From positions 444,217 to 508,216 of the forward strand of contig NZ_HG315691.1 of the NCBI RefSeq assembly GCF_000455345.1: a stretch of DNA of 64,000 nucleotides. Direction: 5' to 3'. The number at the start of each line of letters is the position of its first letter. The first letter of the stretch is position 1. Positions 1 through 64,000 of this stretch are shown here, piece after piece. The notes under the pieces were generated by a model. That model saw only the letters and a list, made by a program, of their open reading frames with translations. It did no database searches and was not told where the DNA came from. The DNA is from Halopiger goleimassiliensis (GTDB taxonomy: Archaea; Halobacteriota; Halobacteria; Halobacteriales; Natrialbaceae). The position numbers and the translations under genes are program-made.

Positions 1-40
1 TCGCGATGCTCGCCGTTCCGACTCGAGGTCTTCGCTACGC

Positions 41-1135
41 TCAGACCTCGCCGTCCTCGAACCGGAACGTCCCGTCCCGCTGGACGACCTCGCCGTCGAC
101 CTCGATGAACGAGTCCTCGCTCATGTCGACGATCATGTCCACGTGGACCGCCGAGTCGTTGGTCTCGTTGCCCTCGCCGACGGTGTCGTCGTAGGCGCGG
201 CCGACAGCCATGTGGACGGTGTCGCCCATCTTCTCGTCGAACAGCATGTTGTAGGTAAAGCGGTCGATGTCGCGGTTCATTCCGATGCCGAGTTCACCAA
301 GTCGACGGGCACCGTCGTCGGTGTTCAGGACTTCAGAGAGGACGTCCTCGTTCTTCGCGGCCGAGTGCTGGACGACCTCGCCGCCCTCGAACTCGAGGTA
401 GACGTCCGTAATTTCGCGACCCTGATGATAGAGGGGCATGTCGAACAGGACCTCCCCCTCGACGGTCGAGGGTCGCGGCGCGGTAAAGACCTCGCCGCCC
501 GGCAGGTTGTGTTCGCCGTGGTCGTTGATCGTCGGGTTGCCGTCGACGGACATCGTCAGGTCCGTCGTGTCGCCGCTGACGATGCGGACCTCGTCGGCAG
601 GGTCGAGGATTTCGACCATGTTCTCCTGGTGTTCGCGCTGTTCCTCCCAGTCCTTGTTGACGGCGTCCCAGACGAAGTTCTCGTAGGCCTCCGTGCTCAT
701 CTCGGCCAGTTGCGCGTTCGCGGGCGCGGGGAACTGGGTGAGACACCAGCGCTTCGAGAGTCGTTCCTCGAGAATTGGACTGTAGGCCTGTTGAGAGGCC
801 GATCGAATCTCGGGATCGACGTCGCTGGTCTGGGTGGCGTTGTCGGTGGCCCGAACCGCGATGTAGACGTCCGTCTCCTCGATGAGCGCGAGTTCGTGTT
901 CGGGCGTCTCGAAGTCGTCGGCGTCGGACGCACGGAGGTATGCACGCGTCTGGCGCTTGCCGGCTCGTTTGGTCGTCGTGAGCGGGTTCGCACCCTTCTC
1001 GCCGATCACTTCGTGGAGCGCGACCACGAGGTCCTCGGCGACGGGATGGGCGTCGATCACGACGTTGTCGCCCGACTGGAGGTCGACCGAGTGGTTCGCG
1101 ATGATCTCGGCGTGTTCGCGAATGCGTGGATCCAT
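41..1135 (-). CDS. M29-family aminopeptidase
   Basis: Predicted cytosolic metal-dependent aminopeptidase of the M29 (AmpS / thermophilic aminopeptidase) type, which removes N-terminal residues from peptides. The 364-residue product starts at ATG with MDPRIREHAE; an in-frame extension upstream is arginine-rich and reads like antisense noise. Family features in the C-terminal half are the GEV segment near the middle, the ELGIGMN motif, and the HMAVGRAY and HVDMI segments that carry metal-binding His and Asp in this family. Length is a little short of the usual 370-410 residues but all blocks appear present. It is separated from its neighbours and probably monocistronic. Family assignment is fairly secure; substrate range cannot be read from sequence. 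Confidence 0.85.
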   Translation of the reverse strand: MDPRIREHAEIIANHSVDLQSGDNVVIDAHPVAEDLVVALHEVIGEKGANPLTTTKRAGKRQTRAYLRASDADDFETPEHELALIEETDVYIAVRATDNATQTSDVDPEIRSASQQAYSPILEERLSKRWCLTQFPAPANAQLAEMSTEAYENFVWDAVNKDWEEQREHQENMVEILDPADEVRIVSGDTTDLTMSVDGNPTINDHGEHNLPGGEVFTAPRPSTVEGEVLFDMPLYHQGREITDVYLEFEGGEVVQHSAAKNEDVLSEVLNTDDGARRLGELGIGMNRDIDRFTYNMLFDEKMGDTVHMAVGRAYDDTVGEGNETNDSAVHVDMIVDMSEDSFIEVDGEVVQRDGTFRFEDGEV

Positions 1136-1253
1136 ACACCAGACGTGTCGGAGGGCCGGGATACCGTTTTCGAATCGAAATCCGATCGACGATCGACGCC
1201 CCCGAGCAGCCCACGAGAGCGATTCGACGAGCCGAACGGCGACCGTCGCGCCG

Positions 1254-1547
1254 TCACCGCGTCCGACGGAACGGGCCACCGCCGACGGCGCTAGACGGCG
1301 GTCGGCCTGGCGTTCCCGCACCCGAATCGACGATGTCGCCGACGAACGAAACCGTCGCCGCGCTCAACACGAGGGCGACCGGCGACGCGATAGCGAGCGC
1401 AACGAAGACGCCCATCCCCCCGGCACTGAGCAGCAACGAGAGCACGAACGAGGTGACGGCGGCGACCAGCGCGTGAGCGATGGCAAACCAGAAGTAGTCG
1501 CCACCCTCGAGCGCCATCGCGTACGACCGCCGAAAGCCCTCGATCAC
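1254..1547 (-). CDS. Small membrane protein, unknown function
   Basis: A 97-residue ORF with a GTG start (MIEGFRRSYA); an internal ATG at 1517 is an alternative. It carries two strongly hydrophobic helices (about residues 20-42 and 46-70) joined by a Gly-Gly turn, preceded by a short amphipathic stretch, and a Pro/Gly/Arg-rich tail that may be disordered. The reading frame stays open upstream of the GTG, but without an ATG or GTG. I do not recognise the family. The first codons overlap, on the opposite strand, a segment resembling the end of a response-regulator receiver domain, so the start is uncertain and the gene may have been placed here by a rearrangement. Confidence 0.5.
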   Translation of the reverse strand: MIEGFRRSYAMALEGGDYFWFAIAHALVAAVTSFVLSLLLSAGGMGVFVALAIASPVALVLSAATVSFVGDIVDSGAGTPGRPPSSAVGGGPFRRTR

Positions 1548-1655
1548 GACGCGGACGAGGACGCGATCCTCGAAAAACCGGTCGACCCCGGAGAGTTCGT
1601 CGAGGTCATTCGGTCGTTCGAGCAGTTCCGGTTAGCGGTGATCCGAGAGGACTGA
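1542..1655 (+). pseudogene. Remnant of a response-regulator receiver domain
   Basis: The plus strand encodes about 37 residues ending at TGA (1653-1655) that read like the last strand and helix of a haloarchaeal CheY-like receiver: LEKPVDPGEFVEVIRSFEQF. The KP dipeptide corresponds to the conserved Lys-Pro after beta-5 in receiver domains, and the rest is the usual alpha-5. Nothing upstream in this frame resembles the phospho-acceptor Asp half, and there is no plausible start. I infer a truncated gene tail. The alternative is coincidence, because the opposite strand is also open in the antiparallel codon phase. Confidence 0.45.
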
Positions 1656-1692
1656 CGGGGACGGCCACGGCCCCCGGGAAGCGTCGACGCGG

Positions 1693-2439
1693 TCAGGACG
1701 GGGGCTCCGCCGCCCGGCACAGCGCCGTGTAGGTCGTTCCGGCGGTGTAGGTCTCGAACACCTCACACTCCGGGAAGGTGGCCCGCAACGCCTCGAGAAC
1801 GTCGTCGTCCGGGTTCCAGTTGGCGCACCAGCGGAGGAACCGCCACACTAGCGGGTTCAGGACCCGGGCCGGCCCCGACGGGAACGGTCTGACGTCGAAG
1901 ACGACCAGCGGCGCGCCCGGTACGAGCAGGCGGTGGACGTTCTCGACCGCGCGTCGAACGTCGGGCATCACGCTCAGCGAGAGCGACGCGATGGCGGCGT
2001 CGAACGGCTCGTCGAACGCGACTCGCGTCGCGTCGGCGCGGACCACTTCGACGTTCTCCCAGCCGTGCTCGTCGACCCGCTCGCGCGCTTTCGCGACCAT
2101 CTCCGGACTGTAGTCGACCGCGACGACGCCGCCGGTCGGACCGACCGCCTCTCGGAGGAGCGCGAGGTTCACGCCCGGTCCACAGCCCACGTCCAACACG
2201 CGGTCGCCCGGTTCGATCTCGAGGCGATCGATCGCGTCCTCGCGCATCGGCTCGAAGTCGCGTTCGCTCATCCCGTACCAGTCGCTCCAGCGGTCCCACT
2301 TCCGTCGGCTGCGCTCGAGGTGGGCCTCGTAGGCTCCGTCGGGCTCGGAGCGATCGGTCGCGTCAACTCCAACCGAATCGCCTGGGCTACTCGTGTCCCG
2401 ATCGCTCGACTCCCGTCCGGCTTCCGCGTCGGTGGTCAT
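1693..2439 (-). CDS. Class I SAM-dependent methyltransferase
   Basis: A 248-residue methyltransferase of the UbiE/type-11 kind. After an acidic, probably disordered N-terminal tail (about 1-40), motif I reads VLDVGCGPG at residues 81-89 and binds S-adenosylmethionine; the acidic motif II is VVAVDYSPEMV, and the segment DAAIASLSLSVMPD corresponds to motif IV. The C-terminal third contains a conserved-looking RFLRWCANW segment. The methyl acceptor is unknown. ATG at 2439 was chosen because the upstream extension is not protein-like, and an AT-rich TATA-type box (2478-2500) sits about 45 bases upstream of it. It is transcribed in the same direction as the M14 gene upstream. Confidence 0.82.
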   Translation of the reverse strand: MTTDAEAGRESSDRDTSSPGDSVGVDATDRSEPDGAYEAHLERSRRKWDRWSDWYGMSERDFEPMREDAIDRLEIEPGDRVLDVGCGPGVNLALLREAVGPTGGVVAVDYSPEMVAKARERVDEHGWENVEVVRADATRVAFDEPFDAAIASLSLSVMPDVRRAVENVHRLLVPGAPLVVFDVRPFPSGPARVLNPLVWRFLRWCANWNPDDDVLEALRATFPECEVFETYTAGTTYTALCRAAEPPS

Positions 2440-2494
2440 ACGCGTTCCTCGATCCGCGCTCGAGGAAGGACTGCTCGCGAAATATATCGGCCGT

Positions 2495-3751
2495 TTAAGT
2501 ACGAGTCGTTCGGTCCGGCTCGAGTACCCGACAGCACGCCCGTGCGAGACACCGACCGAACCGTCGCGCACTCGCGGGCGTCACCGGATCGGCGTCCGTG
2601 CCGACGTAGGGTACCTCGAGCGAAACGGCGGGATCGGCACCCTCCAGATCGCAGAACCGCGAGAAGGTATGCAGCAGGCCGGACTGGCCGTCGAAGGCGG
2701 CGAGACCGGTCCCCGGCGACGCGTCGAACGTCAGCCTGTCCCGCTCGGTTTCGGTCTCGAGCGCTGTCGCCAGTCGCTGAAGTCGATCGCTCGCGTCGGA
2801 CGGTTCGCGGACGAGAAACGGCCGATCGTTGACGTCGCCGCCCCACTTGTACGGGCAGTGGAGATCGAGCGCGAGGTCGAGGCCCCCGAGCGACCGCAGG
2901 TCGTCGGCGACGGCTCCGGTCGTCGGGTACAGCGGCTCGAGGTCGGCGACGGCGTTTCGGCCGACGTAATCGCGGTTGTGATCGTGGGGCGCGCGGTGTT
3001 TCCCCGGATCGCCGCGCTCGACGCCGTCGAGGTCCCCGAACGGGTAGACGTGTATGCGGTGGGTCTCGAGCAGTGAATCGCTCTCGAGTAGCCCGCAAAC
3101 GACCCCCTCGAGGACGTACGAGCCGATCGACTCGCAGGCGTGATGGCGGGCGGCGATGGCGACGTTCCCCGTCGGCTCGTCGGCCGTTCCCTCGCCAGAC
3201 GGCCCCAGTCGCAGTACGGGCACGTCGCGACCCGACGGCGTGGTCGTCAGCGTCTCGAGACGGACGCGGGGGTCGGACTCGACCTCGAGCACCAGCGCGT
3301 CGAAATCGGCCCGCTGGTAGGGAAACGAGAGCGCGAACTGGACGCGCTCGCCGGCCTCAACGGCGTACCGGAAGCCGCGGGCGTCCAGTCGAGCGTCGGC
3401 CCCGAGCCAGCGCCACGCCTCCCACGCGCCCGCGGCCGTCGGACTCCCGCAGGGCATCGCGGATCGGACGGCGGGGCCGCGGGGTCCCACTACCTCGTCG
3501 TTCGGAAAGCGGAACTCGAGGTCGCCCGCGAACTCGCACTCGACGTCCACGTCCCAGTAGAACCAGCGTCGCGTCGAATCGCGCGTCTCGGGCTCGAGGG
3601 AGACGACCGTCGGTCCCGAGCCGTCGCCGTCGACCTCGAGGACGCGACCGTTGCCGCCGGGATGGGTCGACCGGATCGTCAGGCGACCGTCGGTCGTCTC
3701 GACCTCCCGAACGGCTCCGGCCGCGCTCGAGGGACCGCCGTCGGCGTTCAT
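2495..3751 (-). CDS. M14-type zinc carboxypeptidase-like protein
   Basis: A 418-residue protein with an N-terminal beta-rich domain (about 1-130) followed by an M14 metallocarboxypeptidase-like catalytic domain, the two-domain layout of cytosolic carboxypeptidases. Zinc ligands are visible as the HxxE pair in RHHACES and the His in LALDLHCP. The Glu in AVSLEVPYVG near the C-terminus is placed like the general-base Glu of the family. It may trim C-terminal residues or modified side chains; the real substrate is unknown. No signal peptide is seen, so it is probably cytosolic. Start ATG at 3751 (MNADGG) is preferred over an upstream in-frame start. It is divergent from the threonine aldolase gene across a roughly 100-base shared promoter region. 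Confidence 0.78.
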   Translation of the reverse strand: MNADGGPSSAAGAVREVETTDGRLTIRSTHPGGNGRVLEVDGDGSGPTVVSLEPETRDSTRRWFYWDVDVECEFAGDLEFRFPNDEVVGPRGPAVRSAMPCGSPTAAGAWEAWRWLGADARLDARGFRYAVEAGERVQFALSFPYQRADFDALVLEVESDPRVRLETLTTTPSGRDVPVLRLGPSGEGTADEPTGNVAIAARHHACESIGSYVLEGVVCGLLESDSLLETHRIHVYPFGDLDGVERGDPGKHRAPHDHNRDYVGRNAVADLEPLYPTTGAVADDLRSLGGLDLALDLHCPYKWGGDVNDRPFLVREPSDASDRLQRLATALETETERDRLTFDASPGTGLAAFDGQSGLLHTFSRFCDLEGADPAVSLEVPYVGTDADPVTPASARRFGRCLARACCRVLEPDRTTRT

Positions 3752-3852
3752 ACGCCCCGCACGAATCGAGCCCTCGTAAAAGATGACCACTCGGCGACAG
3801 TTGCCGCCCGGCTGTCGTCGGCTATTTTAGCCCCTAGCACCGACCTCGAGCC

Positions 3853-4872
3853 ATGATCGATCTGCGATCGGACACCGTCACGAAACCGGACGAGGAGATG
3901 CGCGAGGCGGCCCGCACGGCCGACGTCGGCGACGACGTCTACGAGGAGGACCCGACCGTGGCCGACCTCGAGGCGCGCGCGGCCGAGCGACTCGGCTTCG
4001 AGGATGCGCTGTTTTTCCCGACGGGAACGATGGCCAACCAGGTCGCCGCGCGGGTCCACACCGAGCGCGGCCAGGAGGTGCTGGCCGACCGGCAGAGCCA
4101 CGTCGTGAAGTACGAACTCGGCGGGCTGGCCCAACACTCCGGCCTGCAACTTCGGACCTACGACGCCGAGCGCGGCGTCCCCTCTCCCGAGGCCGTCGCC
4201 GAGGGATACGTCGCGGAGGATCTCCACCGGCCTGGCACCGGCCTGCTGTGTCTCGAGAACACCCACAACGCCCGCGGCGGCCTCGCCATCGAACCGGAGC
4301 GGATCGCCGCCGCGGCCGAGGCGGCCCACGAACGGGACGTGCCGGTCCACCTCGACGGGGCACGGGTGTTCAACGCCGCGGCGGCGCTCGAGGTGCCCGT
4401 CGCGGAGCTCACCGACCCCGTCGACTCGGTCATGTGCTCGCTCTCGAAGGGGCTGGGCGCGCCGATCGGGTCGCTACTGGCCGGCAGCGAGGCGTTCGTC
4501 GAGCGGGCCAGACGCACCCGCAAGCTGTTCGGCGGCGGGATGCGCCAGGTCGGCATCGTCGCCGCGCCCGCGCTCCGGGCGCTCGAGAACGCCGACTCCC
4601 TCGAGCGCGATCACGAGAAGGCCAGTCGGCTCGCGGCGGGACTGCGGGAGATCGACGGCCTCGCAGTGCAGGAACCGGAGACGAACATCGTGCTGGTCGA
4701 CGTGTCGGAAACGGGGCTCGACGTCGAGACGATCCTCGCGGACTGGCGCGAGCGCGACGTGCTGGCGACGGCGTTCGGCCCGACGACGATCCGGCTGGTC
4801 ACCCACCGCGACGTCGCCGACGACGACGTCGAGCCGGCGCTCGAGCGCATCGAGGCGTCGCTCTCGCCCTGA
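3853..4872 (+). CDS. ltaE: Low-specificity L-threonine aldolase
   Basis: A 339-residue PLP enzyme of the threonine aldolase / beta-eliminating lyase family that cleaves L-threonine or allo-threonine to glycine and acetaldehyde. The N-terminus MIDLRSDTVTKP is the family signature, and FFPTGTMANQ contributes to the PLP phosphate pocket. The Schiff-base lysine is K199 in the SLSKGLGAPIGS segment, and HLDGARVFNA carries the Asp and Arg that contact the cofactor. Length matches the family. It is monocistronic, with a TATTTTA-like box at 3822-3828 just upstream, shared with the divergent M14 gene. Confidence 0.93.
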   Translation: MIDLRSDTVTKPDEEMREAARTADVGDDVYEEDPTVADLEARAAERLGFEDALFFPTGTMANQVAARVHTERGQEVLADRQSHVVKYELGGLAQHSGLQLRTYDAERGVPSPEAVAEGYVAEDLHRPGTGLLCLENTHNARGGLAIEPERIAAAAEAAHERDVPVHLDGARVFNAAAALEVPVAELTDPVDSVMCSLSKGLGAPIGSLLAGSEAFVERARRTRKLFGGGMRQVGIVAAPALRALENADSLERDHEKASRLAAGLREIDGLAVQEPETNIVLVDVSETGLDVETILADWRERDVLATAFGPTTIRLVTHRDVADDDVEPALERIEASLSP

Positions 4873-4878
4873 GCCGGA

Positions 4879-5013
4879 CTACTGGTTCCCGCGCATCCCG
4901 TCGCGGAACTCGAGGATCGTCTTCCGGAGCAGCAGGTAGGAGAAGAAGATAATCGCGAGGAGGATCAGGACGATCGCGATGATGACGGGATCGTCGGGGA
5001 TCAGGTCGACCAT
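4879..5013 (-). CDS. 44-residue single-helix membrane protein
   Basis: A small ORF beginning ATG-Val-Asp-Leu-Ile-Pro and ending ...RGNQ. After the short acidic N-terminus comes one hydrophobic helix (about residues 10-28, IIAIVLILLAIIFFSYLLL) followed by a basic and acidic cytosolic tail with RKTILEFRDG. This is the layout of a conserved class of haloarchaeal mini membrane proteins; I cannot give a function. It ends convergently seven bases after the threonine aldolase stop, so the two may share termination signals. Confidence 0.6.
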   Translation of the reverse strand: MVDLIPDDPVIIAIVLILLAIIFFSYLLLRKTILEFRDGMRGNQ

Positions 5014-5338
5014 ACGGGGGCGGTACCCGGGCGGCCCGCAAAACCGTTTCGACACCGATCGGTCGGGCCGGGACGTGGCCGTCGTTCGACCGTCGCTCGA
5101 GGCGAGACGTCGGTAGCTAAAATCGGTTTTTCACCTTACGCTGACTATAACGGCAGGGAACACCTACGAGTAACTGCGTCTCGCGGCCCGACGTCAGCCC
5201 CCGAACGTCGGCCCCCGACGCTGCCGTGGGTTCCGCTGGCGCTCCGCCTTCCATGACACCCCGATCGGCCCTCCATCGTCGTTCGACCACCCTGTTTCCG
5301 ATCGATTCCTGCTGCTGACCGCTTCGAACCCAGCGCGG
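5014..5338. other. Gene-free stretch, no clear element
   Basis: About 325 bases without a convincing ORF. The left part has AT-rich words (CTAAAATC and ACTATAAC around 5117-5150) that could be the promoter for the 44-residue gene on the minus strand. The rest is GC-rich with a short repeated CCCCCGA(A)CGTCGG-like word near 5197-5217. I see no tRNA, convincing hairpin or terminator. Confidence 0.4.
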
Positions 5339-5851
5339 TTACGCTCGATCGATCGTCACCGACTCGATCAGCGTCCCGTCGGGTTCGCGGATCGCGCCCT
5401 CGAGTCCGTCCGCGCCCTCCTCGAGGACGGCAAAGCCCGGCCGGTTCCCGCGCGGATCGGCGTGGCTACCGGGGTTGAGCAACAGGCAGTCCTCCGCGTC
5501 GATCACCGCGGGCCGGTGGCTGTGCCCGAAGACGACCAGATCCGCGTCGCGCGAGCGCCCGAGCATCGCCAGTCCCAGTTCGCCGCTGTCGCTGCGGTGG
5601 GTGACGGCGATCCGGACCCCCTCGCGCTCGAGGACGCGACTCGTCGGCAATCGATCCCGGACCGCCGCGTCGTCGGCGTTGCCGTGGACCGCGAACAGGC
5701 GGTCGCACTCCGCCTGGAACGCCTCGAAGGCCGCTTCGCTCGTGAAATCGCCCGCGTGGACGACCGTATCGGCCTCCCGGGCGGCGGTCAGGGCCTCGCC
5801 CTCGAGGTCGTGGTCGCGCTCGCTGTGCGTGTCCGAGAAGATCGCGATCAT
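5339..5851 (-). CDS. YfcE/MJ0936-type phosphodiesterase
   Basis: A 170-residue calcineurin-like phosphoesterase of the small archaeal MJ0936/YfcE group. Metal-binding motifs run in order: DTH in MIAIFSDTHSE, GDF in VVHAGDFTS, GNAD in FAVHGNADD, H in VTHRSD, and GHSH in VVFGHSHRP, followed by LLNPGS. These coordinate a dinuclear metal centre that hydrolyses phosphodiesters. The natural substrate is unknown. ATG at 5851 gives the canonical N-terminus; a longer in-frame ORF is antisense to the neighbouring PQQ gene. The two minus-strand genes are about 58 bases apart and could be co-transcribed. Confidence 0.9.
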   Translation of the reverse strand: MIAIFSDTHSERDHDLEGEALTAAREADTVVHAGDFTSEAAFEAFQAECDRLFAVHGNADDAAVRDRLPTSRVLEREGVRIAVTHRSDSGELGLAMLGRSRDADLVVFGHSHRPAVIDAEDCLLLNPGSHADPRGNRPGFAVLEEGADGLEGAIREPDGTLIESVTIDRA

Positions 5852-5909
5852 ATCGATCGCTTCGGCGGGCAAGGGAAGGTTCCTTTCGTCTCGCGATCCG
5901 TCCCCGGAT

Positions 5910-7106
5910 TCACTCCTCGGTGGGGGACGTGAAGGCGTAGCAGGTACCCCCGGAAGAGAGTGCGTACAACGCGCCGTCGGAGACGACGAACGGATTCCAG
6001 AAGGAGATGTCGACGTCGTCAGTGTAGTACTCCCACCGGACCGTCCCGCTATCAGTTTCGATCGCGGCGAGGTCGAGCCCCCGACAGAAGTAGACGAGAT
6101 CGTCCGTGACCACCGGTTTCGCGCCGCGCGGATCGGGGTTGACGTCGACCGTCCACTCGGTCTCACCCGTCGTGACGTCGGCTGCGAGCCACGTTCCGGC
6201 GACGTTGTAGTAGGCGTGCTCGCCGTCGACCGACGGGCTCGGATTGTGCGGCGTCCCGGCCTCGAGTTCCCAGCGTTTCGACCCGTTTGCGATGTCGAGA
6301 GCATACGGACCGACGAAGACGGTCCCGTCGACCACGACCGGATCGTAGTCCCTGAGGTCTATCGCCTCCTCGTTTTGGAACTCCCACCGTACGTCGCCGG
6401 TCGCGAGATCGATCGCGTAGACGGTTTCGTCGCTCGCGAGGTACGCCGCGTCGTCGTCGATCGCGGGGACGGCGCTGAGAGAGTTCGTCCACCCGTCATC
6501 GAGTTCCGCGAGTGACGTCACATCGCCCGCCTCGTACTCGACGCGGTGGAGTTCGTTGCCGCCCTGGACGATCAACCCGTCGTCGGTCGGTCGGGGTGAG
6601 TAGAGGCGTCCCCGGACCGACGACGAGAGCACCTCGCGTTCCCAGATCAGTTCGCCTTCGGCGGCGTCGATCGCGAACAGCTTGTGTTGGAACGTCGTAT
6701 AGACGACGCCGTCGTGGACCGTCGGCCCCCAGTACCCGGCGTTTTCGAGGTCGTATCGCCACACCTGCTCGCCGCTCTCGAGATCGATCGCGTAGACGTA
6801 CCCATCCCCGGTGTTGAAATAGAGGGTTCCGTCGACGAGCGTCGGTCCGGACTCGCCCGGTTGCTCGAACTCGACCATCGGTTCCGCTTCGACCGAGTCA
6901 CCCGTCGGTCCTTGCATACCGGAGCGATACCCGGTGTGCTGGAGGTCACCACCGTACATTCGCCAGTCGTCGGACGTCGACGCGTCGTCGCTTCCGTTAC
7001 CGACGGGGGTTCCCACGTCGTCCAGGCACCCACCGATCAACGACAGTCCGGTCGTTACGGCCCCACACCGCGTCAACCACTCCCGACGCGTGTCTGCATG
7101 TTCCAT
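5910..7106 (-). CDS. PQQ-like beta-propeller lipoprotein
   Basis: A 398-residue exported protein. The N-terminus has a twin-arginine segment (TRREWLTR), a short hydrophobic core and the lipobox LIGGC, so it should be Tat-exported and lipid-anchored outside the membrane. The rest is repeats of the PQQ/BamB-type blade, seen as recurring YAIDLESGEQVWRY, LFAIDAAEGELIWE and YAIDLATGDVRWEF units with the typical Ala-Asp-Gly-Trp spacing. Such propellers usually mediate protein binding, and PQQ binding should not be assumed. A much larger protein of the same kind lies at 55967-58381. Confidence 0.85.
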   Translation of the reverse strand: MEHADTRREWLTRCGAVTTGLSLIGGCLDDVGTPVGNGSDDASTSDDWRMYGGDLQHTGYRSGMQGPTGDSVEAEPMVEFEQPGESGPTLVDGTLYFNTGDGYVYAIDLESGEQVWRYDLENAGYWGPTVHDGVVYTTFQHKLFAIDAAEGELIWEREVLSSSVRGRLYSPRPTDDGLIVQGGNELHRVEYEAGDVTSLAELDDGWTNSLSAVPAIDDDAAYLASDETVYAIDLATGDVRWEFQNEEAIDLRDYDPVVVDGTVFVGPYALDIANGSKRWELEAGTPHNPSPSVDGEHAYYNVAGTWLAADVTTGETEWTVDVNPDPRGAKPVVTDDLVYFCRGLDLAAIETDSGTVRWEYYTDDVDISFWNPFVVSDGALYALSSGGTCYAFTSPTEE

Positions 7107-7346
7107 TATCGTATTCCGCTGTCACCCGTCCGCCTAAATAATGTCGATAGCGTTCTGGATCGAGAACAGGTCCCAGCTGCGACGGTGTGGCAGTGAGTGA
7201 GGCGGTGGCATCCGTCGCTTCGAACGGAAACGCCGTCGAACCACCGGAGTGGCAGACGCTATCGTCCGGAAACGTATCGGAGTGCCGGAATAAGCGGCAT
7301 CACAATAGTTACCAAACCAAGCACCACTACTACCGTCTATACCCCG

Positions 7347-7955
7347 ATGACGCCGCTTTTCGACCCCGCCGCGTACTTCGATCGACCGAACGCGCTCTCG
7401 CTCTCGAACGCGACGGACGCGCTCGCCGCCGTCGCCGGCTTCTGGCTCGCGGCGGTCGCCTTCCTGCTGGCGTTCACCCGGCAACTGGTCGTCCACGGGG
7501 ACCTCGAGGGGTCCCTCGCGGCCGCCGCGCCGGTCGTCGCGCTCCTCGTCGCCGTCGTCGTCCTCCTCCTCTGGGCCGTCGATACGGCGATCCTGTTCGT
7601 GATGGGACGACTGGTCGGCGGCGACGGCGCGTTCAGCGCGACCGGCGTCGTCGCGGCCTGGGGATTCGCCCCGCAGATACTCGGCGTCCTCGCGATGCTG
7701 GCGACGACCCCGTTCGTCGACGTGGAGGGGACGGTGCCGGCCGACGATCCGGCGGCGCTCGCCGACGCGATCTCCGTCGAGCCGCCGACGGTGCTCGCGC
7801 TCGTTGCCGGCCTCCTTCCCATCGCGACGACCGTCTGGGCGGTCTACATCTGGGTCCACGGGCTCTCGCGCGCCCACGGCCTCGCAACTGGACGGGCCGC
7901 GATCGGTGCCGTCGCCGCGGCGATCGTCACGATGGCGCTCTGGGCGGCGATCTGA
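7347..7955 (+). CDS. Yip1-domain-like membrane protein
   Basis: A 202-residue integral membrane protein. It starts MTPLFDPAAYF, a common opening of archaeal Yip1-domain proteins in which a short cytosolic segment precedes the membrane domain. Five hydrophobic helices can be picked out, roughly residues 25-45, 62-85, 96-120, 145-170 and 178-200. No catalytic residues are evident and the function is unknown. ATG at 7347 was chosen over upstream in-frame starts because the extension is polar and low-complexity. The 240 bases upstream contain no gene; the word AATAGTTACC near 7302 could be part of its promoter. Confidence 0.65.
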   Translation: MTPLFDPAAYFDRPNALSLSNATDALAAVAGFWLAAVAFLLAFTRQLVVHGDLEGSLAAAAPVVALLVAVVVLLLWAVDTAILFVMGRLVGGDGAFSATGVVAAWGFAPQILGVLAMLATTPFVDVEGTVPADDPAALADAISVEPPTVLALVAGLLPIATTVWAVYIWVHGLSRAHGLATGRAAIGAVAAAIVTMALWAAI

Positions 7956-7966
7956 CGGTCGTCCCG

Positions 7967-8440
7967 TCAGTCGTCGTCGCTGTCGTCGTAGCCCGCCACG
8001 ACCGTCGATCCCGGCGGTCGATCGTTCAGCACGGCCTCGACGGTCGTCTCCTCGAGATCGACGGTCGAGCGCAGCGGCTCCCAGCCCGCGTCCGTCTCGA
8101 CCGCGACGGCGACGTCGGTCGGACTCGCACCCGGCGGCAGGGCGGACGGGTCGTAGCCGAGTCGGATCCGAACGGCCTCGATCGCCTTCAGCTCCTCGAA
8201 GCCGCGGAGATCGACGGGACTCGAGAGCGCGTCGACCGGCGGTTCGCGGGCGCTGCGCTCGAGGCCGAACGCCTCGGGAACGACCCCCGCGACGACGGCG
8301 ACGCGCGCACCGGCGGACTCGAGTGTGTACTCCGCGACGTTGCTCGAATCGTATCCGGGGATGGCCATACTCGAGGCGTCGAACTCGATCGGTATGTCGC
8401 TGTAGCAGGCGTACGCTGGCCGGCTGACGTCCCCCACCAC
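7967..8440 (-). CDS. Hypothetical protein, 157 residues
   Basis: I do not recognise this protein. It is acidic, with no signal peptide or membrane segment, and predicted strands such as VAEYTLESAGARVAVV and DVAVAVETDAGWEPL suggest a beta-rich fold. The GTG start (8440) is weak: another GTG follows directly, and an internal ATG (MAIPGYDSS) is possible. It ends convergently 12 bases after the Yip1-like gene and is divergent from the helicase gene. The abrupt N-terminus could mean a truncated protein. Confidence 0.5.
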   Translation of the reverse strand: MVGDVSRPAYACYSDIPIEFDASSMAIPGYDSSNVAEYTLESAGARVAVVAGVVPEAFGLERSAREPPVDALSSPVDLRGFEELKAIEAVRIRLGYDPSALPPGASPTDVAVAVETDAGWEPLRSTVDLEETTVEAVLNDRPPGSTVVAGYDDSDDD

Positions 8441-8552
8441 GGTCGGTATCGACCGACGGCGCGCCGGGCGCGTCCGCTCGGACCGGTGCCCGTAAATCGG
8501 GCCGCCCCGTGGAGACGAACGCTTTTACTCCAGCGGGAACCTATCACGTATC

Positions 8553-10775
8553 GTGTCCGAGACGAGCGGCTACATGCGCTTTTTCCCCTACGAGGAGCCT
8601 TACGAGAACCAGCGGGAGGCGATGGACCGCATCTACAACTCGCTGTCCCGGGGGCAGGACGTGCTGTTCGAGGGGGCCTGCGGTACGGGGAAGACGCTGT
8701 CGTCGCTCGTCCCCGCCCTCGAGGTGGCCCGCGAGGAGGACAAGACGGTCGTCATCACGACGAACGTCCACCAGCAGATGCGCCAGTTCGTCGAGGAGGC
8801 GCGGGCGATCACCCGCGAGGAACGACTGCGGGCGATCGTCTTCAAGGGGAAAGGCGAGATGTGCCACATCGACGTCGGCTACGAGGAGTGCCAGACGCTG
8901 CGCGATAATACGCGGGCGCTCGTCGACGCCGAACGCGACAAGCAACAGCTCGAGCGCCGCCAGCGCGAACTGCTGGCGGAGAGCCAGGACGGCGACGGCT
9001 CGGCGGCCGACGCCCGTTCGGCCGTCATGGACGAACTCGAGTCCATCGAGGAGCGACTCGAGGATCTCGAGGAGTCGAACGTCTGCGAGTACTACCGGAA
9101 CAACCTCACGCGGGATACCGACGACTTCTTCGCCTGGCTCTACGACGACGTCCGAACCCCCGAGGAGATCTACGAGTACGCCGAGCGCGAGGGCTTTTGC
9201 GGCTACGAACTCCTGAAGGAGGGCATCGAGGGCGTCGATCTGGTCGTCTGTAACTACCACCACCTGCTCGATTCCACCATTCGAGAACAGTTCTTCCGCT
9301 GGCTCGGCCGCGACCCCGAGGACGTGATCGCCGTCTTCGACGAGGCCCACAACGTCGAGGACGCCGCCCGCGAGCACGCGACACGGACCTGCTCCGAACG
9401 CACCTTCGAGTCCGCGCTGGACGAACTCGCCGATACCGACGATCCCCGATCCGAGGACGCCGCGAACGTCCTCTCGGCGTTCCACCGGGCGCTCGTCGAG
9501 ACCTACGAGGAGTCGTTCGGGTTCGGGGAGAGCGCGGCGCAACGCGCCGCGGGTAACGCGAGCGGCCGCGGGCCGCGAGCGCGCGAGCGGATCGGCGAGA
9601 ACTGGGAGGACGTCCCCATCGCCAACGAGGACCGGCGCGACGACCTCACGCTCGAGTTCCTCCAGCGCTACTCGGGCCAGGGGATCGAGGACGACCTCGA
9701 GGCCGCCATGCAGGTCGGCCAGGACCTCGACGAGCAGTACGAGGAAGCCTACCGGGAGGGCGAGACCGCCACCCGGACGGAGTGTCAGACCCTCCAGGCG
9801 GCGGCGTTCGTCAGCGCCTGGATGAACGAAGGTGCCAAGGAGGGGCAGTATCCGGTCGTCTCCGTGACCCGCGACGCCGGCACCGACGAGGTCTACGGCC
9901 GCGCGGAACTCTACACCTGTCTCCCGCGGCAGGTGACGGGACGGCTGTTCGAGGAGGTGTCCGCGTCGGTCCTGATGAGCGCCACCCTCCAGCCGTTCGA
10001 CGTCACCGAGGACGTACTCGGCCTCGAGGAGCCGGTCACGATGGCCTTCGGGCTCCAGTTTCCCGAGGCGAACCGGCGCACATACGCCGTCGAGACGCCG
10101 CCGTTGTTCTCGTCGGACCGGGACGATCCCGCGGTACAGGAGGAGGTCACGGACGCGATTTACGACGCCGTTCGGATGACCCCCGGGAACACGCTCGCGT
10201 TCTTCCCCAACTACGGCGAGGCCGAGCGCTACGCCGATCGACTCGAGCGCCGGAGCGACGCGACGGTCTACCGCGACGAACCCGGCGTCGCCGTCGAGAA
10301 GCTCCGACGGGAGTTCGTCGCCGACGACGGCGCGGTGCTGTGTACCTCGCTGTGGGGGACGCTCGCGGAGGGCGTCAGTTTCGACGGTGACGACGCTCAC
10401 ACCGTCCTCGTGGTCGGCGTCCCCTACCCCCACCTCGACGACCGGGCCGAGGCGGTCCAGGAGGCCTACGACGCCGCGTTCGAGGGAACCGACACGGGCT
10501 GGCGGTACGCCGTCGAGATTCCGACCGTCCGGAAGACGCGCCAGGCGCTGGGTCGGGTGCTCCGATCGCCGGAGGACGTCGGCGTCCGCGCGCTGCTCGA
10601 TCGACGCTACTCCCGGTCGGCGAAGTCGGATCTGGGCAAGTACAGCGTCAACGGCACGTTCCCCCACGAGGAGCGGGAGGAACTCATCGACATCGAGCCC
10701 GACAAACTCAAGTTCGCGATGTTGAACTTCTACGGCGATCACGACGCCTACGACGGCGACCCGCCGTCGCCGTGA
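8553..10775 (+). CDS. XPD/Rad3-family DNA helicase
   Basis: A 740-residue superfamily 2 helicase that should unwind DNA 5' to 3' using ATP. Walker A is GACGTGKT at residues 41-48 and Walker B is the DEAH box in VFDEAHNVED. Between them, four cysteines (in EMCHID, EECQTL, NVCEYY and GFCGYE) are placed like the iron-sulfur cluster ligands of archaeal XPD. The C-terminal motor domain has the SATLQPFDV segment, TSLWGTLAEGVSF (motif V) and QALGRVLRSPEDVG (motif VI). The start is GTG. A related helicase lies at 41585-44005. Roles in repair are likely by family, but which of the two is the XPD orthologue is unsettled. Confidence 0.9.
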   Translation: MSETSGYMRFFPYEEPYENQREAMDRIYNSLSRGQDVLFEGACGTGKTLSSLVPALEVAREEDKTVVITTNVHQQMRQFVEEARAITREERLRAIVFKGKGEMCHIDVGYEECQTLRDNTRALVDAERDKQQLERRQRELLAESQDGDGSAADARSAVMDELESIEERLEDLEESNVCEYYRNNLTRDTDDFFAWLYDDVRTPEEIYEYAEREGFCGYELLKEGIEGVDLVVCNYHHLLDSTIREQFFRWLGRDPEDVIAVFDEAHNVEDAAREHATRTCSERTFESALDELADTDDPRSEDAANVLSAFHRALVETYEESFGFGESAAQRAAGNASGRGPRARERIGENWEDVPIANEDRRDDLTLEFLQRYSGQGIEDDLEAAMQVGQDLDEQYEEAYREGETATRTECQTLQAAAFVSAWMNEGAKEGQYPVVSVTRDAGTDEVYGRAELYTCLPRQVTGRLFEEVSASVLMSATLQPFDVTEDVLGLEEPVTMAFGLQFPEANRRTYAVETPPLFSSDRDDPAVQEEVTDAIYDAVRMTPGNTLAFFPNYGEAERYADRLERRSDATVYRDEPGVAVEKLRREFVADDGAVLCTSLWGTLAEGVSFDGDDAHTVLVVGVPYPHLDDRAEAVQEAYDAAFEGTDTGWRYAVEIPTVRKTRQALGRVLRSPEDVGVRALLDRRYSRSAKSDLGKYSVNGTFPHEEREELIDIEPDKLKFAMLNFYGDHDAYDGDPPSP

Positions 10776-10787
10776 CGCGGGCGTCGC

Positions 10788-11450
10788 CTACTCGCCGGCC
10801 AGGTACTCGAGCGTGTGGTCGACGATAGCGGTCCGGTTCGCGTTGAACCCGTGGTTCTCGCCGGGGATCGTCGTGACCTCGCCCTCGCCGACGGCGTCGA
10901 CGATCCGGCGGCAGTCCTCGGGCGAGACGCCCCGGTCCTCGTCGCCGACGAGGATCCGCACGGGGACGTCGACGTGGTCCAGGTCGGGGATGCCGATCGC
11001 GAGCTCGTCGCTGTCGCCGATCCGGGCGTCGGGTTCGTCGACGACCGCGGGATCGTCGGTCAGTTCGACGGCCGGAGCCCACAGGAGCAGGCCCTCGATC
11101 CCGTCGCCGTCGTGGGTCAGCGCGATGCCGCCGCCGAAGCTCTTGGCGATCACCGCCACCGAGGAACAGCCGTTCGACCGGAGGTAGTCGACGGCGGCCT
11201 CGAGCTCCCGGTGGAGTTCCGAGAGGGTCTTCTCCTCGAGTTCGTCGTGGCTCTCCCAGCTATCGTACCGGAAGACCTGTTTGCCGGCACCGGCGAGTTC
11301 GTACGCGACGACGTCGAAGATGTTCCCGAACGGACCGTGGCCGGCCCCGGGGACGATCACGACCCCCTCGTCGGCGTCCTCGGACTGTACGTTCAGCCGC
11401 CCCTCGTACGTCTCGTCGCCGACCGCGAAATCGACAATCTCGATTGCCAT
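10788..11450 (-). CDS. Alpha/beta hydrolase (dienelactone hydrolase-like)
   Basis: A 220-residue cytosolic alpha/beta hydrolase. After the first strands comes the oxyanion-region segment VIVPGAGHGPFGN, then the nucleophile elbow VIAKSFGGGIAL with Ser in an A-K-S-F-G version of GxSxG. The acid lies in VRILVGDEDRGVS and the catalytic His in GENHGFNAN. The substrate is unknown. The internal ATG at 11450 is preferred because it gives the conserved start MAIEIVDFAV and has an AT-rich box (AAAAATAC, 11481-11488) about 35 bases upstream. It lies convergent to the helicase gene. Confidence 0.8.
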   Translation of the reverse strand: MAIEIVDFAVGDETYEGRLNVQSEDADEGVVIVPGAGHGPFGNIFDVVAYELAGAGKQVFRYDSWESHDELEEKTLSELHRELEAAVDYLRSNGCSSVAVIAKSFGGGIALTHDGDGIEGLLLWAPAVELTDDPAVVDEPDARIGDSDELAIGIPDLDHVDVPVRILVGDEDRGVSPEDCRRIVDAVGEGEVTTIPGENHGFNANRTAIVDHTLEYLAGE

Positions 11451-11618
11451 GCGGAGTGTGGAACGACTGACAGAATCGGTAAAAATACTTCGAAACGGAG
11501 TTGTGATTTCTCCGTCAGGAGCGATCGACAGTCCACGCTCTGGGTCGGTGACCGGGAAATCGACCCGATGTCCGGGTCGACGGCCTACGACGTGGACCGA
11601 CGCCACCGAGTACAGGGG

Positions 11619-11972
11619 CTACTCGATCGTCAGGTCGGCCGTCCCTCCGGTGATCATCGCCGTGTGGGCCCCACCGTGTTCGATCGTGAGGTCGAACGTC
11701 TCCGAGTCCTCCACGTTCCAGGCGTCGATGAGGCCGTGCTCGTCGTGGTCGATCCGGAGGCTGACGGCCTGGCGCTCGAGGTCGATGTCGTCCCCGAGTT
11801 CGTCGAGTTCCTGTACCTCGACCGTCACCGTCAGTTCGGCTCCCTCTTCCGCGTCGAACCCGACTCGTTCGTCGTCCGAGAGCGTCGTGTCGACGCCCCC
11901 ACCGCCGAGGAGACCGGAACATCCCGCGAGGGGGACGACTGCCGCGAGCGAAACGAATGCGCGTCGGTGCAT
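11619..11972 (-). CDS. Small secreted lipoprotein
   Basis: A 117-residue lipoprotein of unknown function. It opens MHRRAFVSLAAVVPLAGC: a basic n-region with an Arg pair, a hydrophobic stretch and a lipobox cysteine at residue 18, followed by a Gly-rich linker. The mature part is acidic and beta-rich (ELTVTVEVQ, TFDLTIEHGG, TADLTIE), probably a single beta-sandwich domain facing the outside. No catalytic motif is seen. It sits between the hydrolase and the 2H phosphoesterase-like gene, all on the minus strand but with independent spacing. Confidence 0.65.
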   Translation of the reverse strand: MHRRAFVSLAAVVPLAGCSGLLGGGGVDTTLSDDERVGFDAEEGAELTVTVEVQELDELGDDIDLERQAVSLRIDHDEHGLIDAWNVEDSETFDLTIEHGGAHTAMITGGTADLTIE

Positions 11973-12035
11973 GAACGCGAATAGCGAGAGGGGAGTCGAA
12001 TAGCTTGTGGCCGCTTGCGGTACGGACGATCCGTG

Positions 12036-12536
12036 TCAGGCCGGCAGGGAGACGCGACTCACCGGCAGGTCGTAGCTCCCGTCGCGGAACTCGAGTTCGG
12101 TGACGGTCCACGTGATCGGCTCGATCTCGCGGTCGGCCAGCCGTCGAGCCGTCGCACGGTCGCCGCCGCGGGCGAGCGTCACGTGGGGGACGTAATCGGT
12201 GCCCTCGAGACCGGGGACGGCGTCGAACCGCTCGAGCAAGGACCGGTGAATGGACTCGAGACCGGGGCTCTCGACGGCGAGGTAGACGACGGGCGCGGAG
12301 CCGACCGGCGGGTCCTCGAAGTAGTCGATCCCGGTGATGCGGGCCTCGACGGCGGGCGATCCCTCGAGCGCGCGGTGGGTTCGCTGCTGGAGGTGGGAGA
12401 CGTGGTCGGCGTCGCCGAGGCGTTTGAGCAAACAGGAGAGATCGTCACGGACCCTGTCGAAGCCGACGAGTTCCGGATAGAGGTCGTTCGCGAGGGTACG
12501 GACGCGGCCGGGGACGGGGACGGTGACGCTGTACAC
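12036..12536 (-). CDS. 2'-5' RNA ligase / 2H phosphoesterase-like protein
   Basis: A 166-residue member of the 2H phosphoesterase (LigT/ThpR) superfamily, whose active members use two HxT/S motifs to open 2',3'-cyclic phosphates or join RNA halves. The second motif is clear: HVT in YVPHVTLARGG. The first motif, expected just before KRLG, reads DDLSCLLKRLG, so the catalytic His appears replaced by Leu33. The protein may therefore bind RNA or nucleotide without full catalysis, or use another residue. GTG start at 12536 (MYSVTVPVPG) fits the family N-terminus. It is minus-strand, next to the small membrane protein upstream. Confidence 0.65.
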   Translation of the reverse strand: MYSVTVPVPGRVRTLANDLYPELVGFDRVRDDLSCLLKRLGDADHVSHLQQRTHRALEGSPAVEARITGIDYFEDPPVGSAPVVYLAVESPGLESIHRSLLERFDAVPGLEGTDYVPHVTLARGGDRATARRLADREIEPITWTVTELEFRDGSYDLPVSRVSLPA

Positions 12537-12589
12537 TGCAAGTCACTTCGCGTACGCGAGCTAGGACGGAGCGACGTATGAGTCTGGCG

Positions 12590-12787
12590 CTACAGGTAGT
12601 CCAGCAGCCAGAGGACGACGACGGCGGCGACGAGCAACAGGAGGATCGGCGTCACGATCTTCACGATGAGGCTGACGATGGCACCGACGAGGATCTCGAG
12701 GACGTGCAGGGCGAGCAACACTGCCACGAGGCCGAGGACGATCTTCAGGAGAGTCTCCACGGCTAACTTTCCGCGTTCGTCGTTCAT
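12590..12787 (-). CDS. Small two-helix membrane protein
   Basis: A 65-residue protein beginning MNDERGKLAVETLLK. The short charged N-terminus is followed by two hydrophobic helices (about 12-40 and 42-64) that end directly at the C-terminus with WLLDYL. This is a recurring type of short haloarchaeal membrane protein; I know no function. ATG at 12787 is chosen over the upstream in-frame start because it removes a basic segment with no partner features. It is divergent from the winged-helix membrane protein gene, with 86 bases between the two starts. Confidence 0.62.
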   Translation of the reverse strand: MNDERGKLAVETLLKIVLGLVAVLLALHVLEILVGAIVSLIVKIVTPILLLLVAAVVVLWLLDYL

Positions 12788-12873
12788 GAACGAGCGTACG
12801 AACGGCCGACACAAAAGGGCTCGGTCCCGGCCGTCGGAAAGACCTATTTAGTCAGCTACGACATGTCCACGTA

Positions 12874-14022
12874 ATGGACACGAGGGGGCAACGGGCCCTG
12901 ATCTGCGTGCTCGTGGTGGCTGGGTGCCTGGTGGTGTTCGTTCCGTTCGCGTCGGCGGCCGTGGGGAACGGCTTCGGCGCGGGGAGCGTCGCGGCTCAAG
13001 AGAACGCCAACGGGACGGATCAGGTCGATGGCGGCGGCAACGCTACGACCCAGGAGACGGCGGCGGAGAGTCACCTCCTCGACGACGCCGACGAGATACA
13101 CATCGAGGTGGCCATCCAGGAGAACGGCTCGGCGACGTTCACCGTCGATTACCGGTTCGACAACGGTAGCGAGGAGTGGGCGATCCTCAGCGAGGACGTC
13201 GAGGCCAACCCCGAGGCCTACGCCGCCGCCGAAGCGGCAGACTGGAACGAGACCCTCGAGGCAGGGATGAACGAGACCGACCGCGAGATGGAACTGTCGA
13301 ACGTCTCGGTGACCACCGAAACCAGTACGACGCCGGTCGACCTCGGTCACGTCGAGTTCTCGTTCAGGTGGTCGTCGTTCGCCTACGTCCACCTGAACCG
13401 CATGGAGGTCGGCGACGCCCTCGTCGGGTTCACCCTCGTCGACGATACGACGTTACAGCTCTCCTGGCCCGACAGATACACCGTCCAGGAGGTCGATCCA
13501 GCGCCGAGCAACCCCCCTGACGGCTCGGTCTTCTGGGAGGGCGACAACACGGAGTTCGCCGAGGAGCAGCCACGGCTCGTCCTGATCGAGAACGGGGGGA
13601 CGTCGGTCGAGACGACGGAGACCGAAGACGACCCGACGCTGGCCTGGCTCGTCGTCGCCAGCGCGCTCGGCGGCCTCGCGGCCCTCGGCGTCGTGGGCTG
13701 GTGGCTCCGGCGCGATGGAGCCACGCGACGTCCGCCCGAGACGGCGGCCGACGGGACGACGACGGCGGACCACGCGGTCACCGACGGTGACCACGACGGC
13801 CCCCCGCCGGAACTGTTGAGCAACGAAGAACGCGTCCTTCAGTTGCTCGAGCGCAAGGGTGGCCGGATCAAACAACAGGAGGTCGTCTCGGAACTGGAGT
13901 GGACCGAGGCCAAGACGAGCCAGGTGGTCAGCAATCTCCGCGAGGACGACGAGATCGACGTCTTCCGGATCGGCCGCGAGAACGTGCTGACGCTGGCGGG
14001 CGAAGACGACGAAGACGACTGA
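12874..14022 (+). CDS. Membrane-anchored protein with C-terminal winged helix
   Basis: A 382-residue protein of a haloarchaeal/archaeal type that puts an exported sensor-like domain and a cytosolic DNA-binding-like domain on one chain. Order: signal or anchor helix (about 8-28), extracellular beta-rich domain rich in NGT/NGS sequons (about 60-240), a transmembrane helix (TLAWLVVASALGGLAALGVV, around 252-271), and a cytosolic winged helix (about 312-375: NEERVLQLLERKGGRIKQQEVV..., VVSNLREDDEIDVFRIGRENVL). It probably regulates a nearby or surface-related gene. A TATTTA box at 12844-12849 lies 25 bases before the ATG, indicating a leaderless transcript. Confidence 0.75.
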   Translation: MDTRGQRALICVLVVAGCLVVFVPFASAAVGNGFGAGSVAAQENANGTDQVDGGGNATTQETAAESHLLDDADEIHIEVAIQENGSATFTVDYRFDNGSEEWAILSEDVEANPEAYAAAEAADWNETLEAGMNETDREMELSNVSVTTETSTTPVDLGHVEFSFRWSSFAYVHLNRMEVGDALVGFTLVDDTTLQLSWPDRYTVQEVDPAPSNPPDGSVFWEGDNTEFAEEQPRLVLIENGGTSVETTETEDDPTLAWLVVASALGGLAALGVVGWWLRRDGATRRPPETAADGTTTADHAVTDGDHDGPPPELLSNEERVLQLLERKGGRIKQQEVVSELEWTEAKTSQVVSNLREDDEIDVFRIGRENVLTLAGEDDEDD

Positions 14023-14395
14023 CGACGTGTCTCGCCGGACCCGCTCGTGACCGCCGGACGAGGCAACCGAGCGAAATCCGGGCCGGAGGCGCAATACTTG
14101 CCGTGCAGAAGGACTTAATAGCGATCGCTCCCAACAACGCCGGTAATGAGTCGCGTCGTCGGACCCGCGCTTGCCGGCTCCGATACCGACGGGACTGTTT
14201 CTCCGCGGCGGCCGCGGCGACCGCGACGACCGGGCCTTTGAGCCCGTACTATACTACACTCTCATCGCCGGTCGATCGAACCGTTCCACAGTTCCCGAGA
14301 ATGCAAATTTCTCGGTTAGCATACGCTCTATTCTTTAATTTCTAAACCAAAACCGACGAATTTAAGTCTGTTCTTGGATTGGAGTCGAGTACGAC
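14023..14395. promoter_or_regulatory. Promoter/operator region upstream of argG
   Basis: A 373-base gap before the arginine cluster. The right part is strongly AT-rich. A TTTAAG box at 14361-14366 lies about 30 bases before the argG ATG and is the likely BRE/TATA element. Upstream of it, AATTTCT occurs twice (14306-14312 and 14337-14343), 31 bases apart, close to three helical turns, as expected for a regulator bound on one face. Further left a CTTAATA box (14114-14120) precedes an ATG at 14146 that opens a 31-codon ORF of doubtful coding value, so a separate short transcript is possible. Confidence 0.5.
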
Positions 14396-15637
14396 ATGAC
14401 ACGCGTGGCACTTGCGTTCTCGGGTGGGCTGGATACGACCGTCTGCGTTCCGCTGCTCGAGGAGGAGTACGGATACGACGAAGTCGTCGGCGTCACGGTC
14501 GACGTCGGCCAGCCGGCCTCGGAGTTCGAGGAGGCCGAGGAGACCGCCGACGCGCTCGATCTCGAGCACTACGTCGTCGACGCCAAGGAGGAATTTGCCG
14601 AACTCTGTCTCGACAGCGTTCGCGCGAACGCGACCTACCAGGGCTACCCGCTCGGTACGGCGCTCGCGCGCCCGGTGATCGCAAAGGCGATCCTCGAGGT
14701 CGCCGAACAGCAGGACTGCGACGGCATCGCCCACGGCTGTACGGGCAAGGGGAACGACCAGCTCCGGTTCGAGGCCGTCTGGCGCGACTCCGATCTGGAG
14801 GTCATCGCGCCCGTGCGCGAACTCGGCCTGACCCGCGAGTGGGAGCAGGAGTACGCCGCCGAGCGCGATTTGCCCGTCGAGGGCGGCAGCGGCGGCGACT
14901 GGTCGATCGACACCAACCTCTGGAGCCGCTCCGTCGAGGGCGACGACCTCGAGGATCCTAGCTACGTTCCCTCCGAGGAGATTTACGCCTGGACGCAGGC
15001 ACCGTCCGGCGAGACACAGGAGATCGAGATCACCTTCGAGGAGGGATATCCCGTCGCCGTCGACGGCGTCGAGTACGAGCCCGTCGAACTCATCGAGCAC
15101 CTCAACGGCGTGGCCGGGGCCTACGGCGTCGGTCGCACGGACACGATGGAAGACCGTATGCTCGGCCTGAAGGTCCGCGAGAACTACGAGCACCCCGCGG
15201 CGACGACGCTTTTGAACGCCCACGAGGCCCTCGAGGGGCTCGTCCTCACGCAGGAGGAACGTCAGTTCAAACAACAGATCGACCAGCAGTGGGCCCAGAA
15301 GGGCTACGAAGGCCTGATCGACGCGCCGCTGGTGGACGCGCTCGAGGGCTTCATCGGCGAAACGCAGCAACGCGTCACCGGCACCGTCACGATCCGCTTC
15401 GAGGGCGGCCAGGCGCGTCCGGTCGCTCGCGACAGCGAGTACGCGGCTTACTCGGCCGAGCACGCCTCCTTCGACACGGAGACGGTCGGCAAGATCACCC
15501 AGGAGGACGCCACTGGCGTTGCGAAGTACCACGGCTTCCAGCGTCGCCTCGCCAACGAAGCGATCGCTGCGAACGCCGAGAGCGCAGAGAAACCCGAGAT
15601 CGCTACCGACGGTAGCGGTACCGAAGACGAGCAGTAA
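14396..15637 (+). CDS. argG: Argininosuccinate synthase
   Basis: A 413-residue cytosolic enzyme that condenses citrulline and aspartate with ATP to argininosuccinate, the penultimate step of arginine synthesis. The N-terminal PP-loop is ALAFSGGLDTTV (about residues 4-15). Further family blocks are HGCTGKGNDQLRFE (around 117-130), the substrate-binding TNLWSRS segment, and AYGVGRTDTMEDR. Length matches the family. It is the first gene of a nine-gene co-directional cluster and is followed by argH after two bases, so the two are surely co-transcribed. Confidence 0.97.
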   Translation: MTRVALAFSGGLDTTVCVPLLEEEYGYDEVVGVTVDVGQPASEFEEAEETADALDLEHYVVDAKEEFAELCLDSVRANATYQGYPLGTALARPVIAKAILEVAEQQDCDGIAHGCTGKGNDQLRFEAVWRDSDLEVIAPVRELGLTREWEQEYAAERDLPVEGGSGGDWSIDTNLWSRSVEGDDLEDPSYVPSEEIYAWTQAPSGETQEIEITFEEGYPVAVDGVEYEPVELIEHLNGVAGAYGVGRTDTMEDRMLGLKVRENYEHPAATTLLNAHEALEGLVLTQEERQFKQQIDQQWAQKGYEGLIDAPLVDALEGFIGETQQRVTGTVTIRFEGGQARPVARDSEYAAYSAEHASFDTETVGKITQEDATGVAKYHGFQRRLANEAIAANAESAEKPEIATDGSGTEDEQ

Positions 15638-15639
15638 CG

Positions 15640-17124
15640 ATGACCGAGGAGAGCGCTCACGACGACGGGTTCGCGGCCGACGGCGACGGCGAGGGCGTCG
15701 TCCGGCGGGACCGGTTCAGCGGCGGCCCCGCCCGGAGCTTCCTCTCCTCGCTCGAGGCCGACCGGCGGATCTTCGAGGCCGATCTCGAGGTCGATCGCGC
15801 GCACGTCGTGATGCTCGCCGAACAGGGCATTATCGAGGACGACGTGGCCGGCGACATCCTCACGGCCCTGGACGCCATCGAGGTCGACGGCCACGGCTCC
15901 TTACCCGACGGCGAGGACGTCCACGAGGCCATCGAGACGGCCGTCATCGAACGCATCGGCGAACAGGGCGGCAAGATGCACACCGCGCGCTCGCGTAACG
16001 ACGAGGTCGCGGCCTGCATCCGCTACCGCCTGCGCGAGGACGTCCTCGAGGCCGTGGAGACCACGCTCGCGCTGCGCGAGTCGCTGCTCGAGCTAGCCCG
16101 GGAACACCAGGAGACGATCATGCCCGGCTACACCCACCTCCAGCCCGCTCAGCCGATCACCGTCGCTCACTGGGCACTCTCCTACGAAAGCGCCGTCCGC
16201 CGTGACACGGCGCGACTGCTCGAGGCGTACGATCGGATCAACGAGTCGCCGCTGGGCGGGGCCGCGTTCGCCGGGACGACGTTCGATATCGACCGCGAGC
16301 GCACCGCCGAGTTGCTGGGGTTCGAGGGCGTGGTCGAGAACTCGATGGACGCCTCCTCGAGCCGGGACTTCCTGCTCGAGACGGTCCAGGCGCTGTCGAC
16401 GCACGCGACGACGCTGTCGGGGCTGGCGGAGGACCTGATCGTCTTCGCGAACCGCGGCTTCGTGGAGATCGCGGACGACTACTCCTCGACGTCGTCGATC
16501 ATGCCCCAGAAGAAGAATCCGGACACGCTCGAACTCGTCCGCGCGACGGCGGGCGACGCGGCGGGCGGAGTCCAGGGCCTGACGACGACGCTGAAGGGGC
16601 TGCCCCGCGCGTACAACATCGACTTCCAGCGGGCGACGAGCCACGCCTGGGAGACCGTCGACGCGGTGACCGAGGCCAGTGAGGTCGCGGCCGGCGCGGT
16701 CGCCACCGCGACGTGGAACGAGGAAACCCTCGCGGCGGAAGCCGGCGAGGGGTTCTCGACGGCGACCGGCGTCGCCGACCTGCTCGCGGCCAACGGCCTC
16801 CCCTTCCGCACGGCCCACGAGATGGTCGCCGTCGCGGCCGAAAACGGGGCCGACTACGACGCCCTCGAGGCCGCCGCCCAGGACGTCCTGGGAGAACCCC
16901 TCGAGTCGTTCGTCGACCCCGAGGCGGTCGAGAACGCCCTCGATCCCGCGGAAAGCGTCGCGAGCCGCGACTCGCAGGGCGGCCCCGCGCCCGCGGCCGT
17001 CGCCGACCAGCTCGAGTCGGCCACGGCGTCGCTCGAGGCCGACCGCGATCGACTCGCGGCGACGGAGGACGCGCTCGAGGACGCACACGCGGCCCTGCGC
17101 GAGGAGGTGAACGGGTATGTGTGA
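15640..17124 (+). CDS. argH: Argininosuccinate lyase
   Basis: A 494-residue member of the fumarase/aspartase superfamily that splits argininosuccinate into arginine and fumarate. It shows HTARSRNDEVA (substrate and catalytic region, about 109-119), GYTHLQPAQPIT, and the family signature SSIMPQKKNPD around residues 285-295 with the catalytic Ser in the mobile loop. The C-terminus is longer than in E. coli and acidic, with a helical segment rich in Ala/Glu (about 455-490). It starts two bases after the argG stop. Confidence 0.96.
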   Translation: MTEESAHDDGFAADGDGEGVVRRDRFSGGPARSFLSSLEADRRIFEADLEVDRAHVVMLAEQGIIEDDVAGDILTALDAIEVDGHGSLPDGEDVHEAIETAVIERIGEQGGKMHTARSRNDEVAACIRYRLREDVLEAVETTLALRESLLELAREHQETIMPGYTHLQPAQPITVAHWALSYESAVRRDTARLLEAYDRINESPLGGAAFAGTTFDIDRERTAELLGFEGVVENSMDASSSRDFLLETVQALSTHATTLSGLAEDLIVFANRGFVEIADDYSSTSSIMPQKKNPDTLELVRATAGDAAGGVQGLTTTLKGLPRAYNIDFQRATSHAWETVDAVTEASEVAAGAVATATWNEETLAAEAGEGFSTATGVADLLAANGLPFRTAHEMVAVAAENGADYDALEAAAQDVLGEPLESFVDPEAVENALDPAESVASRDSQGGPAPAAVADQLESATASLEADRDRLAATEDALEDAHAALREEVNGYV

Positions 17125-17279
17125 CGCTCGACGCCCGGAACCGCGACCGCCGTTCCCGCCGTCCCCGCGAGGGGACGGACTACCTATCAGATGATATGTA
17201 AAACAAAATCTGCCGGAAAATGGCCTTTTCATACCCGTAGTGGATAGTCTGCGTCGTATAATTGTTCTGATAATTTCGA

Positions 17280-17290
17280 AGCCTTTAAGG
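17280..17290 (+). promoter_or_regulatory. Archaeal promoter of the lysW-argF operon
   Basis: GCCTTTAAGGG carries a CTTTAAG core about 30 bases before the lysW ATG at 17317, typical haloarchaeal TATA placement. The 192-base gap between argH and lysW is AT-rich for this window and also holds a small inverted word, GGAAAATGGCCTTTTC (17215-17230), that could act as a terminator or operator. I infer that the LysW part of the cluster has its own promoter. Confidence 0.55.
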
Positions 17291-17316
17291 GTTATCGGCT
17301 CCGAGTTAGGGGTACA

Positions 17317-17481
17317 ATGACCGAATGCGTCGAGTGTGGGGCGGACGTGTCCCTGCACGACGATCTGGAAGTGGGAGAGATAGTCGACTGTACGACCTGC
17401 GGTGCCGAGCTGGAAGTCGTCGACACCGAGCCGCCAGTCCTCGAGCGAGCCCCGGAGCTCGAAGAGGACTGGGGTGAGTGA
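17317..17481 (+). CDS. lysW: LysW amino-group carrier protein
   Basis: A 54-residue carrier protein, too short for most ORF filters. It has a zinc ribbon with cysteines 4, 7, 25 and 28 (TECVECG and CTTCGAE) and ends with the canonical EDWGE, whose C-terminal Glu54 is where the substrate amino group is attached by LysX/ArgX. Intermediates stay bound to this acidic protein through phosphorylation, reduction and transamination and are released by LysK/ArgE. The stop TGA overlaps the lysX GTG start (GTGA, 17478-17481). In this operon it most likely carries glutamate for arginine synthesis (an ArgW role). Confidence 0.95.
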   Translation: MTECVECGADVSLHDDLEVGEIVDCTTCGAELEVVDTEPPVLERAPELEEDWGE

Positions 17482-18359
17482 CCTTGCAGGTAGGAATACT
17501 CTACTCACGGATCCGCAAGGACGAGAAGCTGCTGTTGAACGAGTTGCGCGAGCGCGACCACGAGGTCGAAAAGATCGACGTCCGCAAGCAGGAGTTCGAC
17601 GTCGGCGCAGCGCCCGACGAGTTCGGGGACCTCGACGTCGTCGTGGACCGCTGTCTCGCCACGAGCCGGAGCCTGTACGCCACGACGTTCTTCGAGGCGT
17701 ACGGGATCCCCGTGGTCAACAGCCACGAGACGGCGGACATCTGCGCCGACAAGGTCAAGAACAGCCTCGCGCTCGAGGAGGCCGGCGTCCCGACGCCGGA
17801 GACGAAAGTCGCCTTTACGAAGGAGTCCGCGCTGGAGGCCATCGAGGACTTCGGCTACCCCTGCGTGCTGAAGCCGGTCGTCGGCTCCTGGGGTCGCCTG
17901 ATGGCCAAGATCGACTCCCGGGACGCCGCTGAGGCAATCCTCGAGCACAAGGCGACGCTGGGCCACTACGAGCACAAGGTGTTCTACGTCCAGGAGTTCG
18001 TCGAGAAGCCGGGCCGCGACATCCGCGTGGTCGCCATCGACGGCGACCCCATCGCGGGGATGGTCCGGTCGTCGGACCACTGGATCACCAACGCCGCCAA
18101 GGGTGCCGAGACCGAGCCCTTCGAGATCGACGACGAGGCGCGCGACCTCGTGCGGAAGGCCAGCGACGCCGTCGGCGGCGGCCTGCTCGGCGTCGACCTG
18201 ATGGAAACGGGCGACTCGTACACGGTCCACGAGGTCAACCACACGGTCGAGTTCAAGGCGCTGGACGGTGCCGTCGAGACCGACGTCGCCGCCACCGTCG
18301 TCGACTGGCTCGAGGAGAAAGCCGCCACGGCGGCCGAGGAAGTGGAGGTGAGCGCCTGA
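17478..18359 (+). CDS. lysX: LysW ligase, ATP-grasp (LysX/ArgX)
   Basis: A 293-residue ATP-grasp enzyme that joins the alpha-amino group of glutamate (ArgX activity) or 2-aminoadipate (LysX activity) to the C-terminal Glu of LysW. Visible features are the N-terminal QVGILYSRIRKDEKLL, the ATP-grasp lysine segment YPCVLKPVVGSWGRLMAK, and the C-terminal VHEVNHTVEFK with the metal-binding Glu and Asn. The start is the GTG overlapping the lysW stop. Because argG, argH and argF flank the cluster and no alpha-aminoadipate pathway genes are present here, glutamate is the more likely substrate. Confidence 0.92.
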   Translation: MTLQVGILYSRIRKDEKLLLNELRERDHEVEKIDVRKQEFDVGAAPDEFGDLDVVVDRCLATSRSLYATTFFEAYGIPVVNSHETADICADKVKNSLALEEAGVPTPETKVAFTKESALEAIEDFGYPCVLKPVVGSWGRLMAKIDSRDAAEAILEHKATLGHYEHKVFYVQEFVEKPGRDIRVVAIDGDPIAGMVRSSDHWITNAAKGAETEPFEIDDEARDLVRKASDAVGGGLLGVDLMETGDSYTVHEVNHTVEFKALDGAVETDVAATVVDWLEEKAATAAEEVEVSA

Positions 18360-19435
18360 TGGCGGTCGGCACCGAAACCGGCGCGGACGAGAGCGCCGAG
18401 ACGGTCACCGCGACGGTCATCGGCGGCTCCGGCTTCACGGGCGGCGAACTCCTGCGCCTGCTCGCCGGCCACCCGAACGTCGAGATCGCGGAGGTCACCA
18501 GCCGGTCGAAGGCCGGCAAGAGCGTCGGCTCCGTCCACCCGCCGCTGCGCGGTACGGACCTGCGCTTTACCGAGCCCGAAGACCTCGACTACGTCGACGT
18601 CCTGTTCGCGGCGACGCCCCACGGCGTCAGCATGGGGCAGATCGACGAGTTCTTCGAGGTGGCGGATACGGTCGTCGACCTCTCGGCGGACTTCCGCCTC
18701 GAGAGCGAACAGCAGTACGACGAGTGGTACGACGGCCACGACGCGCCGGAGTACTTAGAGAAGGCCGAGTACGCGCTCCCCGAAATTAATCGGGAGAACC
18801 TCGAGGGGGCCGAGTTGATCGCGAGCGGCGGCTGTAACGCCACCGCGACGATCCTCGGGCTCTACCCGCTCGTCGAAGCGGGTATCGTCGACGGCGACCA
18901 GCAGATCGTCGTCGACGTGAAAGTGGGATCGTCGGAAGGCGGCGCAGGCGGTGGCGAAGCGTCGAGCCACCCCGAGCGCTCGGGCGTCGTCCGCCCCTAC
19001 GCGCCGACTGGCCACCGCCACGAGGCCGAGATCGAGCAGTTCCTCGGTACCTCGGTCGCCTTTACCTGCCACGCCGTGGACATGATCCGCGGCGCGAGCG
19101 CGACGAGCCACGTCTTCCCCTCGAGCCCCGTCTCGAAGGGCGACCTCTGGCAAGCCTACCGCGGGTGTTACGAGGACGAGCCGTTCGTCCGCATGGCCGC
19201 CGGCGGCTCCGGCGTCTACCGCTACCCCGAGCCGAAGGCCGTTGCGGGGACGAACCTCGCCGAGGTCGGCTTCGAACTCGACCCCTCGAACAAGCGCGTC
19301 GTCGTCTTCTCGGCGATCGACAACATGATGAAGGGGTCGGCCGGGCAGGCCGTCCACGCCGCGAACGTCGCGCTCGGCTTCGAGGAGACCGCCGGACTCG
19401 AGTTCACGGGGCTGCACCCCGTGGGGGCACCATGA
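18359..19435 (+). CDS. argC: LysW-glutamyl/aminoadipyl phosphate reductase
   Basis: A 358-residue NADPH-dependent reductase of the ArgC/LysY family that converts the LysW-bound acyl phosphate into the semialdehyde. The Rossmann segment ATVIGGSGFTGGELL is near residues 19-33, the catalytic Cys is C159 in ASGGCNATAT, and HRHEAEIEQFL with CHAVDMIRG belongs to the C-terminal domain. The ATG overlaps the lysX stop by one base. It ends at 19435, where the TGA is also part of ATGA that opens a 19-codon micro-ORF reaching the next gene. Confidence 0.94.
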   Translation: MAVGTETGADESAETVTATVIGGSGFTGGELLRLLAGHPNVEIAEVTSRSKAGKSVGSVHPPLRGTDLRFTEPEDLDYVDVLFAATPHGVSMGQIDEFFEVADTVVDLSADFRLESEQQYDEWYDGHDAPEYLEKAEYALPEINRENLEGAELIASGGCNATATILGLYPLVEAGIVDGDQQIVVDVKVGSSEGGAGGGEASSHPERSGVVRPYAPTGHRHEAEIEQFLGTSVAFTCHAVDMIRGASATSHVFPSSPVSKGDLWQAYRGCYEDEPFVRMAAGGSGVYRYPEPKAVAGTNLAEVGFELDPSNKRVVVFSAIDNMMKGSAGQAVHAANVALGFEETAGLEFTGLHPVGAP

Positions 19436-19491
19436 ACTCGCTTCGCTCAGCAAGGCACCCTGAGATGACGCACTGGAGGTGTCTCGCGTGA
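19432..19491 (+). CDS. Bridging micro-ORF between argC and argB
   Basis: A 19-residue ORF (MNSLRSARHPEMTHWRCLA) exactly spans the 52-base gap between two operon genes. Its ATG overlaps the argC stop as ATGA (19432-19435), and its TGA overlaps the argB GTG as GTGA (19488-19491). Every other junction from lysW to argF is contiguous or overlapping, so this micro-ORF would keep ribosomes translating through the only real gap. It may serve only as a coupling device. There is no similarity evidence for a functional peptide. Confidence 0.4.
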   Translation: MNSLRSARHPEMTHWRCLA

Positions 19492-20357
19492 CCGTAGTGG
19501 TCAAGATCGGCGGCGCACGAGCCGTCGATCCCGAGGGTGCGCTCGCCGACGTCGCGAGTCTCGTCGAGGACGGCGAAGACGTCGTCCTGACTCACGGCGG
19601 CTCGACCGCCGTCGACGAGACGCTCGAGGAACTCGGCAAGGAGCCGACCTACGTCGAGACCCCCGGCGGCGTCGTCGGGCGCTTTACCGACGAGGAGACG
19701 ATGGACGTCTTCAAGATGGTCATGCCGGGCAAGTTGAACACCGACCTGGTCGAGAGCCTGCACAACGAGGGCGTCGACGCCGTCGGCCTCTCGGGCACGG
19801 ACGGCAAACTGCTCGAGGGCAAGCGCAAGTCGGCCGTCCGCGTCGAGGAGGACGGCAAGAAGAAGATCAAGCGCGGCGACCACTCGGGGAAGATCGAGTC
19901 CGTGAACGCGGACCTGCTCGAGACGACCCTCGAAGGCGGCTACACGCCCGTCGTCTCCGTCCCGATGCTCGGGAAGGAGAAAGACGGAGGCTACACCGCC
20001 GTGAACGCCGACGCCGACCGCGCGGCCGCGGCCATCGCGGGCGCGCTCGAGGCCGATCTGGTCGTTCTCACGGACGTCTCGGGCATCTACGAGGACCCCG
20101 ACGACGAGTCGACGAAGATCGACTCGGCCGCGACGCCCGAGGAGTTCGAGACCGTCAAAGAGGCCGCCGAGGGCTTCATGACGAAGAAGGTCATGGCCGC
20201 CGAGGAGGCCCTCGAGGGCGGTGCCTCCTCCGTGACCGTCGCGACGGCCAACGCCGACGCACCGATCACGAGCGCGCTCGAGGGAGAGGGCACGACGCTC
20301 GAGCCCGGCGTGCTCGCGGACGAATCCGAGGCCGAAGCGGAGGGGAAAGCGCGATGA
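19488..20357 (+). CDS. argB: LysW-glutamate/aminoadipate kinase (ArgB/LysZ)
   Basis: A 289-residue amino acid kinase that phosphorylates the gamma-carboxylate of the LysW-bound amino acid. It begins TVVVKIGGAR (phosphate-binding Lys and Gly-Gly), with VLTHGGSTAVDET and GTDGKLLEGKRKSA in the substrate region and LVVLTDVSGIYEDP plus TKKVMAAEEAL in the ATP domain. GTG at 19488 is preferred to the in-frame GTG at 19479, because a GGAGGT Shine-Dalgarno-like motif (19475-19480) lies 7 bases before it and would overlap the other start. It overlaps argD by four bases (ATGA). Confidence 0.93.
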   Translation: MTVVVKIGGARAVDPEGALADVASLVEDGEDVVLTHGGSTAVDETLEELGKEPTYVETPGGVVGRFTDEETMDVFKMVMPGKLNTDLVESLHNEGVDAVGLSGTDGKLLEGKRKSAVRVEEDGKKKIKRGDHSGKIESVNADLLETTLEGGYTPVVSVPMLGKEKDGGYTAVNADADRAAAAIAGALEADLVVLTDVSGIYEDPDDESTKIDSAATPEEFETVKEAAEGFMTKKVMAAEEALEGGASSVTVATANADAPITSALEGEGTTLEPGVLADESEAEAEGKAR

Positions 20358-21496
20358 GCGACCTCGACTTCGTCTCCGGCAGCAAGCCCATCGCCCTCGA
20401 GCGCGGCGAGGGGCCGTTCCTCTACACTGCGGACGGCACGGAGTACCTCGACGCGGGTGCGAGTTTCGCCTGCACGCCGCTCGGGCACTGCCACCCCGAC
20501 GTGGTCGAGGCCGTCCAGGAGCAGGTCGGCGAGCTGACGTTCGTCGACTCCTCGTTCCCCGTCCAGGCGCGCGAGGACGCCTACGCCGCGTTCGTCGCCT
20601 CGACGCCCGACGGCCTCGAGTCCGCGTGGTTCTGCAACTCCGGCACCGAGGCCAACGAGGCCGCGCTGAAGTTCGCCCGCTCGGCGACCGGCGAGTCGAA
20701 GATCGTCGCCGCGACCCGCTCGTTCCACGGGCGCACGATGGGGTCGCTCGCGGCCACCTGGAAGGACAAGTACAAGAAGCCCTACGAGCCCCTGATCGGG
20801 GACGTGGAGTTCGTTCCCTACGGCGACGCGGACGAACTCGCCGACGCGGTCGACGACGAGACAGCGGCCGTGATCTTAGAGCCGATTCAGGGCGAGGGCG
20901 GGATCAACGTCCCGCCCGCGGGCTACCTCGAGACGGCCCGCGACCTGACCGACGAGGTCGGCGCGGCGCTCGTCCTCGACGAGGTCCAGACCGGCATGGG
21001 CCGCACCGGTTCGATGTGGGCCTGCCAGAACGCCGGCGTCACGCCCGACGTCCTCACGACTGCGAAGGGACTGGGGAACGGCCTGCCCGTCGGCGGCGTC
21101 GCGGTCCAAGAGTGGATCGCCGACGGGGCGGCCTCGCACAACTCGACGTTCAGCGGCGGCCCCGTCGTCGCCGCGGCCGTCCACGCCACCGTCTCGACGC
21201 TGGTCGAGGAGGAGTACCACGCCCACGCCGCCGCGATGGGCGACTACCTCCGGACGGAACTCGAGGCCGCGGTCGGCGACGAGATCCGCGAGGTCCGCGG
21301 CGAGGGACTGCTCGTCGGTCTCGAGTTGAAACGCGGGGCCAACCGCGCCGCCCGCGACCTGGCGATGAACCACCAGGTGCTGGCGTTGCCCGCGGGACGG
21401 ACCGTCCTCCGGTTGCTGCCGCCGCTCGTGATCGACGAGTCCCACGCCGACCGCCTGGTGACGGCCCTGGAAGCGGTCCTCGCGTCCACCGACTGA
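20354..21496 (+). CDS. argD: LysW-ornithine/lysine aminotransferase (ArgD/LysJ)
   Basis: A 380-residue class III PLP aminotransferase that transfers an amino group, normally from glutamate, to the LysW-bound semialdehyde. PLP-binding features are CNSGTEANEAALK, the LVLDEVQTGMGRTG segment with the cofactor Asp, and the Schiff-base lysine K238 in LTTAKGLGNG. Phosphate contacts come from NSTFSGGPVVAAA. Start ATGA overlaps the argB stop. Three bases separate its stop from the next start. Confidence 0.93.
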   Translation: MSDLDFVSGSKPIALERGEGPFLYTADGTEYLDAGASFACTPLGHCHPDVVEAVQEQVGELTFVDSSFPVQAREDAYAAFVASTPDGLESAWFCNSGTEANEAALKFARSATGESKIVAATRSFHGRTMGSLAATWKDKYKKPYEPLIGDVEFVPYGDADELADAVDDETAAVILEPIQGEGGINVPPAGYLETARDLTDEVGAALVLDEVQTGMGRTGSMWACQNAGVTPDVLTTAKGLGNGLPVGGVAVQEWIADGAASHNSTFSGGPVVAAAVHATVSTLVEEEYHAHAAAMGDYLRTELEAAVGDEIREVRGEGLLVGLELKRGANRAARDLAMNHQVLALPAGRTVLRLLPPLVIDESHADRLVTALEAVLASTD

Positions 21497-21499
21497 ATC

Positions 21500-22660
21500 A
21501 TGAGCGCAACGACCCATCCCACGGCCGACGTCTCGGCGGAAACGGCTCGCCAGTTACTGATCGATCTCGTCTCGATCCCGTCGCCGAGCGGCGAGGAACG
21601 GAAAGCCGCCGAACGGCTGGTCGCGTTCTTCGAGACCCACGACCGCGAGGCCTGGATCGACGAGGTCGGCAACGTCCGCGCGCCGGCGGACGACTCGGTC
21701 CTGCTGACCTCCCACGTCGACACCGTGCCGGGCGAGATTCCCGTCGAAGAGAAGCCCGCCGACGAGGACGACGTCGCGGCCGACGTGGCCGCGGAGACCG
21801 GCGAGGACGTCCTCTGGGGCCGGGGCAGCGTCGACGCGACCGGCCCCCTGGCGGCGATGGCCGTCGCGGCCGTCCGCACCGGCGTCTCGTTCGTCGGCGT
21901 CGTCGGCGAGGAGACGAACTCCCGCGGCGCGCGCCACCTGGTCGACGACCGCGACGCGCCCGAGGCTGTCGTCAACGGCGAACCCAGCGGCACGACGGGG
22001 ATCACGCTCGGCTACCGCGGGTTCCTCGCGGGCACCTACGTCGCCACGAGCGAGTCGGGCCACACCTCGCGTCCCGAACCCAACGCGATCCAGCACGCGA
22101 CCGAGTGGTGGACGAGCGTCGAGGACGCCTTCGAGAACGACGAGTACGGCGTCGGTCCTCCAGGCCGACGAGACGAAGGCGGCGAAGCCGCCGAAGTGCC
22201 CGTCTTCGAGCGCGTCACCGCTAAACCCGTCGACATCGACGGCGGGATCAGCGACGACGGGCTCTCCGTCGAGGCGACGCTGGACGTCCAACTGCGCATT
22301 CCGCCGTCGCTGGACGCCGAGACGGTCCGCGAGACCGCGGAAGCCGAACTCGAGATCGGCACCGTCTCCTGGGACGAGCCGATCCCGCCGGTGATGGAGA
22401 GCCCCCGGACCGAGGCCGCACGGGCCTTCCGCGCCGCGATCCGCAAGGAAGGCGGCGAGCCCCGACTGCTGCGCAAGACCGGCACCAGCGACATGAACCT
22501 CTACGCCGGCGTCTGGGACTGCCCGATGGTCACCTACGGCCCCGGCAACTCCGAACTCGACCACGCGCCCGACGAGCGCCTCTCGCTGGCGGAGTTCGAC
22601 CGCTCGGTGAACGTGCTCGAGCGCGTCGCGACCACCCTCTCCGGAGGTGACGACGAATGA
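21500..22660 (+). CDS. argE: LysW-ornithine/lysine hydrolase (ArgE/LysK)
   Basis: A 386-residue M20-family metallohydrolase that releases ornithine (or lysine) from LysW. Zinc-ligand motifs are LLTSHVDTVPG, GRGSVDATGPL, GVVGEETNSRGAR with the catalytic Glu and a metal Glu, and VVNGEPSG. A dimerisation domain follows, with SGHTSRP at its start, and the C-terminal metal His lies in NSELDHAPDERL. Its last codons overlap the argF start (ATGA, 22657-22660). Confidence 0.92.
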   Translation: MSATTHPTADVSAETARQLLIDLVSIPSPSGEERKAAERLVAFFETHDREAWIDEVGNVRAPADDSVLLTSHVDTVPGEIPVEEKPADEDDVAADVAAETGEDVLWGRGSVDATGPLAAMAVAAVRTGVSFVGVVGEETNSRGARHLVDDRDAPEAVVNGEPSGTTGITLGYRGFLAGTYVATSESGHTSRPEPNAIQHATEWWTSVEDAFENDEYGVGPPGRRDEGGEAAEVPVFERVTAKPVDIDGGISDDGLSVEATLDVQLRIPPSLDAETVRETAEAELEIGTVSWDEPIPPVMESPRTEAARAFRAAIRKEGGEPRLLRKTGTSDMNLYAGVWDCPMVTYGPGNSELDHAPDERLSLAEFDRSVNVLERVATTLSGGDDE

Positions 22661-23568
22661 GCGAGCCACGCCACTTCCTCGAGATCGACGACGTCTCGAC
22701 CGACGAGTTGCACGCGATCCTCGATCGCGCCGACGCGTACAAGCGCGCCCAGCGCAACGGCGAGGACCACGAGGACCTCGACGGGCAGACGCTGGGAATG
22801 ATCTTCCAGAAACCCAGCACCCGTACCCGCGTTTCCTTCGAGACGGGGATGACCCAGCTTGGCGGCCACGCCGTCTTCCTCGGCGAGGACGACATCCAGC
22901 TGGGGCGGGGCGAACCGCTGAAAGACACCTCGCGGACGCTCTCGCGGTACGTCGACGCGGTGATGGCCCGCGTGTTCAAACACGAGAACATCGAGGTCTT
23001 CGCGGAGTACTCGTCGGTACCGGTCGTCAACGGCCTCACCGACGACGCCCACCCCTGCCAGACGCTCGCGGACCTCCAGACGATCCGCGAACTCGAGGGT
23101 GGGTTCGAGGACGTGTCGGCGGCCTGGATCGGCGACGGGAACAACGTCGCCCAGTCGTTCGCCGTCGGCTGCGCGCTGACCGATATCGACCTGACAGTGG
23201 CGACGCCCGAAGGCTACGGCATCGACGACGACGTCCTCGAGCGCGCCCGCGACCTGGGGGGCGATCCCACGCTCACGACGGATCCCGTCGAGGCCGCGAC
23301 CGACGCCGACGTCATCTACACCGACGTCTGGATCAGCATGGGCCAGGAGGACGAACGCGACGTCCGCATGAACGACTTCGAGGGGTTCCAGGTCTGTGCA
23401 GACTTGCTCGAGCACGCTCCCGACGCGTCGGTGATGCACTGTCTCCCCGCCCACCGCGGCGAGGAGATCACCGACGAGGTCATCGAGAGCGACCGCTCGG
23501 TCGTCTTCGAGCAGGCCGAACACAGACTCCACGCGCAGAAGGCGCTGTTGAGTTGGCTGCTCGAGTAG
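22657..23568 (+). CDS. argF: Ornithine carbamoyltransferase
   Basis: A 303-residue transferase that makes citrulline from ornithine and carbamoyl phosphate. The carbamoyl phosphate motif is KPSTRTRVSFE (about residues 52-62), HPCQTLADL carries the His/Gln pair, the ornithine loop is in VWISMGQE, and MHCLPAHRG holds the catalytic Cys. It closes the operon and directly links the LysW part to ArgG/ArgH, which supports an arginine rather than lysine role for the whole cluster. Confidence 0.95.
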   Translation: MSEPRHFLEIDDVSTDELHAILDRADAYKRAQRNGEDHEDLDGQTLGMIFQKPSTRTRVSFETGMTQLGGHAVFLGEDDIQLGRGEPLKDTSRTLSRYVDAVMARVFKHENIEVFAEYSSVPVVNGLTDDAHPCQTLADLQTIRELEGGFEDVSAAWIGDGNNVAQSFAVGCALTDIDLTVATPEGYGIDDDVLERARDLGGDPTLTTDPVEAATDADVIYTDVWISMGQEDERDVRMNDFEGFQVCADLLEHAPDASVMHCLPAHRGEEITDEVIESDRSVVFEQAEHRLHAQKALLSWLLE

Positions 23569-23910
23569 ACTCGGCCAACTCGGCCGCCACAGGCTTCGTT
23601 TTCCGATAGCTCGCCAAGCCGTGAAACCGGGAAATATCGCGTTAACCGTAGGTATACGAGACATTATACATCTTCAGTAAATTCATAATTATACCGCAGT
23701 TTTCGCTGATAGCAATTGATGTCGTTCCGGGTACTGCTCGCTACGCTCATGATGCTGCTGGGACCAGCAGCACTGGTGCTGTTGTACGTGGCGTAGTGGA
23801 TACGGGGAGAGGGGCATCGGTTTGCGACCAGCGGTCGCCGTTCGAACGAACGCAGGGAGACACCCGCGAATCCACGTCCTTTTTCTCCCTGCCACGCTTC
23901 TCGAGTGACA
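23569..23910. other. argF-thrC gap with a promoter and micro-ORF
   Basis: This 342-base gap is AT-rich between 23640 and 23715. The word CATAATTATACC (23683-23694) is a good TATA-type box and lies about 25 bases before the ATG of a 25-codon hydrophobic ORF annotated separately. No terminator hairpin is obvious after argF. A second AT-poor stretch leads to thrC without a clear TATA box, so thrC could be read from the same promoter. Confidence 0.4.
23719..23796 (+). CDS. 25-residue hydrophobic micro-protein
   Basis: ATG to TAG encodes 25 residues: a short MSFR head, a hydrophobic core from LLATLMMLLGPAALVLLYV, and Ala at the end. This is one membrane-spanning helix with a Gly-Pro kink. A TATA-type box 25-36 bases upstream would give a leaderless mRNA, a normal haloarchaeal arrangement. 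Function is unknown; a regulatory membrane peptide or a conserved mini-protein are both possible. It is too short to be sure that it is translated. Confidence 0.45.
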   Translation: MSFRVLLATLMMLLGPAALVLLYVA

Positions 23911-25173
23911 ATGAGTCTCAACCTCTCCGCCGAGCAACCGGCGGTACCCGACGACGCCGACGACGGCGTCTGGCTCGAGTGTATCGAGTGCGGCGACACC
24001 TTCGCGCCCTTCGAGGACGTCCGCTACACCTGCGACGCGTGCGACGGCCTGCTCGAAGTGCGCTACGCCGACCTGCCGACGTTCGACGACTTCGAGGGGG
24101 AGGGCGTCTGGCGCTACGCCGACGCCTTGCCGCTCGCCGAGGGCGTGACGATCCAGGAAGGCGGAACGCCGCTGTACGAGGTGCCCCGACTCGAGGAGTC
24201 GGTCGGCGTCGAGGCGCTGCGGATCAAACACGAGGGAATGAACCCGACGGGGTCGTTCAAGGACCGCGGGATGACCGTCGGCGTCGCCGTCGCGAAGGAA
24301 CTCGGCGTCGACCGCCTCGCCTGCGCGTCGACCGGCAACACCAGCGCGGCGCTGGCGGCCTACGGCTCGCGGGGCGGGATGGAGACGCTCGTCCTCCTGC
24401 CATCGGGGAAGGTCGCCGCCGGCAAGGTGGCCCAGGCGAGCCTCCACGGCGCGCGCATTCTCGAGGTCGACGGCAACTTCGACGCCTGCCTGGACATCGT
24501 CCAGGAACTGGCCGAGGGCGGGGAGGCCTACCTCCTCAACTCGCTGAACCCCTTCCGTCTCGAGGGCCAGAAGACGATCGGCCTCGAGATTCTGGAGGGG
24601 TTCCGCGCGGACTACGGAACCGTCCCGGACCGGATCGTCCTCCCCGTGGGCAACGCGGGCAACACCGCGGCGCTGTACAAGGCCTTCCGCGAACTCGTCC
24701 AGGCGGGCGAACTCGCCGAGGACGACGTGCCGAAACTGACCGGCGTCCAGGCCGAAGGTGCCGCGCCCATGGTCGAGGCCATCGAGAACGGAGCCGACGA
24801 GATCCGGCGGTGGGACGACGTCGAGACCCGCGCGACCGCGATCCGGATCGGCAACCCGGTCAACGCGCCGAAAGCCCTGCCGGGTATCAGGGAGACCGGC
24901 GGCACCGCCGTCGCCGTCTCCGACGAGGAGATCACCGACGCCCAGCGCGACCTCGCGGGCGAGGGTATCGGCGTCGAACCCGCCTCCGCGGCCTCCGTCG
25001 CCGGCCTGCGAAAGCTGCGCGCCGAGGGGATCGTCGACGACGACGAGCGCGTCGCCTGCCTGACGACCGGCCACCTGCTCAAGGATCCCGACGCGGCCGC
25101 GGCCGCCGGCAACGATCCCGAGCCGGTACCCGCGGATACGGCGGGCGTCCTCGAGCATCTCCAGGAGAATTGA
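23911..25173 (+). CDS. thrC: Threonine synthase
   Basis: A 420-residue PLP enzyme that converts O-phosphohomoserine to threonine. The N-terminal zinc-ribbon-like segment has two Cys pairs (ECIECGD and TCDACDG), typical of archaeal ThrC. The PLP lysine is in NPTGSFKDRGMT, the phosphate cup is CASTGNTSAAL, and LPVGNAGNTAALYK follows. The upstream in-frame GTG at 23905 is less likely than ATG at 23911 (MSLNLSAEQ). A paralogue or cysteate synthase role is possible but the neighbourhood of arginine genes fits general amino-acid synthesis. Confidence 0.92.
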   Translation: MSLNLSAEQPAVPDDADDGVWLECIECGDTFAPFEDVRYTCDACDGLLEVRYADLPTFDDFEGEGVWRYADALPLAEGVTIQEGGTPLYEVPRLEESVGVEALRIKHEGMNPTGSFKDRGMTVGVAVAKELGVDRLACASTGNTSAALAAYGSRGGMETLVLLPSGKVAAGKVAQASLHGARILEVDGNFDACLDIVQELAEGGEAYLLNSLNPFRLEGQKTIGLEILEGFRADYGTVPDRIVLPVGNAGNTAALYKAFRELVQAGELAEDDVPKLTGVQAEGAAPMVEAIENGADEIRRWDDVETRATAIRIGNPVNAPKALPGIRETGGTAVAVSDEEITDAQRDLAGEGIGVEPASAASVAGLRKLRAEGIVDDDERVACLTTGHLLKDPDAAAAAGNDPEPVPADTAGVLEHLQEN

Positions 25174-25197
25174 CGGGAGCCGACGGGCGTCCGACCG

Positions 25198-25235
25198 GCG
25201 TCAGACAGTCTGACGCGCGACTGACTGAGTTTTTT
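25198..25235 (+). terminator. Hairpin plus T-run after thrC
   Basis: A perfect 9-base inverted repeat GCGTCAGAC/GTCTGACGC (25198-25216) with a one-base loop is followed by TTTTTT at 25230-25235. It lies 25 bases after the thrC stop. It could terminate thrC transcripts, or act as a dimeric-regulator site for the small gene starting at 25266. Confidence 0.45.
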
Positions 25236-25265
25236 GCCCGATACTGTTGTATCGAATTTCGGCTC

Positions 25266-25652
25266 ATGTCCGCCGAGCAACGATCACCCGATCCCGATCC
25301 ATCCCTCGACGACGCGTCCGGCGCGGTCGACGCGGGTTCGACCACGCCGTCCTCCGGAAACGCCGTTCGAAGCGTCGAACTCGAGTTCCGTTCGGAACCG
25401 CGATCCGACGACGATCGCCCGAGAGCCGCACCAGCCGAATCCCTTCCCGACCGCATCGAACGCCAGCGACTCCGTTTGCAGGTGGCCGCACTCGAGCGCG
25501 AACTGCGGGCGAGCGAGCGCCGTCGTCGATCGATCGTCACCCGGTACGAGCAACTGCTCGCGGAACGAACGGGTAACGGCGACGAATCGACCGCGAGCGA
25601 CGACGCGACCGCGACGGCCCTGCTGAAACGCATCCTCGAGCGCCGGCGCTGA
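25266..25652 (+). CDS. Small coiled-coil protein, unknown
   Basis: A 128-residue hydrophilic protein. The N-terminal half (1-65) is Asp/Ser-rich and probably disordered. The C-terminal half forms a clear amphipathic coiled coil, DRIERQRLRLQVAALERELRASERRRRSIVTRYEQLLAER (about 62-100), with leucines in heptad spacing, and ends with a short basic helix LLKRILERRR. I do not recognise a named family; such proteins are common in haloarchaea and may dimerise. The frame is supported by the coiled coil and by a T-rich promoter-like stretch upstream. Confidence 0.6.
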   Translation: MSAEQRSPDPDPSLDDASGAVDAGSTTPSSGNAVRSVELEFRSEPRSDDDRPRAAPAESLPDRIERQRLRLQVAALERELRASERRRRSIVTRYEQLLAERTGNGDESTASDDATATALLKRILERRR

Positions 25653-25748
25653 CGGTCGCTCGCGTGGGCTCGGTATCGACAGTTCCCTCCGAGTGATGCT
25701 TCTCGAGCGGGGGTCCCGGACCAACTCGCCGTCCTCGAGCCCGTAGTA

Positions 25749-25865
25749 TCAGGGTTTCGGGACCAACGCCGAGCGACACTTCAGCATGTCGTCGGACTGG
25801 AGACGCTCGAGCAGGTTCTCGGACTGTTCGACGGCCGTCTCGGCGGCTGTAGTTGTGACTGCCAT
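25749..25865 (-). CDS. 38-residue peptide gene with own promoter
   Basis: The minus strand encodes 38 residues from ATG at 25865: a Thr/Ala-rich start (MAVTTTAAET), an amphipathic helix (AVEQSENLLERLQSDDML), a single Cys, and a basic tail ending LVPKP. A TCTATTATTCG-like TATA element lies 20-30 bases upstream within a perfect inverted repeat (25870-25892). The combination of a promoter, an operator and a short ORF makes a real gene plausible. There is no recognised family. Confidence 0.45.
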   Translation of the reverse strand: MAVTTTAAETAVEQSENLLERLQSDDMLKCRSALVPKP

Positions 25866-25869
25866 GTGT

Positions 25870-25892
25870 TATTATTGGATACGCGAATAATA
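25870..25892. promoter_or_regulatory. Perfect inverted repeat, TATTATT/AATAATA
   Basis: Two perfect 7-base arms, TATTATT (25870-25876) and AATAATA (25886-25892), are separated by nine bases. The repeat sits 5 bases upstream of the 38-residue ORF's start, where the archaeal core promoter should be, so a bound dimer would block transcription. It is also an AT-rich landmark at the left edge of the AT-rich patch. Confidence 0.5.
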
Positions 25893-25931
25893 GAAATAAG
25901 GAATCGTTCGACAGACGGGTTCTCGAGGGCG

Positions 25932-26135
25932 TTACCTACCGTATAGCAGAAGCGAGATGAGCAGAAACGTCGCCACACCACCGCCGAAAAATGCCAGCAG
26001 CAGTCCGGGTGCGCTCAGAGTCAACGCTCTGCTACCGACGACCATCGTGAGAAATCCGGCGACTGAACACCCGAACACAAACAGTATCCCATCTTGCCAG
26101 TTCGACAGCGCCGCTATGATTCCAGATTCGGACAT
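25932..26135 (-). CDS. Small two-helix membrane protein
   Basis: A 67-residue protein with a short polar N-terminus (MSESGIIAAL SNWQDG), a first hydrophobic helix (about 16-36, ILFVFGCSVAGFLTMVVG), a turn at SRALT, and a second helix (about 42-66) containing LLLAFFGGGVATFLL and ending LLYGR. I do not recognise it. Codon use and base composition are less GC-biased than the window average, as for the other genes of this patch. Confidence 0.6.
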   Translation of the reverse strand: MSESGIIAALSNWQDGILFVFGCSVAGFLTMVVGSRALTLSAPGLLLAFFGGGVATFLLISLLLYGR

Positions 26136-26550
26136 TATGCTCTACCATCCAATATGAACGACATAAACCCACTGGCGAAATTAGAGCTTGAGACAGTGGG
26201 CCTGCGGTACCGAGGCGCTGATTACGACCTCTTACCTACGCTCTCGTGATGGTCAATCGTCCGCGGCCCGACGAGTGCTACCGGCGTCCGGCGTGTGACG
26301 TGGTGTTCGTCGACAACCAAATTGGGAACGAGCAACACCTCGCGAGCGAGCACGGGCGGCTGCAGGATACGCTGCCGTCGGTGCGAGAATTGCCTAATGT
26401 CCGCGTATTCAATAAGGTGTATCGGTCAGCCGCATTCGATGTACTATTTTCTACGGGTATGTAGTGGTCTTAGAATAGTTGGAGAATTTGAATTCACATT
26501 AGCCAGTTTAATTAAATAAGTCTTAATTAGTCTTAGAATAAGGACTAAAT
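26136..26550. other. AT-richer stretch with two short overlapping ORFs
   Basis: No recognisable gene. On the plus strand an ATG at 26154 opens 31 codons ending at 26249, where TGATG overlaps a second ORF (26246-26464, up to 72 residues) containing DVVFVDNQIGNEQHLASEH. The pair could be one gene broken by a frameshift, or two tiny coupled genes. From 26465 to 26550 the DNA is strongly AT-rich and acts as the promoter area of the lipoprotein gene that follows. I assign no function. Confidence 0.35.
26467..26540 (+). repeat. Direct repeat GTCTTAGAATA upstream of a lipoprotein gene
   Basis: GTCTTAGAATA occurs at 26467-26477 and again at 26530-26540, 63 bases apart (about six helical turns). A third half copy, GTCTTA, is at 26520-26525. 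The last copy lies 10 bases before the ATG at 26551 and also forms an imperfect inverted repeat with AAGGACTA. The phased spacing suggests binding sites for one regulator of the downstream gene. Confidence 0.45.
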
Positions 26551-27273
26551 ATGGACCGACGTCGTTTTATCAGTGCCATATCAGCTCCTTCCTTCTCAGT
26601 AGTTACTGGATGTATGAATAATAGTGGTGACGAGGACGCCGAAATGGCGGGCGATGACGAAAATAAAGGGAATGAAGGAGATGAAACCTCAGAACGACGG
26701 TCGACTCATTTTTCATTCAGTTTAGAGGAGGGTGGCAGCACAGTCGAAAGGAAGATTCGATTCACCGTTGACGGTGTTTGGGGAAATTATCATATCCCTC
26801 CCGAAAGAGATGACGCGGGTGAGGCTGAACCTGCAAAAATTGATCTCATACTAGCGAACGAAGCTGACGATCCACGGACAGTGGAGTTCGACGGCTACAT
26901 TCCGTTTCCGAACGCCCAAGCAACAGATCCGTATGACTGTGCAGAATCATACGTGGTTGATGTTTTTGTGCTTCCAGTCTTCGATGCTGACTTTGAACAA
27001 CCGGGTGATGGGATTCCAGACTACAAACGCAGCGAAGATTACTGGGAAGTAACTGAATCCTTTGATCCGCCACAAACTACTAAAACTGTCACACTTGATC
27101 CTGGCGAAGAAATCGGTGGCGAACACGTTCTTATAGCAGGTAACGATCAGTTACAGACAGGAACACCCCCTTGTAACTATTCTTTCGAAAGTACAGTCAC
27201 CGTTGAATCTGACGAAGGACAATTCGAAGTAGATCTCGAATTCTTGCTCACATCTGTCTTTACAATGCCCTGA
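26551..27273 (+). CDS. Tat-exported lipoprotein in low-GC DNA
   Basis: A 240-residue protein of unknown function. MDRRRFISAISAPSFSVVTGC shows a twin-arginine motif, a hydrophobic stretch and a lipobox Cys; an acidic Asp/Glu/Asn-rich linker follows (about 22-50). The folded part (about 52-240) is beta-rich, with two cysteines in TDPYDCAES and TPPCNYS that could pair outside the cell. Third codon positions are far less G/C than elsewhere in the window, pointing to recent acquisition. A TTTAATTAAATAA box (26508-26520) lies about 30 bases upstream. Confidence 0.68.
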   Translation: MDRRRFISAISAPSFSVVTGCMNNSGDEDAEMAGDDENKGNEGDETSERRSTHFSFSLEEGGSTVERKIRFTVDGVWGNYHIPPERDDAGEAEPAKIDLILANEADDPRTVEFDGYIPFPNAQATDPYDCAESYVVDVFVLPVFDADFEQPGDGIPDYKRSEDYWEVTESFDPPQTTKTVTLDPGEEIGGEHVLIAGNDQLQTGTPPCNYSFESTVTVESDEGQFEVDLEFLLTSVFTMP

Positions 27274-27358
27274 TAGGTGTGGAAAATAGTTCTATATCAA
27301 CATCCTACCCCGACCTTCACAGACGCGTTAAAATCACTCGCAGAATATGTCTTTCTGA

Positions 27359-27646
27359 ACAGTAACAGATCCATCTCTGGAACCGGACTTCGCCCATGAA
27401 GGGATCGACCTCTCGCCGCGACCGGCCTATGAGGAAATAACCAAAGCGGGTTACTCCGGGATCGCCTACACACTGCGCGAACATCACGAGCTAACGCTCG
27501 AGCAATTCCTCGCCACTGTCGGCTATCCACAACCCGGGTCCGAGTCCTCGGGCCCGTGGCGTCTCGACGACACTAGTCCGAGTGGCCGACGTTCGCGGCC
27601 GCGTTCGCGTCGGCGTCGACCGACACTTCGTTCGTCGCCGCACTAG
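27359..27646 (+). pseudogene. Broken ORF with one conserved-looking domain
   Basis: The frame opens after a TGA at 27356 and has no start codon before coding-like sequence begins. From 27386 it reads a protein-like segment, FAHEGIDLSPRPAYEEITKA and then GYSGIAYTLREHHELTLEQF, after which it becomes low-complexity Arg/Ser sequence antisense to the neighbouring gene. I infer the C-terminal remnant of a gene whose 5' part was lost. The family is not recognised. It lies at the right edge of the AT-rich patch. Confidence 0.4.
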
Positions 27647-28328
27647 CGTCCGCACGCTCCCGGCGGACGTACTCGAGGAAGTTCTCGAAGACGAGTTTCG
27701 CCTCACAGGCCTCGCGGTAGTTCGCCTCCGTGATCTCGGCGAGGACCGACTCGAGGCGTTCGTCGGAGAGTTCCTTTCGATGGACGAGTTCCCGGGCCGT
27801 CTTCGTGTCGTACTCGGGGTGGAACTGGACGCCGAAGACGTGCCCCTTCCGGAAGCCGTGGTTCGAGTACTCGTTCTCCGCGAGCGCCGTCGCGTCGGGC
27901 GGAAGTTCGGAGACCTCGTCTGAGTGGCTGGTGAAGGCGGTGAACTCCGTCGAGATGCCCTCGAAGAGTCGCGAGTCGGCCGTTCGCTCGATATCGCTGT
28001 AGCCGACCTCGTAGGCACCCATGTCCTCGACGGTGCCGCCGCAGACGTCCGCCAGCAGCTGGTGGCCCCAACAGATACCGAGACAGGGGATTCCGCGATC
28101 GATCGCGTCGCTGACCCACGCTTTAGTGGTCTCGATCCAGTCCTCGTCCCAGTAGACCGACGACCGGGAGCCGGTGACGACGACGGCGTCGAACTCGAAG
28201 CCGTCGGGCACCACTCCCTCGGTCACGTCGTACTCCGACAGCGAGGCGTCGAGTTCGCGTCGGAAGTTCCGCGTCGTGTTCTCGTCCCGATGGGCCGCGT
28301 TCAGGACGGCAATCCGAAGTTGATCCAT
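27573..28328 (-). CDS. Class I glutamine amidotransferase-like protein
   Basis: A 251-residue protein built like the glutaminase domain of GMP synthase. The nucleophile is C86 in CLGICWGHQLLAD and the triad continues with HPEY in VFGVQFHPEY. No synthetase domain is attached, so it either feeds a partner or acts alone, for example on gamma-glutamyl compounds. The C-terminus carries a 30-residue acidic Asn/Ala/Asp-rich tail that looks disordered. A second, shorter amidotransferase lies at 54403-55065. It is probably monocistronic. Confidence 0.82.
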   Translation of the reverse strand: MDQLRIAVLNAAHRDENTTRNFRRELDASLSEYDVTEGVVPDGFEFDAVVVTGSRSSVYWDEDWIETTKAWVSDAIDRGIPCLGICWGHQLLADVCGGTVEDMGAYEVGYSDIERTADSRLFEGISTEFTAFTSHSDEVSELPPDATALAENEYSNHGFRKGHVFGVQFHPEYDTKTARELVHRKELSDERLESVLAEITEANYREACEAKLVFENFLEYVRRERADASAATNEVSVDADANAAANVGHSD

Positions 28329-28467
28329 CGAGCGCTAGTGGCGACTCCTGACGGATAGACCTTCTGTACCGTGCCGGCGTTGCCGGGACCGTGAACGGCC
28401 GCCGAACCGCCCGTCAGAGGCGAAGTCACCGCCTACACGAATTCCCGTCGGCGGCGATAAGCCGGCG

Positions 28468-29757
28468 TTACTCGTCCCGGACGGGAGCGTACGCGCCGTC
28501 CGCGTCGCGGCGGAACCGCTGTCCCGTCTCGAGCCAGCCGTCGACGAACCGGCCCCGATCGGCGGTGGCGTTCGACTGGTCGTTCGTTCGGTCTGCGAGT
28601 GCAGACGCGTCGTCTGTCGCCGGCTCTTCAGCAGTCGGTTCGTCCACGTAGTCGTCCGCGAGCACCGGTCCCGCGAGGTGGAGTCGTCCCGTCCCCGCTC
28701 CCTCGAGGACGCCGTCGTCGACCAGCCTGGCCCGACAGTCCGGGACCGGCGGCCCGACATCGTCGGTCGCGGCAGCGTTTTCGTCCGTCCCGACGCCGAC
28801 GGGCTGACTACAGGCCGTCGGACACTCGAGGCGGCCGTAGACCCGCGCGACCGGAACGCCGCGCTCGAGGAAGGCCGTCCGCGTCTCGTCGTCCGGGTCG
28901 CCGTCGACGAGCACCCGCTCGAGGGCGTCGATCGCCTCGTCGAATCCCGCCTCGTCGGGCAGGTCCCGGATCGTCCGCTCGCGAGCCGCGAGAAGCGTCG
29001 CGTCCTCGTTCGCCATCGCCGTCAGCGCGTCGCCGGGGTCGAACGCCCGATCGAGAAGGAGTCGAGCGCCGACGTACAGCGCCGGGAGCGCGACCCGGAC
29101 GAGCCCGTCGTAGGCCGACAGCGGCGAGGTCACCGGCACCGTCTCGCGGGTCGAGAGCCCCCAGGCGACGACGGCCGTGAGGCAGTTGTACTCGAGGGCG
29201 CGCTCGTCGTAAGCCACGAGCGGGCGGCCGCCTTCGCCGTGGAGGACGAGCAGCGGGCCGTCGGCGTCGACCGACGCGCCGCGTGAACCGTCGGCGTCGC
29301 CGGTCCGACTATCGACGGGAGCGTCGCCGTTGGGATCGACGTCCGCCAGGTCGTCGAGCGTCACGGTTCGATCGAACGGGATCGACCGCACGAGGTCCCG
29401 CTGGGCCGCCTCGGCGACCACCAGGTCCGGCTCGAGGGCGTCGAACGGTCGTTCGACCGTCACCGGCGTCAGCAGGTGCGAGATCGGCGCGAGCGTCGCG
29501 CCCAGCCGTCGACAGGCGAACACCAGCGCGAGCGAGGCGACCCGGTTTCGCGTGAGGAGACAGACGGTGTCGCCGGCGTCGATTCCCAGTGCGGCGAGCC
29601 TGGCGGCCGTCTCGTCGGCCAACTGCGAGAGCGTCGCGTAGGAGACGCGGTCCTCGTGGACGGTTTCGGCGGGCGCGTAGAGTCGCTCCTCGGAGATGTC
29701 GACCACCGCCGTTCGCTCGGGGAAGCGCTCGGCGCGTCGCGCAAGCGAGAGGGTCAC
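28468..29757 (-). CDS. Degenerate AMP-binding (acyl-CoA synthetase-like) protein
   Basis: A 429-residue protein that follows the acyl-adenylate enzyme fold in its N-terminal part (SYATLSQLADETAARLAALG, then VCLLTRNRVASLALVFACRRLGATLAP). The hallmark phosphate-binding P-loop TSGTTGxPK is missing; its place reads VLHGEGGRPLVAY. The YGxTE motif is reduced to VYGRLECPT, and GWxxTGD to DGWLETGQ. The chain stops before the C-terminal lysine domain. It is therefore unlikely to adenylate substrates and may be a binding or scaffolding protein, or a decaying gene. GTG start. Confidence 0.65.
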   Translation of the reverse strand: MTLSLARRAERFPERTAVVDISEERLYAPAETVHEDRVSYATLSQLADETAARLAALGIDAGDTVCLLTRNRVASLALVFACRRLGATLAPISHLLTPVTVERPFDALEPDLVVAEAAQRDLVRSIPFDRTVTLDDLADVDPNGDAPVDSRTGDADGSRGASVDADGPLLVLHGEGGRPLVAYDERALEYNCLTAVVAWGLSTRETVPVTSPLSAYDGLVRVALPALYVGARLLLDRAFDPGDALTAMANEDATLLAARERTIRDLPDEAGFDEAIDALERVLVDGDPDDETRTAFLERGVPVARVYGRLECPTACSQPVGVGTDENAAATDDVGPPVPDCRARLVDDGVLEGAGTGRLHLAGPVLADDYVDEPTAEEPATDDASALADRTNDQSNATADRGRFVDGWLETGQRFRRDADGAYAPVRDE

Positions 29758-29842
29758 GACCGCGCATACGACGCTCGCGTCCGTAATACGGCGGGAGTCA
29801 CTCGCAAGCAGCGCCGGACGACGCGGATCGCGTCACGGCGGG

Positions 29843-30214
29843 CTAGTCCCGTTCCGTGCCGGTCCGGTTCTCGGCCCACTCGAGCAGCGGTTCGAGCAAC
29901 TCACAGAGTTCCGTCCCGTCCGCGGTAAGGGCGTACTCGACCTGCGGCGGAATCGTATCGTGTTGCTCGCGTTCGAGCAGTCCGGCGTCGGTCAACTCGC
30001 TCAGCCGAGCCGACAGCGTGGAACTGCTGACGTCGCCGAACGCGTCCTCGATCTCGCCGTAGCGAACCGGCTGCAACGCGCCGACGACGCAGATCACCTG
30101 GATCGCGTACTTCCGGCTCAACAGGTCGATCATTCCTCCGACCGGACAGTAACAGCGGACGTCCTCGGACGAGGACCGGCGGTCGGTGTCGGTCGATTTC
30201 GGATTTCCGGACAT
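29843..30214 (-). CDS. HxlR-family winged-helix regulator
   Basis: A 123-residue transcription factor. The HxlR pattern is clear: CYCPVGGMIDLLSRKYAIQV (about 21-40) leads into the winged helix, with YGEIEDAFGDVSSSTLSARL as the recognition region and LTDAGLLEREQHDT as the wing. Cys21 and Cys23 near the front are placed where many HxlR/MarR-like sensors have redox-active thiols. It is divergent from the gene at 30284-30634 with about 70 bases between them, and probably controls both genes through that region. Confidence 0.88.
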   Translation of the reverse strand: MSGNPKSTDTDRRSSSEDVRCYCPVGGMIDLLSRKYAIQVICVVGALQPVRYGEIEDAFGDVSSSTLSARLSELTDAGLLEREQHDTIPPQVEYALTADGTELCELLEPLLEWAENRTGTERD

Positions 30215-30283
30215 CGGTTCGCTCGAGCGAAGTTACTGCTATACTTCGGACTCGACAGCTTAAGCACTTCGCTACGAAAAGCT
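30215..30283. promoter_or_regulatory. Divergent promoter between the HxlR gene and a small Cys-Cys gene
   Basis: This 69-base gap holds AT-rich words for both directions, including TTAAGC at 30260-30265 about 20-25 bases before the plus-strand ATG. The short distance means a single HxlR dimer could control both transcripts. Confidence 0.45.
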
Positions 30284-30634
30284 ATGGCGCGTATGAGCGA
30301 ACACGACTCGACGCCGCCGGTTGCCTGTACGCTCACCGACGAACGGCGAACGGACCGCGACGAGCGCGTTCGGACCGTTCTCGCGGAACGGTACGAAGAC
30401 GGCCTCGAGCGCGACGACGGCTACACCCTGATATTCGACGGCAGTGACGAGGCGCTGTCCGCCGTCGCAGCGTTCGTCTCGAACGAACGGCGGTGCTGTT
30501 CGTTCGCCGAGTACGCGATCGACGTCTCGCCGCCGTACGACGAGACGCGCCTGACGATCACCGGCCCCGAGGGAACGAAAGCGGTCTTCGACGGGCTGTT
30601 CGATCACCTGGACGCGGCGGAGCCGGGAGAATAA
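30284..30634 (+). CDS. Small protein with adjacent-cysteine motif
   Basis: Up to 116 residues from ATG 30284 (MARMSEHD), or 113 from 30293. The core pattern is ERRCCSFAEYAIDVSP followed by LTITGPEGTKAVFDGLFDHL. I recall the same CC...F...L.I.GP.G arrangement from bacterial proteins of unknown function often found beside MerR or metal-resistance genes. The vicinal Cys pair suggests metal or redox chemistry. Its divergent HxlR partner also has a CxC, so a thiol-responsive pair is a reasonable inference, not proven. Confidence 0.65.
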   Translation: MARMSEHDSTPPVACTLTDERRTDRDERVRTVLAERYEDGLERDDGYTLIFDGSDEALSAVAAFVSNERRCCSFAEYAIDVSPPYDETRLTITGPEGTKAVFDGLFDHLDAAEPGE

Positions 30635-30690
30635 GAGTCGACGATCGCCGACCCGTTCGGCGACGGGAGAGCGCGTTCGGACGTGCGCTC

Positions 30691-31476
30691 TCAGCGGTCC
30701 TCGTCCGTCTGCGCCTCGAGGAAGCCGAGCAGCCGATCGTTGACCGCCCGCGACTGCTCGATAAAGCACAGGTGGCCCGCGTCTTCGACCGGGACGAACT
30801 CCCCTCGAGGAAGGCCGCGAGCGAGGGCGCGGCCGGCCTCGGGAACGACGAGCGCGTCGCCCGTCCCGTGGACCACCCGCGTCGGCTGGGTCACCTCGAC
30901 GAGCCACTCGCTCGCGTCGAACCCCTCGAGGGCGGCGACCTGGGCGTCCCAGCCCTCGCGATCGGCGTCGCCGTCGGCTCGCCAGTCGACGATCCCCTCG
31001 AGAACCTCCGGCTGTCGCTCGCGGAACGAGTCGGAGAACGCCGCCTCCAAGGACTCGCGGAGTGTGTCGGGGTCGTCGGGGGGTGCGAACAGGGGCTCGA
31101 GGTCGAACTCCCCACTCTGTGCGGCGGTGCCGAACAGCGTCAGCGTCGCGACCCGACTCGAGGTCCGCGCCGCCTGGAGCGCGACGGCCCCGCCGAGGCC
31201 GCAACCGACGAGGTGGGCGTTGCGGACCCCGCAGTCGGCGAGGACGGCCTCGAGGTCACCCACGAGCGTCTCGAGGTCGTAGGGGCCGGGCGGGGCGTCC
31301 GACCGGCCGGTCCCCCGGAGGTCCCAGACGATCGCTTCGAAGGGACCCGCGAGGGCGGCGTGTTGCCAGCCCCAGAGCCAGCCGCCGAGGCCGGCCTCGG
31401 GGACGAAGACGACGGGGACGCCCTCGCCCTCGCGGTCGTAGTACAGCGAGGTACTCCCGTTCGTTGCGGTGGGCAT
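30691..31476 (-). CDS. Alpha/beta hydrolase lacking the serine nucleophile
   Basis: A 261-residue protein with the alpha/beta hydrolase layout: VVFVPEAGLGGWLWGW (oxyanion region), VWDLRGTGRSDAP, the elbow at residues 89-98, the acid in VVHGTGDALVVP, and the His in DAGHLCFIE. At the elbow the usual GxSxG reads G91-C92-G93-L94-G95, so Ser is replaced by Gly93 with a Cys just before it. The protein may be non-catalytic, or use Cys92. ATG at 31476 (MPTATNGS) is chosen as the first position that begins the conserved fold. Confidence 0.75.
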   Translation of the reverse strand: MPTATNGSTSLYYDREGEGVPVVFVPEAGLGGWLWGWQHAALAGPFEAIVWDLRGTGRSDAPPGPYDLETLVGDLEAVLADCGVRNAHLVGCGLGGAVALQAARTSSRVATLTLFGTAAQSGEFDLEPLFAPPDDPDTLRESLEAAFSDSFRERQPEVLEGIVDWRADGDADREGWDAQVAALEGFDASEWLVEVTQPTRVVHGTGDALVVPEAGRALARGLPRGEFVPVEDAGHLCFIEQSRAVNDRLLGFLEAQTDEDR

Positions 31477-31558
31477 ACTCGAGCAGAGCGGGCGGAGGAA
31501 GGCGACGGTTTCGGTTCCGGACGCGACCGATCGGTTAGCAGCGTCGAAGCGCCGGGAG

Positions 31559-31732
31559 TTACAGCTCCTCGAGGTCCGTTTCGATGTGATCGCCCGAAAC
31601 CCAGACAAGTTCGCGGTCGTCGACGAGCGACGCGAACCCCCAGGGAGATTTTTCCGTGAGTTCAGCGCCTCGAGTGAACGTGATCTCGCCGTCCGCGAGC
31701 CGGTCGAGCGCCCGCTCGCAACTCGAGTTCAT
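31559..31732 (-). CDS. 57-residue haloarchaeal protein, unknown
   Basis: A short acidic protein, too short for many ORF filters: an N-terminal helix around NSSCERALDRLADGE and then strands in ITFTRGAELTEKSPWGFASL and RELVWVSGDHIETDL. It looks like a compact alpha/beta domain and the frame is well formed, ending with LEEL. The ORF is open further upstream without a good start, so the N-terminus could be longer. It lies between the hydrolase gene and alaS, in the same direction; co-transcription with alaS is possible. Confidence 0.5.
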   Translation of the reverse strand: MNSSCERALDRLADGEITFTRGAELTEKSPWGFASLVDDRELVWVSGDHIETDLEEL

Positions 31733-31818
31733 ACGATACCCGTCGGCACCATCGCATACGAACGTTTCGTCGCGATTGCGTCGGACAGGGAGCCGGCGAG
31801 AATCGAGGCAGGTACCGA

Positions 31819-34593
31819 TCAGGCGTCCTGCAACTGCCGCAACACGTCGGGCGCGTCCTCGAGCGCGTCGTCCAGGTCCTCGACGTTGGGGCCGCCGCCC
31901 TGCGCGAAGTCGGCGGGGCCGCCACCGCCGCCGCCGACTTTCGACGCTAATTCGCCGACGACCTCGCCGGCGTTGACGTCCGAGCCGTCGGGGACGGCGA
32001 CGACGAACTGCGCGCCGCTTTCCCCGCTGCCAAGGACGGCGATCTTGCCCTCCTCGGCGATGGCGTTCGCCGTTGCCCGGAGTTCGTCCATGTCCGAATC
32101 GAGTCGGTCGACGACTGCGGTCGTCTCGCCGACGTCGATCTCCTCGGCGTCGCCACCGCCGCCGGCGCGGGCCTCGGCGAGCTGTTCTTTCAGGTCCTCG
32201 ATCTGCTTGCCCCGGTCCTTCCACTCCTCGAAGAAGCGCTCGGCGGTCTCGGGGACGTCCTCGGGGTCGACGTCGAGCACGTCGGCGGCCTCGTAGAGGG
32301 CGTCCTCGGCGGCCTGGGTGGCCTCGAGCGCGGCCTCGCCGGCGGCGAACGTGATGCGCTCGACGCCGTCCTGGACGCGTTCGGTCGAGCGGATCTTGAT
32401 CGCGCCGATGTCGCCGGTACGGGCGACGTGGGTGCCGCCGCAGGCCTGGACGTCCTCGTCGACGTGAATGAGGCGGATCTGCTCGCCCGGCGGGATGCCG
32501 CCCTGATAGAGGTCGAAGCCGTGTTCGGCCTCGGCGTCGTGGCGGTCGGGCCACTCCTGGCTGACCGCGGTGTTGTCCATGACGATCTCGTTGGCACGGC
32601 GTTCGATCTCCTTGACGTCCTCGCGGTCGATGCGGGCGTAGTGGCGCAGGTCGATCCGCGAGGAGTCGACGCCCTTCTGGGCACCGGCCTGGCGGACGTG
32701 TTCGCCGAGCACCTGTCGCGCGGAGTGGATGACGATGTGCGTGGCGGTGTGGTGGCGCATCAACTGGCGGCGACGGGCGGCGTCGATCTGACCGTTGACG
32801 AACTCGCCCTTGCCGGGGTTCTCGTCGGTTCGGTGGAGGATGACGCCGTCCTCGATCTGGACGTCTTCGACCTCGACGGTCACGTCGTCGGTCGAGAGCG
32901 TCCCCGTGTCGGCGGGCTGTCCGCCGCCTTCGGGGTAGAACATCGTCTGGTCGAGCACGACGTCGTAGCCCTCGTCGCGCTCGAAGACGTCCAGTACGAC
33001 CGCCTCGAACTGGGTGCGTTGCTGGTCGTCGTAGTAGAGTTTTTCAGTTTCGGGGAGGTCCTCGAAGCGCTCGTCTGCGTCGTCGGTCACCGTCTCCGTT
33101 CCATCGGGCGTGTCGTGGCGCTCGGCGACGAGGCTGTAGAAGTCGTCGGGGACGTCGACCTCCGCGCCGGCTTGCTCGGCGATCTCGGCGACCATGTCCG
33201 GCTGGATCCCGTGGGAGTCGTAGAGTTCGATCAGCTCTTCCGTGGGGATCGGCTCACCCGTCTCGGCGTACTCCTCGGCGAGGCTCTCGACCCGGCGGCC
33301 GCCGCGCTCGAGCGTCTCGCGGTACTTCTCGACCTCGGTGCGGACGATGTCGCGGATCGTATCGCGGTTCTCGTAGCCCAGCCGCTCGGCCTGCATGTCG
33401 ACGAGTTCGTCCAGCGGCGCGTCGACGCCGACGTTGTCACAGAGGCGCTTCGTGCGCCGGAGCACCATCCGCGCGAGATAGCCCGTACCGACGTTCGAGG
33501 GGACGATGCCGTCGCCGAGCATGTACGCGAGCGTCCGGCAGTGGTCGGCGATGGCGTAGACGTCCTCGAGGGGTTCGACCAGCTCCCGCAGTTCCTCGAC
33601 CGAAACGCCGATCCGGTCGGCGATGTCGCCACGGGCCGCCTCGACGTCGTCGACGTCGTCGATGTCCAGGTTCCCGGAGAGGCGGGCCGCGCGGCCGACG
33701 ATCTCGCTCTCCTCGTCGGTGTAGGAGAGGCCGGCGTTGTCCTTGAGGAAGGCGATCATGTCGGGGTAGATCGCCTCGTAGACCGTCGGCGTCCCCTGGC
33801 TCATCCAGGTCCAGCGCTCGAGGCCGTACCCCGTGTCGACGATGTACGTGTCCATGAACGAGTAGGTGTTCCCGTCCTTGAGTTCGTACTCGCCGTCGGG
33901 GTCCTGCTCCATGCACATGAAGACCAGCGTCGCCAGCTCCAGCCCCTTGTAGATGACCTCGATGGCGGGGCCGGCGTTGCCGCCACCGACCCAGGGGTCT
34001 TCGATGTAGGTGACCTCCTCGATGTCGGCACCCAGCGAGTCGAGCAGCGTATCGCAGAGTTCGACGGTGCGGTCCTTCCAGTAGACCTCGCCCTCGTACG
34101 CGTACTCCGCGTCGGCGTCCTCGCGGGCGTTAAAGGCGTGGTGGGCCATCATCTCGAAGGCCATCGTGTGGCGTCCGGTCTTGCCGACGTTGTCGATGTC
34201 CTGCATCCGAATACAGGGCTGGCTCACGGTCAGCGGATTGGCCGGCGGCGGGGTCTCGCCGGAGGTCACCAGCGGCTGGAAGTCGTAGATCGACGCCTGC
34301 GTCAGCAGGACGTCGTCGCGCCACCGGTTTGCGGCGACGGGGTAGGGCTCGATCCGTTCGTGGTCGTGGTCCTCGAAGAACGAGAGGAAGGCCTCGCGCA
34401 TCTCCTCGAGGCTATACGCCTCCTCGAAACCGGGGTCGTCGATGAAGTCGTACTCGGCACAGGGCGGCTCACCACAGATCTCCCGGTCCTCGTCGCGCGT
34501 CCAGAAGTGGTTCCCGCAGTCGGAACACTCCTTCCGCACGAACCCTTCCTCCTCGAAGTACTCGAGGCGGTACTCGTCCGCCAAGTCGCTCAT
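31819..34593 (-). CDS. alaS: Alanyl-tRNA synthetase
   Basis: A 924-residue archaeal-type AlaRS that charges tRNA-Ala. The N-terminal zinc-binding segment ([13 protein letters not shown], then CGEPPC) is characteristic of archaeal AlaRS. The class II catalytic core is around residues 60-260 ([36 protein letters not shown]). The editing domain has the metal site [12 protein letters not shown] and [11 protein letters not shown], which clears mischarged Ser and Gly. The C-Ala domain near the end is Gly-rich with [15 protein letters not shown] at 34593 ([13 protein letters not shown]) is preferred over the upstream in-frame ATG. Confidence 0.96.
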
Positions 34594-34908
34594 TATACCG
34601 TTGTTGGCCAGCCAGTGCCTAAAACAGTTCCGCAACGTTCATCGCGCGAGAGCGAGGGCGACGCGACGGGATTCGCCGCGACGACGAGCCGCCATTGTGA
34701 CGAAGCGTGGCCGGTCGTACTCGAACACGGAACACCTCCTCCGAAACGGTCTCGACCACCCCCCGTTCGTGGGGGTCGCGCCGCGGGATCGGTCACGCTA
34801 TTAACCCACGAGCATCGGAGATAATTTAATTATCTGGGGGCACTCCCGGGCGCGATTTGGCGATAATCGAGCGTTCGCCGAAACGCCCAGCAGAATCTTT
34901 AGTATGGA
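34594..34908. promoter_or_regulatory. Divergent promoter region, alaS / kinase-like gene
   Basis: A 315-base gap without a gene. On the right it holds a perfect 17-base palindrome (34819-34835), which includes an ATAATTTAATTAT word able to serve as a TATA element, and a CTTTAG box at 34897-34902. The left part is GC-rich and probably contains the alaS promoter; no clear TATA box was found there. Confidence 0.4.
34819..34835. promoter_or_regulatory. Palindrome AGATAATT-T-AATTATCT
   Basis: Two perfect 8-base arms around a single central T. It lies 74 bases upstream of the first possible start of the kinase-like gene and over 220 bases from alaS, so the plus-strand gene is the likelier target. 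Such an element could be a dimeric-repressor operator overlapping the TATA box. Confidence 0.45.
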
Positions 34909-36945
34909 ATGCAGACTGTGGGACAGAGCATAGATTCGGATTCGATGACATCGAAGGCACACTCGACGGCGCACGCGGACTCGCGACTGATCCTCTACGT
35001 CGCCGCGACCGACGACGCGGCCGCGGCCGGAGCAACCGCTCTCGAGGGGGTCGGCGACGGCCACGAGCGAACGGTTCACCCGGTCGACTCGGCCGAGCTG
35101 GCTGCCGATCGAGCGGCAAACGCCGACTGCGTCGTGGTCGACGGCGACCTCGTCGCCGACGAGGACGCGTTCGCGACGGTCGTCGAAGCGGCCGCGGCGA
35201 CGCCGCTGATCGTCTTTGCAACGGGTCCGTACGACGCGACGCAGCCGTCGAACGAGGCCGTGGACGGCTACGTGCGACGGGACACCGAGGACGCACACGT
35301 CCACCTCGTCGACGAGATCGCCCGCGTCTGTCAGACGGCGGGCGCGTCGCCGGCCGACCCCATCGACGACGCGCCGGCCGAGTCCTCGGAGCCGGAACCG
35401 GAGGACGATCCGGAACTGGACGCACGAACGGCGGCGACCGTATTCGAGACGACCGCCGGTCTCGTCGACTGTCGCGACCGCGATCGCCTCTTTCGCCGAC
35501 TGGTCGACGGTGCCGTCGAGGTGCTCGAGTTCGACCACTGCTGGCTCACGACCATCAACTTCGGCGAACTCGTGCCACGGGCGGCGGCCCCCGCCGTACC
35601 CGACGAAGCGCTCGCGCCCGCCTCGCTCGACGAACCGCTCGGCGTCGCCTTCCGCGCCCGGGAACCGATCCGGATCGCCGACCTCGCGACCTACGAGTGG
35701 ATCGAGCCGCCGTTCGAGGGGGCGCGCTCGCTGTGTAGCGTCCCCGTCGGGGACGTCGGCGTGTTACACGTCGCTTCCGAGTCGGCAGACGCCATCGACG
35801 GCCGCGACCTCGCCCTGCTCGAGGGACTTTGTGGGTTCGCGGCGACGATCCTCGAGCGCAACTGGACCGAACGCGGGATCGTCAACGAACGCGATCGCCT
35901 CCAGCGCGAGCGCGAGCGGGTCGTCGAGCAGTACAACCGGCTCAAGGACGAGCGCGACGCCCTGTTCACGCTGTTCCGGAACGTGGCCGAACCGACGGTC
36001 CGGTACGACCTCGAGGACGGCGAGGCCGTCGTCACCGGCGTCAACGCCACCTTCGAGGCCGTCTTCGACGTGGACCGCGAGGAGATCGTCGGCGACCCCG
36101 TCGACGCCGTCGCGCTACCGGAAGGCCTCGCCGGCGAGGCCGCCGCGCTGGCCGACGCCATCCGCGGGGACGAGCGCACCGAACTCGAGGTCCGCCGCGA
36201 GACGCCAGACGGTCTCCGGGACTTCGTCGTCACCGTCGTTCCGCTGTCGGTCACCGAGGGCGGCACGGAGACCGGCGGCCTGCTCGTCTACGAGGACGTG
36301 ACCGACCGGAAACGGCGCGAGCGCGAACTGCTCGCCGCGACCCACCGCCTCGAGCGGCTCGCCGACCGGATCGACGAGGACGTTCGGACGCCGCTGAACA
36401 CCGCCCGGGGCTACCTCGAACTCGCGGAGAAGACCGGCGATGCGGAACACTTCGAGGTCGTCGACGGCGCTCACGAGGAACTCTCCGTCAGACTGCAGGA
36501 ACTCGTCGAACTGGCGACCGGCGACACCGTCGAGGCCGAACCCGTCTCGCTCGCCGACGCCGCGACCCGGGCCTGGATCGCCGCCGACACCAGCGGCGCG
36601 ACCCTCGTCACCGAGGACGACGCCCTCCTCGAGGCCAACCGCAGCGGCCTCCGGGAACTGTTCGAGCACGTCCTGCGGACGACGATCGAACTCGAGGCGG
36701 TCGAGGACGACTCCGACCCGATCACCGTCTCGGTCGGCGCGACAGACGACGGCTTCTACGTCGCCGGCAGCCGACCGGGCGACGACTCCGACCCCGAGCC
36801 GGGCAGCCTCGACGACGCCGACGGCAGCGAGTTCCAGCTCGAGCTCGTCGAGCGGATCGCCGACGCCCACGGCTGGGACGTCGGCGTCGCCGCCGACGAC
36901 GACGGCACGGCCATCGCCTTCCGCGGCGTGGACGTCCTCGAGTGA
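34909..36945 (+). CDS. GAF/PAS sensor kinase-like protein without phospho-acceptor His
   Basis: Up to 678 residues from ATG 34909; ATG 34945 (MTSKAHS) is an alternative. Regions in order: an N-terminal receiver-like alpha/beta domain (about 20-145), a GAF domain (about 175-320), a short coiled coil (about 322-350), a PAS domain (about 350-470), and a histidine-kinase-like dimerisation plus ATPase region (about 475-678). In the H-box the expected His reads Glu490 (IDEDVRTPLNTARGYLEL), and the ATPase part lacks a clear N-box and glycine boxes. It probably senses a signal and interacts with other kinases, rather than phosphorylating itself. Confidence 0.75.
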   Translation: MQTVGQSIDSDSMTSKAHSTAHADSRLILYVAATDDAAAAGATALEGVGDGHERTVHPVDSAELAADRAANADCVVVDGDLVADEDAFATVVEAAAATPLIVFATGPYDATQPSNEAVDGYVRRDTEDAHVHLVDEIARVCQTAGASPADPIDDAPAESSEPEPEDDPELDARTAATVFETTAGLVDCRDRDRLFRRLVDGAVEVLEFDHCWLTTINFGELVPRAAAPAVPDEALAPASLDEPLGVAFRAREPIRIADLATYEWIEPPFEGARSLCSVPVGDVGVLHVASESADAIDGRDLALLEGLCGFAATILERNWTERGIVNERDRLQRERERVVEQYNRLKDERDALFTLFRNVAEPTVRYDLEDGEAVVTGVNATFEAVFDVDREEIVGDPVDAVALPEGLAGEAAALADAIRGDERTELEVRRETPDGLRDFVVTVVPLSVTEGGTETGGLLVYEDVTDRKRRERELLAATHRLERLADRIDEDVRTPLNTARGYLELAEKTGDAEHFEVVDGAHEELSVRLQELVELATGDTVEAEPVSLADAATRAWIAADTSGATLVTEDDALLEANRSGLRELFEHVLRTTIELEAVEDDSDPITVSVGATDDGFYVAGSRPGDDSDPEPGSLDDADGSEFQLELVERIADAHGWDVGVAADDDGTAIAFRGVDVLE

Positions 36946-37118
36946 CGAACGGTGCTCGATCGAGTACGGTGGCCGCGACCCCGCCGTCGGTGACGGGCGG
37001 AGACGGCGTCACTGGCCTGTGTCTGCTTGCCCGCGAGACAGGGTCGGGTGACCGGCACGCTCAAACGACTGTTTGAACTTGCCGAGCCCCTATCATACCG
37101 ACCCTACTATTCATCCGT

Positions 37119-37733
37119 ATGAAACGTAGACGGCTCATCGCCAGTACTGGACTGGCCCTCACACCCACTCTCGTCGGCTGCCTCGAGCATACCGACGGCG
37201 AAACCGGTGGCGACGGAACGGCTACCGGAGAACCAACCGACGAGGGGGACGAGGACGAAGTCGGTGCCGAGAGCACGGAGACGACGCTCGAGGAGCAACC
37301 GTGTCCGCCGTACGAAACGGAGGTCGAACGGACGATCTGTTCACACACGGGAGAGCCGGACGACGCTCCGGTGTCCCTCGAACCGAGTCCCGAACGGAGC
37401 CCCGTGGAGGACGGCTCCCCGATCGAGGCGGTCACGGTGACGGTTCACAATCGATCGTCCGACGAACTGACCTTCAACCCCCACAGTTGGCGGCTCCGAC
37501 GCAAGTCGGGTACCGACTGGGAGGAACTCGAGCGACGGGTTTCGGGTGATGGAACGGTGACCGTCCCGCCGGGCGAGACACACTCGTGGTCGTTCGTCGA
37601 GGTCGTGGAGTCCGTCGACCCGGACGCCGATCTCGAGCCCGGACTGTATGCCGCCGAAATCAGCGTTCCAGCCCCCGACGACGGTGGCTGGATCGCCTGC
37701 GTCGCACTCGTTCGATTCGACGCAGCCGACTGA
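37119..37733 (+). CDS. Lipoprotein, unknown, beta-sandwich-like
   Basis: A 204-residue exported protein. The N-terminus has three arginines and a hydrophobic stretch, MKRRRLIASTGLALTPTLVGC, with the lipobox Cys at residue 21. An acidic linker rich in Gly/Glu/Thr follows (about 22-60). The rest (about 62-200) reads like an extracellular beta-sandwich, with VTVTVHNRSSDELTFNPHSW, VTVPPGETHSW and GLYAAEISV strands. No enzyme motif is visible. It starts 173 bases after the kinase-like gene and is probably separate. Confidence 0.65.
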   Translation: MKRRRLIASTGLALTPTLVGCLEHTDGETGGDGTATGEPTDEGDEDEVGAESTETTLEEQPCPPYETEVERTICSHTGEPDDAPVSLEPSPERSPVEDGSPIEAVTVTVHNRSSDELTFNPHSWRLRRKSGTDWEELERRVSGDGTVTVPPGETHSWSFVEVVESVDPDADLEPGLYAAEISVPAPDDGGWIACVALVRFDAAD

Positions 37734-37793
37734 CGGTCGACACGAGTCCGCGTCGGAGCCGCGGTCTCCGACGTGATCCTCGTGTCGGGACCC

Positions 37794-38783
37794 TCACTCC
37801 TCTTCGAGCGCGAGCGCCGCGAGCATCGCCTCGAGTTGCAGGCGTTCGTTCGCGCCCTCGGTGATCCGGTAATCCACTTCGCCGAGTCGCTCGAGCAGCC
37901 GCACCGTCGCCTGTTCGGGGAGGTCGAACTCCCAGGCCGAGCGGTGGAGCTGGTCGATGACGTCGCCGCCGGCGAGGCCGCGATCCATGAGCAGATCCTC
38001 GAGGGCCGCGCGCGCGGCGGTGAAGTCGCCGTCGATGGCGTGTTCGACCATCTCCTCGACCTCCTCGGGACGGGCGGTCGAGGTGATCGCGAAGACCGTC
38101 TCCTCGTCGACGGTCTCGCCCATGACGGCGGCGGCCTGGAGGCCGTTGATCGCCTTTCGCATGTCCCCGTCGGCCGCGTAGACCAGGGCGTCGACGCCGT
38201 CGTCGGTGACCTCGATCCCCTCGTTGTCGGCGATCTTGCGAACCTGGGCCTCGATCGCCTCCGGCCCGAGTTCGGTGAAGCGGAAGACCGCACACCGCGA
38301 CTGGATGGGGTCGATGATCTGGCTCGAGTAGTTACACGAGAGGATAAAGCGCGTGTTGTTCGAGAACTGCTCCATCGTCCGGCGGAGCGCGGACTGGGCG
38401 TCGCTGGTCAGCGCGTCGGCCTCGTCGAGGAAGATGATGCGGTGGTCGTAGCCGCCGAAGGAAGAGCGTGCGAAGTCCTTGATCCGGTCGCGGACGACGT
38501 CGATCCCGCGCTGGTCCGAGGCGTTGAGTTCGAGGAAGTTCTCGCGCCAGTCGTCGCCGTAGATCTCTCTAGCGATGCTCTGGGCCGCTGTCGTCTTGCC
38601 AGTTCCGGCCGGCCCCGCGAACATGAGGTGGGGCAGGTCGTCCTGCTCGACGTAGCGTTGCAGCCGCGGGACGATGTTCTCGTGGCCCTCGATCTCCTCG
38701 AGTCGCTCCGGACGATATTTCTCGATCCAGACCTCGGTCTTGCCGGGAGTCGGCTCCGCCGCCTCGGCGTCGGCCTCGCTCAT
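37794..38783 (-). CDS. rfcS: Replication factor C small subunit
   Basis: A 329-residue AAA+ clamp-loader subunit that, with the large subunit, loads the PCNA clamp at primer-template junctions. It has Walker [10 protein letters not shown] (about 57-65), Walker [11 protein letters not shown] (about 117-126), the [14 protein letters not shown] segment, and the SRC arginine-finger motif QSRCAVFRF. The C-terminal helices form the collar domain. There is no intein, although inteins are frequent in haloarchaeal RFC genes. A single GTG/ATG-type start at 38783 gives [11 protein letters not shown]. It lies beside samp2 and a universal stress gene; I recall samp2 and rfcS as neighbours in Haloferax volcanii. 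Confidence 0.95.
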
Positions 38784-38853
38784 ACCGGCCCAAGGGCCGG
38801 ACCGAAGATAAATCGACCGAAGCGGGGAGCGTCCGGGGGCGTCCCGACGGTCG

Positions 38854-39273
38854 TCACTCGCTCGTCAGCACCGTCACCGGCCGCTCGGTCTCGAGCAACA
38901 CCTGCTGTGTGGTACTGCCGAAGACCGCTTTGCCGGTCGGCGAGCGCTGACGGCTGACCATCACGATCTCGTCGACGTCGGCCTCGTCGGCGATCGTCAG
39001 GATCTCCTCGATCGGGTCGCCGTGTTCGCGACGGACCGTCACGTCCACGTCCGCCGCGTCGAGGGCGTCGGCGACGTCACGGACGCTGTCCGGCAGCTCG
39101 GTGTCGTCGTAGACGTCGTCCGAGCGGACGACGGTATCGTCGGCGACCTCGAACTCTTCGAAGACGTTACAGACGATCACCTCGACGGCGGTATCGGCCG
39201 CTGGGAGCCCTGTCACGTAGTCGACGACCTCGAGGCTGCGGTCGGATTTCGCCGGAACGAGAAGCGTGTACAT
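38854..39273 (-). CDS. Universal stress protein (UspA family)
   Basis: A 139-residue UspA-fold protein. The start [13 protein letters not shown] is typical of the family, followed by the VEVIVCNVF strand and the ATP-binding-type segment with [20 protein letters not shown] near the C-terminus. It ends RPVTVLTSE, another family hallmark. Haloarchaea have many paralogues and the specific role is not known. It is divergent from the SAMP2-like gene across about 92 bases. Confidence 0.88.
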
Positions 39274-39365
39274 GGACCACAGTTGCGACCGGTGAGAAAT
39301 AGCGCTTTGGGAACTTCCCAGCCCGCGAGCGACGTGTTCAAGTCCGCGGACCGACGAGACCGACT

Positions 39366-39587
39366 ATGCGCGTCACCGTCGACGTCAAGGGCGAGACCAC
39401 CCACGAGGTCGATCTCGAGGACTTCGCGGCCGACTCCGACGCGGAGCCGACCTACGCCGACCTCCTGGGGGCAGTCGAGTTGAGCCCCCACGAGGTGAGC
39501 GTGCTCGTCGACGGCCGACCGGTGCCCGAGGACCAGCCGGTCGACGCCGACCACGTGACCGTCTTGCGGCTGATCAAGGGTGGCTGA
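39366..39587 (+). CDS. samp2: Ubiquitin-like modifier SAMP2
   Basis: A 73-residue beta-grasp protein ending RLIKGG. The C-terminal Gly-Gly is needed for adenylation by the E1-like enzyme UbaA, for protein conjugation and for sulfur transfer to tRNA thiolation. The central segment VELSPHEVSVLVDGRPVPEDQPV and ending VTVLRLIKGG are very like Haloferax volcanii SAMP2 as I remember it. It is slightly longer than that protein through the insert DFAADSDAEP. The E1 and tRNA thiolase genes are not in the window. Confidence 0.92.
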   Translation: MRVTVDVKGETTHEVDLEDFAADSDAEPTYADLLGAVELSPHEVSVLVDGRPVPEDQPVDADHVTVLRLIKGG

Positions 39588-39660
39588 CGACGGAGCGGCC
39601 ACGCGACCGCGCCCCTGCAACCGAGGGGTTGTTGGCGGCCGCCGACGGAAGCATCGATGA

Positions 39661-40098
39661 ATGTTCGTACGGACAGCCGACCGCACCGACGCGCTCGAGG
39701 TCCGCCGGATTCTCGACGGCGCGATGCTCGAACCGGGCGACGTCGAGGCGCGGATCGGCGCGGACGACGTCCTCGTCGCGGGCGACTATCGGGGCTCGAG
39801 CGGCGATCAGACCCCGGACAGGCCGACGGCGGGCGAACGGCTCCTCGGAACGGTCGTCCTCGAGCCCTGCGAGGACGGCGCGCACGTCTCGGCGATCGGC
39901 GTCCGTCGTCGCCACCGCGGACGGGGGATCGGGACCGCCCTGATCGAGCGGGCACTCGAGCGGGAACGGCGGCTCACGGCCCGGTTCGACGACGGCGTCC
40001 GGCCCTTCTACGACGCGCTCGGGTTCGCGGTCGAGCCGATCGACGACCAGCGGTACCGCGGCGTCCTGACCGTCGACGACCACGATGCGGACGGCTGA
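39661..40098 (+). CDS. GNAT-family N-acetyltransferase
   Basis: A 145-residue acetyltransferase. The acetyl-CoA pyrophosphate loop is RRRHRGRGIGTALIERAL (about 102-119), and the C-terminal half has FYDALGFAVEPID, the usual last strand and helix. The acceptor is unknown; small molecules, protein N-termini or antibiotics are all possible. It starts 73 bases after the SAMP2-like gene in the same direction, so the two could be co-transcribed, but nothing links its function to SAMP2. Confidence 0.82.
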   Translation: MFVRTADRTDALEVRRILDGAMLEPGDVEARIGADDVLVAGDYRGSSGDQTPDRPTAGERLLGTVVLEPCEDGAHVSAIGVRRRHRGRGIGTALIERALERERRLTARFDDGVRPFYDALGFAVEPIDDQRYRGVLTVDDHDADG

Positions 40099-40260
40099 GA
40101 GGGCGCGCGACCGAACGTGTTCAGCGAATGCCCAGCGTGTGGGAAGCGGTGGCCCCACTGAAGTGACTCGTCGTCGAGCGACGAACCGAACTCGGCCGCG
40201 CTCGACTGCCTCCAGTCGGCCCCACCGGCGTCGACGACGGCCGATCGACACCCTCGAGCC

Positions 40261-40590
40261 ATGAACGAATACACGCTGACGATCGTGGCGAGCAACGCCG
40301 CGACGCTGGCCACAGGCGGTGCCGTCGCGACGCTCGCGTACCGGGCGTTCCGGCGAACCGGCTCGGCGGCCCTCCGCGCCGTCGCGCTCGGGTTCGCCGT
40401 CATCGTCGCCGGATCGGTCGTCGGGGGCCTCGTCCACCTGCTGTGGGACGACATCGCCCTCGGCGTCGCCCTCCAGAGCTTCGCCACCGCCGGCGGCTTC
40501 GCCATCCTGCTGTACTCGCTCTACACGGAGACCGCGACGACGGAGACCTATCGCCGGGATCGCAGGCACGGCGGTGAGGGCGATGACTGA
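40261..40590 (+). CDS. Three-helix membrane protein
   Basis: A 109-residue protein starting MNEYTLTIVASNAATLATGG. Three hydrophobic helices, about 5-27, 38-62 and 68-92, are followed by a charged tail with TETYRRDRRHGG. This fits a family of short haloarchaeal membrane proteins of unknown role, often located near winged-helix regulators. Its stop overlaps the start of the following RibL-like ORF (ATGACTGA). Confidence 0.65.
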   Translation: MNEYTLTIVASNAATLATGGAVATLAYRAFRRTGSAALRAVALGFAVIVAGSVVGGLVHLLWDDIALGVALQSFATAGGFAILLYSLYTETATTETYRRDRRHGGEGDD

Positions 40591-40870
40591 TCCCGCCGCA
40601 GCAGTCGACGGGACGGAGGACGACCACGCCCGCGTCGGCCACCCGACCGACTACTCCCTGCCGATCCGGGCGATCGATCCAGACGTGCTCGTGCTGGGCT
40701 ACGACCAGCACCACGACGACGCGGCGGTCGAGAGGATGCTCGCCGACTGGGGCATCGACTGCCGGGTCGCACGCGCCGCGGCCCGCGATCCCGACGGCGG
40801 GGAACTGCTCTCGAGCAGCGCGATCAAACGCCGGATCCGCGAGCGTCGGCCGGCCGACGCGACGCGATAA
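40583..40870 (+). pseudogene. C-terminal fragment of FAD synthase (RibL-like)
   Basis: 95 residues from an ATG that overlaps the previous stop. From about residue 20 on, it matches the C-terminal half of archaeal FAD synthases: RVGHPTDYSLPIRAIDPDVL, then LGYDQHHDDAAVERMLADWG and GGELLSSSAIKRRIRER. The N-terminal half with the catalytic HxGH motif is absent, replaced by an acidic linker. A full-length enzyme would be about 140-150 residues. The frame is intact and translationally coupled to the membrane protein, so it could be a decaying gene or a retained partial domain. Confidence 0.7.
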
Positions 40871-40957
40871 TTCTCATCGACCAGTCGAGGGGCAGTCGAC
40901 GAAACGGGAAGCGCAAGAGACGGTAGAATTATCCCGTCCTGTTCAGTCGACAACAGT

Positions 40958-41554
40958 ATGAACGACCGACGTCGCCCGCGCGGTCGCTTCGGCCGCTGGC
41001 ACGCCCTCCTCGAGCGGTACACGCCCGACGGTCCCCTCGGGCGGGTCCTCCTCGGATCGATCACCGGAACCGTCGGCCTCTGGCTTCTCGCGGCCCTGCT
41101 GTTCGAGATTCCTCGCTGGGGGCTGACGCTGTCGGCGCTGCTCTGGGCACCCACGTTGCTCGCCGTCGGCGTCCCGCTGGTGGCGTTCGCCGCCCTCGTC
41201 CTCTGGCCGCTGTACCTCTCGCTCATCGGTAACATCGAGTCGACCGAGGCGTATGCCGGACCCGGATCGAGCAGGGCCAGCACGGGGGCGAGCGACTCCT
41301 CTGCGGTTTCGGGCTCGAGTGCGGGTGGCGTTCGGACGCCCGAATCCACGGCCGGCGAGCGAACGAGCGACCGGGCGGACGATCCGTTCGCGGACCTGAA
41401 GGCGATGTACGAACGCGGTGAGCTTTCCGAAGACGAACTCGAGCGCCGGATCGAGGCCCGCATGGCGGAGTCGGACGATTCGGCCCCGGATGCGACGAGG
41501 GCGGGAGTCGCCGACACCGATCCCGGTCGCGAACGAACGATCGAACGGCGCTGA
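40958..41554 (+). CDS. SHOCT-domain membrane protein
   Basis: A 198-residue protein. Basic N-terminus (MNDRRRPRGRFGRW), two transmembrane helices (about 28-52 and 58-88), a Ser/Gly/Ala-rich linker, and a C-terminal SHOCT domain (about 142-170: DPFADLKAMYERGELSEDEL). SHOCT is a short helical domain of unknown but probably oligomerising function. The tail is disordered and acidic. Its promoter could be the AATTATCC word at 40928-40935. Confidence 0.75.
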   Translation: MNDRRRPRGRFGRWHALLERYTPDGPLGRVLLGSITGTVGLWLLAALLFEIPRWGLTLSALLWAPTLLAVGVPLVAFAALVLWPLYLSLIGNIESTEAYAGPGSSRASTGASDSSAVSGSSAGGVRTPESTAGERTSDRADDPFADLKAMYERGELSEDELERRIEARMAESDDSAPDATRAGVADTDPGRERTIERR

Positions 41555-41584
41555 TCGGGCACCGACCGGCGTCGAGCGGCGGTA

Positions 41585-44005
41585 TCAGGAGGAGTGGGCC
41601 GACTCGAGGCGCGGCCGGATCCGATCCAGCCCCATCTCGAGCATGTCGGGGCTGACGGCCTGGAACTCGCCGTCGTCGGGGAGGTACTCGCGCACCGAGT
41701 CCCAGCTCTCGCGGGCGTAGCGCTCGTCGAGCAGGACGCGAACGCCGACGTCCTCCGGCGAGCGGATGACCCGACCGATCGCCTGGCGGGCCTTCCGCAC
41801 CGCCGGGATAGTCAGCGCGTACTCGAAACCGTCGCCGAAAGCGTCGTCGTAGGCCCGCCGAACCGCCTTCGTCCGGGGGCTCGAGGTGTTGACGATCGGG
41901 ACGCCACAGACGACCGCCGCGGCGAGACGGTCGCCGCTGTAGTCGACGCCCTCGGTCAGCGTCCCCCGCAGGCTCGTTACGAGCACCTTCCCGTCACCGG
42001 CGAAGAAGTCGCTCTTGAGGGATTCGGTCGTCTCGTCGTCGCTCGAGGCGTCGACCAACACGGGTTTCTCGAGGCGGTCCTCGAGGACGCCCGCAGCCCA
42101 CTCCGCCTCGGCGTAGCTGGGCATCCCGACGAGGACGTTACCCGGGAGCCGACCGATCTTCGCCAGGGCGTCGGCGTAGTGTCTGCGCGTCGGGTTCTGG
42201 AACTCCTCGCCCGCGCCGCTCGAGCCGTCGGCCTCCCCGGGTCGGCCGCGATTGTCGTACGTGAACTTGGGCGCGGCGACCGCGAAGCTCTCGCGGTTCT
42301 CCGCGGGGAAGTGCAGGCCGTAGCGGCGTTCGACGACCGGCCGATCTTCTTCGCGCTCGAGGTACTCGAGTCCCGTCACCTCGGTGAACGCCTCGAGCGG
42401 TTCGAGCGTCGCGCTCATGAGGATGCCGCCGCCGAACGCGCCCAGCCGTTCGCCGATGGCGTCGCTGGGGACGCAGTTGTGCAGGGCGAGTCTAGCGTTG
42501 TAGGCCCGCCGCCAGGAGTCGGCCGGTTCGGTGTCGTCCCAGGTGCGCTCGAGTTCGATCTCGCGGAAGTAGTCGGTGTGGTCGCGGCGGTACCACTCCC
42601 CGAGGACGCGGCCGACCGCGGGTGCGGCGCGGGTGCGCTCCTCGTCCTCGGCTTCATTGAGGATGCGGGCGACGACCGCGCCCACGGCCTCAGCCCGGAC
42701 CCAGTCGGCGTCGCCGTATCCCTCTCGGCGGGCCCACTCGGTGAGTTCGTCCTCGGCGGGCTCGGCGGGATCGCGCAGCGGAATCTCCTCGTCAGCGAGG
42801 TCGGTGAGGTTCGATTGCCACCCCCTGTGTTTCCGGTCGAGGTGGGCGGTCACCCGCCGGTCGAGTTCGCTCCGGAGGTCCCGGACGAACTCGAGCGTCC
42901 GGTTGAGTTCCTCGTAGGAGACGTCGCTGTCGTTCAGTTCCGCGCGGACGAGGTCGGCGTCGGCGGTCTTCGACCCGCCCTGCGCGGTCCGGCCCTCGCG
43001 TTCGAACTTGATCGGCTGAATGACCCGCGAGAGTTCCGTCTCGGCGTCCCGGAGCGTCGCGTCGGCGATGCCGTCGCTGACCAGATCGCGGACGCGGGGC
43101 TCGAGCATGTGTGCCTCGTCGCAGACGACGAACGTCGAGTCGTCGAGCAGGGCACCCGTGAATGAGCCGGTCGTCCGCGGGTCGAACGCGTGGTAGTAGT
43201 TCCCGACGACGACCTCGACGTGGCCGAGCACCGCGCCCATCACCGAGTGCGGGCAGGTGCCGTGGCGGACCGACCGGGCGACGAGGTCCTCGGGCGTGAC
43301 CATCCCCGCCTCGGTGAAGTCGTAGGGGACGGCTTCGGCGGCGTCGCCCTCGCTGCCCTCCTCCGGGAGGTCCGCGAGGTACTGCGCGTAGAACGGACAG
43401 TACTCGGTCTCGCCCCCGACGGGGCCGGGCTCGCTGTACTCCGGCAGGTTGCGCGGGTACGGCGTCGGTTCGCCCGCCGTCTCGAGGTAGGTAGCGGTGC
43501 CGCCGCGACTCCCGCTGTCGGCGAGGCCGATCTGCTGGCTGCGGGCCTGCCCCGCGAGCGAGTCCGCGGTCGTCTCCCCGCCCTCGCCGGTGAGGTCGCG
43601 GGTCCGATCGCGCAGCGTCTCGCAGCGGTCGTAGACGTTGCCGTCGTCGATGCCCGCGAGGTTCTCGCGGTTGTACGGACAGACGTCCGCCTTCCCGACC
43701 AGCGTGAGCCCCGAGACCGGTTCGGCATCGTCGGGGAGGTTCTCGTTGATCGTCTCCAGGTCCGCCTCGAACTGGCGGAGCTGCTGTTTGACGCTCGTGA
43801 GGACGAAGACGCGCTCGAAGTCGGTGTCGGGATCGCGTACGAGGTCGATCCCGGCGGTGAGCGCGATCATCGTCTTCCCCGTGCCACAGGCCCCCTCGAT
43901 GACGGTGTAGCCCCCCTCTCGAGCAGTGTCGATCGCGGTCTCGATGCCGTCGACCTGCTCGTCGTAGGGTTCGGCGTGGCCGAAGATCGCCCGCCAGTTC
44001 GTCAT
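41585..44005 (-). CDS. Rad3/DinG-type DNA helicase, second copy in window
   Basis: An 806-residue superfamily 2 helicase. Walker A is GACGTGKT (about 37-44), Walker B the DEAH of VVCDEAHMLEP. Four cysteines in ADVCPYN, YDRCETL, TEYCPFY and GTCPHSV can form the iron-sulfur cluster. The C-terminal motor has SATLEPLEAFTEV, TSLRGTLTEGVDY and QAIGRVIRSPEDVG. It is 66 residues longer than the helicase at 8553-10775, mainly by an insert between the cysteines. It may act in repair or replication restart. Functional division between the two copies is unknown. Confidence 0.88.
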   Translation of the reverse strand: MTNWRAIFGHAEPYDEQVDGIETAIDTAREGGYTVIEGACGTGKTMIALTAGIDLVRDPDTDFERVFVLTSVKQQLRQFEADLETINENLPDDAEPVSGLTLVGKADVCPYNRENLAGIDDGNVYDRCETLRDRTRDLTGEGGETTADSLAGQARSQQIGLADSGSRGGTATYLETAGEPTPYPRNLPEYSEPGPVGGETEYCPFYAQYLADLPEEGSEGDAAEAVPYDFTEAGMVTPEDLVARSVRHGTCPHSVMGAVLGHVEVVVGNYYHAFDPRTTGSFTGALLDDSTFVVCDEAHMLEPRVRDLVSDGIADATLRDAETELSRVIQPIKFEREGRTAQGGSKTADADLVRAELNDSDVSYEELNRTLEFVRDLRSELDRRVTAHLDRKHRGWQSNLTDLADEEIPLRDPAEPAEDELTEWARREGYGDADWVRAEAVGAVVARILNEAEDEERTRAAPAVGRVLGEWYRRDHTDYFREIELERTWDDTEPADSWRRAYNARLALHNCVPSDAIGERLGAFGGGILMSATLEPLEAFTEVTGLEYLEREEDRPVVERRYGLHFPAENRESFAVAAPKFTYDNRGRPGEADGSSGAGEEFQNPTRRHYADALAKIGRLPGNVLVGMPSYAEAEWAAGVLEDRLEKPVLVDASSDDETTESLKSDFFAGDGKVLVTSLRGTLTEGVDYSGDRLAAAVVCGVPIVNTSSPRTKAVRRAYDDAFGDGFEYALTIPAVRKARQAIGRVIRSPEDVGVRVLLDERYARESWDSVREYLPDDGEFQAVSPDMLEMGLDRIRPRLESAHSS

Positions 44006-44140
44006 GTCTCCGGTAGTCGTCGTCGGGCGTCCATAGCGTTGACGGACTCGTTGCCCCGTCCCGATACGTAAACCTGCGGATGGTGCCGATCGACGGCCAG
44101 CAGGGAGCGGGCCGCGGCGTCGTCCAGGGGTTTCGGTATC

Positions 44141-44148
44141 TATTTAAG
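44141..44148 (+). promoter_or_regulatory. TATTTAAG promoter of the lipoprotein gene
   Basis: TATTTAAG lies 31 bases before the ATG at 44179, good spacing for a haloarchaeal TATA box. This supports the internal ATG as the true start and excludes the longer in-frame ORF that begins at 44080. Confidence 0.6.
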
Positions 44149-44178
44149 TCCTGTTGTCGAATTGATAGCTGTAGGCAG

Positions 44179-45267
44179 ATGACCGCCCGCAAACTCATCC
44201 CCGCCCTCACAGTCGCGTTGCTCGTCGTGACCGCCGGCTGTCTCGGTGGCTTCGGTCCTACGGAGGAAGACCCCGGAGACACCGAGGACCTGCCCGACGG
44301 CGACGAACTGCTGGAGCAGTCGATGGAGGCCGAGTCCAACGTCGACACGTTGCAGGGCGTTCAGACGACGACGATAACGACCGACGGTGAGACCGTCGAA
44401 ACGAAGATGGAAGTGTGGCAAAGCGGCGATCAGTACCGCGCCGAACTCCTCGAGACCGAAAACCCCGAGGAGTTCGACGTGATGGTCGTCGACGGCTCCG
44501 AGACCTGGATGTACGACGAGGACGAGAACCGCGCCGTCCTCGCCGACCTCGGTCTCGACGCCGAAGCGCTCGAGGCGTTCGGCGAGGAACTGTCGGACGC
44601 AATCTTCGCCAACATGTCCGCGACCGTCGACGGCACCGACACCGTCGCCGACCGCGACGTCTACGTCCTCGAACTCGAGGGCGACGGCGACGCTCTCTAC
44701 GAGTCGGCCACGCTGTGGGTCGACCAGGAGACCCACTACCCGCTGAAACAGGAGGCCACGACGTCGTTCCTCCAGGAGATGACCACGACCGTCACCTTCG
44801 AAACGGTCACCTTCGACGAACCGATCGACGACGAGCGGTTCACCTTCGACGTCCCCGACGACGCCGAGGTCGTCGAGATGAGCGAACTCGGGCCCGAGCA
44901 GTACGACTCGATCGAGGCGGCCGAAGAGGCCGTTCCCTTCGACCCCCCTCGCCCCGAGGTGCCCGATGAGTACAGCCTCGAGACCGTCACGGCGAACGAG
45001 GCCCTTCCCGGCTGGACGGCCTCGATGCAGTACCAGGCCGACGACGGCTCCCTGCTGAGCGTCAGCGTCTCCGAAGCCGGGAACGAACCGGTCTTCGACG
45101 CCGACGGCGAAACGATCGAGATCGACGGCGTCGACGCAGTCGTCCAGGAGCTACCCGGTAGCGACATGACGTCGATCGAGTGGGAACAGGACGGCCTCAC
45201 CTACACGGTCAGCGGCGACCTCGAGACCGACGACCTGGTGAGCGTCGCCGAATCGATCATCGAATAA
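44179..45267 (+). CDS. LolA-like secreted lipoprotein
   Basis: A 362-residue lipoprotein. MTARKLIPALTVALLVVTAGC gives a signal sequence and lipobox (Cys 21). The mature part has an N-terminal LolA/LppX-like domain (about 45-240: VQTTTITTDGETVETKMEVWQ, YVLELEGDG, DQETHYPLKQE, FDVPDDAEV) and a C-terminal domain (about 275-362) like those of DUF4367 proteins, with GWTASMQYQADDGS and DGVDAVVQEL. It may bind lipids or hydrophobic ligands outside the membrane. It is acidic throughout, as usual in haloarchaea. Confidence 0.78.
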   Translation: MTARKLIPALTVALLVVTAGCLGGFGPTEEDPGDTEDLPDGDELLEQSMEAESNVDTLQGVQTTTITTDGETVETKMEVWQSGDQYRAELLETENPEEFDVMVVDGSETWMYDEDENRAVLADLGLDAEALEAFGEELSDAIFANMSATVDGTDTVADRDVYVLELEGDGDALYESATLWVDQETHYPLKQEATTSFLQEMTTTVTFETVTFDEPIDDERFTFDVPDDAEVVEMSELGPEQYDSIEAAEEAVPFDPPRPEVPDEYSLETVTANEALPGWTASMQYQADDGSLLSVSVSEAGNEPVFDADGETIEIDGVDAVVQELPGSDMTSIEWEQDGLTYTVSGDLETDDLVSVAESIIE

Positions 45268-45301
45268 GAGCACTCGAGTCGTCTGGTTCGACGGCTCGAT
45301 C

Positions 45302-45309
45302 GGTTTTTT
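45302..45309. terminator. T-run between convergent genes
   Basis: A run of six T (45304-45309) lies in the 48-base space between the lipoprotein stop and the end of the CPBP protease gene, where plus-strand transcripts should terminate. Only the T-run is visible; no strong hairpin precedes it. Confidence 0.4.
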
Positions 45310-45315
45310 CGCCGC

Positions 45316-46281
45316 TCAGGTCTCGTCCGTCCGGAGCGACGGCTCCGCGTCGGCCGGCCGATCCTCGCCGTCCGCGACCGCCCACTCGCGGGTGAGCGAC
45401 GGCGTGCCAGTGATCGTGATCGCGACCGCCGCGAGGGCGAACACCAGGATGCCGAGGCCGCCGACCGGGTTGACGACCAGTTCCGAGCCGCCGCTTGCGA
45501 AGACGAGCATCGTGGCACCGAAGGCGTTGAACGTGCCGTGGAAGATCGCCGGCGCGAGCACCGACCGCGCCGACAGCGCCACGTAGGTGTAGACCGGCGA
45601 CATCGCCAGACAGGCGACGGTCATCACCCCAACGCCGAGGACGGGGTGGCCCGGGAAGTTGTACCCCTCGAGGATCACGGGCGCGTGCCACAGCCCCCAG
45701 ACGAGGCCGACGACCGTTGACGCTCCCCAGAAGCCGAGCGGGGCGAGTTCCGTCAGGAAGACGCCGCGCCAGCCGACCTCCTCGCCGAGCGCGAAGGCGG
45801 CGTTGATCGTCGCGCCGATCACCAGCGACGCGACGACGGCCACGACGAGGTTGTACGGCCAGCCGGGGAGGTCCGACCCCGCCGGCGCGTCGGCCGCCTG
45901 GCTCGCGAGGTCGCTCCCCTCGCCGGTGAGCGGGTTAGCGTCCGGGACGAACTCGACGCCAGGGAGGCCGAGCGCGATGGCAGTGCCCAGCAGGACGAGG
46001 CCGATCGGAACGACGCCGGCGATCGGCAGCCAGCGGAGCCGATCCCAGGGCACCCGCAGTCCCGCCCGGTCGAACGACTTCGAGCCGACGACGGACGTGA
46101 CGACGCCGGCCAGCAGCGGCGTGAACATGTAGCCCGGTGCGAGGGCGATCATGCTCACCTCGAGCAGCCACGAGACGACGACGAACCCGCTCGAGAGCGC
46201 CGCGAGCGAGCCGAGAAAGACAGCTATCGATCGGGCGTCGATCGTCGTCGCATTCCCGGTCGGGTCCGGCTCGACTGACAT
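45316..46281 (-). CDS. CPBP-family intramembrane metalloprotease
   Basis: A 321-residue membrane protein with about eight hydrophobic helices. The three conserved CPBP/CAAX-protease motifs are present: EEVGWRG (about 167-173), a GLWHAPVI helix (about 195-202), and HGTFNAFG (about 249-256). The two Glu and His residues form the intramembrane active site. Such proteins cleave prenylated proteins in eukaryotes; archaeal substrates are unknown. The start at 46281 (MSVEPDPTGNATT) gives a short cytosolic N-terminus. Confidence 0.87.
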   Translation of the reverse strand: MSVEPDPTGNATTIDARSIAVFLGSLAALSSGFVVVSWLLEVSMIALAPGYMFTPLLAGVVTSVVGSKSFDRAGLRVPWDRLRWLPIAGVVPIGLVLLGTAIALGLPGVEFVPDANPLTGEGSDLASQAADAPAGSDLPGWPYNLVVAVVASLVIGATINAAFALGEEVGWRGVFLTELAPLGFWGASTVVGLVWGLWHAPVILEGYNFPGHPVLGVGVMTVACLAMSPVYTYVALSARSVLAPAIFHGTFNAFGATMLVFASGGSELVVNPVGGLGILVFALAAVAITITGTPSLTREWAVADGEDRPADAEPSLRTDET

Positions 46282-46375
46282 GTATCGAACAGTTTGGAAG
46301 GGTCATGATAACGGTTTCGTCCGCCCGGACGCTGCCAGCCTGCCCCTTACCAGCGGTGGGTGCCTCGGTTGAGAC

Positions 46376-46615
46376 GTGCAGGTACCCGAATCACTCCGCG
46401 ACGTCGATCGGTTCGGCGCGGTCGTGCGGACGCTCGAGTACGACGACGGTAGCGTCATCGCAGTCGACTTCGGTAACTCGGCGGCGGACATCGAGATCGA
46501 CGTCGTCGGCTCGACCGCCATCATCGTCGCCGACGGGGAACAGGTCGAGTTCGAGCTACCCCCCGAAGCTAGCGGTGTCACGGCGAAAAACGGCGTGTTG
46601 ACGATCGAGGAGTAA
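46376..46615 (+). CDS. Hsp20/alpha-crystallin-like small protein
   Basis: A 79-residue protein from a GTG start. The C-terminal half IVADGEQVEFELPPEASG and AKNGVLTIEE shows the A.NGVL.I pattern of small heat-shock proteins, but the usual N- and C-terminal extensions are absent. It is probably a stripped-down alpha-crystallin fold of a haloarchaeal family; chaperone activity is not established. It is divergent from the CPBP protease gene. Confidence 0.7.
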   Translation: MQVPESLRDVDRFGAVVRTLEYDDGSVIAVDFGNSAADIEIDVVGSTAIIVADGEQVEFELPPEASGVTAKNGVLTIEE

Positions 46616-46672
46616 TCGCCAGCCGCTGTGCGGAAGCGCAACCCATTCCCGTCCTGGACCGATACTGAGAGT

Positions 46673-47260
46673 ATGAACGAGAGCGCCGACTCCGGCGTCG
46701 ACGTCGACCAGTGGCGCGAGGAACTCGAGGCGAAACGCGCCGAGAAGGACCGGTTCTTCGCCGAGCACGCCCAGTCGCCGATCCCGCCGGACGACCGCGA
46801 CGAGTTCGACGGCCTCGACTACTTCGATCCCGACCCCGACTATCGGGTGCAGGCGACCGCGACGGTCCACGACGACCCCGAGGTCGTGCTGATGGACACG
46901 ACGGCAGGTCGGGAGATGCGATACCTCCGCGTCGCGACGCTCGAGTTCGACCTCAGCCGAGGCGACGAGGAGCTTCAGGACGGCACGTTCGAACTCGACG
47001 CCTACCGGATGGAGAGTCCCGAGGACGAACCCCTGTTCGTCCCCTTCCGGGACAAGACCACCGGCCAGCAGACCTACGAGGGCGGCCGCTACATGGAACT
47101 CGCGCCGGAACGCGACCTCGAGGACGGCGACGAGATCATCGTCGACTTCAACCTCGCGTACACTCCCTTCTGCGCCTACAGCGAGACCTTCGACTGTCCG
47201 CTCCCGCCCGAGGACAACTGGCTCGAGGTCGCCATCCCGGCCGGCGAGCGCCACGGGTGA
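46673..47260 (+). CDS. DUF1684-family protein
   Basis: A 195-residue cytosolic protein. The family blocks are the N-terminal DVDQWREELEAKRAEKDRFF, the FVPFRDKTTGQQTYEGGRYM segment, and the C-terminal NLAYTPFCAYSETFDCPLPP with two conserved cysteines, followed by the AIPAGER ending. DUF1684 proteins occur in bacteria and haloarchaea; the biochemical role is unknown. ATG at 46673 is preferred to the upstream in-frame GTG. Confidence 0.85.
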   Translation: MNESADSGVDVDQWREELEAKRAEKDRFFAEHAQSPIPPDDRDEFDGLDYFDPDPDYRVQATATVHDDPEVVLMDTTAGREMRYLRVATLEFDLSRGDEELQDGTFELDAYRMESPEDEPLFVPFRDKTTGQQTYEGGRYMELAPERDLEDGDEIIVDFNLAYTPFCAYSETFDCPLPPEDNWLEVAIPAGERHG

Positions 47261-47405
47261 TACGATTTTCTGTCCGTCAGTTCCGGCGTACCCGCCGTCC
47301 GGGTCGCGGGTGTACCGGAACATCGGTACAGCGCTCCGTATACGTCGCAGACGGCCTGGACACACCGGTCGGCCACCAACCCATATTTACCCTAACACGT
47401 ACACT

Positions 47406-47414
47406 AAAATATAT
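47406..47414 (+). promoter_or_regulatory. AAAATATAT promoter element
   Basis: A strong AT-rich TATA-type box 39-47 bases before the GTG at 47453, in a stretch (47385-47415) that is far more AT-rich than its surroundings. It is the likely promoter of the coiled-coil protein gene. Confidence 0.5.
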
Positions 47415-47452
47415 GTCGAGGGGCGAAAAATACCTCGAGGAGAGGGTAGAAC

Positions 47453-48625
47453 GTGACCAACGACGTTCCGAACGGGAGACGTGCGGCCGAGGAGGGCACA
47501 GGGGCAGTCTCGAATCTCGTCACCACGACCTCGAACGGTGGCGGCGACGAACTCTACTGTCTGCGGTTGCAGTTCGGCGACGAATCGCCGGCGGCGAAAC
47601 GGCGGATCGTCGAGCGACTCGACGACGTCCTCGAGACGATCCGGATCGATCCCGGACCCGAGGAGGTCGAAACCAGCGAGACGGTGCGAATCCTGACGAC
47701 GACGGCGGCCACGAAGAACGTGATCGTCGACGTCGTCGGTGACGACCGCCTCTCGGACGTCGACTGGCAGGAACTCGACCCGGAACACGTCGACCTCGAG
47801 TCGAGGGTGGCAAACGACCGCGCGTCGGGGGAGCGAGCGGGCGCGTTCGAGGAACTACAACAGGCGTACGGGGACGATCCAGCGACGATCGAATCCGACG
47901 GCGAGGACGCCGCGGACGTCGATCCGACCGCCGTCCAGTCGGCCGACGACGAGGTCACGTTCGACGAACTCGTCGCGTCGATGAACGACGGCGACGCGGA
48001 TGGAACCGAGGACGAGCGGCAGTCCGAGTCCGAACCCGATCGGGAGCCGGAGCCGGTCGAACCATCGCCCGAGACCGCGCCGGAACCCGCGACGGACGGC
48101 TCGCTCGTCGAGGCACTCGCGGCCGAACTCGAGGCGGGGTCGGCCGACCCCGACGCGATCCAAACGCTCGCGGACCACCTCGAGAGCGGGTCCGGAAAGA
48201 GCCTGGACGTCCGGCTCAGCCACGTCCAGGCTCGCATGGACGAACTCGCCGCGTACACCGACGCGCTCGAGGAGTTCGTCGACGAGAACGGCACCGGACG
48301 GGAGCTGCTCGAGGAGTTGCGAGCCGACCTCGACGCCGTCCGCGAGGAACTCGACACCGCGGGCGAGGAGCGAGCGGCCATGCGCGATCGGCTCGACGAA
48401 CTCGAGACCACCGCGGCGTCGACGACGGAGCTCGAACGGGCAGTCGAGGACCTCGAGCGAGACGTAGCGGCGACGACGGACGACGTCCAGGGCGACGTCG
48501 ACGACCTCGAGGAGCGGCTTCGGGCCGTCGAGCGCGACCTCGCCGAGCAGCTTCGGTGGCGACAACAGCTCTCGACGGTCGTCGCTGGCGTCGGCGGGGA
48601 GACGGACAACCGGGCCGGCGACTGA
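47453..48625 (+). CDS. Coiled-coil protein, unknown
   Basis: A 390-residue acidic protein from a GTG start. An N-terminal domain (about 30-120) has DELYCLRLQFGDESPAAKRR and VRILTTTAATKNVIVDVVGD strands. A disordered Glu/Asp/Pro-rich linker follows (about 125-225). The C-terminal part (about 235-375) is a long coiled coil with heptad-spaced leucines, in MDELAAYTDALEEF, DRLDELETTAAST and DVDDLEERLRAVERDLAEQL. It is probably an oligomerising or scaffold protein. The function is not known. Confidence 0.65.
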   Translation: MTNDVPNGRRAAEEGTGAVSNLVTTTSNGGGDELYCLRLQFGDESPAAKRRIVERLDDVLETIRIDPGPEEVETSETVRILTTTAATKNVIVDVVGDDRLSDVDWQELDPEHVDLESRVANDRASGERAGAFEELQQAYGDDPATIESDGEDAADVDPTAVQSADDEVTFDELVASMNDGDADGTEDERQSESEPDREPEPVEPSPETAPEPATDGSLVEALAAELEAGSADPDAIQTLADHLESGSGKSLDVRLSHVQARMDELAAYTDALEEFVDENGTGRELLEELRADLDAVREELDTAGEERAAMRDRLDELETTAASTTELERAVEDLERDVAATTDDVQGDVDDLEERLRAVERDLAEQLRWRQQLSTVVAGVGGETDNRAGD

Positions 48626-48679
48626 CGGGAGCCGCGGACTCGAGACGGTCCCGGAGAGAGTACGACCGGCGGGACCCGT

Positions 48680-50065
48680 TCAGGGTCGTGGCTCGAAGTA
48701 GCGCCTGAGCTTTGGCCCGAACTCACCACACAGCGCCGTCACCTCGTCGCCGACCAGGACCTCGTAACCGTCCTCGAGGGCCGTCTCGACGTGGGCACCG
48801 AGGCCGACGTCGAAGAGGCGGTCGCTCGCCAGGAAGTCGCGAGCAGTGGTGAACTCACGAGTGCGTTCGGCGATGTACCTGTTCCCCTCGACGAACGGGC
48901 CGTACGCGTCCGGATCGTCGGCGTACGTCTCGTAGAAGCCTTTCGCGTGGCCCTGGACGTGGACCGGCGGGCCGCGGTGACGTTCGACGGCCGGCCGTTC
49001 GGCGACCGCGAGTTCGGCGAAGATCACCGCAGTGTCGTCGGCGAACGTCGTTCCGCGGAAGACGTCGAAACCGCGATCGTCCAGCCCCTGCGTGATTCCC
49101 GAGAGTGACTTGTACAACTGCGGATAGAGCTGATCCTCCACCAGGTCGGGCGCGTCGAACCGGACGGCGACTGGCGTCGTTTTGCGGCGCTCGAGGTGCT
49201 CGCGAAGTTCCGATTCAGAGAGGGGGTTGGGCTCCCGGGGCTCGAAGTACTCGAGGGACGGCTCGTCGAGGAACGCGCGGGCGTAGTGCTGCAGTCGGGC
49301 CACGTTGGCCGCCGAGCAGACGGCCGCGACGTTGCGTTCCGGGTCGGTCGGATCGACGACGACCAGCGGATCGTCGAACGACTGGTCGGCGGGCGCGTGA
49401 TCCTCGGGGTCGAGTTCGACCGGTGGCTGCCACTCCGCCGCGGCCTCGAGCAATGGCAGGAAGCCGCCGTACTCGACGACCAGGAGTTCGGTGAGGTAGC
49501 CGCTGAACCCCCGCGTCTTGAGGTCGCTGCCGTAGACGCCGATCCCCTTCAGAAAGCCCTTCGTGAGCCGCACGTCGGCCGCGAGGTCGTCGTCGAGTCG
49601 CTCCCGCAGGTAGCGGTCGTGAAACGGCGTCCGATCCACCGCCGAACGGATCTCCGTCGCCGAGTCGAGTCGAAAGCAGGGGACGACGTCGACGTCGAAC
49701 CCCTCGCACTCGCCTTTGACGTAGGGGTGTTCGGCGTACTCCTCGTGGCCGTCGGGCAGCGTCTCGTGGCCGACCGCGAGGCCGTACTCCTCGAGCGTCT
49801 CCCGGTCGACGTCGGATGGAAAGCGGACGAAGACGTCGATGTCGCGGTCGCCGCTGATCCACGTCCCGCGGGCGCTCGAGCCGACCAGGGTCGCGTCGGC
49901 CCCGTCACACCGCTCCCGTGCGGCCGTCTCGGCCCGCTCGAGGAGCCGTTCGGCGACGGTGCGGAGCTGCTCGCGTTCCTCCTCGTCAGGGTCGAGTCGG
50001 TCCCTGGCCGCCTCGACGACGGCCGCAACCGCGTCGCGCTCGCTGTCGGCGTCCTCTTCGCTCAT
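48680..50065 (-). CDS. cca: CCA-adding tRNA nucleotidyltransferase
   Basis: A 461-residue class I (archaeal) CCA-adding enzyme, which builds or repairs the 3' CCA of tRNAs. The nucleotidyltransferase motif is GSSARGTWISGDRDIDVF (about 62-79), with the catalytic carboxylates Asp76 and Asp78 followed by DVDVVPCF. KGFLKGIGVYGSDLKTRGFSGYL belongs to the central domain. The tRNA-Asn gene beside it lacks an encoded CCA, so this enzyme is needed to finish it. Confidence 0.94.
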   Translation of the reverse strand: MSEEDADSERDAVAAVVEAARDRLDPDEEEREQLRTVAERLLERAETAARERCDGADATLVGSSARGTWISGDRDIDVFVRFPSDVDRETLEEYGLAVGHETLPDGHEEYAEHPYVKGECEGFDVDVVPCFRLDSATEIRSAVDRTPFHDRYLRERLDDDLAADVRLTKGFLKGIGVYGSDLKTRGFSGYLTELLVVEYGGFLPLLEAAAEWQPPVELDPEDHAPADQSFDDPLVVVDPTDPERNVAAVCSAANVARLQHYARAFLDEPSLEYFEPREPNPLSESELREHLERRKTTPVAVRFDAPDLVEDQLYPQLYKSLSGITQGLDDRGFDVFRGTTFADDTAVIFAELAVAERPAVERHRGPPVHVQGHAKGFYETYADDPDAYGPFVEGNRYIAERTREFTTARDFLASDRLFDVGLGAHVETALEDGYEVLVGDEVTALCGEFGPKLRRYFEPRP

Positions 50066-50159
50066 CGCGTGTGCCTACTCGAGGCGCGCGTGAAAGGGTA
50101 TCGAACACGGGCCGGCAAAGCGAAAGCCCTATCAAATACACCCTGCTACCAGATGATGA

Positions 50160-50232
50160 GCCGAAGTAGCTCAGATGGTAGAGCACCTCGCTGTTAACGA
50201 GGTTGTCCCAGGTTCGAGTCCTGGCTTCGGCG
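50160..50232 (+). tRNA. tRNA-Asn (GTT)
   Basis: A complete 73-base tRNA. Acceptor arms GCCGAAG (50160-50166) and CTTCGGC (50225-50231) pair perfectly, with G50232 as discriminator. The D stem is GCTC/GAGC around AGATGGTA, the anticodon stem CCTCG/CGAGG around CTGTTAA with anticodon GTT (50193-50195), and the T stem CCAGG/CCTGG around TTCGAGT. No CCA is encoded and no intron is present. ATCAAATACA (50131-50140) about 20-29 bases upstream is the likely TATA element, and a T-run follows the gene. Confidence 0.97.
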
Positions 50233-50233
50233 T

Positions 50234-50298
50234 GTTTTTGCGGAACCCACATCTCGAGAGGAGCGGTAGCTCCGAGCGAATCCGGGTTCCGCAAACAC
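50234..50298. repeat. Long inverted repeat just after tRNA-Asn
   Basis: TTTGCGGAACCC (50237-50248) and GGGTTCCGCAAA (50284-50295) are perfect 12-base arms; with one mismatch the match extends outward to GTG/CAC. The 35-base interior contains a second hairpin, GGAGC-GGTA-GCTCC (50260-50273). It may terminate the tRNA transcript (it starts with a T-run), act as a small structured RNA, or be the end of an inserted element. Confidence 0.6.
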
Positions 50299-50340
50299 GA
50301 GCCAACAGGACTCGAACACGCCGGTCTTCGTCTCGCACCT

Positions 50341-50361
50341 GTTCGAGTCTTGGCGTCGGCG
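50341..50361. repeat. Partial duplicate of the tRNA-Asn 3' end (att-like)
   Basis: This 21-base segment matches the 3' end of the tRNA (50212-50232) at 19 positions, in the same orientation, 129 bases downstream. An inverted 12-base copy of the T-arm, CAGGACTCGAAC, lies at 50306-50317. Direct repeats of a tRNA 3' end are what integrases of archaeal viruses and plasmids leave behind (attL/attR), so I infer an integration scar. The intervening DNA holds no gene. Confidence 0.55.
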
Positions 50362-50411
50362 CTCGAGACTCTCCGAGGGGTTCGTCCGAACGGAACCGAG
50401 TAGGCGACCCG

Positions 50412-51350
50412 TTACGCCTGGGCCGCCGTCGACGCGTCGCGGGCCTCGAGCACCTCGCGAACCCACCGTTCGAGGTCCCGCGTCGGTTCGACGCCCAGGT
50501 CCGACCGCATCGAGGCGGGATCGACCGCGAACCGCTCGAGGACCGGCCCCGCGGACGACGGCCGCTCGCGGAGTTCGAGGTCGGGGCTCGAACCGACCAG
50601 GTCGCGACGCGCGGCGGCGATCAGCCCGGCCACCTCGAGGACGCTGTAGCTCTCGCCGCTGCCGAGGACGTAGGTTCGGGCGACGGGGTCGGCCTCGGAG
50701 AGAAGGTCCCCGACGGCGGCGGCCATCGCGTCCGCGACGTCCCGGACGTGGACGAGGTCCCGTTCCTGCGTGCCGGGCCGATGGACCGGTAGCGCCTCGC
50801 CCGCGAGCGCTCGCTCGAGGAAGAAATCGACGACGGAGTCGCCGAGGGTCGTCTCCTCGAGGCTTCCGTAGGGATTCGAGAGGCAGAACGTGACCGACGG
50901 CACGCGGCCGTCGGTGACCGTCCGAACGGCGCGTTCGCCGAGCAGTTTGGTGTGCCCGTATGTCGTCTCCGGGATGCGCTCGCTGTCGGCGGTGAGCGGC
51001 ACCGTCTCGGGACGACCGATCGTCGCGACCGACGAGAGGTGGACCACCGGGACGTCCCGGCGGGCACACGCCCACGCGACGGTCGCCGCGCCGGTTCCGT
51101 TGATCTCGAAGGCGTCGTCGGGGCGCTCCGCGCAGGCGTCCGTCCCGACGAGTCCGGCGGCGTTGACGACGGCGTCGACGTCGGCCACGAACGAACGGAC
51201 GGCCGCCCGGTCCCGGAGGTCGACGGTCGGATACGTCTCGTGGCTCGAGCCAGCCGCGGGAGCGACGTCGTAGCCGCGGTTCCGGAGGACCGACGCGACC
51301 GCGCCGCCGACGTAGCCCGACGCCCCGAGGACACCGACGCGATCACGCAT
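50412..51350 (-). CDS. NAD-dependent epimerase/dehydratase
   Basis: A 312-residue extended short-chain dehydrogenase. NAD(P) is bound by GVLGASGYVGGAV (about 7-19), and the catalytic Tyr and Lys are in TTYGHTKLLGE, with Ser in VVHLSSVATIG. It resembles NAD-dependent nucleotide-sugar epimerases such as those in S-layer glycan or exopolysaccharide synthesis. The gene is divergent from a glycosyltransferase gene, which supports a glycan role. ATG at 51350 gives MRDRVGVLGASG. Confidence 0.85.
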   Translation of the reverse strand: MRDRVGVLGASGYVGGAVASVLRNRGYDVAPAAGSSHETYPTVDLRDRAAVRSFVADVDAVVNAAGLVGTDACAERPDDAFEINGTGAATVAWACARRDVPVVHLSSVATIGRPETVPLTADSERIPETTYGHTKLLGERAVRTVTDGRVPSVTFCLSNPYGSLEETTLGDSVVDFFLERALAGEALPVHRPGTQERDLVHVRDVADAMAAAVGDLLSEADPVARTYVLGSGESYSVLEVAGLIAAARRDLVGSSPDLELRERPSSAGPVLERFAVDPASMRSDLGVEPTRDLERWVREVLEARDASTAAQA

Positions 51351-51654
51351 CGTCCACACCCCTGGTGCGACCGGTCGTCGGCACGGTCGCCCCCTCGAGT
51401 GTCGTCATGGTCGCGCTGACCGGTCGTCCGGGCTTTGTAATTCGAACGCTACAGCCCCGCGGAGGGTATTAGCTCTCCCTACGCCCGCTCTACCGCTCGT
51501 TGGCCGTCTAGCAATCCCACGTTTCCTGCCCGTACTGACGACCCAGCCGTCGTTCGACCTCCGTACGGTTGTCGACTCGAGCGAGCGGCTTCGGGGGTCC
51601 GGCTGTGCGCTCGAATTAACAATGGCCGTGTCCCGTTCAGCTACGGGTATCCAG
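51351..51654. other. Divergent promoter region, epimerase / glycosyltransferase
   Basis: A 304-base gap with no gene. AT-rich words occur near TTTGTAATTCG (51436-51446) and GGTATTAG (51468-51475), consistent with a minus-strand promoter for the epimerase, and AATTAACAAT (51614-51623) at the right end, just upstream of the glycosyltransferase. No inverted repeat stands out. Confidence 0.35.
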
Positions 51655-52620
51655 ATGGACGTCCTCGTACTCACGACCTACGACGAATCGCCGTTCCTGT
51701 GCCAGCAACTCGAGGCGCTCGAGCAGCGGGGCGTCTCGACCACGACGTTGCCCGTACCCGGGGACGTGGGCGCGGGGCAGTCGCGTCGGCCCTGGGATTA
51801 CCTCCGGTACGTCCCCGAGGTGATCCGCGAGGCTCGCAACGGCTACGACCTCGTCCACGCCCACTACGGACTGACCGCGCCGATGGCGCTCGCCCAGCGG
51901 CGACTGCCGGTCGTCTGCTCGCTGTGGGGGACCGACCTCGCCGGACCCGGCGGACCGATCTCGCGGGCCTGCGCACCCCTGTGTGACGAAGTCGTCGTGA
52001 TGACGGAGGGGATGGCGGATCGGCTCCCCACCTCGGCGACCGTCCTGCCGTTCGGCATCGACCTCGAGAAGTTCCAGCCGACGGATCGACGCCGGGCGCG
52101 CGAACGAGTCGGCTGGGCCCAGGACGAGCGTCACGTCCTGTTCCCCTATTCGCCCGAGCGGACGGTCAAGAACTACCCTCGGGCCAGAGAGGTCGTCGCC
52201 ACGGTCGACAACCTGCTCGAGGAGTCGGTGACCCTGCAGGTCGTCCACGGCGTCGACCACGACGAGGTCTCGACGTACATGAACGCGGCCGACGCGCTCT
52301 TGCTCACGTCGGAACACGAGGGATCGCCGACGTCGGTCAAGGAGGCGATGGCCTGCAACCTCCCGGTGGTCTCGCTGGACGTCGGCGACGTCCGCACGCG
52401 ACTCGCCGATGTCGACCCCTCGGTCGTCGCGACGACCGACGACGAACTCGTCGACGGCCTCATCGAGGTCCTGGCGCGCGACGAGCGATCGAACGGTCGG
52501 CAAGCCGTCGAGGAGGTCAGCCAGACGGTCGTCGTCGACCGGCTGCTCGAGTTGTACGACCGGACGGTCGACGACGCGACGACCGCCGGGACGGCTCGAG
52601 TCCGATCGACGTCCGACTGA
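51655..52620 (+). CDS. GT-B glycosyltransferase (family 4-like)
   Basis: A 321-residue cytosolic glycosyltransferase of the GT-B fold. The N-terminal half has MDVLVLTTYDESPFL, then HAHYGLTAPMAL and the VVCSLWGTDLAG block. The C-terminal sugar-nucleotide half has LLTSEHEGSPTSVKEAMACN, containing the EX7E motif. It transfers a sugar from a nucleotide donor; donor and acceptor are unknown, but the adjacent epimerase gene suggests cell-surface glycan work. ATG at 51655 is preferred because it gives the family N-terminus; ATG at 51622 adds 11 residues. Confidence 0.82.
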   Translation: MDVLVLTTYDESPFLCQQLEALEQRGVSTTTLPVPGDVGAGQSRRPWDYLRYVPEVIREARNGYDLVHAHYGLTAPMALAQRRLPVVCSLWGTDLAGPGGPISRACAPLCDEVVVMTEGMADRLPTSATVLPFGIDLEKFQPTDRRRARERVGWAQDERHVLFPYSPERTVKNYPRAREVVATVDNLLEESVTLQVVHGVDHDEVSTYMNAADALLLTSEHEGSPTSVKEAMACNLPVVSLDVGDVRTRLADVDPSVVATTDDELVDGLIEVLARDERSNGRQAVEEVSQTVVVDRLLELYDRTVDDATTAGTARVRSTSD

Positions 52621-52717
52621 CCCCGTAAGTGTGTCCCGATGGAACCACCTCGCCCCTCGAGGCGAACTGCTAGTCAGTAACCCAACATTGAACACGGTTG
52701 CGCACCCAGCGAGCGGC

Positions 52718-53131
52718 ATGCAACGACGCCTGCTCGCGGGCTGTACCCTCGTCGCGGTCGTCGCGACCGCGGGCAGCCTCTACTTCAGCGAGGTCGTCGG
52801 CTACATCCCCTGCGAACTGTGCTGGTACCAGCGGATCCTGATGTACCCGCTCGTGGTCGTCCTCGGAGTCGCAGCCCTCGAGAACCGGGGCGGCGTCTGG
52901 AAGAGCGCGCTGCCACTGTCGGGGCTTGGCGTCGTCGTCGCGGCCTACCACAGCCTGTTGCAGGTGACCGCGGACGCCGGGATGATCTGTGGGGTCGGGG
53001 CCGGCTGCGGCAGCGTCGACTGGCGCGGCTTCGGCGTCTTCACCATTCCGCGGCTCTCCCTGCTCGCGTTCGTCCTGATCTCGGCCGGACTGATCGCCGT
53101 CGCGTGGCGCGAGCGTGCCGACACCCGATAG
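52718..53131 (+). CDS. dsbB: DsbB-like disulfide oxidoreductase
   Basis: A 137-residue membrane protein with four hydrophobic helices. The redox pair C32-C35 is in PCELCWYQR, the classic DsbB quinone-linked CxxC, and the second pair C91/C97 is in MICGVGAGCGSVDW. It would pass electrons from extracellular disulfide-forming partners to quinones. It follows the glycosyltransferase by 97 bases in the same direction. The start at 52718 (MQRRLLAGC) fits DsbB length. Confidence 0.85.
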   Translation: MQRRLLAGCTLVAVVATAGSLYFSEVVGYIPCELCWYQRILMYPLVVVLGVAALENRGGVWKSALPLSGLGVVVAAYHSLLQVTADAGMICGVGAGCGSVDWRGFGVFTIPRLSLLAFVLISAGLIAVAWRERADTR

Positions 53132-53207
53132 TCGCGAGTTCGCGTCGCCCGTTGCGGAACGTGTTCGAACGAATACGTATAGGAGGCTGGCACGAGAGTC
53201 ACCGCCA

Positions 53208-53987
53208 ATGGCACGTATCGAGCGGATTCGGGTCTATCCCGTGAAGGGGTTCGACGGCATCGACCTCGAGTCGGCGAGTATTCTCGAGGGCGGCACGCTC
53301 GCACATGACCGGGAGTTCGCGCTGTTCGATAGCGAGGGAGAGGTCGTCAACGGGAAGCGAACGGCGCGGATCCACGAGTTCGAGACCGACTTCGATCCCG
53401 AGACGACGACGCTGTCCGTCGTCGCGCCCGACGGCGGGGAGCGCCGTTTCGACCTCGACGACGCCGACGACCGCGACCGGGCCGCGACCTGGCTCGGCGA
53501 CCACCTCGGCGTCGAGAACCCCTCGCTCGAGCGGGACCGGACGCTGGGGTACGTCGACCGCCGCGAGATGGGACCCTCGGTGATCAGCACCGCCAGCCTC
53601 GAGGCGGTCGCCTCGTGGTTCGACGACCTCACCGTCGAGAGCGCTCGGCGACGCCTGCGGGCCAACGTCGAGGTGTCGGGCGTCCCGGCGTTCTGGGAGG
53701 ACCGCTTCGTCGGCGACGACGCACCGACGTTCGCCGCCGACGGGATCACGTTCGAAGGGGTGACGCCGTGTGGTCGCTGCGTCGTCCCCCAGCGCGACCC
53801 CGACACGGGCGAACCGATACCCGAGTTCCAGCAGCGGTTCGTCGAGAAACGCGAGGAGACCTTCCCCGAGTGGGCCGACCCGTCGGCGTTCGACCACTAC
53901 TACACGCTGATGCTCATCAGCCGGATTCCGGAGGGAGACCGCGGGGCGCGTCTCAGCGTCGGCGATCCCGTCACGGTCTCCGAGTGA
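53208..53987 (+). CDS. MOSC-domain protein
   Basis: A 259-residue cytosolic protein with a MOSC beta-barrel N-terminal domain (MARIERIRVYPVKGFDGIDL, LAHDREFALFDSEGEVVNGK) and a MOSC domain around VTPCGRCVVPQRDPDTGEP with two cysteines that could bind the molybdenum cofactor or sulfur. Such proteins are linked to sulfurated molybdenum enzymes or to N-hydroxylated substrate reduction. No molybdenum-cofactor genes are nearby. ATG at 53208 is preferred, with AGGAGG at 53181-53186 some 20 bases before it, too far to be a normal SD. Confidence 0.85.
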   Translation: MARIERIRVYPVKGFDGIDLESASILEGGTLAHDREFALFDSEGEVVNGKRTARIHEFETDFDPETTTLSVVAPDGGERRFDLDDADDRDRAATWLGDHLGVENPSLERDRTLGYVDRREMGPSVISTASLEAVASWFDDLTVESARRRLRANVEVSGVPAFWEDRFVGDDAPTFAADGITFEGVTPCGRCVVPQRDPDTGEPIPEFQQRFVEKREETFPEWADPSAFDHYYTLMLISRIPEGDRGARLSVGDPVTVSE

Positions 53988-54402
53988 GTTCGTCCTCGAC
54001 GCGGTCGGGAGTCCGTCGCGCGCGACCCGGCTCCGTTCGGATCGAGCAACGGGGAAAGTACCCGGGTACGGATCGCTTACAGCCCGGTAGGGAGACCGAA
54101 CGAGTTCGGTCTTCGAGCGGCGGATGAGAGTCGATCCCGCGGAACCGTTATTGCCGTCGGTCCCTGCCTCACGACAGCCGAGTCGGACGCGACGTCAGAG
54201 GCACGGAACGGCACCGGACCGACTCGGCACTCGCCCCCGCTCCGATCGACACCCCCTCAGGCGGTCGGGCCACCGGAACCGTCCGGTGGCCGTTCGAGCG
54301 GGTCGCGTCCCGAACCCGGGCGCGACCGCTTTTCACCCCCTTTCGCCGACGACCACCCGATCATCCCTGAATCCCCAGGAGAGTCGACGCTCGAGCGACG
54401 AA
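53988..54402. other. Gene-free stretch with three hairpins
   Basis: A 415-base gap without a credible gene, between convergent genes. It holds a 12-base perfect palindrome GTACCCGGGTAC (54058-54069), a 9-base inverted repeat AGACCGAAC/GTTCGGTCT with a two-base loop (54093-54112), and a 9-base repeat GGCCACCGG/CCGGTGGCC with a six-base loop (54268-54291). Their density suggests a structured RNA or serial terminators; a T-run CGCTTTTCA (54328-54336) follows the third. Confidence 0.45.
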
Positions 54403-55065
54403 TTACGCCCGTTCAGCGACGATGTCGGCGAAGTTGTCGAAGATCCGCCTCGCGTCGACGGCCGCGAAGCCGGACTCGCCGTCCGTCCAGCCGAAGTCGG
54501 CCACGAGTCGGTCCCGGTGGGCCGCCGTCAGTTCCGGGTGGAACTGCACCGTCCACAGCGGCGCGTCGCGGTGTCGCGTCGCGAACGCACGGTAGTAGTC
54601 CGCCCTGCCGACGACCTCGAGCCCCTCTCCGGTTTCGGTGACGACGTCGCCGTGGGCGACGGGAACGGTCGGCGGGACCTCCGCGAAGAGCGGGTCGGAG
54701 TCGAGGTCGGCGCGGACCGGACGGCAGGTCGTCTCGGCGGCTTCGACGGTCCCGCCGAGGGCCGCGTTGACCAGCTGGTGGCCGAAACAGATCCCGAGCG
54801 TCGGGACCGACCGCTCGAGCAATGCCCGGACGAGCGCCGCCTCGTCGTCGATCCACGGCCGCTCGTCGGCCTCGTAGACGCCGGCCGTCGACCCCGAGAG
54901 GACGACGCCGTCGGCGCGTGCGAGGTCGGGCCGCTCCCCGGCCGGGTAGTCCACTTCCCGAACGGTCGCCGGCACGGACTCGAGGGCGTCGGCGATCGCG
55001 TCGCAGTGGTAGTCGAAGTCCGGATCGACCTCGTTGCGGACGACGACCAGCATCGACTCCGTCAT
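54403..55065 (-). CDS. Class I glutamine amidotransferase-like protein
   Basis: A 220-residue stand-alone glutaminase-like domain of the GuaA N-terminal type. The nucleophile is C93 in LGICFGHQLVN, and the His-Glu of the triad lie in TVQFHPELTA. It shares the fold with the protein at 27573-28328 but is clearly a different branch: shorter, without the acidic tail and with FGHQ rather than WGHQ. Partner unknown. ATG at 55065 gives MTESMLVVVRNE, the conserved start. Confidence 0.82.
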   Translation of the reverse strand: MTESMLVVVRNEVDPDFDYHCDAIADALESVPATVREVDYPAGERPDLARADGVVLSGSTAGVYEADERPWIDDEAALVRALLERSVPTLGICFGHQLVNAALGGTVEAAETTCRPVRADLDSDPLFAEVPPTVPVAHGDVVTETGEGLEVVGRADYYRAFATRHRDAPLWTVQFHPELTAAHRDRLVADFGWTDGESGFAAVDARRIFDNFADIVAERA

Positions 55066-55195
55066 CGCGAGGGCCTTCGGTCGCGGCGCGAAAAACGATA
55101 CCGAACGCGGCGATGCACGGGAGGGTCGCGGGACCCTCGAGCAAGTTGAAATCGCAGGGCCGACCCCGATGGACGACACCGTCGATCACTCACGT

Positions 55196-55537
55196 ATGAT
55201 CGACTACGAGTACCACGAGCCCTCGTTTTCCGGGACGACGACCGAGGAGTGGGACGACCCCCAACTCGAGGACTTCGAGACGGACGACCTGAGCGAGGTG
55301 GCCGAGCACTTCGTCCTCTCGGCGTCGGGCTTCCCGCCGGAGAACTTCACGGACCTGAAACTGCCCGTCGTCGATCCGGACGGGAACCTGAACAAGAACG
55401 CGCTCGCGACGGCCAAAAGCGGCGGCCGCGGGGTCGGCGCGGTCGAGGACCTCGACGACGAGAAAGCCGAGGACGTCGAATCGTTGATCGACGACCTCGC
55501 GAACGAACAGTTCGAGGAGGCGGAGTTCGGCGACTGA
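55196..55537 (+). CDS. Acidic haloarchaeal protein, phage-protein-like core
   Basis: A 113-residue very acidic protein with no membrane segment. The segment FPPENFTDLKLPVVDPDG followed by NLNKNALATAKSGGRGV resembles a short domain seen in phage-related and hypothetical bacterial proteins. The rest is Asp/Glu-rich and probably partly disordered. Function unknown. ATG at 55196 (MIDYEYHEPSFS) is the natural start; the frame runs further upstream only as antisense of the amidotransferase. Confidence 0.6.
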   Translation: MIDYEYHEPSFSGTTTEEWDDPQLEDFETDDLSEVAEHFVLSASGFPPENFTDLKLPVVDPDGNLNKNALATAKSGGRGVGAVEDLDDEKAEDVESLIDDLANEQFEEAEFGD

Positions 55538-55576
55538 TGCTGCCGGATTACTGGCGTTCGTCCGGTAGTCCGAGGC

Positions 55577-55801
55577 TCAAGCGGGACTCGAGCCGGCGGA
55601 GCCGCCGCCGCGGACGAGTTTGATGACGCCCTGTGCGGCCAGCCCGATCACCGCCCACTTCCAGGCGAGGACGGCGACTCCGAGCAAGAGGATTGCACGG
55701 GTCCGGTTCCCGCCGTTGAAGGCGCGCTTGGCTTCTGCGAGTACCGAGACGACCGTCAGCGAGCGGGTCGTTTTCGACCCGAGGAGTTTGCCGATCGGCA
55801 T
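55577..55801 (-). CDS. Small membrane protein, unknown
   Basis: A 74-residue protein starting MPIGKLLGSKTTRS with a basic N-terminus and a membrane helix around AILLLGVAVLAWKWAVIGLA (about 41-60), then a basic Gly-rich C-terminal tail. A very long minus-strand frame continues upstream, but that is antisense of the PQQ protein gene and should be ignored. I do not recognise a family. Confidence 0.5.
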   Translation of the reverse strand: MPIGKLLGSKTTRSLTVVSVLAEAKRAFNGGNRTRAILLLGVAVLAWKWAVIGLAAQGVIKLVRGGGSAGSSPA

Positions 55802-55966
55802 ACCCGTGCTTGCCGACTCGGCTGGATAACGACGCGCCCGGAGCGCGCAAGGAGGAGACCAAGCGGTCGGCTCCACCGCGGCCGCCCTGAACTGTGCCGG
55901 GTATCGAGCAGGGTTCGAGATCGCGTCAGCCACAAGGCATATTGACCGTACATGTCTTGGTCGCCT

Positions 55967-58381
55967 ATGTCGAACCGAGTCGAGCGGCGACGCTACCTTC
56001 AGTGGCTCGCTGCCGGGGGAGTGGCGGGGATCGCCGGCTGTTCGGACGAACTCGACGCGTTCACCGATCCGGGTGAAGACGATACGGCGGAGTTCGCGAG
56101 CGGGGGAAGCGACGGAGAGGCAGCTGCCGATGAATCGACCGAAGAGACGGATCTCCGGGACGGATCCGCGGGCGGATGGCCGACGCTCGGCGGCGACCTC
56201 GGTAACTCCGGGTCCGTGTCCGGGGCGGACGCGTCGATCGAGACACTGCACCACGGGTGGACGGTCGGACACCGGACCGACGCGATCGACCCGGAGTCGT
56301 TCGGCGCGATCGCCGCGGACGGACGCGTATTCTCTTACCGCGAGGAGTTCGACCCGAGTGTGCTCGAGGAGCCGCCCCACGGCGGCGCAGTCGTCGCGCT
56401 CGATGCCGACACCGGCGACGTGGAGTGGACGAACGCCCTCCGGGTCTTCGACGAACCGGGGAGGGTACCGAGCGCGTTCGATCCCGGAACCGTCGTCGAA
56501 GAGACGCTCTACGTCTGCGCGAACCGGCCCGGCGACGACCCAGACGCGGTGCTCGCGCTCGAGACCGACACCGGCGACGCGCGGTGGACGACGACGATCG
56601 AGGGGGACGTGGGCGGCGCGCCGGCGGTCGCGAACGGGACCGTCTACGTCTCGGGCGACGGGACCGTCTACGCGCTCGACGCGGAGACCGGCGACGGGTT
56701 CTGGGAGTCGGACGTCGGCAGCTACACCGAAAGCGTCGCGACCGACGGGGACATCGTCGTGGCCGTCCCCGGCGACCGCCTCGTCGGGATCGACGCCTCG
56801 AGCGGCGACCTCGAGTGGGAGACGGAGCTGACGTCTGTCGTCAACGACCGCGACAGCCCCGTGCTCGTCGACGATCGCGTGGTTTACGTCCACGAACACA
56901 CCGGGTTCGTCGTCGACGCGGCGAGCGGCGACGTCCTCTGGCAGACCGAGGACGAGGCGGTCGACGGGCCGAAACCCGCGGTGACGGACGAGATCGCCGT
57001 CTTCGTCGACAACGAGCGAGCCGCACACGTCAGCGAGTCGGACGAGGCGCACGTCCGGGCGGTTTCCCTCGCGGAGGACGACGGCGTCTGGGAGACGACG
57101 CTTCAGACGAGCGTACTCGCGCCGCCGGTCGTCGCGGACGATCGGGTCTGTTTGCTGGGCATGGACGAAACGCTCTACGTGCTGGACGCCTCGAGCGGCG
57201 ACCAGGTCGGCGAGGCCTGGTATCGCGGGCGGACGACCGCCGAACCGGCGGTCACGTCCGCGGACGTCTTCGTCGGACACGATCGGGGGATCACCGCGCT
57301 CTCGTCCGGCGACCTCGACGCCGCGGCGGACGTCGGCCGCTGGCCGACGGCCGGATACGATCGCGGCAACTCCCGGCGAAACCCCGACGCGACGCCGCCG
57401 CGGGACGACCTCGAGCGGGCGTGGGCCGTCCCGGCGAGCGATCCGCGGCCGCCGGTCGTCGCGGACGGCGTCGCGATCGCGAGCGAGCGGGGTGCGCTGT
57501 TCGGAATCGACGCCACGACCGGCGACGTCCGGTGGCGCACGTCTGTCGGGCCGGACCGGTCGTTCCCGGCGACGACGCCGACGGTCGTCGACGGCCTGGC
57601 GATCGTCGGGACGTCGGAGGGTGCCATCTTCGGCGTTCGGGTCGACGACGGCACTACCGCGTGGGAACTCGACACGGGCGGCGAGTTCAGTGCGCCGTTC
57701 GTCGCCGCCGACGGCGTCGTCTACGGGGTCGAGCGGAACGGTGACGTGTACGAAGTCGATCCCGAGAGCGGCGATCACGAGGTGGTCGGCTCCGTCGGTT
57801 CGGGAACGACGATCGCTCCGGCGGTCTCGAGCGGAACGCTGTTCGTCTCTCACGGCAGTCTGACCGCGATTTCGAACGACGGACGCCGTCTCTGGGCGGA
57901 CAACCCCTCGAGATATCCGGCACTGAGTCCATCGGTGCTGGACGATCTGGTCGTCACTGCCGTCAACGACGGCACGGTGCGCGCGTACGACGCCGGCTCG
58001 GGGGCCTCGGAGTGGACCACGACCGTCCACGACGTCACCGACGGGGTATCGATGCGGTCGACGGCGGTCGCCGACGGCTCCGTCTTCACGGCCGGCGGAG
58101 GAATCGACGGAACGAAACCGACGATCGCCGCCATCGACGGTGAGTCGGGCGAGATCGAGTGGCGGACCGAATTCGAGTCGTCGATCGATACTGCACCGGT
58201 CGTCGCGGACGGTCGCGTCTGGGTCGTGACCGACGGTAGCCTTCGAGGCGTGGACCTCGACACCGGCGACGCGTCGGTCTCGAGCGATCTCCTCGAGGAC
58301 GGAACGATCATCTCCGAACTGGTCGTCACCGAGGATCGACTGTTCGGTGCCGGCCACGACGGCGTCTACGGCTTCGAGTGA
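55967..58381 (+). CDS. Large PQQ-like beta-propeller lipoprotein
   Basis: An 804-residue exported protein. RRRYLQWLAAGG, then GVAGIAGC gives a Tat motif and a lipobox (Cys at about residue 25). After an acidic linker come many PQQ-type blades, each with a core like VYALDAETGDGFWE, VGIDASSGDLEWE or FGIDATTGDVRWR. The count fits two consecutive propellers, the second starting around residue 460 where a RWPTAGYDRGNSRRN linker copies the first domain's GWPTLGGDLGNSGS start. It probably binds partners at the cell surface. The upstream in-frame ATG at 55952 adds five residues. Confidence 0.85.
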   Translation: MSNRVERRRYLQWLAAGGVAGIAGCSDELDAFTDPGEDDTAEFASGGSDGEAAADESTEETDLRDGSAGGWPTLGGDLGNSGSVSGADASIETLHHGWTVGHRTDAIDPESFGAIAADGRVFSYREEFDPSVLEEPPHGGAVVALDADTGDVEWTNALRVFDEPGRVPSAFDPGTVVEETLYVCANRPGDDPDAVLALETDTGDARWTTTIEGDVGGAPAVANGTVYVSGDGTVYALDAETGDGFWESDVGSYTESVATDGDIVVAVPGDRLVGIDASSGDLEWETELTSVVNDRDSPVLVDDRVVYVHEHTGFVVDAASGDVLWQTEDEAVDGPKPAVTDEIAVFVDNERAAHVSESDEAHVRAVSLAEDDGVWETTLQTSVLAPPVVADDRVCLLGMDETLYVLDASSGDQVGEAWYRGRTTAEPAVTSADVFVGHDRGITALSSGDLDAAADVGRWPTAGYDRGNSRRNPDATPPRDDLERAWAVPASDPRPPVVADGVAIASERGALFGIDATTGDVRWRTSVGPDRSFPATTPTVVDGLAIVGTSEGAIFGVRVDDGTTAWELDTGGEFSAPFVAADGVVYGVERNGDVYEVDPESGDHEVVGSVGSGTTIAPAVSSGTLFVSHGSLTAISNDGRRLWADNPSRYPALSPSVLDDLVVTAVNDGTVRAYDAGSGASEWTTTVHDVTDGVSMRSTAVADGSVFTAGGGIDGTKPTIAAIDGESGEIEWRTEFESSIDTAPVVADGRVWVVTDGSLRGVDLDTGDASVSSDLLEDGTIISELVVTEDRLFGAGHDGVYGFE

Positions 58382-58531
58382 TCGGTTCGTCCCCACGGCT
58401 GCTGGCAGGCGGACGGGGGACGGTGCGGAACTCGAGCCGATCGACTGCGTCGAAACACACCACCGCGTCGGACAACGACCGATCGGTCGGAACCTGACAA
58501 AGAGTACGTTCGCGGTTTTCCGACAGTGCGC

Positions 58532-60355
58532 CTAGACGTCGTCGAACGTGAGATCGCCTTCCCGAATCGCCGCGAGCGTCTCGGCCAGGTCGTCGACCGG
58601 CAGCCGTTTCTGCTCGGTCGTGTCCCGCTCGCGGACGGTAACGGTCGTCTCCTCGGCTCGCGGCTCATCGCCGCTCGCGTCTTCCGAGGCGCGTTGCGCC
58701 TCGCGCTCCTCGATCGTCTCGAAGTCGACCGTCACGCAAAACGGCGTGCCGACCTCGTCCTGGCGGCGGTAGCGCCGGCCGATGTTGCCCGAGTCGTCGT
58801 AGGTGACCGACAGCCCCGCCTCGCGCAGGTCGTCGACGATCTCCTGCGCGACGTCGACGAGTTCGTCGTCGCTCTGGAGGGGGAAGACGCCGACGAACGT
58901 CGGCGCGACCTCCGGCTCGAGCGCCAGGTAGGTCCGTTCTTCGCCGTCGACCTCGTCCTCGCGGTAGGCGTGGTGGAGGACGGTGTAGACGAGTCGGCCG
59001 ACGCCGAAGGAGGGTTCGACGACGTGGGGCGTGATGTGTTCGCCCGCCTCAGTCTGCTCTTCCACGCTGAATCCGGTCTTCTCGGCGGGAATCTCGTGAG
59101 TCTCGCCCTCGAGTTCGATCTCGACGGTCTCACCCTCGAAGGCCGACCGGTCCCTGGCCGCCAGCGCCTCGAGTTCCGACACCACGGCCTGGGCGTCGCC
59201 GCCGAACTCCGGCCCCAGATAACTCATGTCGGGGTCGACCGTGGCGCGCTCGACGGTCTTGGGCTGGTCGTACTGTTTGAAGATCGTAAAGCGGTCGTCG
59301 GAGTGCTCCTCGTGTTTCGAGAGGTCGTAGTCGCTGCGGTAGGCGAAGCCGGCGAGTTCGATCCAGTTGCCGTCGATCTCGCTCTCGGCGTCCCAGCAGT
59401 CCGCCGCGTAGTGAGCGCGCTCGCCGGAGAGGTGCTGGCGGAACCGGAACCGGTCCATGTCGACGCCGACCGACTCGTACCACGGTTTCGCGACGCCGAG
59501 GAAGTAGGCGACCCACTCGTTGGCGATGATTCCTTCCTCGACAGCCTCGCCGATCGTGATCGCGATCTCGCTTCCGTCCTCGGCGTTTTGCTCGTCGGCC
59601 GGATACAGCGTCACCTCGACGTCGGCGACGGACTCGAGGTCCGGTTCGTCCTCCTCGGGGTCGACGAAGTACTCGAGTTCGGCCTGCGTGAACTCCCGGA
59701 CGCGGATGATCGAGCGCCGGGGGCTGATCTCGTTGCGGTACGCGCGGCCGATCTGGGTGACGCCGAACGGCAGTTGATTCCGGGCGTACTCCTTCAGGCG
59801 GGGGAACTCGACGAAGATGCCCTGTGCGGTCTCGGGGCGGAGATAGCCCGGCTGGGACTCACCGGGACCGATGTTGGTGTCGAACATGAGGTTGAAGGCC
59901 TCGACGGCCTGGCCCGCGAGTCCAGCACCGCAGTTCGGGCAGACGAGTTCGTACTCGGCGATGACCTCCTCGACCTCGGGGATCGGGAGGCTCTCGGCGT
60001 CCTCGTACTCGGTGTTGTCCTCGACGACGTGGTCCGCGCGGTGGCTCTCGCCGCAGTCGGGACACTCGACGAGCATGTCGTCGAAGCCCTCGAGGTGGCC
60101 CGAGGCCTCGAAGACGGGTTCGGGCATGATCGTCGGCGCGTCGATCTCCATGTTGCCCTCGGCGACGGCGAACCGGTCGCGCCAGGCGTCCTCGACGTTG
60201 CCCTTCAGGGCCGCGCCCTGCGGACCGAAGGTGTAGAAGCCGCCGACGCCGCCGTAGGCTCCCGAGGACTGGAAGAAGTAGCCCCGACGCTTCGCGAGTT
60301 CGACGAGTTTCTCGGTCGTCGCGTCCGTCCGTTCGGTGGTGTCGTGTTCACTCAT
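58532..60355 (-). CDS. glyS: Glycyl-tRNA synthetase
   Basis: A 607-residue class II alpha2-type GlyRS of the archaeal/eukaryotic kind. The N-terminal block KRRGYFFQSSGAYGGVGG leads into FYTFGPQGAALK; the zinc-ribbon insert has two Cys pairs (VECPDCGESH and LVCPNCGAGL). Motif 2 is FGVTQIGRAYRNEISPRR, and motif 3 includes EPSFGVGRLVYTVL. The C-terminal anticodon domain contains VGVFPLQSDDEL and YDDSGNIGRRYRRQDEVG. ATG at 60355 overlaps the end of the CBS-domain gene, which is read in the same direction. Confidence 0.96.
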   Translation of the reverse strand: MSEHDTTERTDATTEKLVELAKRRGYFFQSSGAYGGVGGFYTFGPQGAALKGNVEDAWRDRFAVAEGNMEIDAPTIMPEPVFEASGHLEGFDDMLVECPDCGESHRADHVVEDNTEYEDAESLPIPEVEEVIAEYELVCPNCGAGLAGQAVEAFNLMFDTNIGPGESQPGYLRPETAQGIFVEFPRLKEYARNQLPFGVTQIGRAYRNEISPRRSIIRVREFTQAELEYFVDPEEDEPDLESVADVEVTLYPADEQNAEDGSEIAITIGEAVEEGIIANEWVAYFLGVAKPWYESVGVDMDRFRFRQHLSGERAHYAADCWDAESEIDGNWIELAGFAYRSDYDLSKHEEHSDDRFTIFKQYDQPKTVERATVDPDMSYLGPEFGGDAQAVVSELEALAARDRSAFEGETVEIELEGETHEIPAEKTGFSVEEQTEAGEHITPHVVEPSFGVGRLVYTVLHHAYREDEVDGEERTYLALEPEVAPTFVGVFPLQSDDELVDVAQEIVDDLREAGLSVTYDDSGNIGRRYRRQDEVGTPFCVTVDFETIEEREAQRASEDASGDEPRAEETTVTVRERDTTEQKRLPVDDLAETLAAIREGDLTFDDV

Positions 60356-61202
60356 AGAGTGCCTCGAGGAGGTCGACGTCACAGACGATGCCGACCAGTT
60401 GCTCGCCCGTGACCATCGGGATCTGTTCGATGTCGTTGCTGATCATCCGCTGGGCGGCCTCCTGGATCGAGGCCCCGCCGGAGACCGTCACCACGTCGTC
60501 GCTCATGAACTCCCGGACCGGACCGTTCGGGATCTCGATGTCGCGGGTCGGGAGGTAGCGGCTCCCGACGGCCTTGATCCCCTCCCAGGACCACTCGGAG
60601 TCCTGATCGTCGAAGTTGTCGCCGGTCTCCTCCTCGCCCTCGACGATGCGGGCCACGTCGATGATGTCGACCTCCGTGAGGACGCCGCTCATCTCCCCGT
60701 CGTCGTCGAGTGCGACGGTATAGGGGACGTTCGCGTAGGAGAGTTCGCGCTCGGCGACGGTCAGTGGCGCGCCGTCGTAGGTCGTGTTCACGTTCTCGCT
60801 GGCGTAGGTCTCGACCGTCCCGTCGGTCTCCTGATCGCCGGTCGCGATCGCGTGGATCACGTCGGTGACGGTGACGATCCCCTCGAACTCGCCGTCGACG
60901 ACGGGGACGCGGCGCGCGTTCTCCTCGACCATCGTCCGGGCGACGTCCTCGAGAGTAGTGTCGGCAGTCGTGGTCGGGACGTTCTCGTCCATCAGCATGA
61001 CGAGTTGGTCCTCGTCCGGCTGTTCGATCAGGGCGTCTCGCGAGATGAGTCCCCGATACTCCGGCCCGTCGTCGCCGTCGTTGACGATCGGCACCGACGA
61101 GAACGGCTGCTCTTGCAGGTACTCGAGGACGTCGGACCGCGTCCCCGGAAGATCGACGGTCACCACGTCCTCGCGGGGCGTCATGGCGTCGGCTACGTTC
61201 AT
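60348..61202 (-). CDS. Four-CBS-domain protein
   Basis: A 284-residue cytosolic protein made of two Bateman modules (four CBS motifs): about 1-65, 70-125, 130-185 and 225-284. Typical signatures are SSVPIVNDGDDG, RRVPVVDGEFEGIVTVTD, GVLTEVDIIDVARI and QIPMVTGEQLVGIVCDVD. CBS pairs bind adenine nucleotides and sense energy state. The last eight bases overlap the glyS start, so it is translationally coupled upstream of glyS, which hints at a role linked to translation. Confidence 0.9.
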   Translation of the reverse strand: MNVADAMTPREDVVTVDLPGTRSDVLEYLQEQPFSSVPIVNDGDDGPEYRGLISRDALIEQPDEDQLVMLMDENVPTTTADTTLEDVARTMVEENARRVPVVDGEFEGIVTVTDVIHAIATGDQETDGTVETYASENVNTTYDGAPLTVAERELSYANVPYTVALDDDGEMSGVLTEVDIIDVARIVEGEEETGDNFDDQDSEWSWEGIKAVGSRYLPTRDIEIPNGPVREFMSDDVVTVSGGASIQEAAQRMISNDIEQIPMVTGEQLVGIVCDVDLLEALYE

Positions 61203-61329
61203 ATCCCCAGGGTAGGGCGAAAATGCGTATAAACCCAGTGTTTCGCGCGCCGCGTCGCGGACGATCGATCAGGGCAAACGGACAGTCCGATTCGACGAGT
61301 TTATAGGTGGCTGAGTGAGAGTCACATAC

Positions 61330-61497
61330 ATGGCGACGAACCCCCCCGCCATGGCGGACGCCGACACGATCGTCGGTTCGATCGACTCGAGCAGTGCGAG
61401 CGACGGCGACGAGTACGTCATCGCGGACATCTCCGCGGACGACGCGTGGCTGTCGATGGAGGCCGAAGACGCACCGACGCTGCCGGCCTGGCGATAG
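61330..61497 (+). CDS. 55-residue acidic protein, haloarchaeal
   Basis: A short acidic protein: MATNPPAMADADTIVG with an alternative internal start, strands in VGSIDSSS and DEYVIADISADDAWLSM, and an ending of EAEDAPTLPAWR. I recall a short conserved haloarchaeal family with this IADIS.DDAWLS pattern and C-terminal W-R, but do not know its role. ATG at 61330 is preferred; a GTG at 61315 would add five residues. Confidence 0.6.
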   Translation: MATNPPAMADADTIVGSIDSSSASDGDEYVIADISADDAWLSMEAEDAPTLPAWR

Positions 61498-61645
61498 GGG
61501 GTGTGGGGACCCGGGGTGTCGCCGGTGCGGTTCGTATCGGCGAGGAGCAACTGCTCTCGAGTGCGGTATCGGACTGCCGTTCCGGCTCAGTATCAGCACG
61601 AGCGACGCGTTCGGTAGCCGCCGACCCGCGCCAACCGTTTTCCCG

Positions 61646-62173
61646 ATGTGTCACGTGATGGCGCACATGTCCCTCGAGCGCGTGTTCGACCGCGTTCCCG
61701 ATCCGGCATCGTTCACGCTCCCGGAGTACTCGCTGCCGCGTGGCGATCCGGTGATGCCCATCGCCGTCACGCGGGCGGAACTCTCGGCAGTGCTGGACCT
61801 GTACGAGACCTTTCAGGCGGTCGATCCGACCGGCCTCGACGCGAACCCGCTGTTCGCGGCGACGCGGGAGTACGTAGAACGGACGTTCGGCACTCCGCAG
61901 TATCGACCGGACGAGAAGCTACACGACGACGTGGAGGCGATGCTGACGACGTTCTCGAACGACCTCGGGAGTCGATCGATGGCCGTCGTCGACGCGACGC
62001 CGGCCCACCACCGGACGCTGTACCTCTTCCTGATCGCGTGTCGGAGCTATCACGCGACACCCCACGTCCGGTTCGACCCCGACCCTGACGCCGTCGAGAC
62101 CCTGTACGACCTCTACCGGCGGGTCACGGACCAGGACGTCTACCTCAAGAACCCGACGTCAGTACTCGAGTGA
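61646..62173 (+). CDS. Hypothetical protein, 175 residues
   Basis: An acidic, mostly helical protein without membrane segments. Starts at ATG 61646; internal ATGs at 61658 (MAHMSLERV) and 61667 are equally reasonable. The helical core includes RAELSAVLDLYETFQAV, EKLHDDVEAMLTTFSND and HHRTLYLFLIACRSYH. I do not recognise the family. It lies alone between the small acidic gene and the minus-strand 50-residue ORF, with no sign of an operon. Confidence 0.6.
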   Translation: MCHVMAHMSLERVFDRVPDPASFTLPEYSLPRGDPVMPIAVTRAELSAVLDLYETFQAVDPTGLDANPLFAATREYVERTFGTPQYRPDEKLHDDVEAMLTTFSNDLGSRSMAVVDATPAHHRTLYLFLIACRSYHATPHVRFDPDPDAVETLYDLYRRVTDQDVYLKNPTSVLE

Positions 62174-62210
62174 GCGATCACAGACGGATGAGTAGACGCG
62201 GCGAGGGACC

Positions 62211-62363
62211 TCACCCGGTAAGGAAGCCGCCCGGTGGAATGCGACCGGTGGGGGAATCACCCTCGGTGGAGTCCTCGCCGAACTCGGGAGAGTGGTCGAT
62301 CGTCCGCTTGACCTTCCGTCCGGTTTCCGTCACTGTCGTCAGCTGGTGAGATAGTTTACTCAT
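62211..62363 (-). CDS. 50-residue ORF with start in a palindrome
   Basis: A 50-residue protein: a polar, helical N-terminal half (MSKLSHQLTT then VTETGRKVKRTID) and a Pro/Gly-rich C-terminal half ending PTGRIPPGGFLTG. No membrane segment or known motif. The ATG at 62363 lies inside a perfect inverted repeat (62354-62375). Such a placement is expected for a leaderless, tightly repressed promoter, or for an autoregulatory protein. Whether it is translated is open; the C-terminal Gly-rich tail is unusual. Confidence 0.45.
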   Translation of the reverse strand: MSKLSHQLTTVTETGRKVKRTIDHSPEFGEDSTEGDSPTGRIPPGGFLTG

Positions 62364-62375
62364 ACACGAGTAAAC
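62354..62375. promoter_or_regulatory. Perfect inverted repeat GTTTACTC/GAGTAAAC
   Basis: Two perfect 8-base arms, GTTTACTC (62354-62361) and GAGTAAAC (62368-62375), separated by ATACAC. The length and spacing fit a dimeric TetR/PadR-type regulator. It overlaps the start codon of the 50-residue minus-strand ORF and lies about 280 bases before the ABC transporter start on the other strand, so it could serve either direction. Confidence 0.6.
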
Positions 62376-62587
62376 AACGTCGCGGCCCTGATAAGGGTTT
62401 TCGCGACGAACGATCGTGGCAGACGACTCCCACTGTTCAACTCGGACTGCAAGAGGGCTTTCGCGACGATCGAGAGAAAGAGGTGCACCAACTGCTGGAT
62501 CCGGGCGATCGGCGTTTTGCGTCGGCGAGGTGCTGTGCCTCGTCTTACCGACCGTCGATCGAAGGGATACTGATTTCCAGAGTCGAC

Positions 62588-62626
62588 TATTAATTCTACT
62601 TTCCGGGCAGAACAATTACGTTGTTC
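62588..62626 (+). promoter_or_regulatory. ABC transporter promoter with operator-like repeat
   Basis: TATTAATTCT (62588-62597) is a TATA-type box. Just downstream, GAACAA (62610-62615) and TTGTTC (62621-62626) form a perfect 6-base inverted repeat around TTACG, with GGG/CCC outer flanks. The repeat falls near the expected transcription start, 27-43 bases before the ATG at 62653, which is where a repressor should sit. The rest of the interval 62376-62587 shows no gene I can identify. Confidence 0.5.
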
Positions 62627-62652
62627 CCCGAGGTACATTTTCGACCACGAGT

Positions 62653-63765
62653 ATGGGGAGGAAGGACACACGTTCTGCCGCAGTTTCGGTTTCCGGTTTG
62701 ACCAAACGATACGACGGACCCGAGGGTGAGGTTCGGGCTCTCGACGGCGTCTCGTTTCGTATCGATCCGGGACAGGTAGTTGGTATTCTCGGCCCGAACG
62801 GGGCAGGCAAAACGACGCTGATCAAATCGATGTTGGGACTTATCGTTCCGACGGAGGGTGACGTCGTCATCGACGAAATCACCGTAACCGACGACAGCAC
62901 TGACGTCTATTCGCACGCTGGTGCGATGTTAGAAGGGGCACGGAATATCTACTGGCGGTTAACTGTCCGGGAGAACCTCGAATTTTTCGCAACCCTTGCC
63001 GGCCACTCCCCAGACGCAGTACGTGATCGACACGACGAACTGCTCGAACTGTTCGGGTTGACGGAGAAAGCCGACGTGGCCGTCAGGGAACTCTCGAGGG
63101 GGATGAAACAGAAGGTCTCGCTCGCAACCACGCTTTCCCGTGGCTGTTCCGTCCTGTTTCTGGACGAACCGACCCTCGGACTGGACGTAGAGAGTTCCCT
63201 CGAGTTGCGGCGAGAACTTCGTCGCCTGGTCGACCGTCAGTCGTTGACCGTCGTTCTTTCGAGTCACGATATGGACGTCATCGAGTCCCTCTGCGATCGA
63301 ATCATCGTTCTCAACGACGGACGGATCGTTGCCGATAGTACTATCGAGGAACTCACCGCGATCTTCGAATCCCAGGCGTACGACGTAACGATGAACGAAC
63401 CGCTACCGGAGGGGGTGCGCCGATCGATCGAACGCACTCACACGGTCGAACAGTGGACGCAAACGGCCGATGGCAAGGAGACGTTTACGGTCGTACTCGC
63501 CAGGGCCGAGTTACTGTACGATCTGGTCGAAACTCTCGAAGAAAGCGGCCGTGTGATCGAGTCGATCGACTCGACCGACCCGGATCTCGAAACGGCGTTC
63601 CTGGAGATTACGGGGCAGAAAACGGACGAACCGTCCGCAGCCACTGGTGAAGAGGGCACCAGACAGAGAGCGGACGACGGGCAGCCGTCGAAGAAAGACG
63701 TGACGGCACGACGGCAGTATCGACCCGACGATGAACGGCCGAGCGAAGCAGGTGGTGAGAACTAG
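62653..63765 (+). CDS. ABC transporter ATP-binding protein
   Basis: A 370-residue ATPase of an ABC-2-type exporter. Walker A is GPNGAGKTT (about 42-50), the signature RELSRGMKQ (about 139-147), Walker B VLFLDEPTLGLD (about 161-172), and the switch His in LSSHDMDV. After the NBD comes an extra C-terminal region (about 225-335) like that of multidrug or NatA-type exporter ATPases, then a disordered polar tail. The permease follows at once (TAGTG overlap). The base composition is somewhat less GC than the rest of the window. Confidence 0.93.
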   Translation: MGRKDTRSAAVSVSGLTKRYDGPEGEVRALDGVSFRIDPGQVVGILGPNGAGKTTLIKSMLGLIVPTEGDVVIDEITVTDDSTDVYSHAGAMLEGARNIYWRLTVRENLEFFATLAGHSPDAVRDRHDELLELFGLTEKADVAVRELSRGMKQKVSLATTLSRGCSVLFLDEPTLGLDVESSLELRRELRRLVDRQSLTVVLSSHDMDVIESLCDRIIVLNDGRIVADSTIEELTAIFESQAYDVTMNEPLPEGVRRSIERTHTVEQWTQTADGKETFTVVLARAELLYDLVETLEESGRVIESIDSTDPDLETAFLEITGQKTDEPSAATGEEGTRQRADDGQPSKKDVTARRQYRPDDERPSEAGGEN

Positions 63766-64000
63766 TGCGTCCGAGCGATACGTCAGAAGTACCGTTCAGT
63801 ACGACGCTGACGCTCGTTCGGGGTATTTTTAAGAAACAAGTGATATTGATGCTCCGATACCCCCTCAATTTGCTCTCCGGATTGCTGACGATGTACCTCT
63901 TCTTCCTGATGATCTTCTATGGAGGGAGTACGATAGCCGGGGAAGCACTCGCCGACAACCTGGAAGGCATCATCATCGGGTTTTTCCTGTGGTCGATGGC
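63765..64000 (+). CDS. ABC-2-type permease, cut by window end
   Basis: The last 236 bases encode the N-terminus of a permease. The GTG overlaps the ATPase stop (TAGTG). After a polar start (RPSDTSEVPFS) comes an amphipathic stretch, FKKQVILMLRYPLNLLSG, then a hydrophobic helix, LLTMYLFFLMIFYGGS, and the start of an extracellular loop and second helix. This matches the N-terminus of ABC-2 exporter subunits. The gene continues beyond the window. Confidence 0.85.
   Translation, partial: MRPSDTSEVPFSTTLTLVRGIFKKQVILMLRYPLNLLSGLLTMYLFFLMIFYGGSTIAGEALADNLEGIIIGFFLWSM

Follow-up and report, generated by a model that had tools for sequence, protein, structure and literature searches.

The question raised by this locus is why the 3′ end of a tRNA-Asn(GTT) gene of Halopiger goleimassiliensis recurs shortly downstream of that gene, within a stretch of 64,000 nt that was analysed as a whole (the window; contig NZ_HG315691.1, positions 444,217 to 508,216). 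The first-pass annotation had noted a 19/21 copy of the tRNA 3′ end 129 bases further on, with an inverted copy of the T-arm and nested inverted repeats in between, and all of these were recovered: the direct repeat has a start-to-start spacing of 129 nt, which leaves 108 nt between the tRNA-Asn end and its copy, and the arms of a long hairpin (hairpin 1, 85% complementary, with pairs altered on both sides among relatives) lie between the tRNA end and the inverted arm (Table 1). The layout therefore reads tRNA, hairpin 1, inverted T-arm, core hairpin, direct 3′-end copy. With the same 21 nt of tRNA-Asn as a query, the 500 nt that follow each of the other tRNA sequences examined gave 15/21 at best, and the best match upstream of tRNA-Asn itself was 13/21. 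The RNA fold that had been proposed as a check was run, and the region folded much more stably than its dinucleotide-shuffled versions did (z −4.3 and −5.0, 0 of 200 shuffles as good). An Rfam scan of the window matched the tRNA and nothing else.

Table 1. Features of the tRNA-Asn(GTT) locus and its neighbours, in positions of the window
Feature	Position	Strand	Evidence or remark
tRNA-Asn(GTT) gene, target	50160..50232	+	ARAGORN; Rfam RF00005, 72.7 bits
T: tRNA 3′ part, G53 (GTTCGAG...) to end	50212..50232	+	Sequence; homology of copies stops at G53
Hairpin 1	50229..50303	+	Arms 50229-50248 / 50284-50303; inner GGAGC-GGTA-GCTCC hairpin flanked by GA/GA
T′: inverted T-arm copy (CAGGACTCGAAC)	50306..50317	-	12/12 complementary to 50212-50223
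Core between inverted and direct copy	50318..50340	+	Shortened member of class CACGCGAGTCGCA...GACCGTCTCGCAYCTG; alignment and unit listing
Direct copy of tRNA 3′ end, 19/21, read as displaced older 3′ end	50341..50361	+	Repeat comparison; empty/filled sites in relatives
CCA-adding enzyme gene, divergent from the tRNA (context only)	48680..50065	-	Pfam PF09249, PF21133, PF01909
NAD-dependent epimerase/dehydratase gene, downstream neighbour (context only)	50412..51359	-	Pfam PF01370

On balance we think it probable that the locus contains a single copy of a small DNA cassette which targets tRNA T-loops and restores the tRNA, a reading carried by the stop of homology at G53, the cognate copies, the empty and filled sites of relatives, the tandem arrays, the shared core and one PDDEXK_5-bearing cassette. 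The window finding is a decayed, geneless member of a set of palindromic inserts that occur at tRNA T-loops across the order, with a shortened core and two changes in the 21 nt of its copy.

Cognate copies were sought throughout the genome by searching 500 nt on each side of 42 distinct tRNA sequences with the 21 nt from G53 of each (threshold 17/21). A cognate copy was present downstream of 24 of the 42 and upstream of none, and matches at this threshold were obtained for 36 of 1716 non-cognate pairs; the remaining 18 sequences had no downstream copy at 17/21. In the case of tRNA-Asp, the 21/21 match of the census is a second complete tRNA gene, and its partial copy scored 20/21. With a covariance model of 13 tRNA-Asn units (that of the window and those of relatives), 12 sites were detected in the genome at an E-value of up to 1. 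Nine of them begin no more than 3 nt from the end of a same-strand tRNA and a tenth lies 237 nt behind tRNA-Lys(TTT), so that ten different tRNA genes are represented, while the other two (L116 and L124), at which ARAGORN reported no tRNA, correspond to the 3′ end of tRNA-Pro(CGG) and to aspS.

These last two sites were inspected individually. Behind aspS, which encodes aspartate--tRNA(Asn) ligase (C1:2422030-2422147, L218), a like module follows a protein gene and, by eye, holds copies of the gene's own 3′ end that again start at G/TTC. The 3′ end of tRNA-Pro(CGG) (C2:273934-274128, L217) is attR-like, a tyrosine-integrase gene (PF00589, 28.5 bits) ends just upstream of it, and the palindromic unit lies beyond it.

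The anatomy of the units was compared in a set of 113 units with 120 copies, collected by a search that required TTC. Identity of the copies to their own tRNA was 88–100% per position from G53 on, and agreement over the ten positions before G53 was 49, 12, 40, 15, 56, 16, 23, 42, 21 and 15%. In 23 copies from the window's own genome, gathered without the TTC requirement, positions G53 to C56 agreed in 91, 100, 96 and 96% and the preceding positions in 9–57%. A count of tRNA regions with a copy (97 of 178) is no frequency, as the loci were partly chosen for having a copy and TTC was required. The inverted arm pairs best from T54 to about C61 and fades after 9–12 nt. Where the direct copy had changed, the inverted arm sided with the tRNA 19 times and with the copy 4 times, and 6 times it agreed with neither; the pair formed by arm and copy is therefore not kept by compensation. 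Past ~ 12 nt the extended inverted copy was weakly cognate (5.77 vs 5.15 of 11, above control in 62 of 90), and the first flank bases recurred inverted within the unit (8.16 of 11 for the own locus vs 6.94 for other loci, above control in 75 of 97). Cores fell into classes by their ends, for example CACGCGAGTCGCA...GACCGTCTCGCAYCTG, TCAGGGA...GACCGTGG and GTAGA...GCGTGG, and one such class was found at several isoacceptors. Many of their tips are C(GNA)G loops with GA/GA flanks, a structure of high stability in single-stranded DNA. In the consensus of the tRNA-Asn unit, 8 of 32 pairs were altered on both sides.

Comparison with relatives revealed both empty and filled tRNA-Asn sites. Within one genus, G090 had a bare tRNA-Asn (an empty site), whereas in G091 a single insert keeps tRNA end and copy 699 nt apart, and in this insert a PDDEXK_5 gene (PF11645, 102.5 bits; an ORF of 153 aa, the other ORFs across the insert being shorter than 140 aa and known by length alone) is followed by hairpin 1, the inverted arm and the core. 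A third member of this genus, G025, had two inserts, one of the PDDEXK_5 type and a geneless unit nearer the tRNA. Over ~ 520 nt, the flank after the last copy was 94.6% (G025) and 94.0% (G091) identical to the flank after the tRNA in G090, and the same contrast was seen at 82–83% in two other genera (G013/G124, 435/526, and G138/G031, 464/564 aligned columns, gaps included). Because the flank after the copy matches the flank of the empty site, the downstream copy in these relatives is the old 3′ end. Judging from the shared anatomy, the copy in the window would likewise be a displaced 3′ end; the three tRNA-Asn sets, which present 3′-end duplication with empty sites in relatives as tyrosine-integrase elements do, come from genera other than that of the window, which was represented by a single genome.

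Units also occur in tandem. In 20 arrays, the copy nearer the tRNA was the more similar to it in 9, equally similar in 10 and less similar in 1, a polarity that would fit the newest unit lying nearest the tRNA, in a set of related arrays with shared ancestry. In G203, an identical 56-nt block was found behind tRNA-Pro(TGG) and tRNA-Ser(TGA), and outside the T-loop octamers the sequence is in each case the respective tRNA's own.

The taxonomic range was estimated with a T-loop palindrome pattern, GATTYGAAN{20,50}GTTCRAATC, which itself demands GTTCRAATC. It was found in 42 of 43 genomes of the same order and, with 1–2 matches each, in 8 of 203 other genomes of the phylum; the reversed-pattern control matched once each in 2 of 246 genomes, both outside the order. 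The window's own genome gave 12 forward and 13 reverse matches, with 0 for the control. Among 61 distinct pattern sites (50 loci), 51 had a same-strand tRNA less than 700 nt upstream and 48 were copies (at least 17/21) of the end of that tRNA. The 13 misses comprised three sites with 12–16/21 and ten sites without a tRNA, of which two lay outside the order, five read like the tRNA-Ser(CGA) gene itself and three were others. The exact tRNA-Asn copy pattern occurred in six stretches among 84,980 genomes (Natrinema, Haloterrigena, Natronorubrum, Natronolimnohabitans and Natronococcus), each directly behind tRNA-Asn. The tRNA-Asn unit could be aligned from 15 loci in at least 11 genera of the family, these being related genomes whose counts are not independent observations.

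Possible vehicles were sought in plasmids and viral contigs. One 81-nt core gave nothing against plasmids at E 1e-5 (blastn; a weak test, the query being short). Viral contigs held 48 stretches matching the class-I core, none of which had the 5′ core motif within 120 nt upstream with two mismatches allowed. Among the T-loop palindrome matches listed for viral contigs (at least 120 loci), four were flagged by core-like letters and a single one was a clear unit, which follows a complete tRNA-Glu near the end of its stretch (L373) and is read as host DNA beside a provirus; no viral vehicle for the units was found among these matches.

Enzymes that might act on such sites were searched for by profile. 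PDDEXK_5 (PF11645) was present in 85 of 125 genomes of the family, 43 of 99 genomes of the order and 0 of 14 controls. Among the best 30 PDDEXK_5 loci of the order genomes (L330-L359), 28 lie 37–499 nt behind a same-strand tRNA, often tRNA-Asp and otherwise Pro(TGG), Asn, Gly(TCC) or Lys(TTT), against a chance level roughly estimated at ~ 1%. Of 20 hand-picked loci, 19 had a tRNA in the locus and three lay between two tRNA-Asp genes. The window's own genome has such a gene behind tRNA-Asp (C1:1441077-1441463, L216), with a match to PDB 2ost (E 1.1e-5), which we take to be I-Ssp6803I. The PDDEXK_5 gene lies inside the cassette shared by G091 and G025 and is missing from the copy in the window. 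Units were also present in G011 and G017, from which PDDEXK_5 was absent, and this endonuclease is therefore a candidate rather than a proven driver. The integron integrase model TIGR02249 had no match above its cut-off among the 125 family genomes; weaker matches occurred in 89 of the 125 and also in 14 of 14 controls. No integrase gene was recognised within an insert: 108 nt separate tRNA end and copy in the window, and the ORF identified in the 0.7-kb insert of G091 is that of PDDEXK_5.

Several known systems share part of this anatomy. Integron attC sites have an outer stem, an unpaired spacer, an inner stem and a variable tip, and the integron R′ box is G/TTRRRY (GTTRRRY). Units resemble integron cassettes in having a hairpin site of that anatomy, in the end of homology beside G/TT, in forming arrays and, in G091 and G025, in placing a gene and then a palindromic site in one cassette. 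They differ in that no integron integrase scored above cut-off in the 125 genomes, in that the outer box of the unit is the tRNA T-loop G/TTCRAAT rather than GTTRRRY (C56 agreeing in 96% of the 23 own-genome copies), in that the units printed, PDDEXK_5 insert apart, are too short for genes, and in that the receiving site is a tRNA gene. The archetypal I-Ssp6803I gene sits in a tRNA-gene intron. By family match, and by one cassette gene together with the tRNA-adjoining genes, the candidate enzymes resemble the PDDEXK_5 homing endonucleases typified by I-Ssp6803I (PF11645, PDB 2ost), but here the tRNA is left intact and such a gene is missing from most units. Integrative elements at tRNA 3′ ends, as far as the available text of PMC8371274 goes, carry a tyrosine integrase and att sites; a displaced 3′-end copy, a restored tRNA and insertion in the 3′ part of the tRNA are common to them and to the units, whereas the units are 0.1–0.7 kb long, integrase-free, present at more than half of the tRNA sequences and marked by an inverted T-arm and a core that recur. 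For Haloquadratum, the available parts of PMC3119063 give a few cases of partial tRNA duplications and PATE palindromes, ascribed to prophages or related to IS605 transposons; these are likewise haloarchaeal, with partial tRNA copies and palindromic ends, but the inverted T-arm copy is not described in those parts. No description of the module was found in the literature searched, including what was available of PMC3119063, PMC9897764, PMC8371274 and PMC9668308, a weak negative with bioRxiv and most subscription papers outside its scope. In its workings the unit resembles a cassette whose attachment site is palindromic, and it is neither an ordinary integrase element nor a member of the integrons, because two defining features of the latter, IntI and the R′ box, are lacking.

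Under the cassette reading, insertion would take place in the tRNA gene at the T-loop, at or beside G53/T54. The cassette, ordered as tRNA 3′ end, optional cargo, hairpin 1, inverted T-arm and core hairpin, would bring a fresh 3′ end that leaves the tRNA whole, and the original 3′ end would be pushed downstream to become the partial copy. Insertion would be the work of one trans-acting enzyme that recognises T-loop palindromes when the DNA forms a hairpin or cruciform, the candidates being a homing PDDEXK_5 endonuclease and a tyrosine recombinase that treats the sites as integron attC sites are treated. Against this reading, the same core with different cognate flanks would require local re-copying of the T-arm, which plain insertion does not give; the module also stands behind the protein gene aspS; no recombinase was identified, TIGR02249 staying below its cut-off in all 125 genomes; and PDDEXK_5 is missing from two unit-bearing genomes.

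A rival explanation is enzyme-free template switching, in which a double snap-back at a palindrome-bordered tRNA 3′ end would produce a micro tandem inversion duplication with the hairpins as switch points. A double snap-back yields a forward-inverted-forward layout, which is that of the unit; in G124, by eye, the local flank reappears in the hairpin arms, inverted first flank bases are found in the unit at the excess given above, and the inverted copy sides with the tRNA rather than with the direct copy. We nevertheless consider this account rather unlikely: the core is foreign to the locus and common to different tRNAs, homology stops at G53 across many kinds of tRNA, and a gene-bearing insert exists. 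The explanation first offered for the locus, one ordinary integrative element at tRNA-Asn that was later deleted and left attL and attR, keeps its first half, since the copy in relatives is a 3′ end displaced by insertion; this genome also has a tyrosine-integrase gene that stops shortly before the 3′ end of tRNA-Pro(CGG). Of a larger deleted element there was no sign. The arrangement stands behind tRNA-Asn in 15 of 15 aligned loci with no element between, because tRNA end and copy are merely ~ 110–190 nt apart (one of the 15 holding two tandem units); it recurs across the order, a cognate copy lies behind more than half of this genome's tRNA sequences, the inverted T-arm and core recur with it, and the unit of tRNA-Pro(CGG) is placed past the attR-like end. 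A lone att scar is contradicted by this recurrence, the very outcome that the first-pass annotation had named as refuting its reading, and we regard the deleted element as very improbable.

The aside that the inverted repeat may be a structured RNA was also followed up, in the form of a 3′ trailer co-transcribed with the tRNA, for instance in termination or processing, whose inverted T-arm would compete for the T-arm. The strong folds (z about −5), the consensus pairs changed on both sides and an inverted arm that could pair with the T-arm of the tRNA all agree with such a role, and an RNA function on the tRNA strand would predict an excess of G.T over A.C mismatches. A cruder count between inverted arm and direct copy (G.T 66, A.C 41) leans to RNA, its edge positions being perhaps non-homologous. 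The cleaner test was unsupportive: isolated stem mismatches in 97 units, from folds made without G.U pairs and in small numbers, were 16 G.T and 24 A.C (p = 0.27), compared with 13 and 3 in tRNA genes and 20 and 19 in downstream regions without a copy. An ungapped stem scan for wobble was set aside, with too few cases and a tRNA control that failed as well. As the inverted arm follows the tRNA and not its supposed partner, 18 of the 42 tRNA sequences have no copy at the census threshold, and Rfam matches the tRNA alone, a structured RNA seems improbable to us.

A broader form of the cassette reading, which we put forward only tentatively, is an order-wide, integron-like system whose receiving site is the universal (B-box-like) T-loop of tRNA genes, in which geneless palindromic cassettes pile up, cores swap between tRNAs and a PDDEXK_5 endonuclease, itself cargo, would drive insertion; tRNA genes would then be the landing strips of a mobile system. 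They are known landing sites of large elements, and here tiny palindromic inserts occur at more than half of the tRNA sequences and follow one rule, with homology ending at G53, a cognate copy and a shared core. If the cassette reading is true, the units would form a new class of small mobile elements of archaeal DNA, help to explain the variable DNA behind haloarchaeal tRNA genes, give a role to tRNA-linked PDDEXK_5 genes and offer a natural system for T-loop-directed insertion. For annotation, short partial tRNA copies in haloarchaea need not signal a lost prophage.

Some minor observations were made along the way. A GA-rich hairpin motif, GCGAACGNAGTGAGCG, occurred at 28 places in the genome (0 for the reversed control). 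In 20 regions covering 22 of these places a direct copy was found in L253 alone, a tandem repeat of another kind, and the rest were by eye other dispersed intergenic repeats (L240-L259); because its regions are mostly such repeats, the motif alone is not diagnostic of units and was dropped for that purpose. Several PDDEXK_5 genes among the best 30 loci sit between two complete tRNA-Asp copies. Beside the PDDEXK_5 cassette, hairpin 1 has opposite orientations in the sister genomes G025 and G091 (L041 vs L078), by eye as if flipped between its arms. On the side of the CCA-adding enzyme gene, the sequence upstream of tRNA-Asn is, by eye, similar among the relatives printed, and the downstream neighbour is variable. 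Finally, tRNA-Asn carries a canonical 37/38 intron in some relatives and is intron-free in others, among them the window; the tRNA-Asn of L061 and L063 has an intron, and the default tRNA scan reports no tRNA there.
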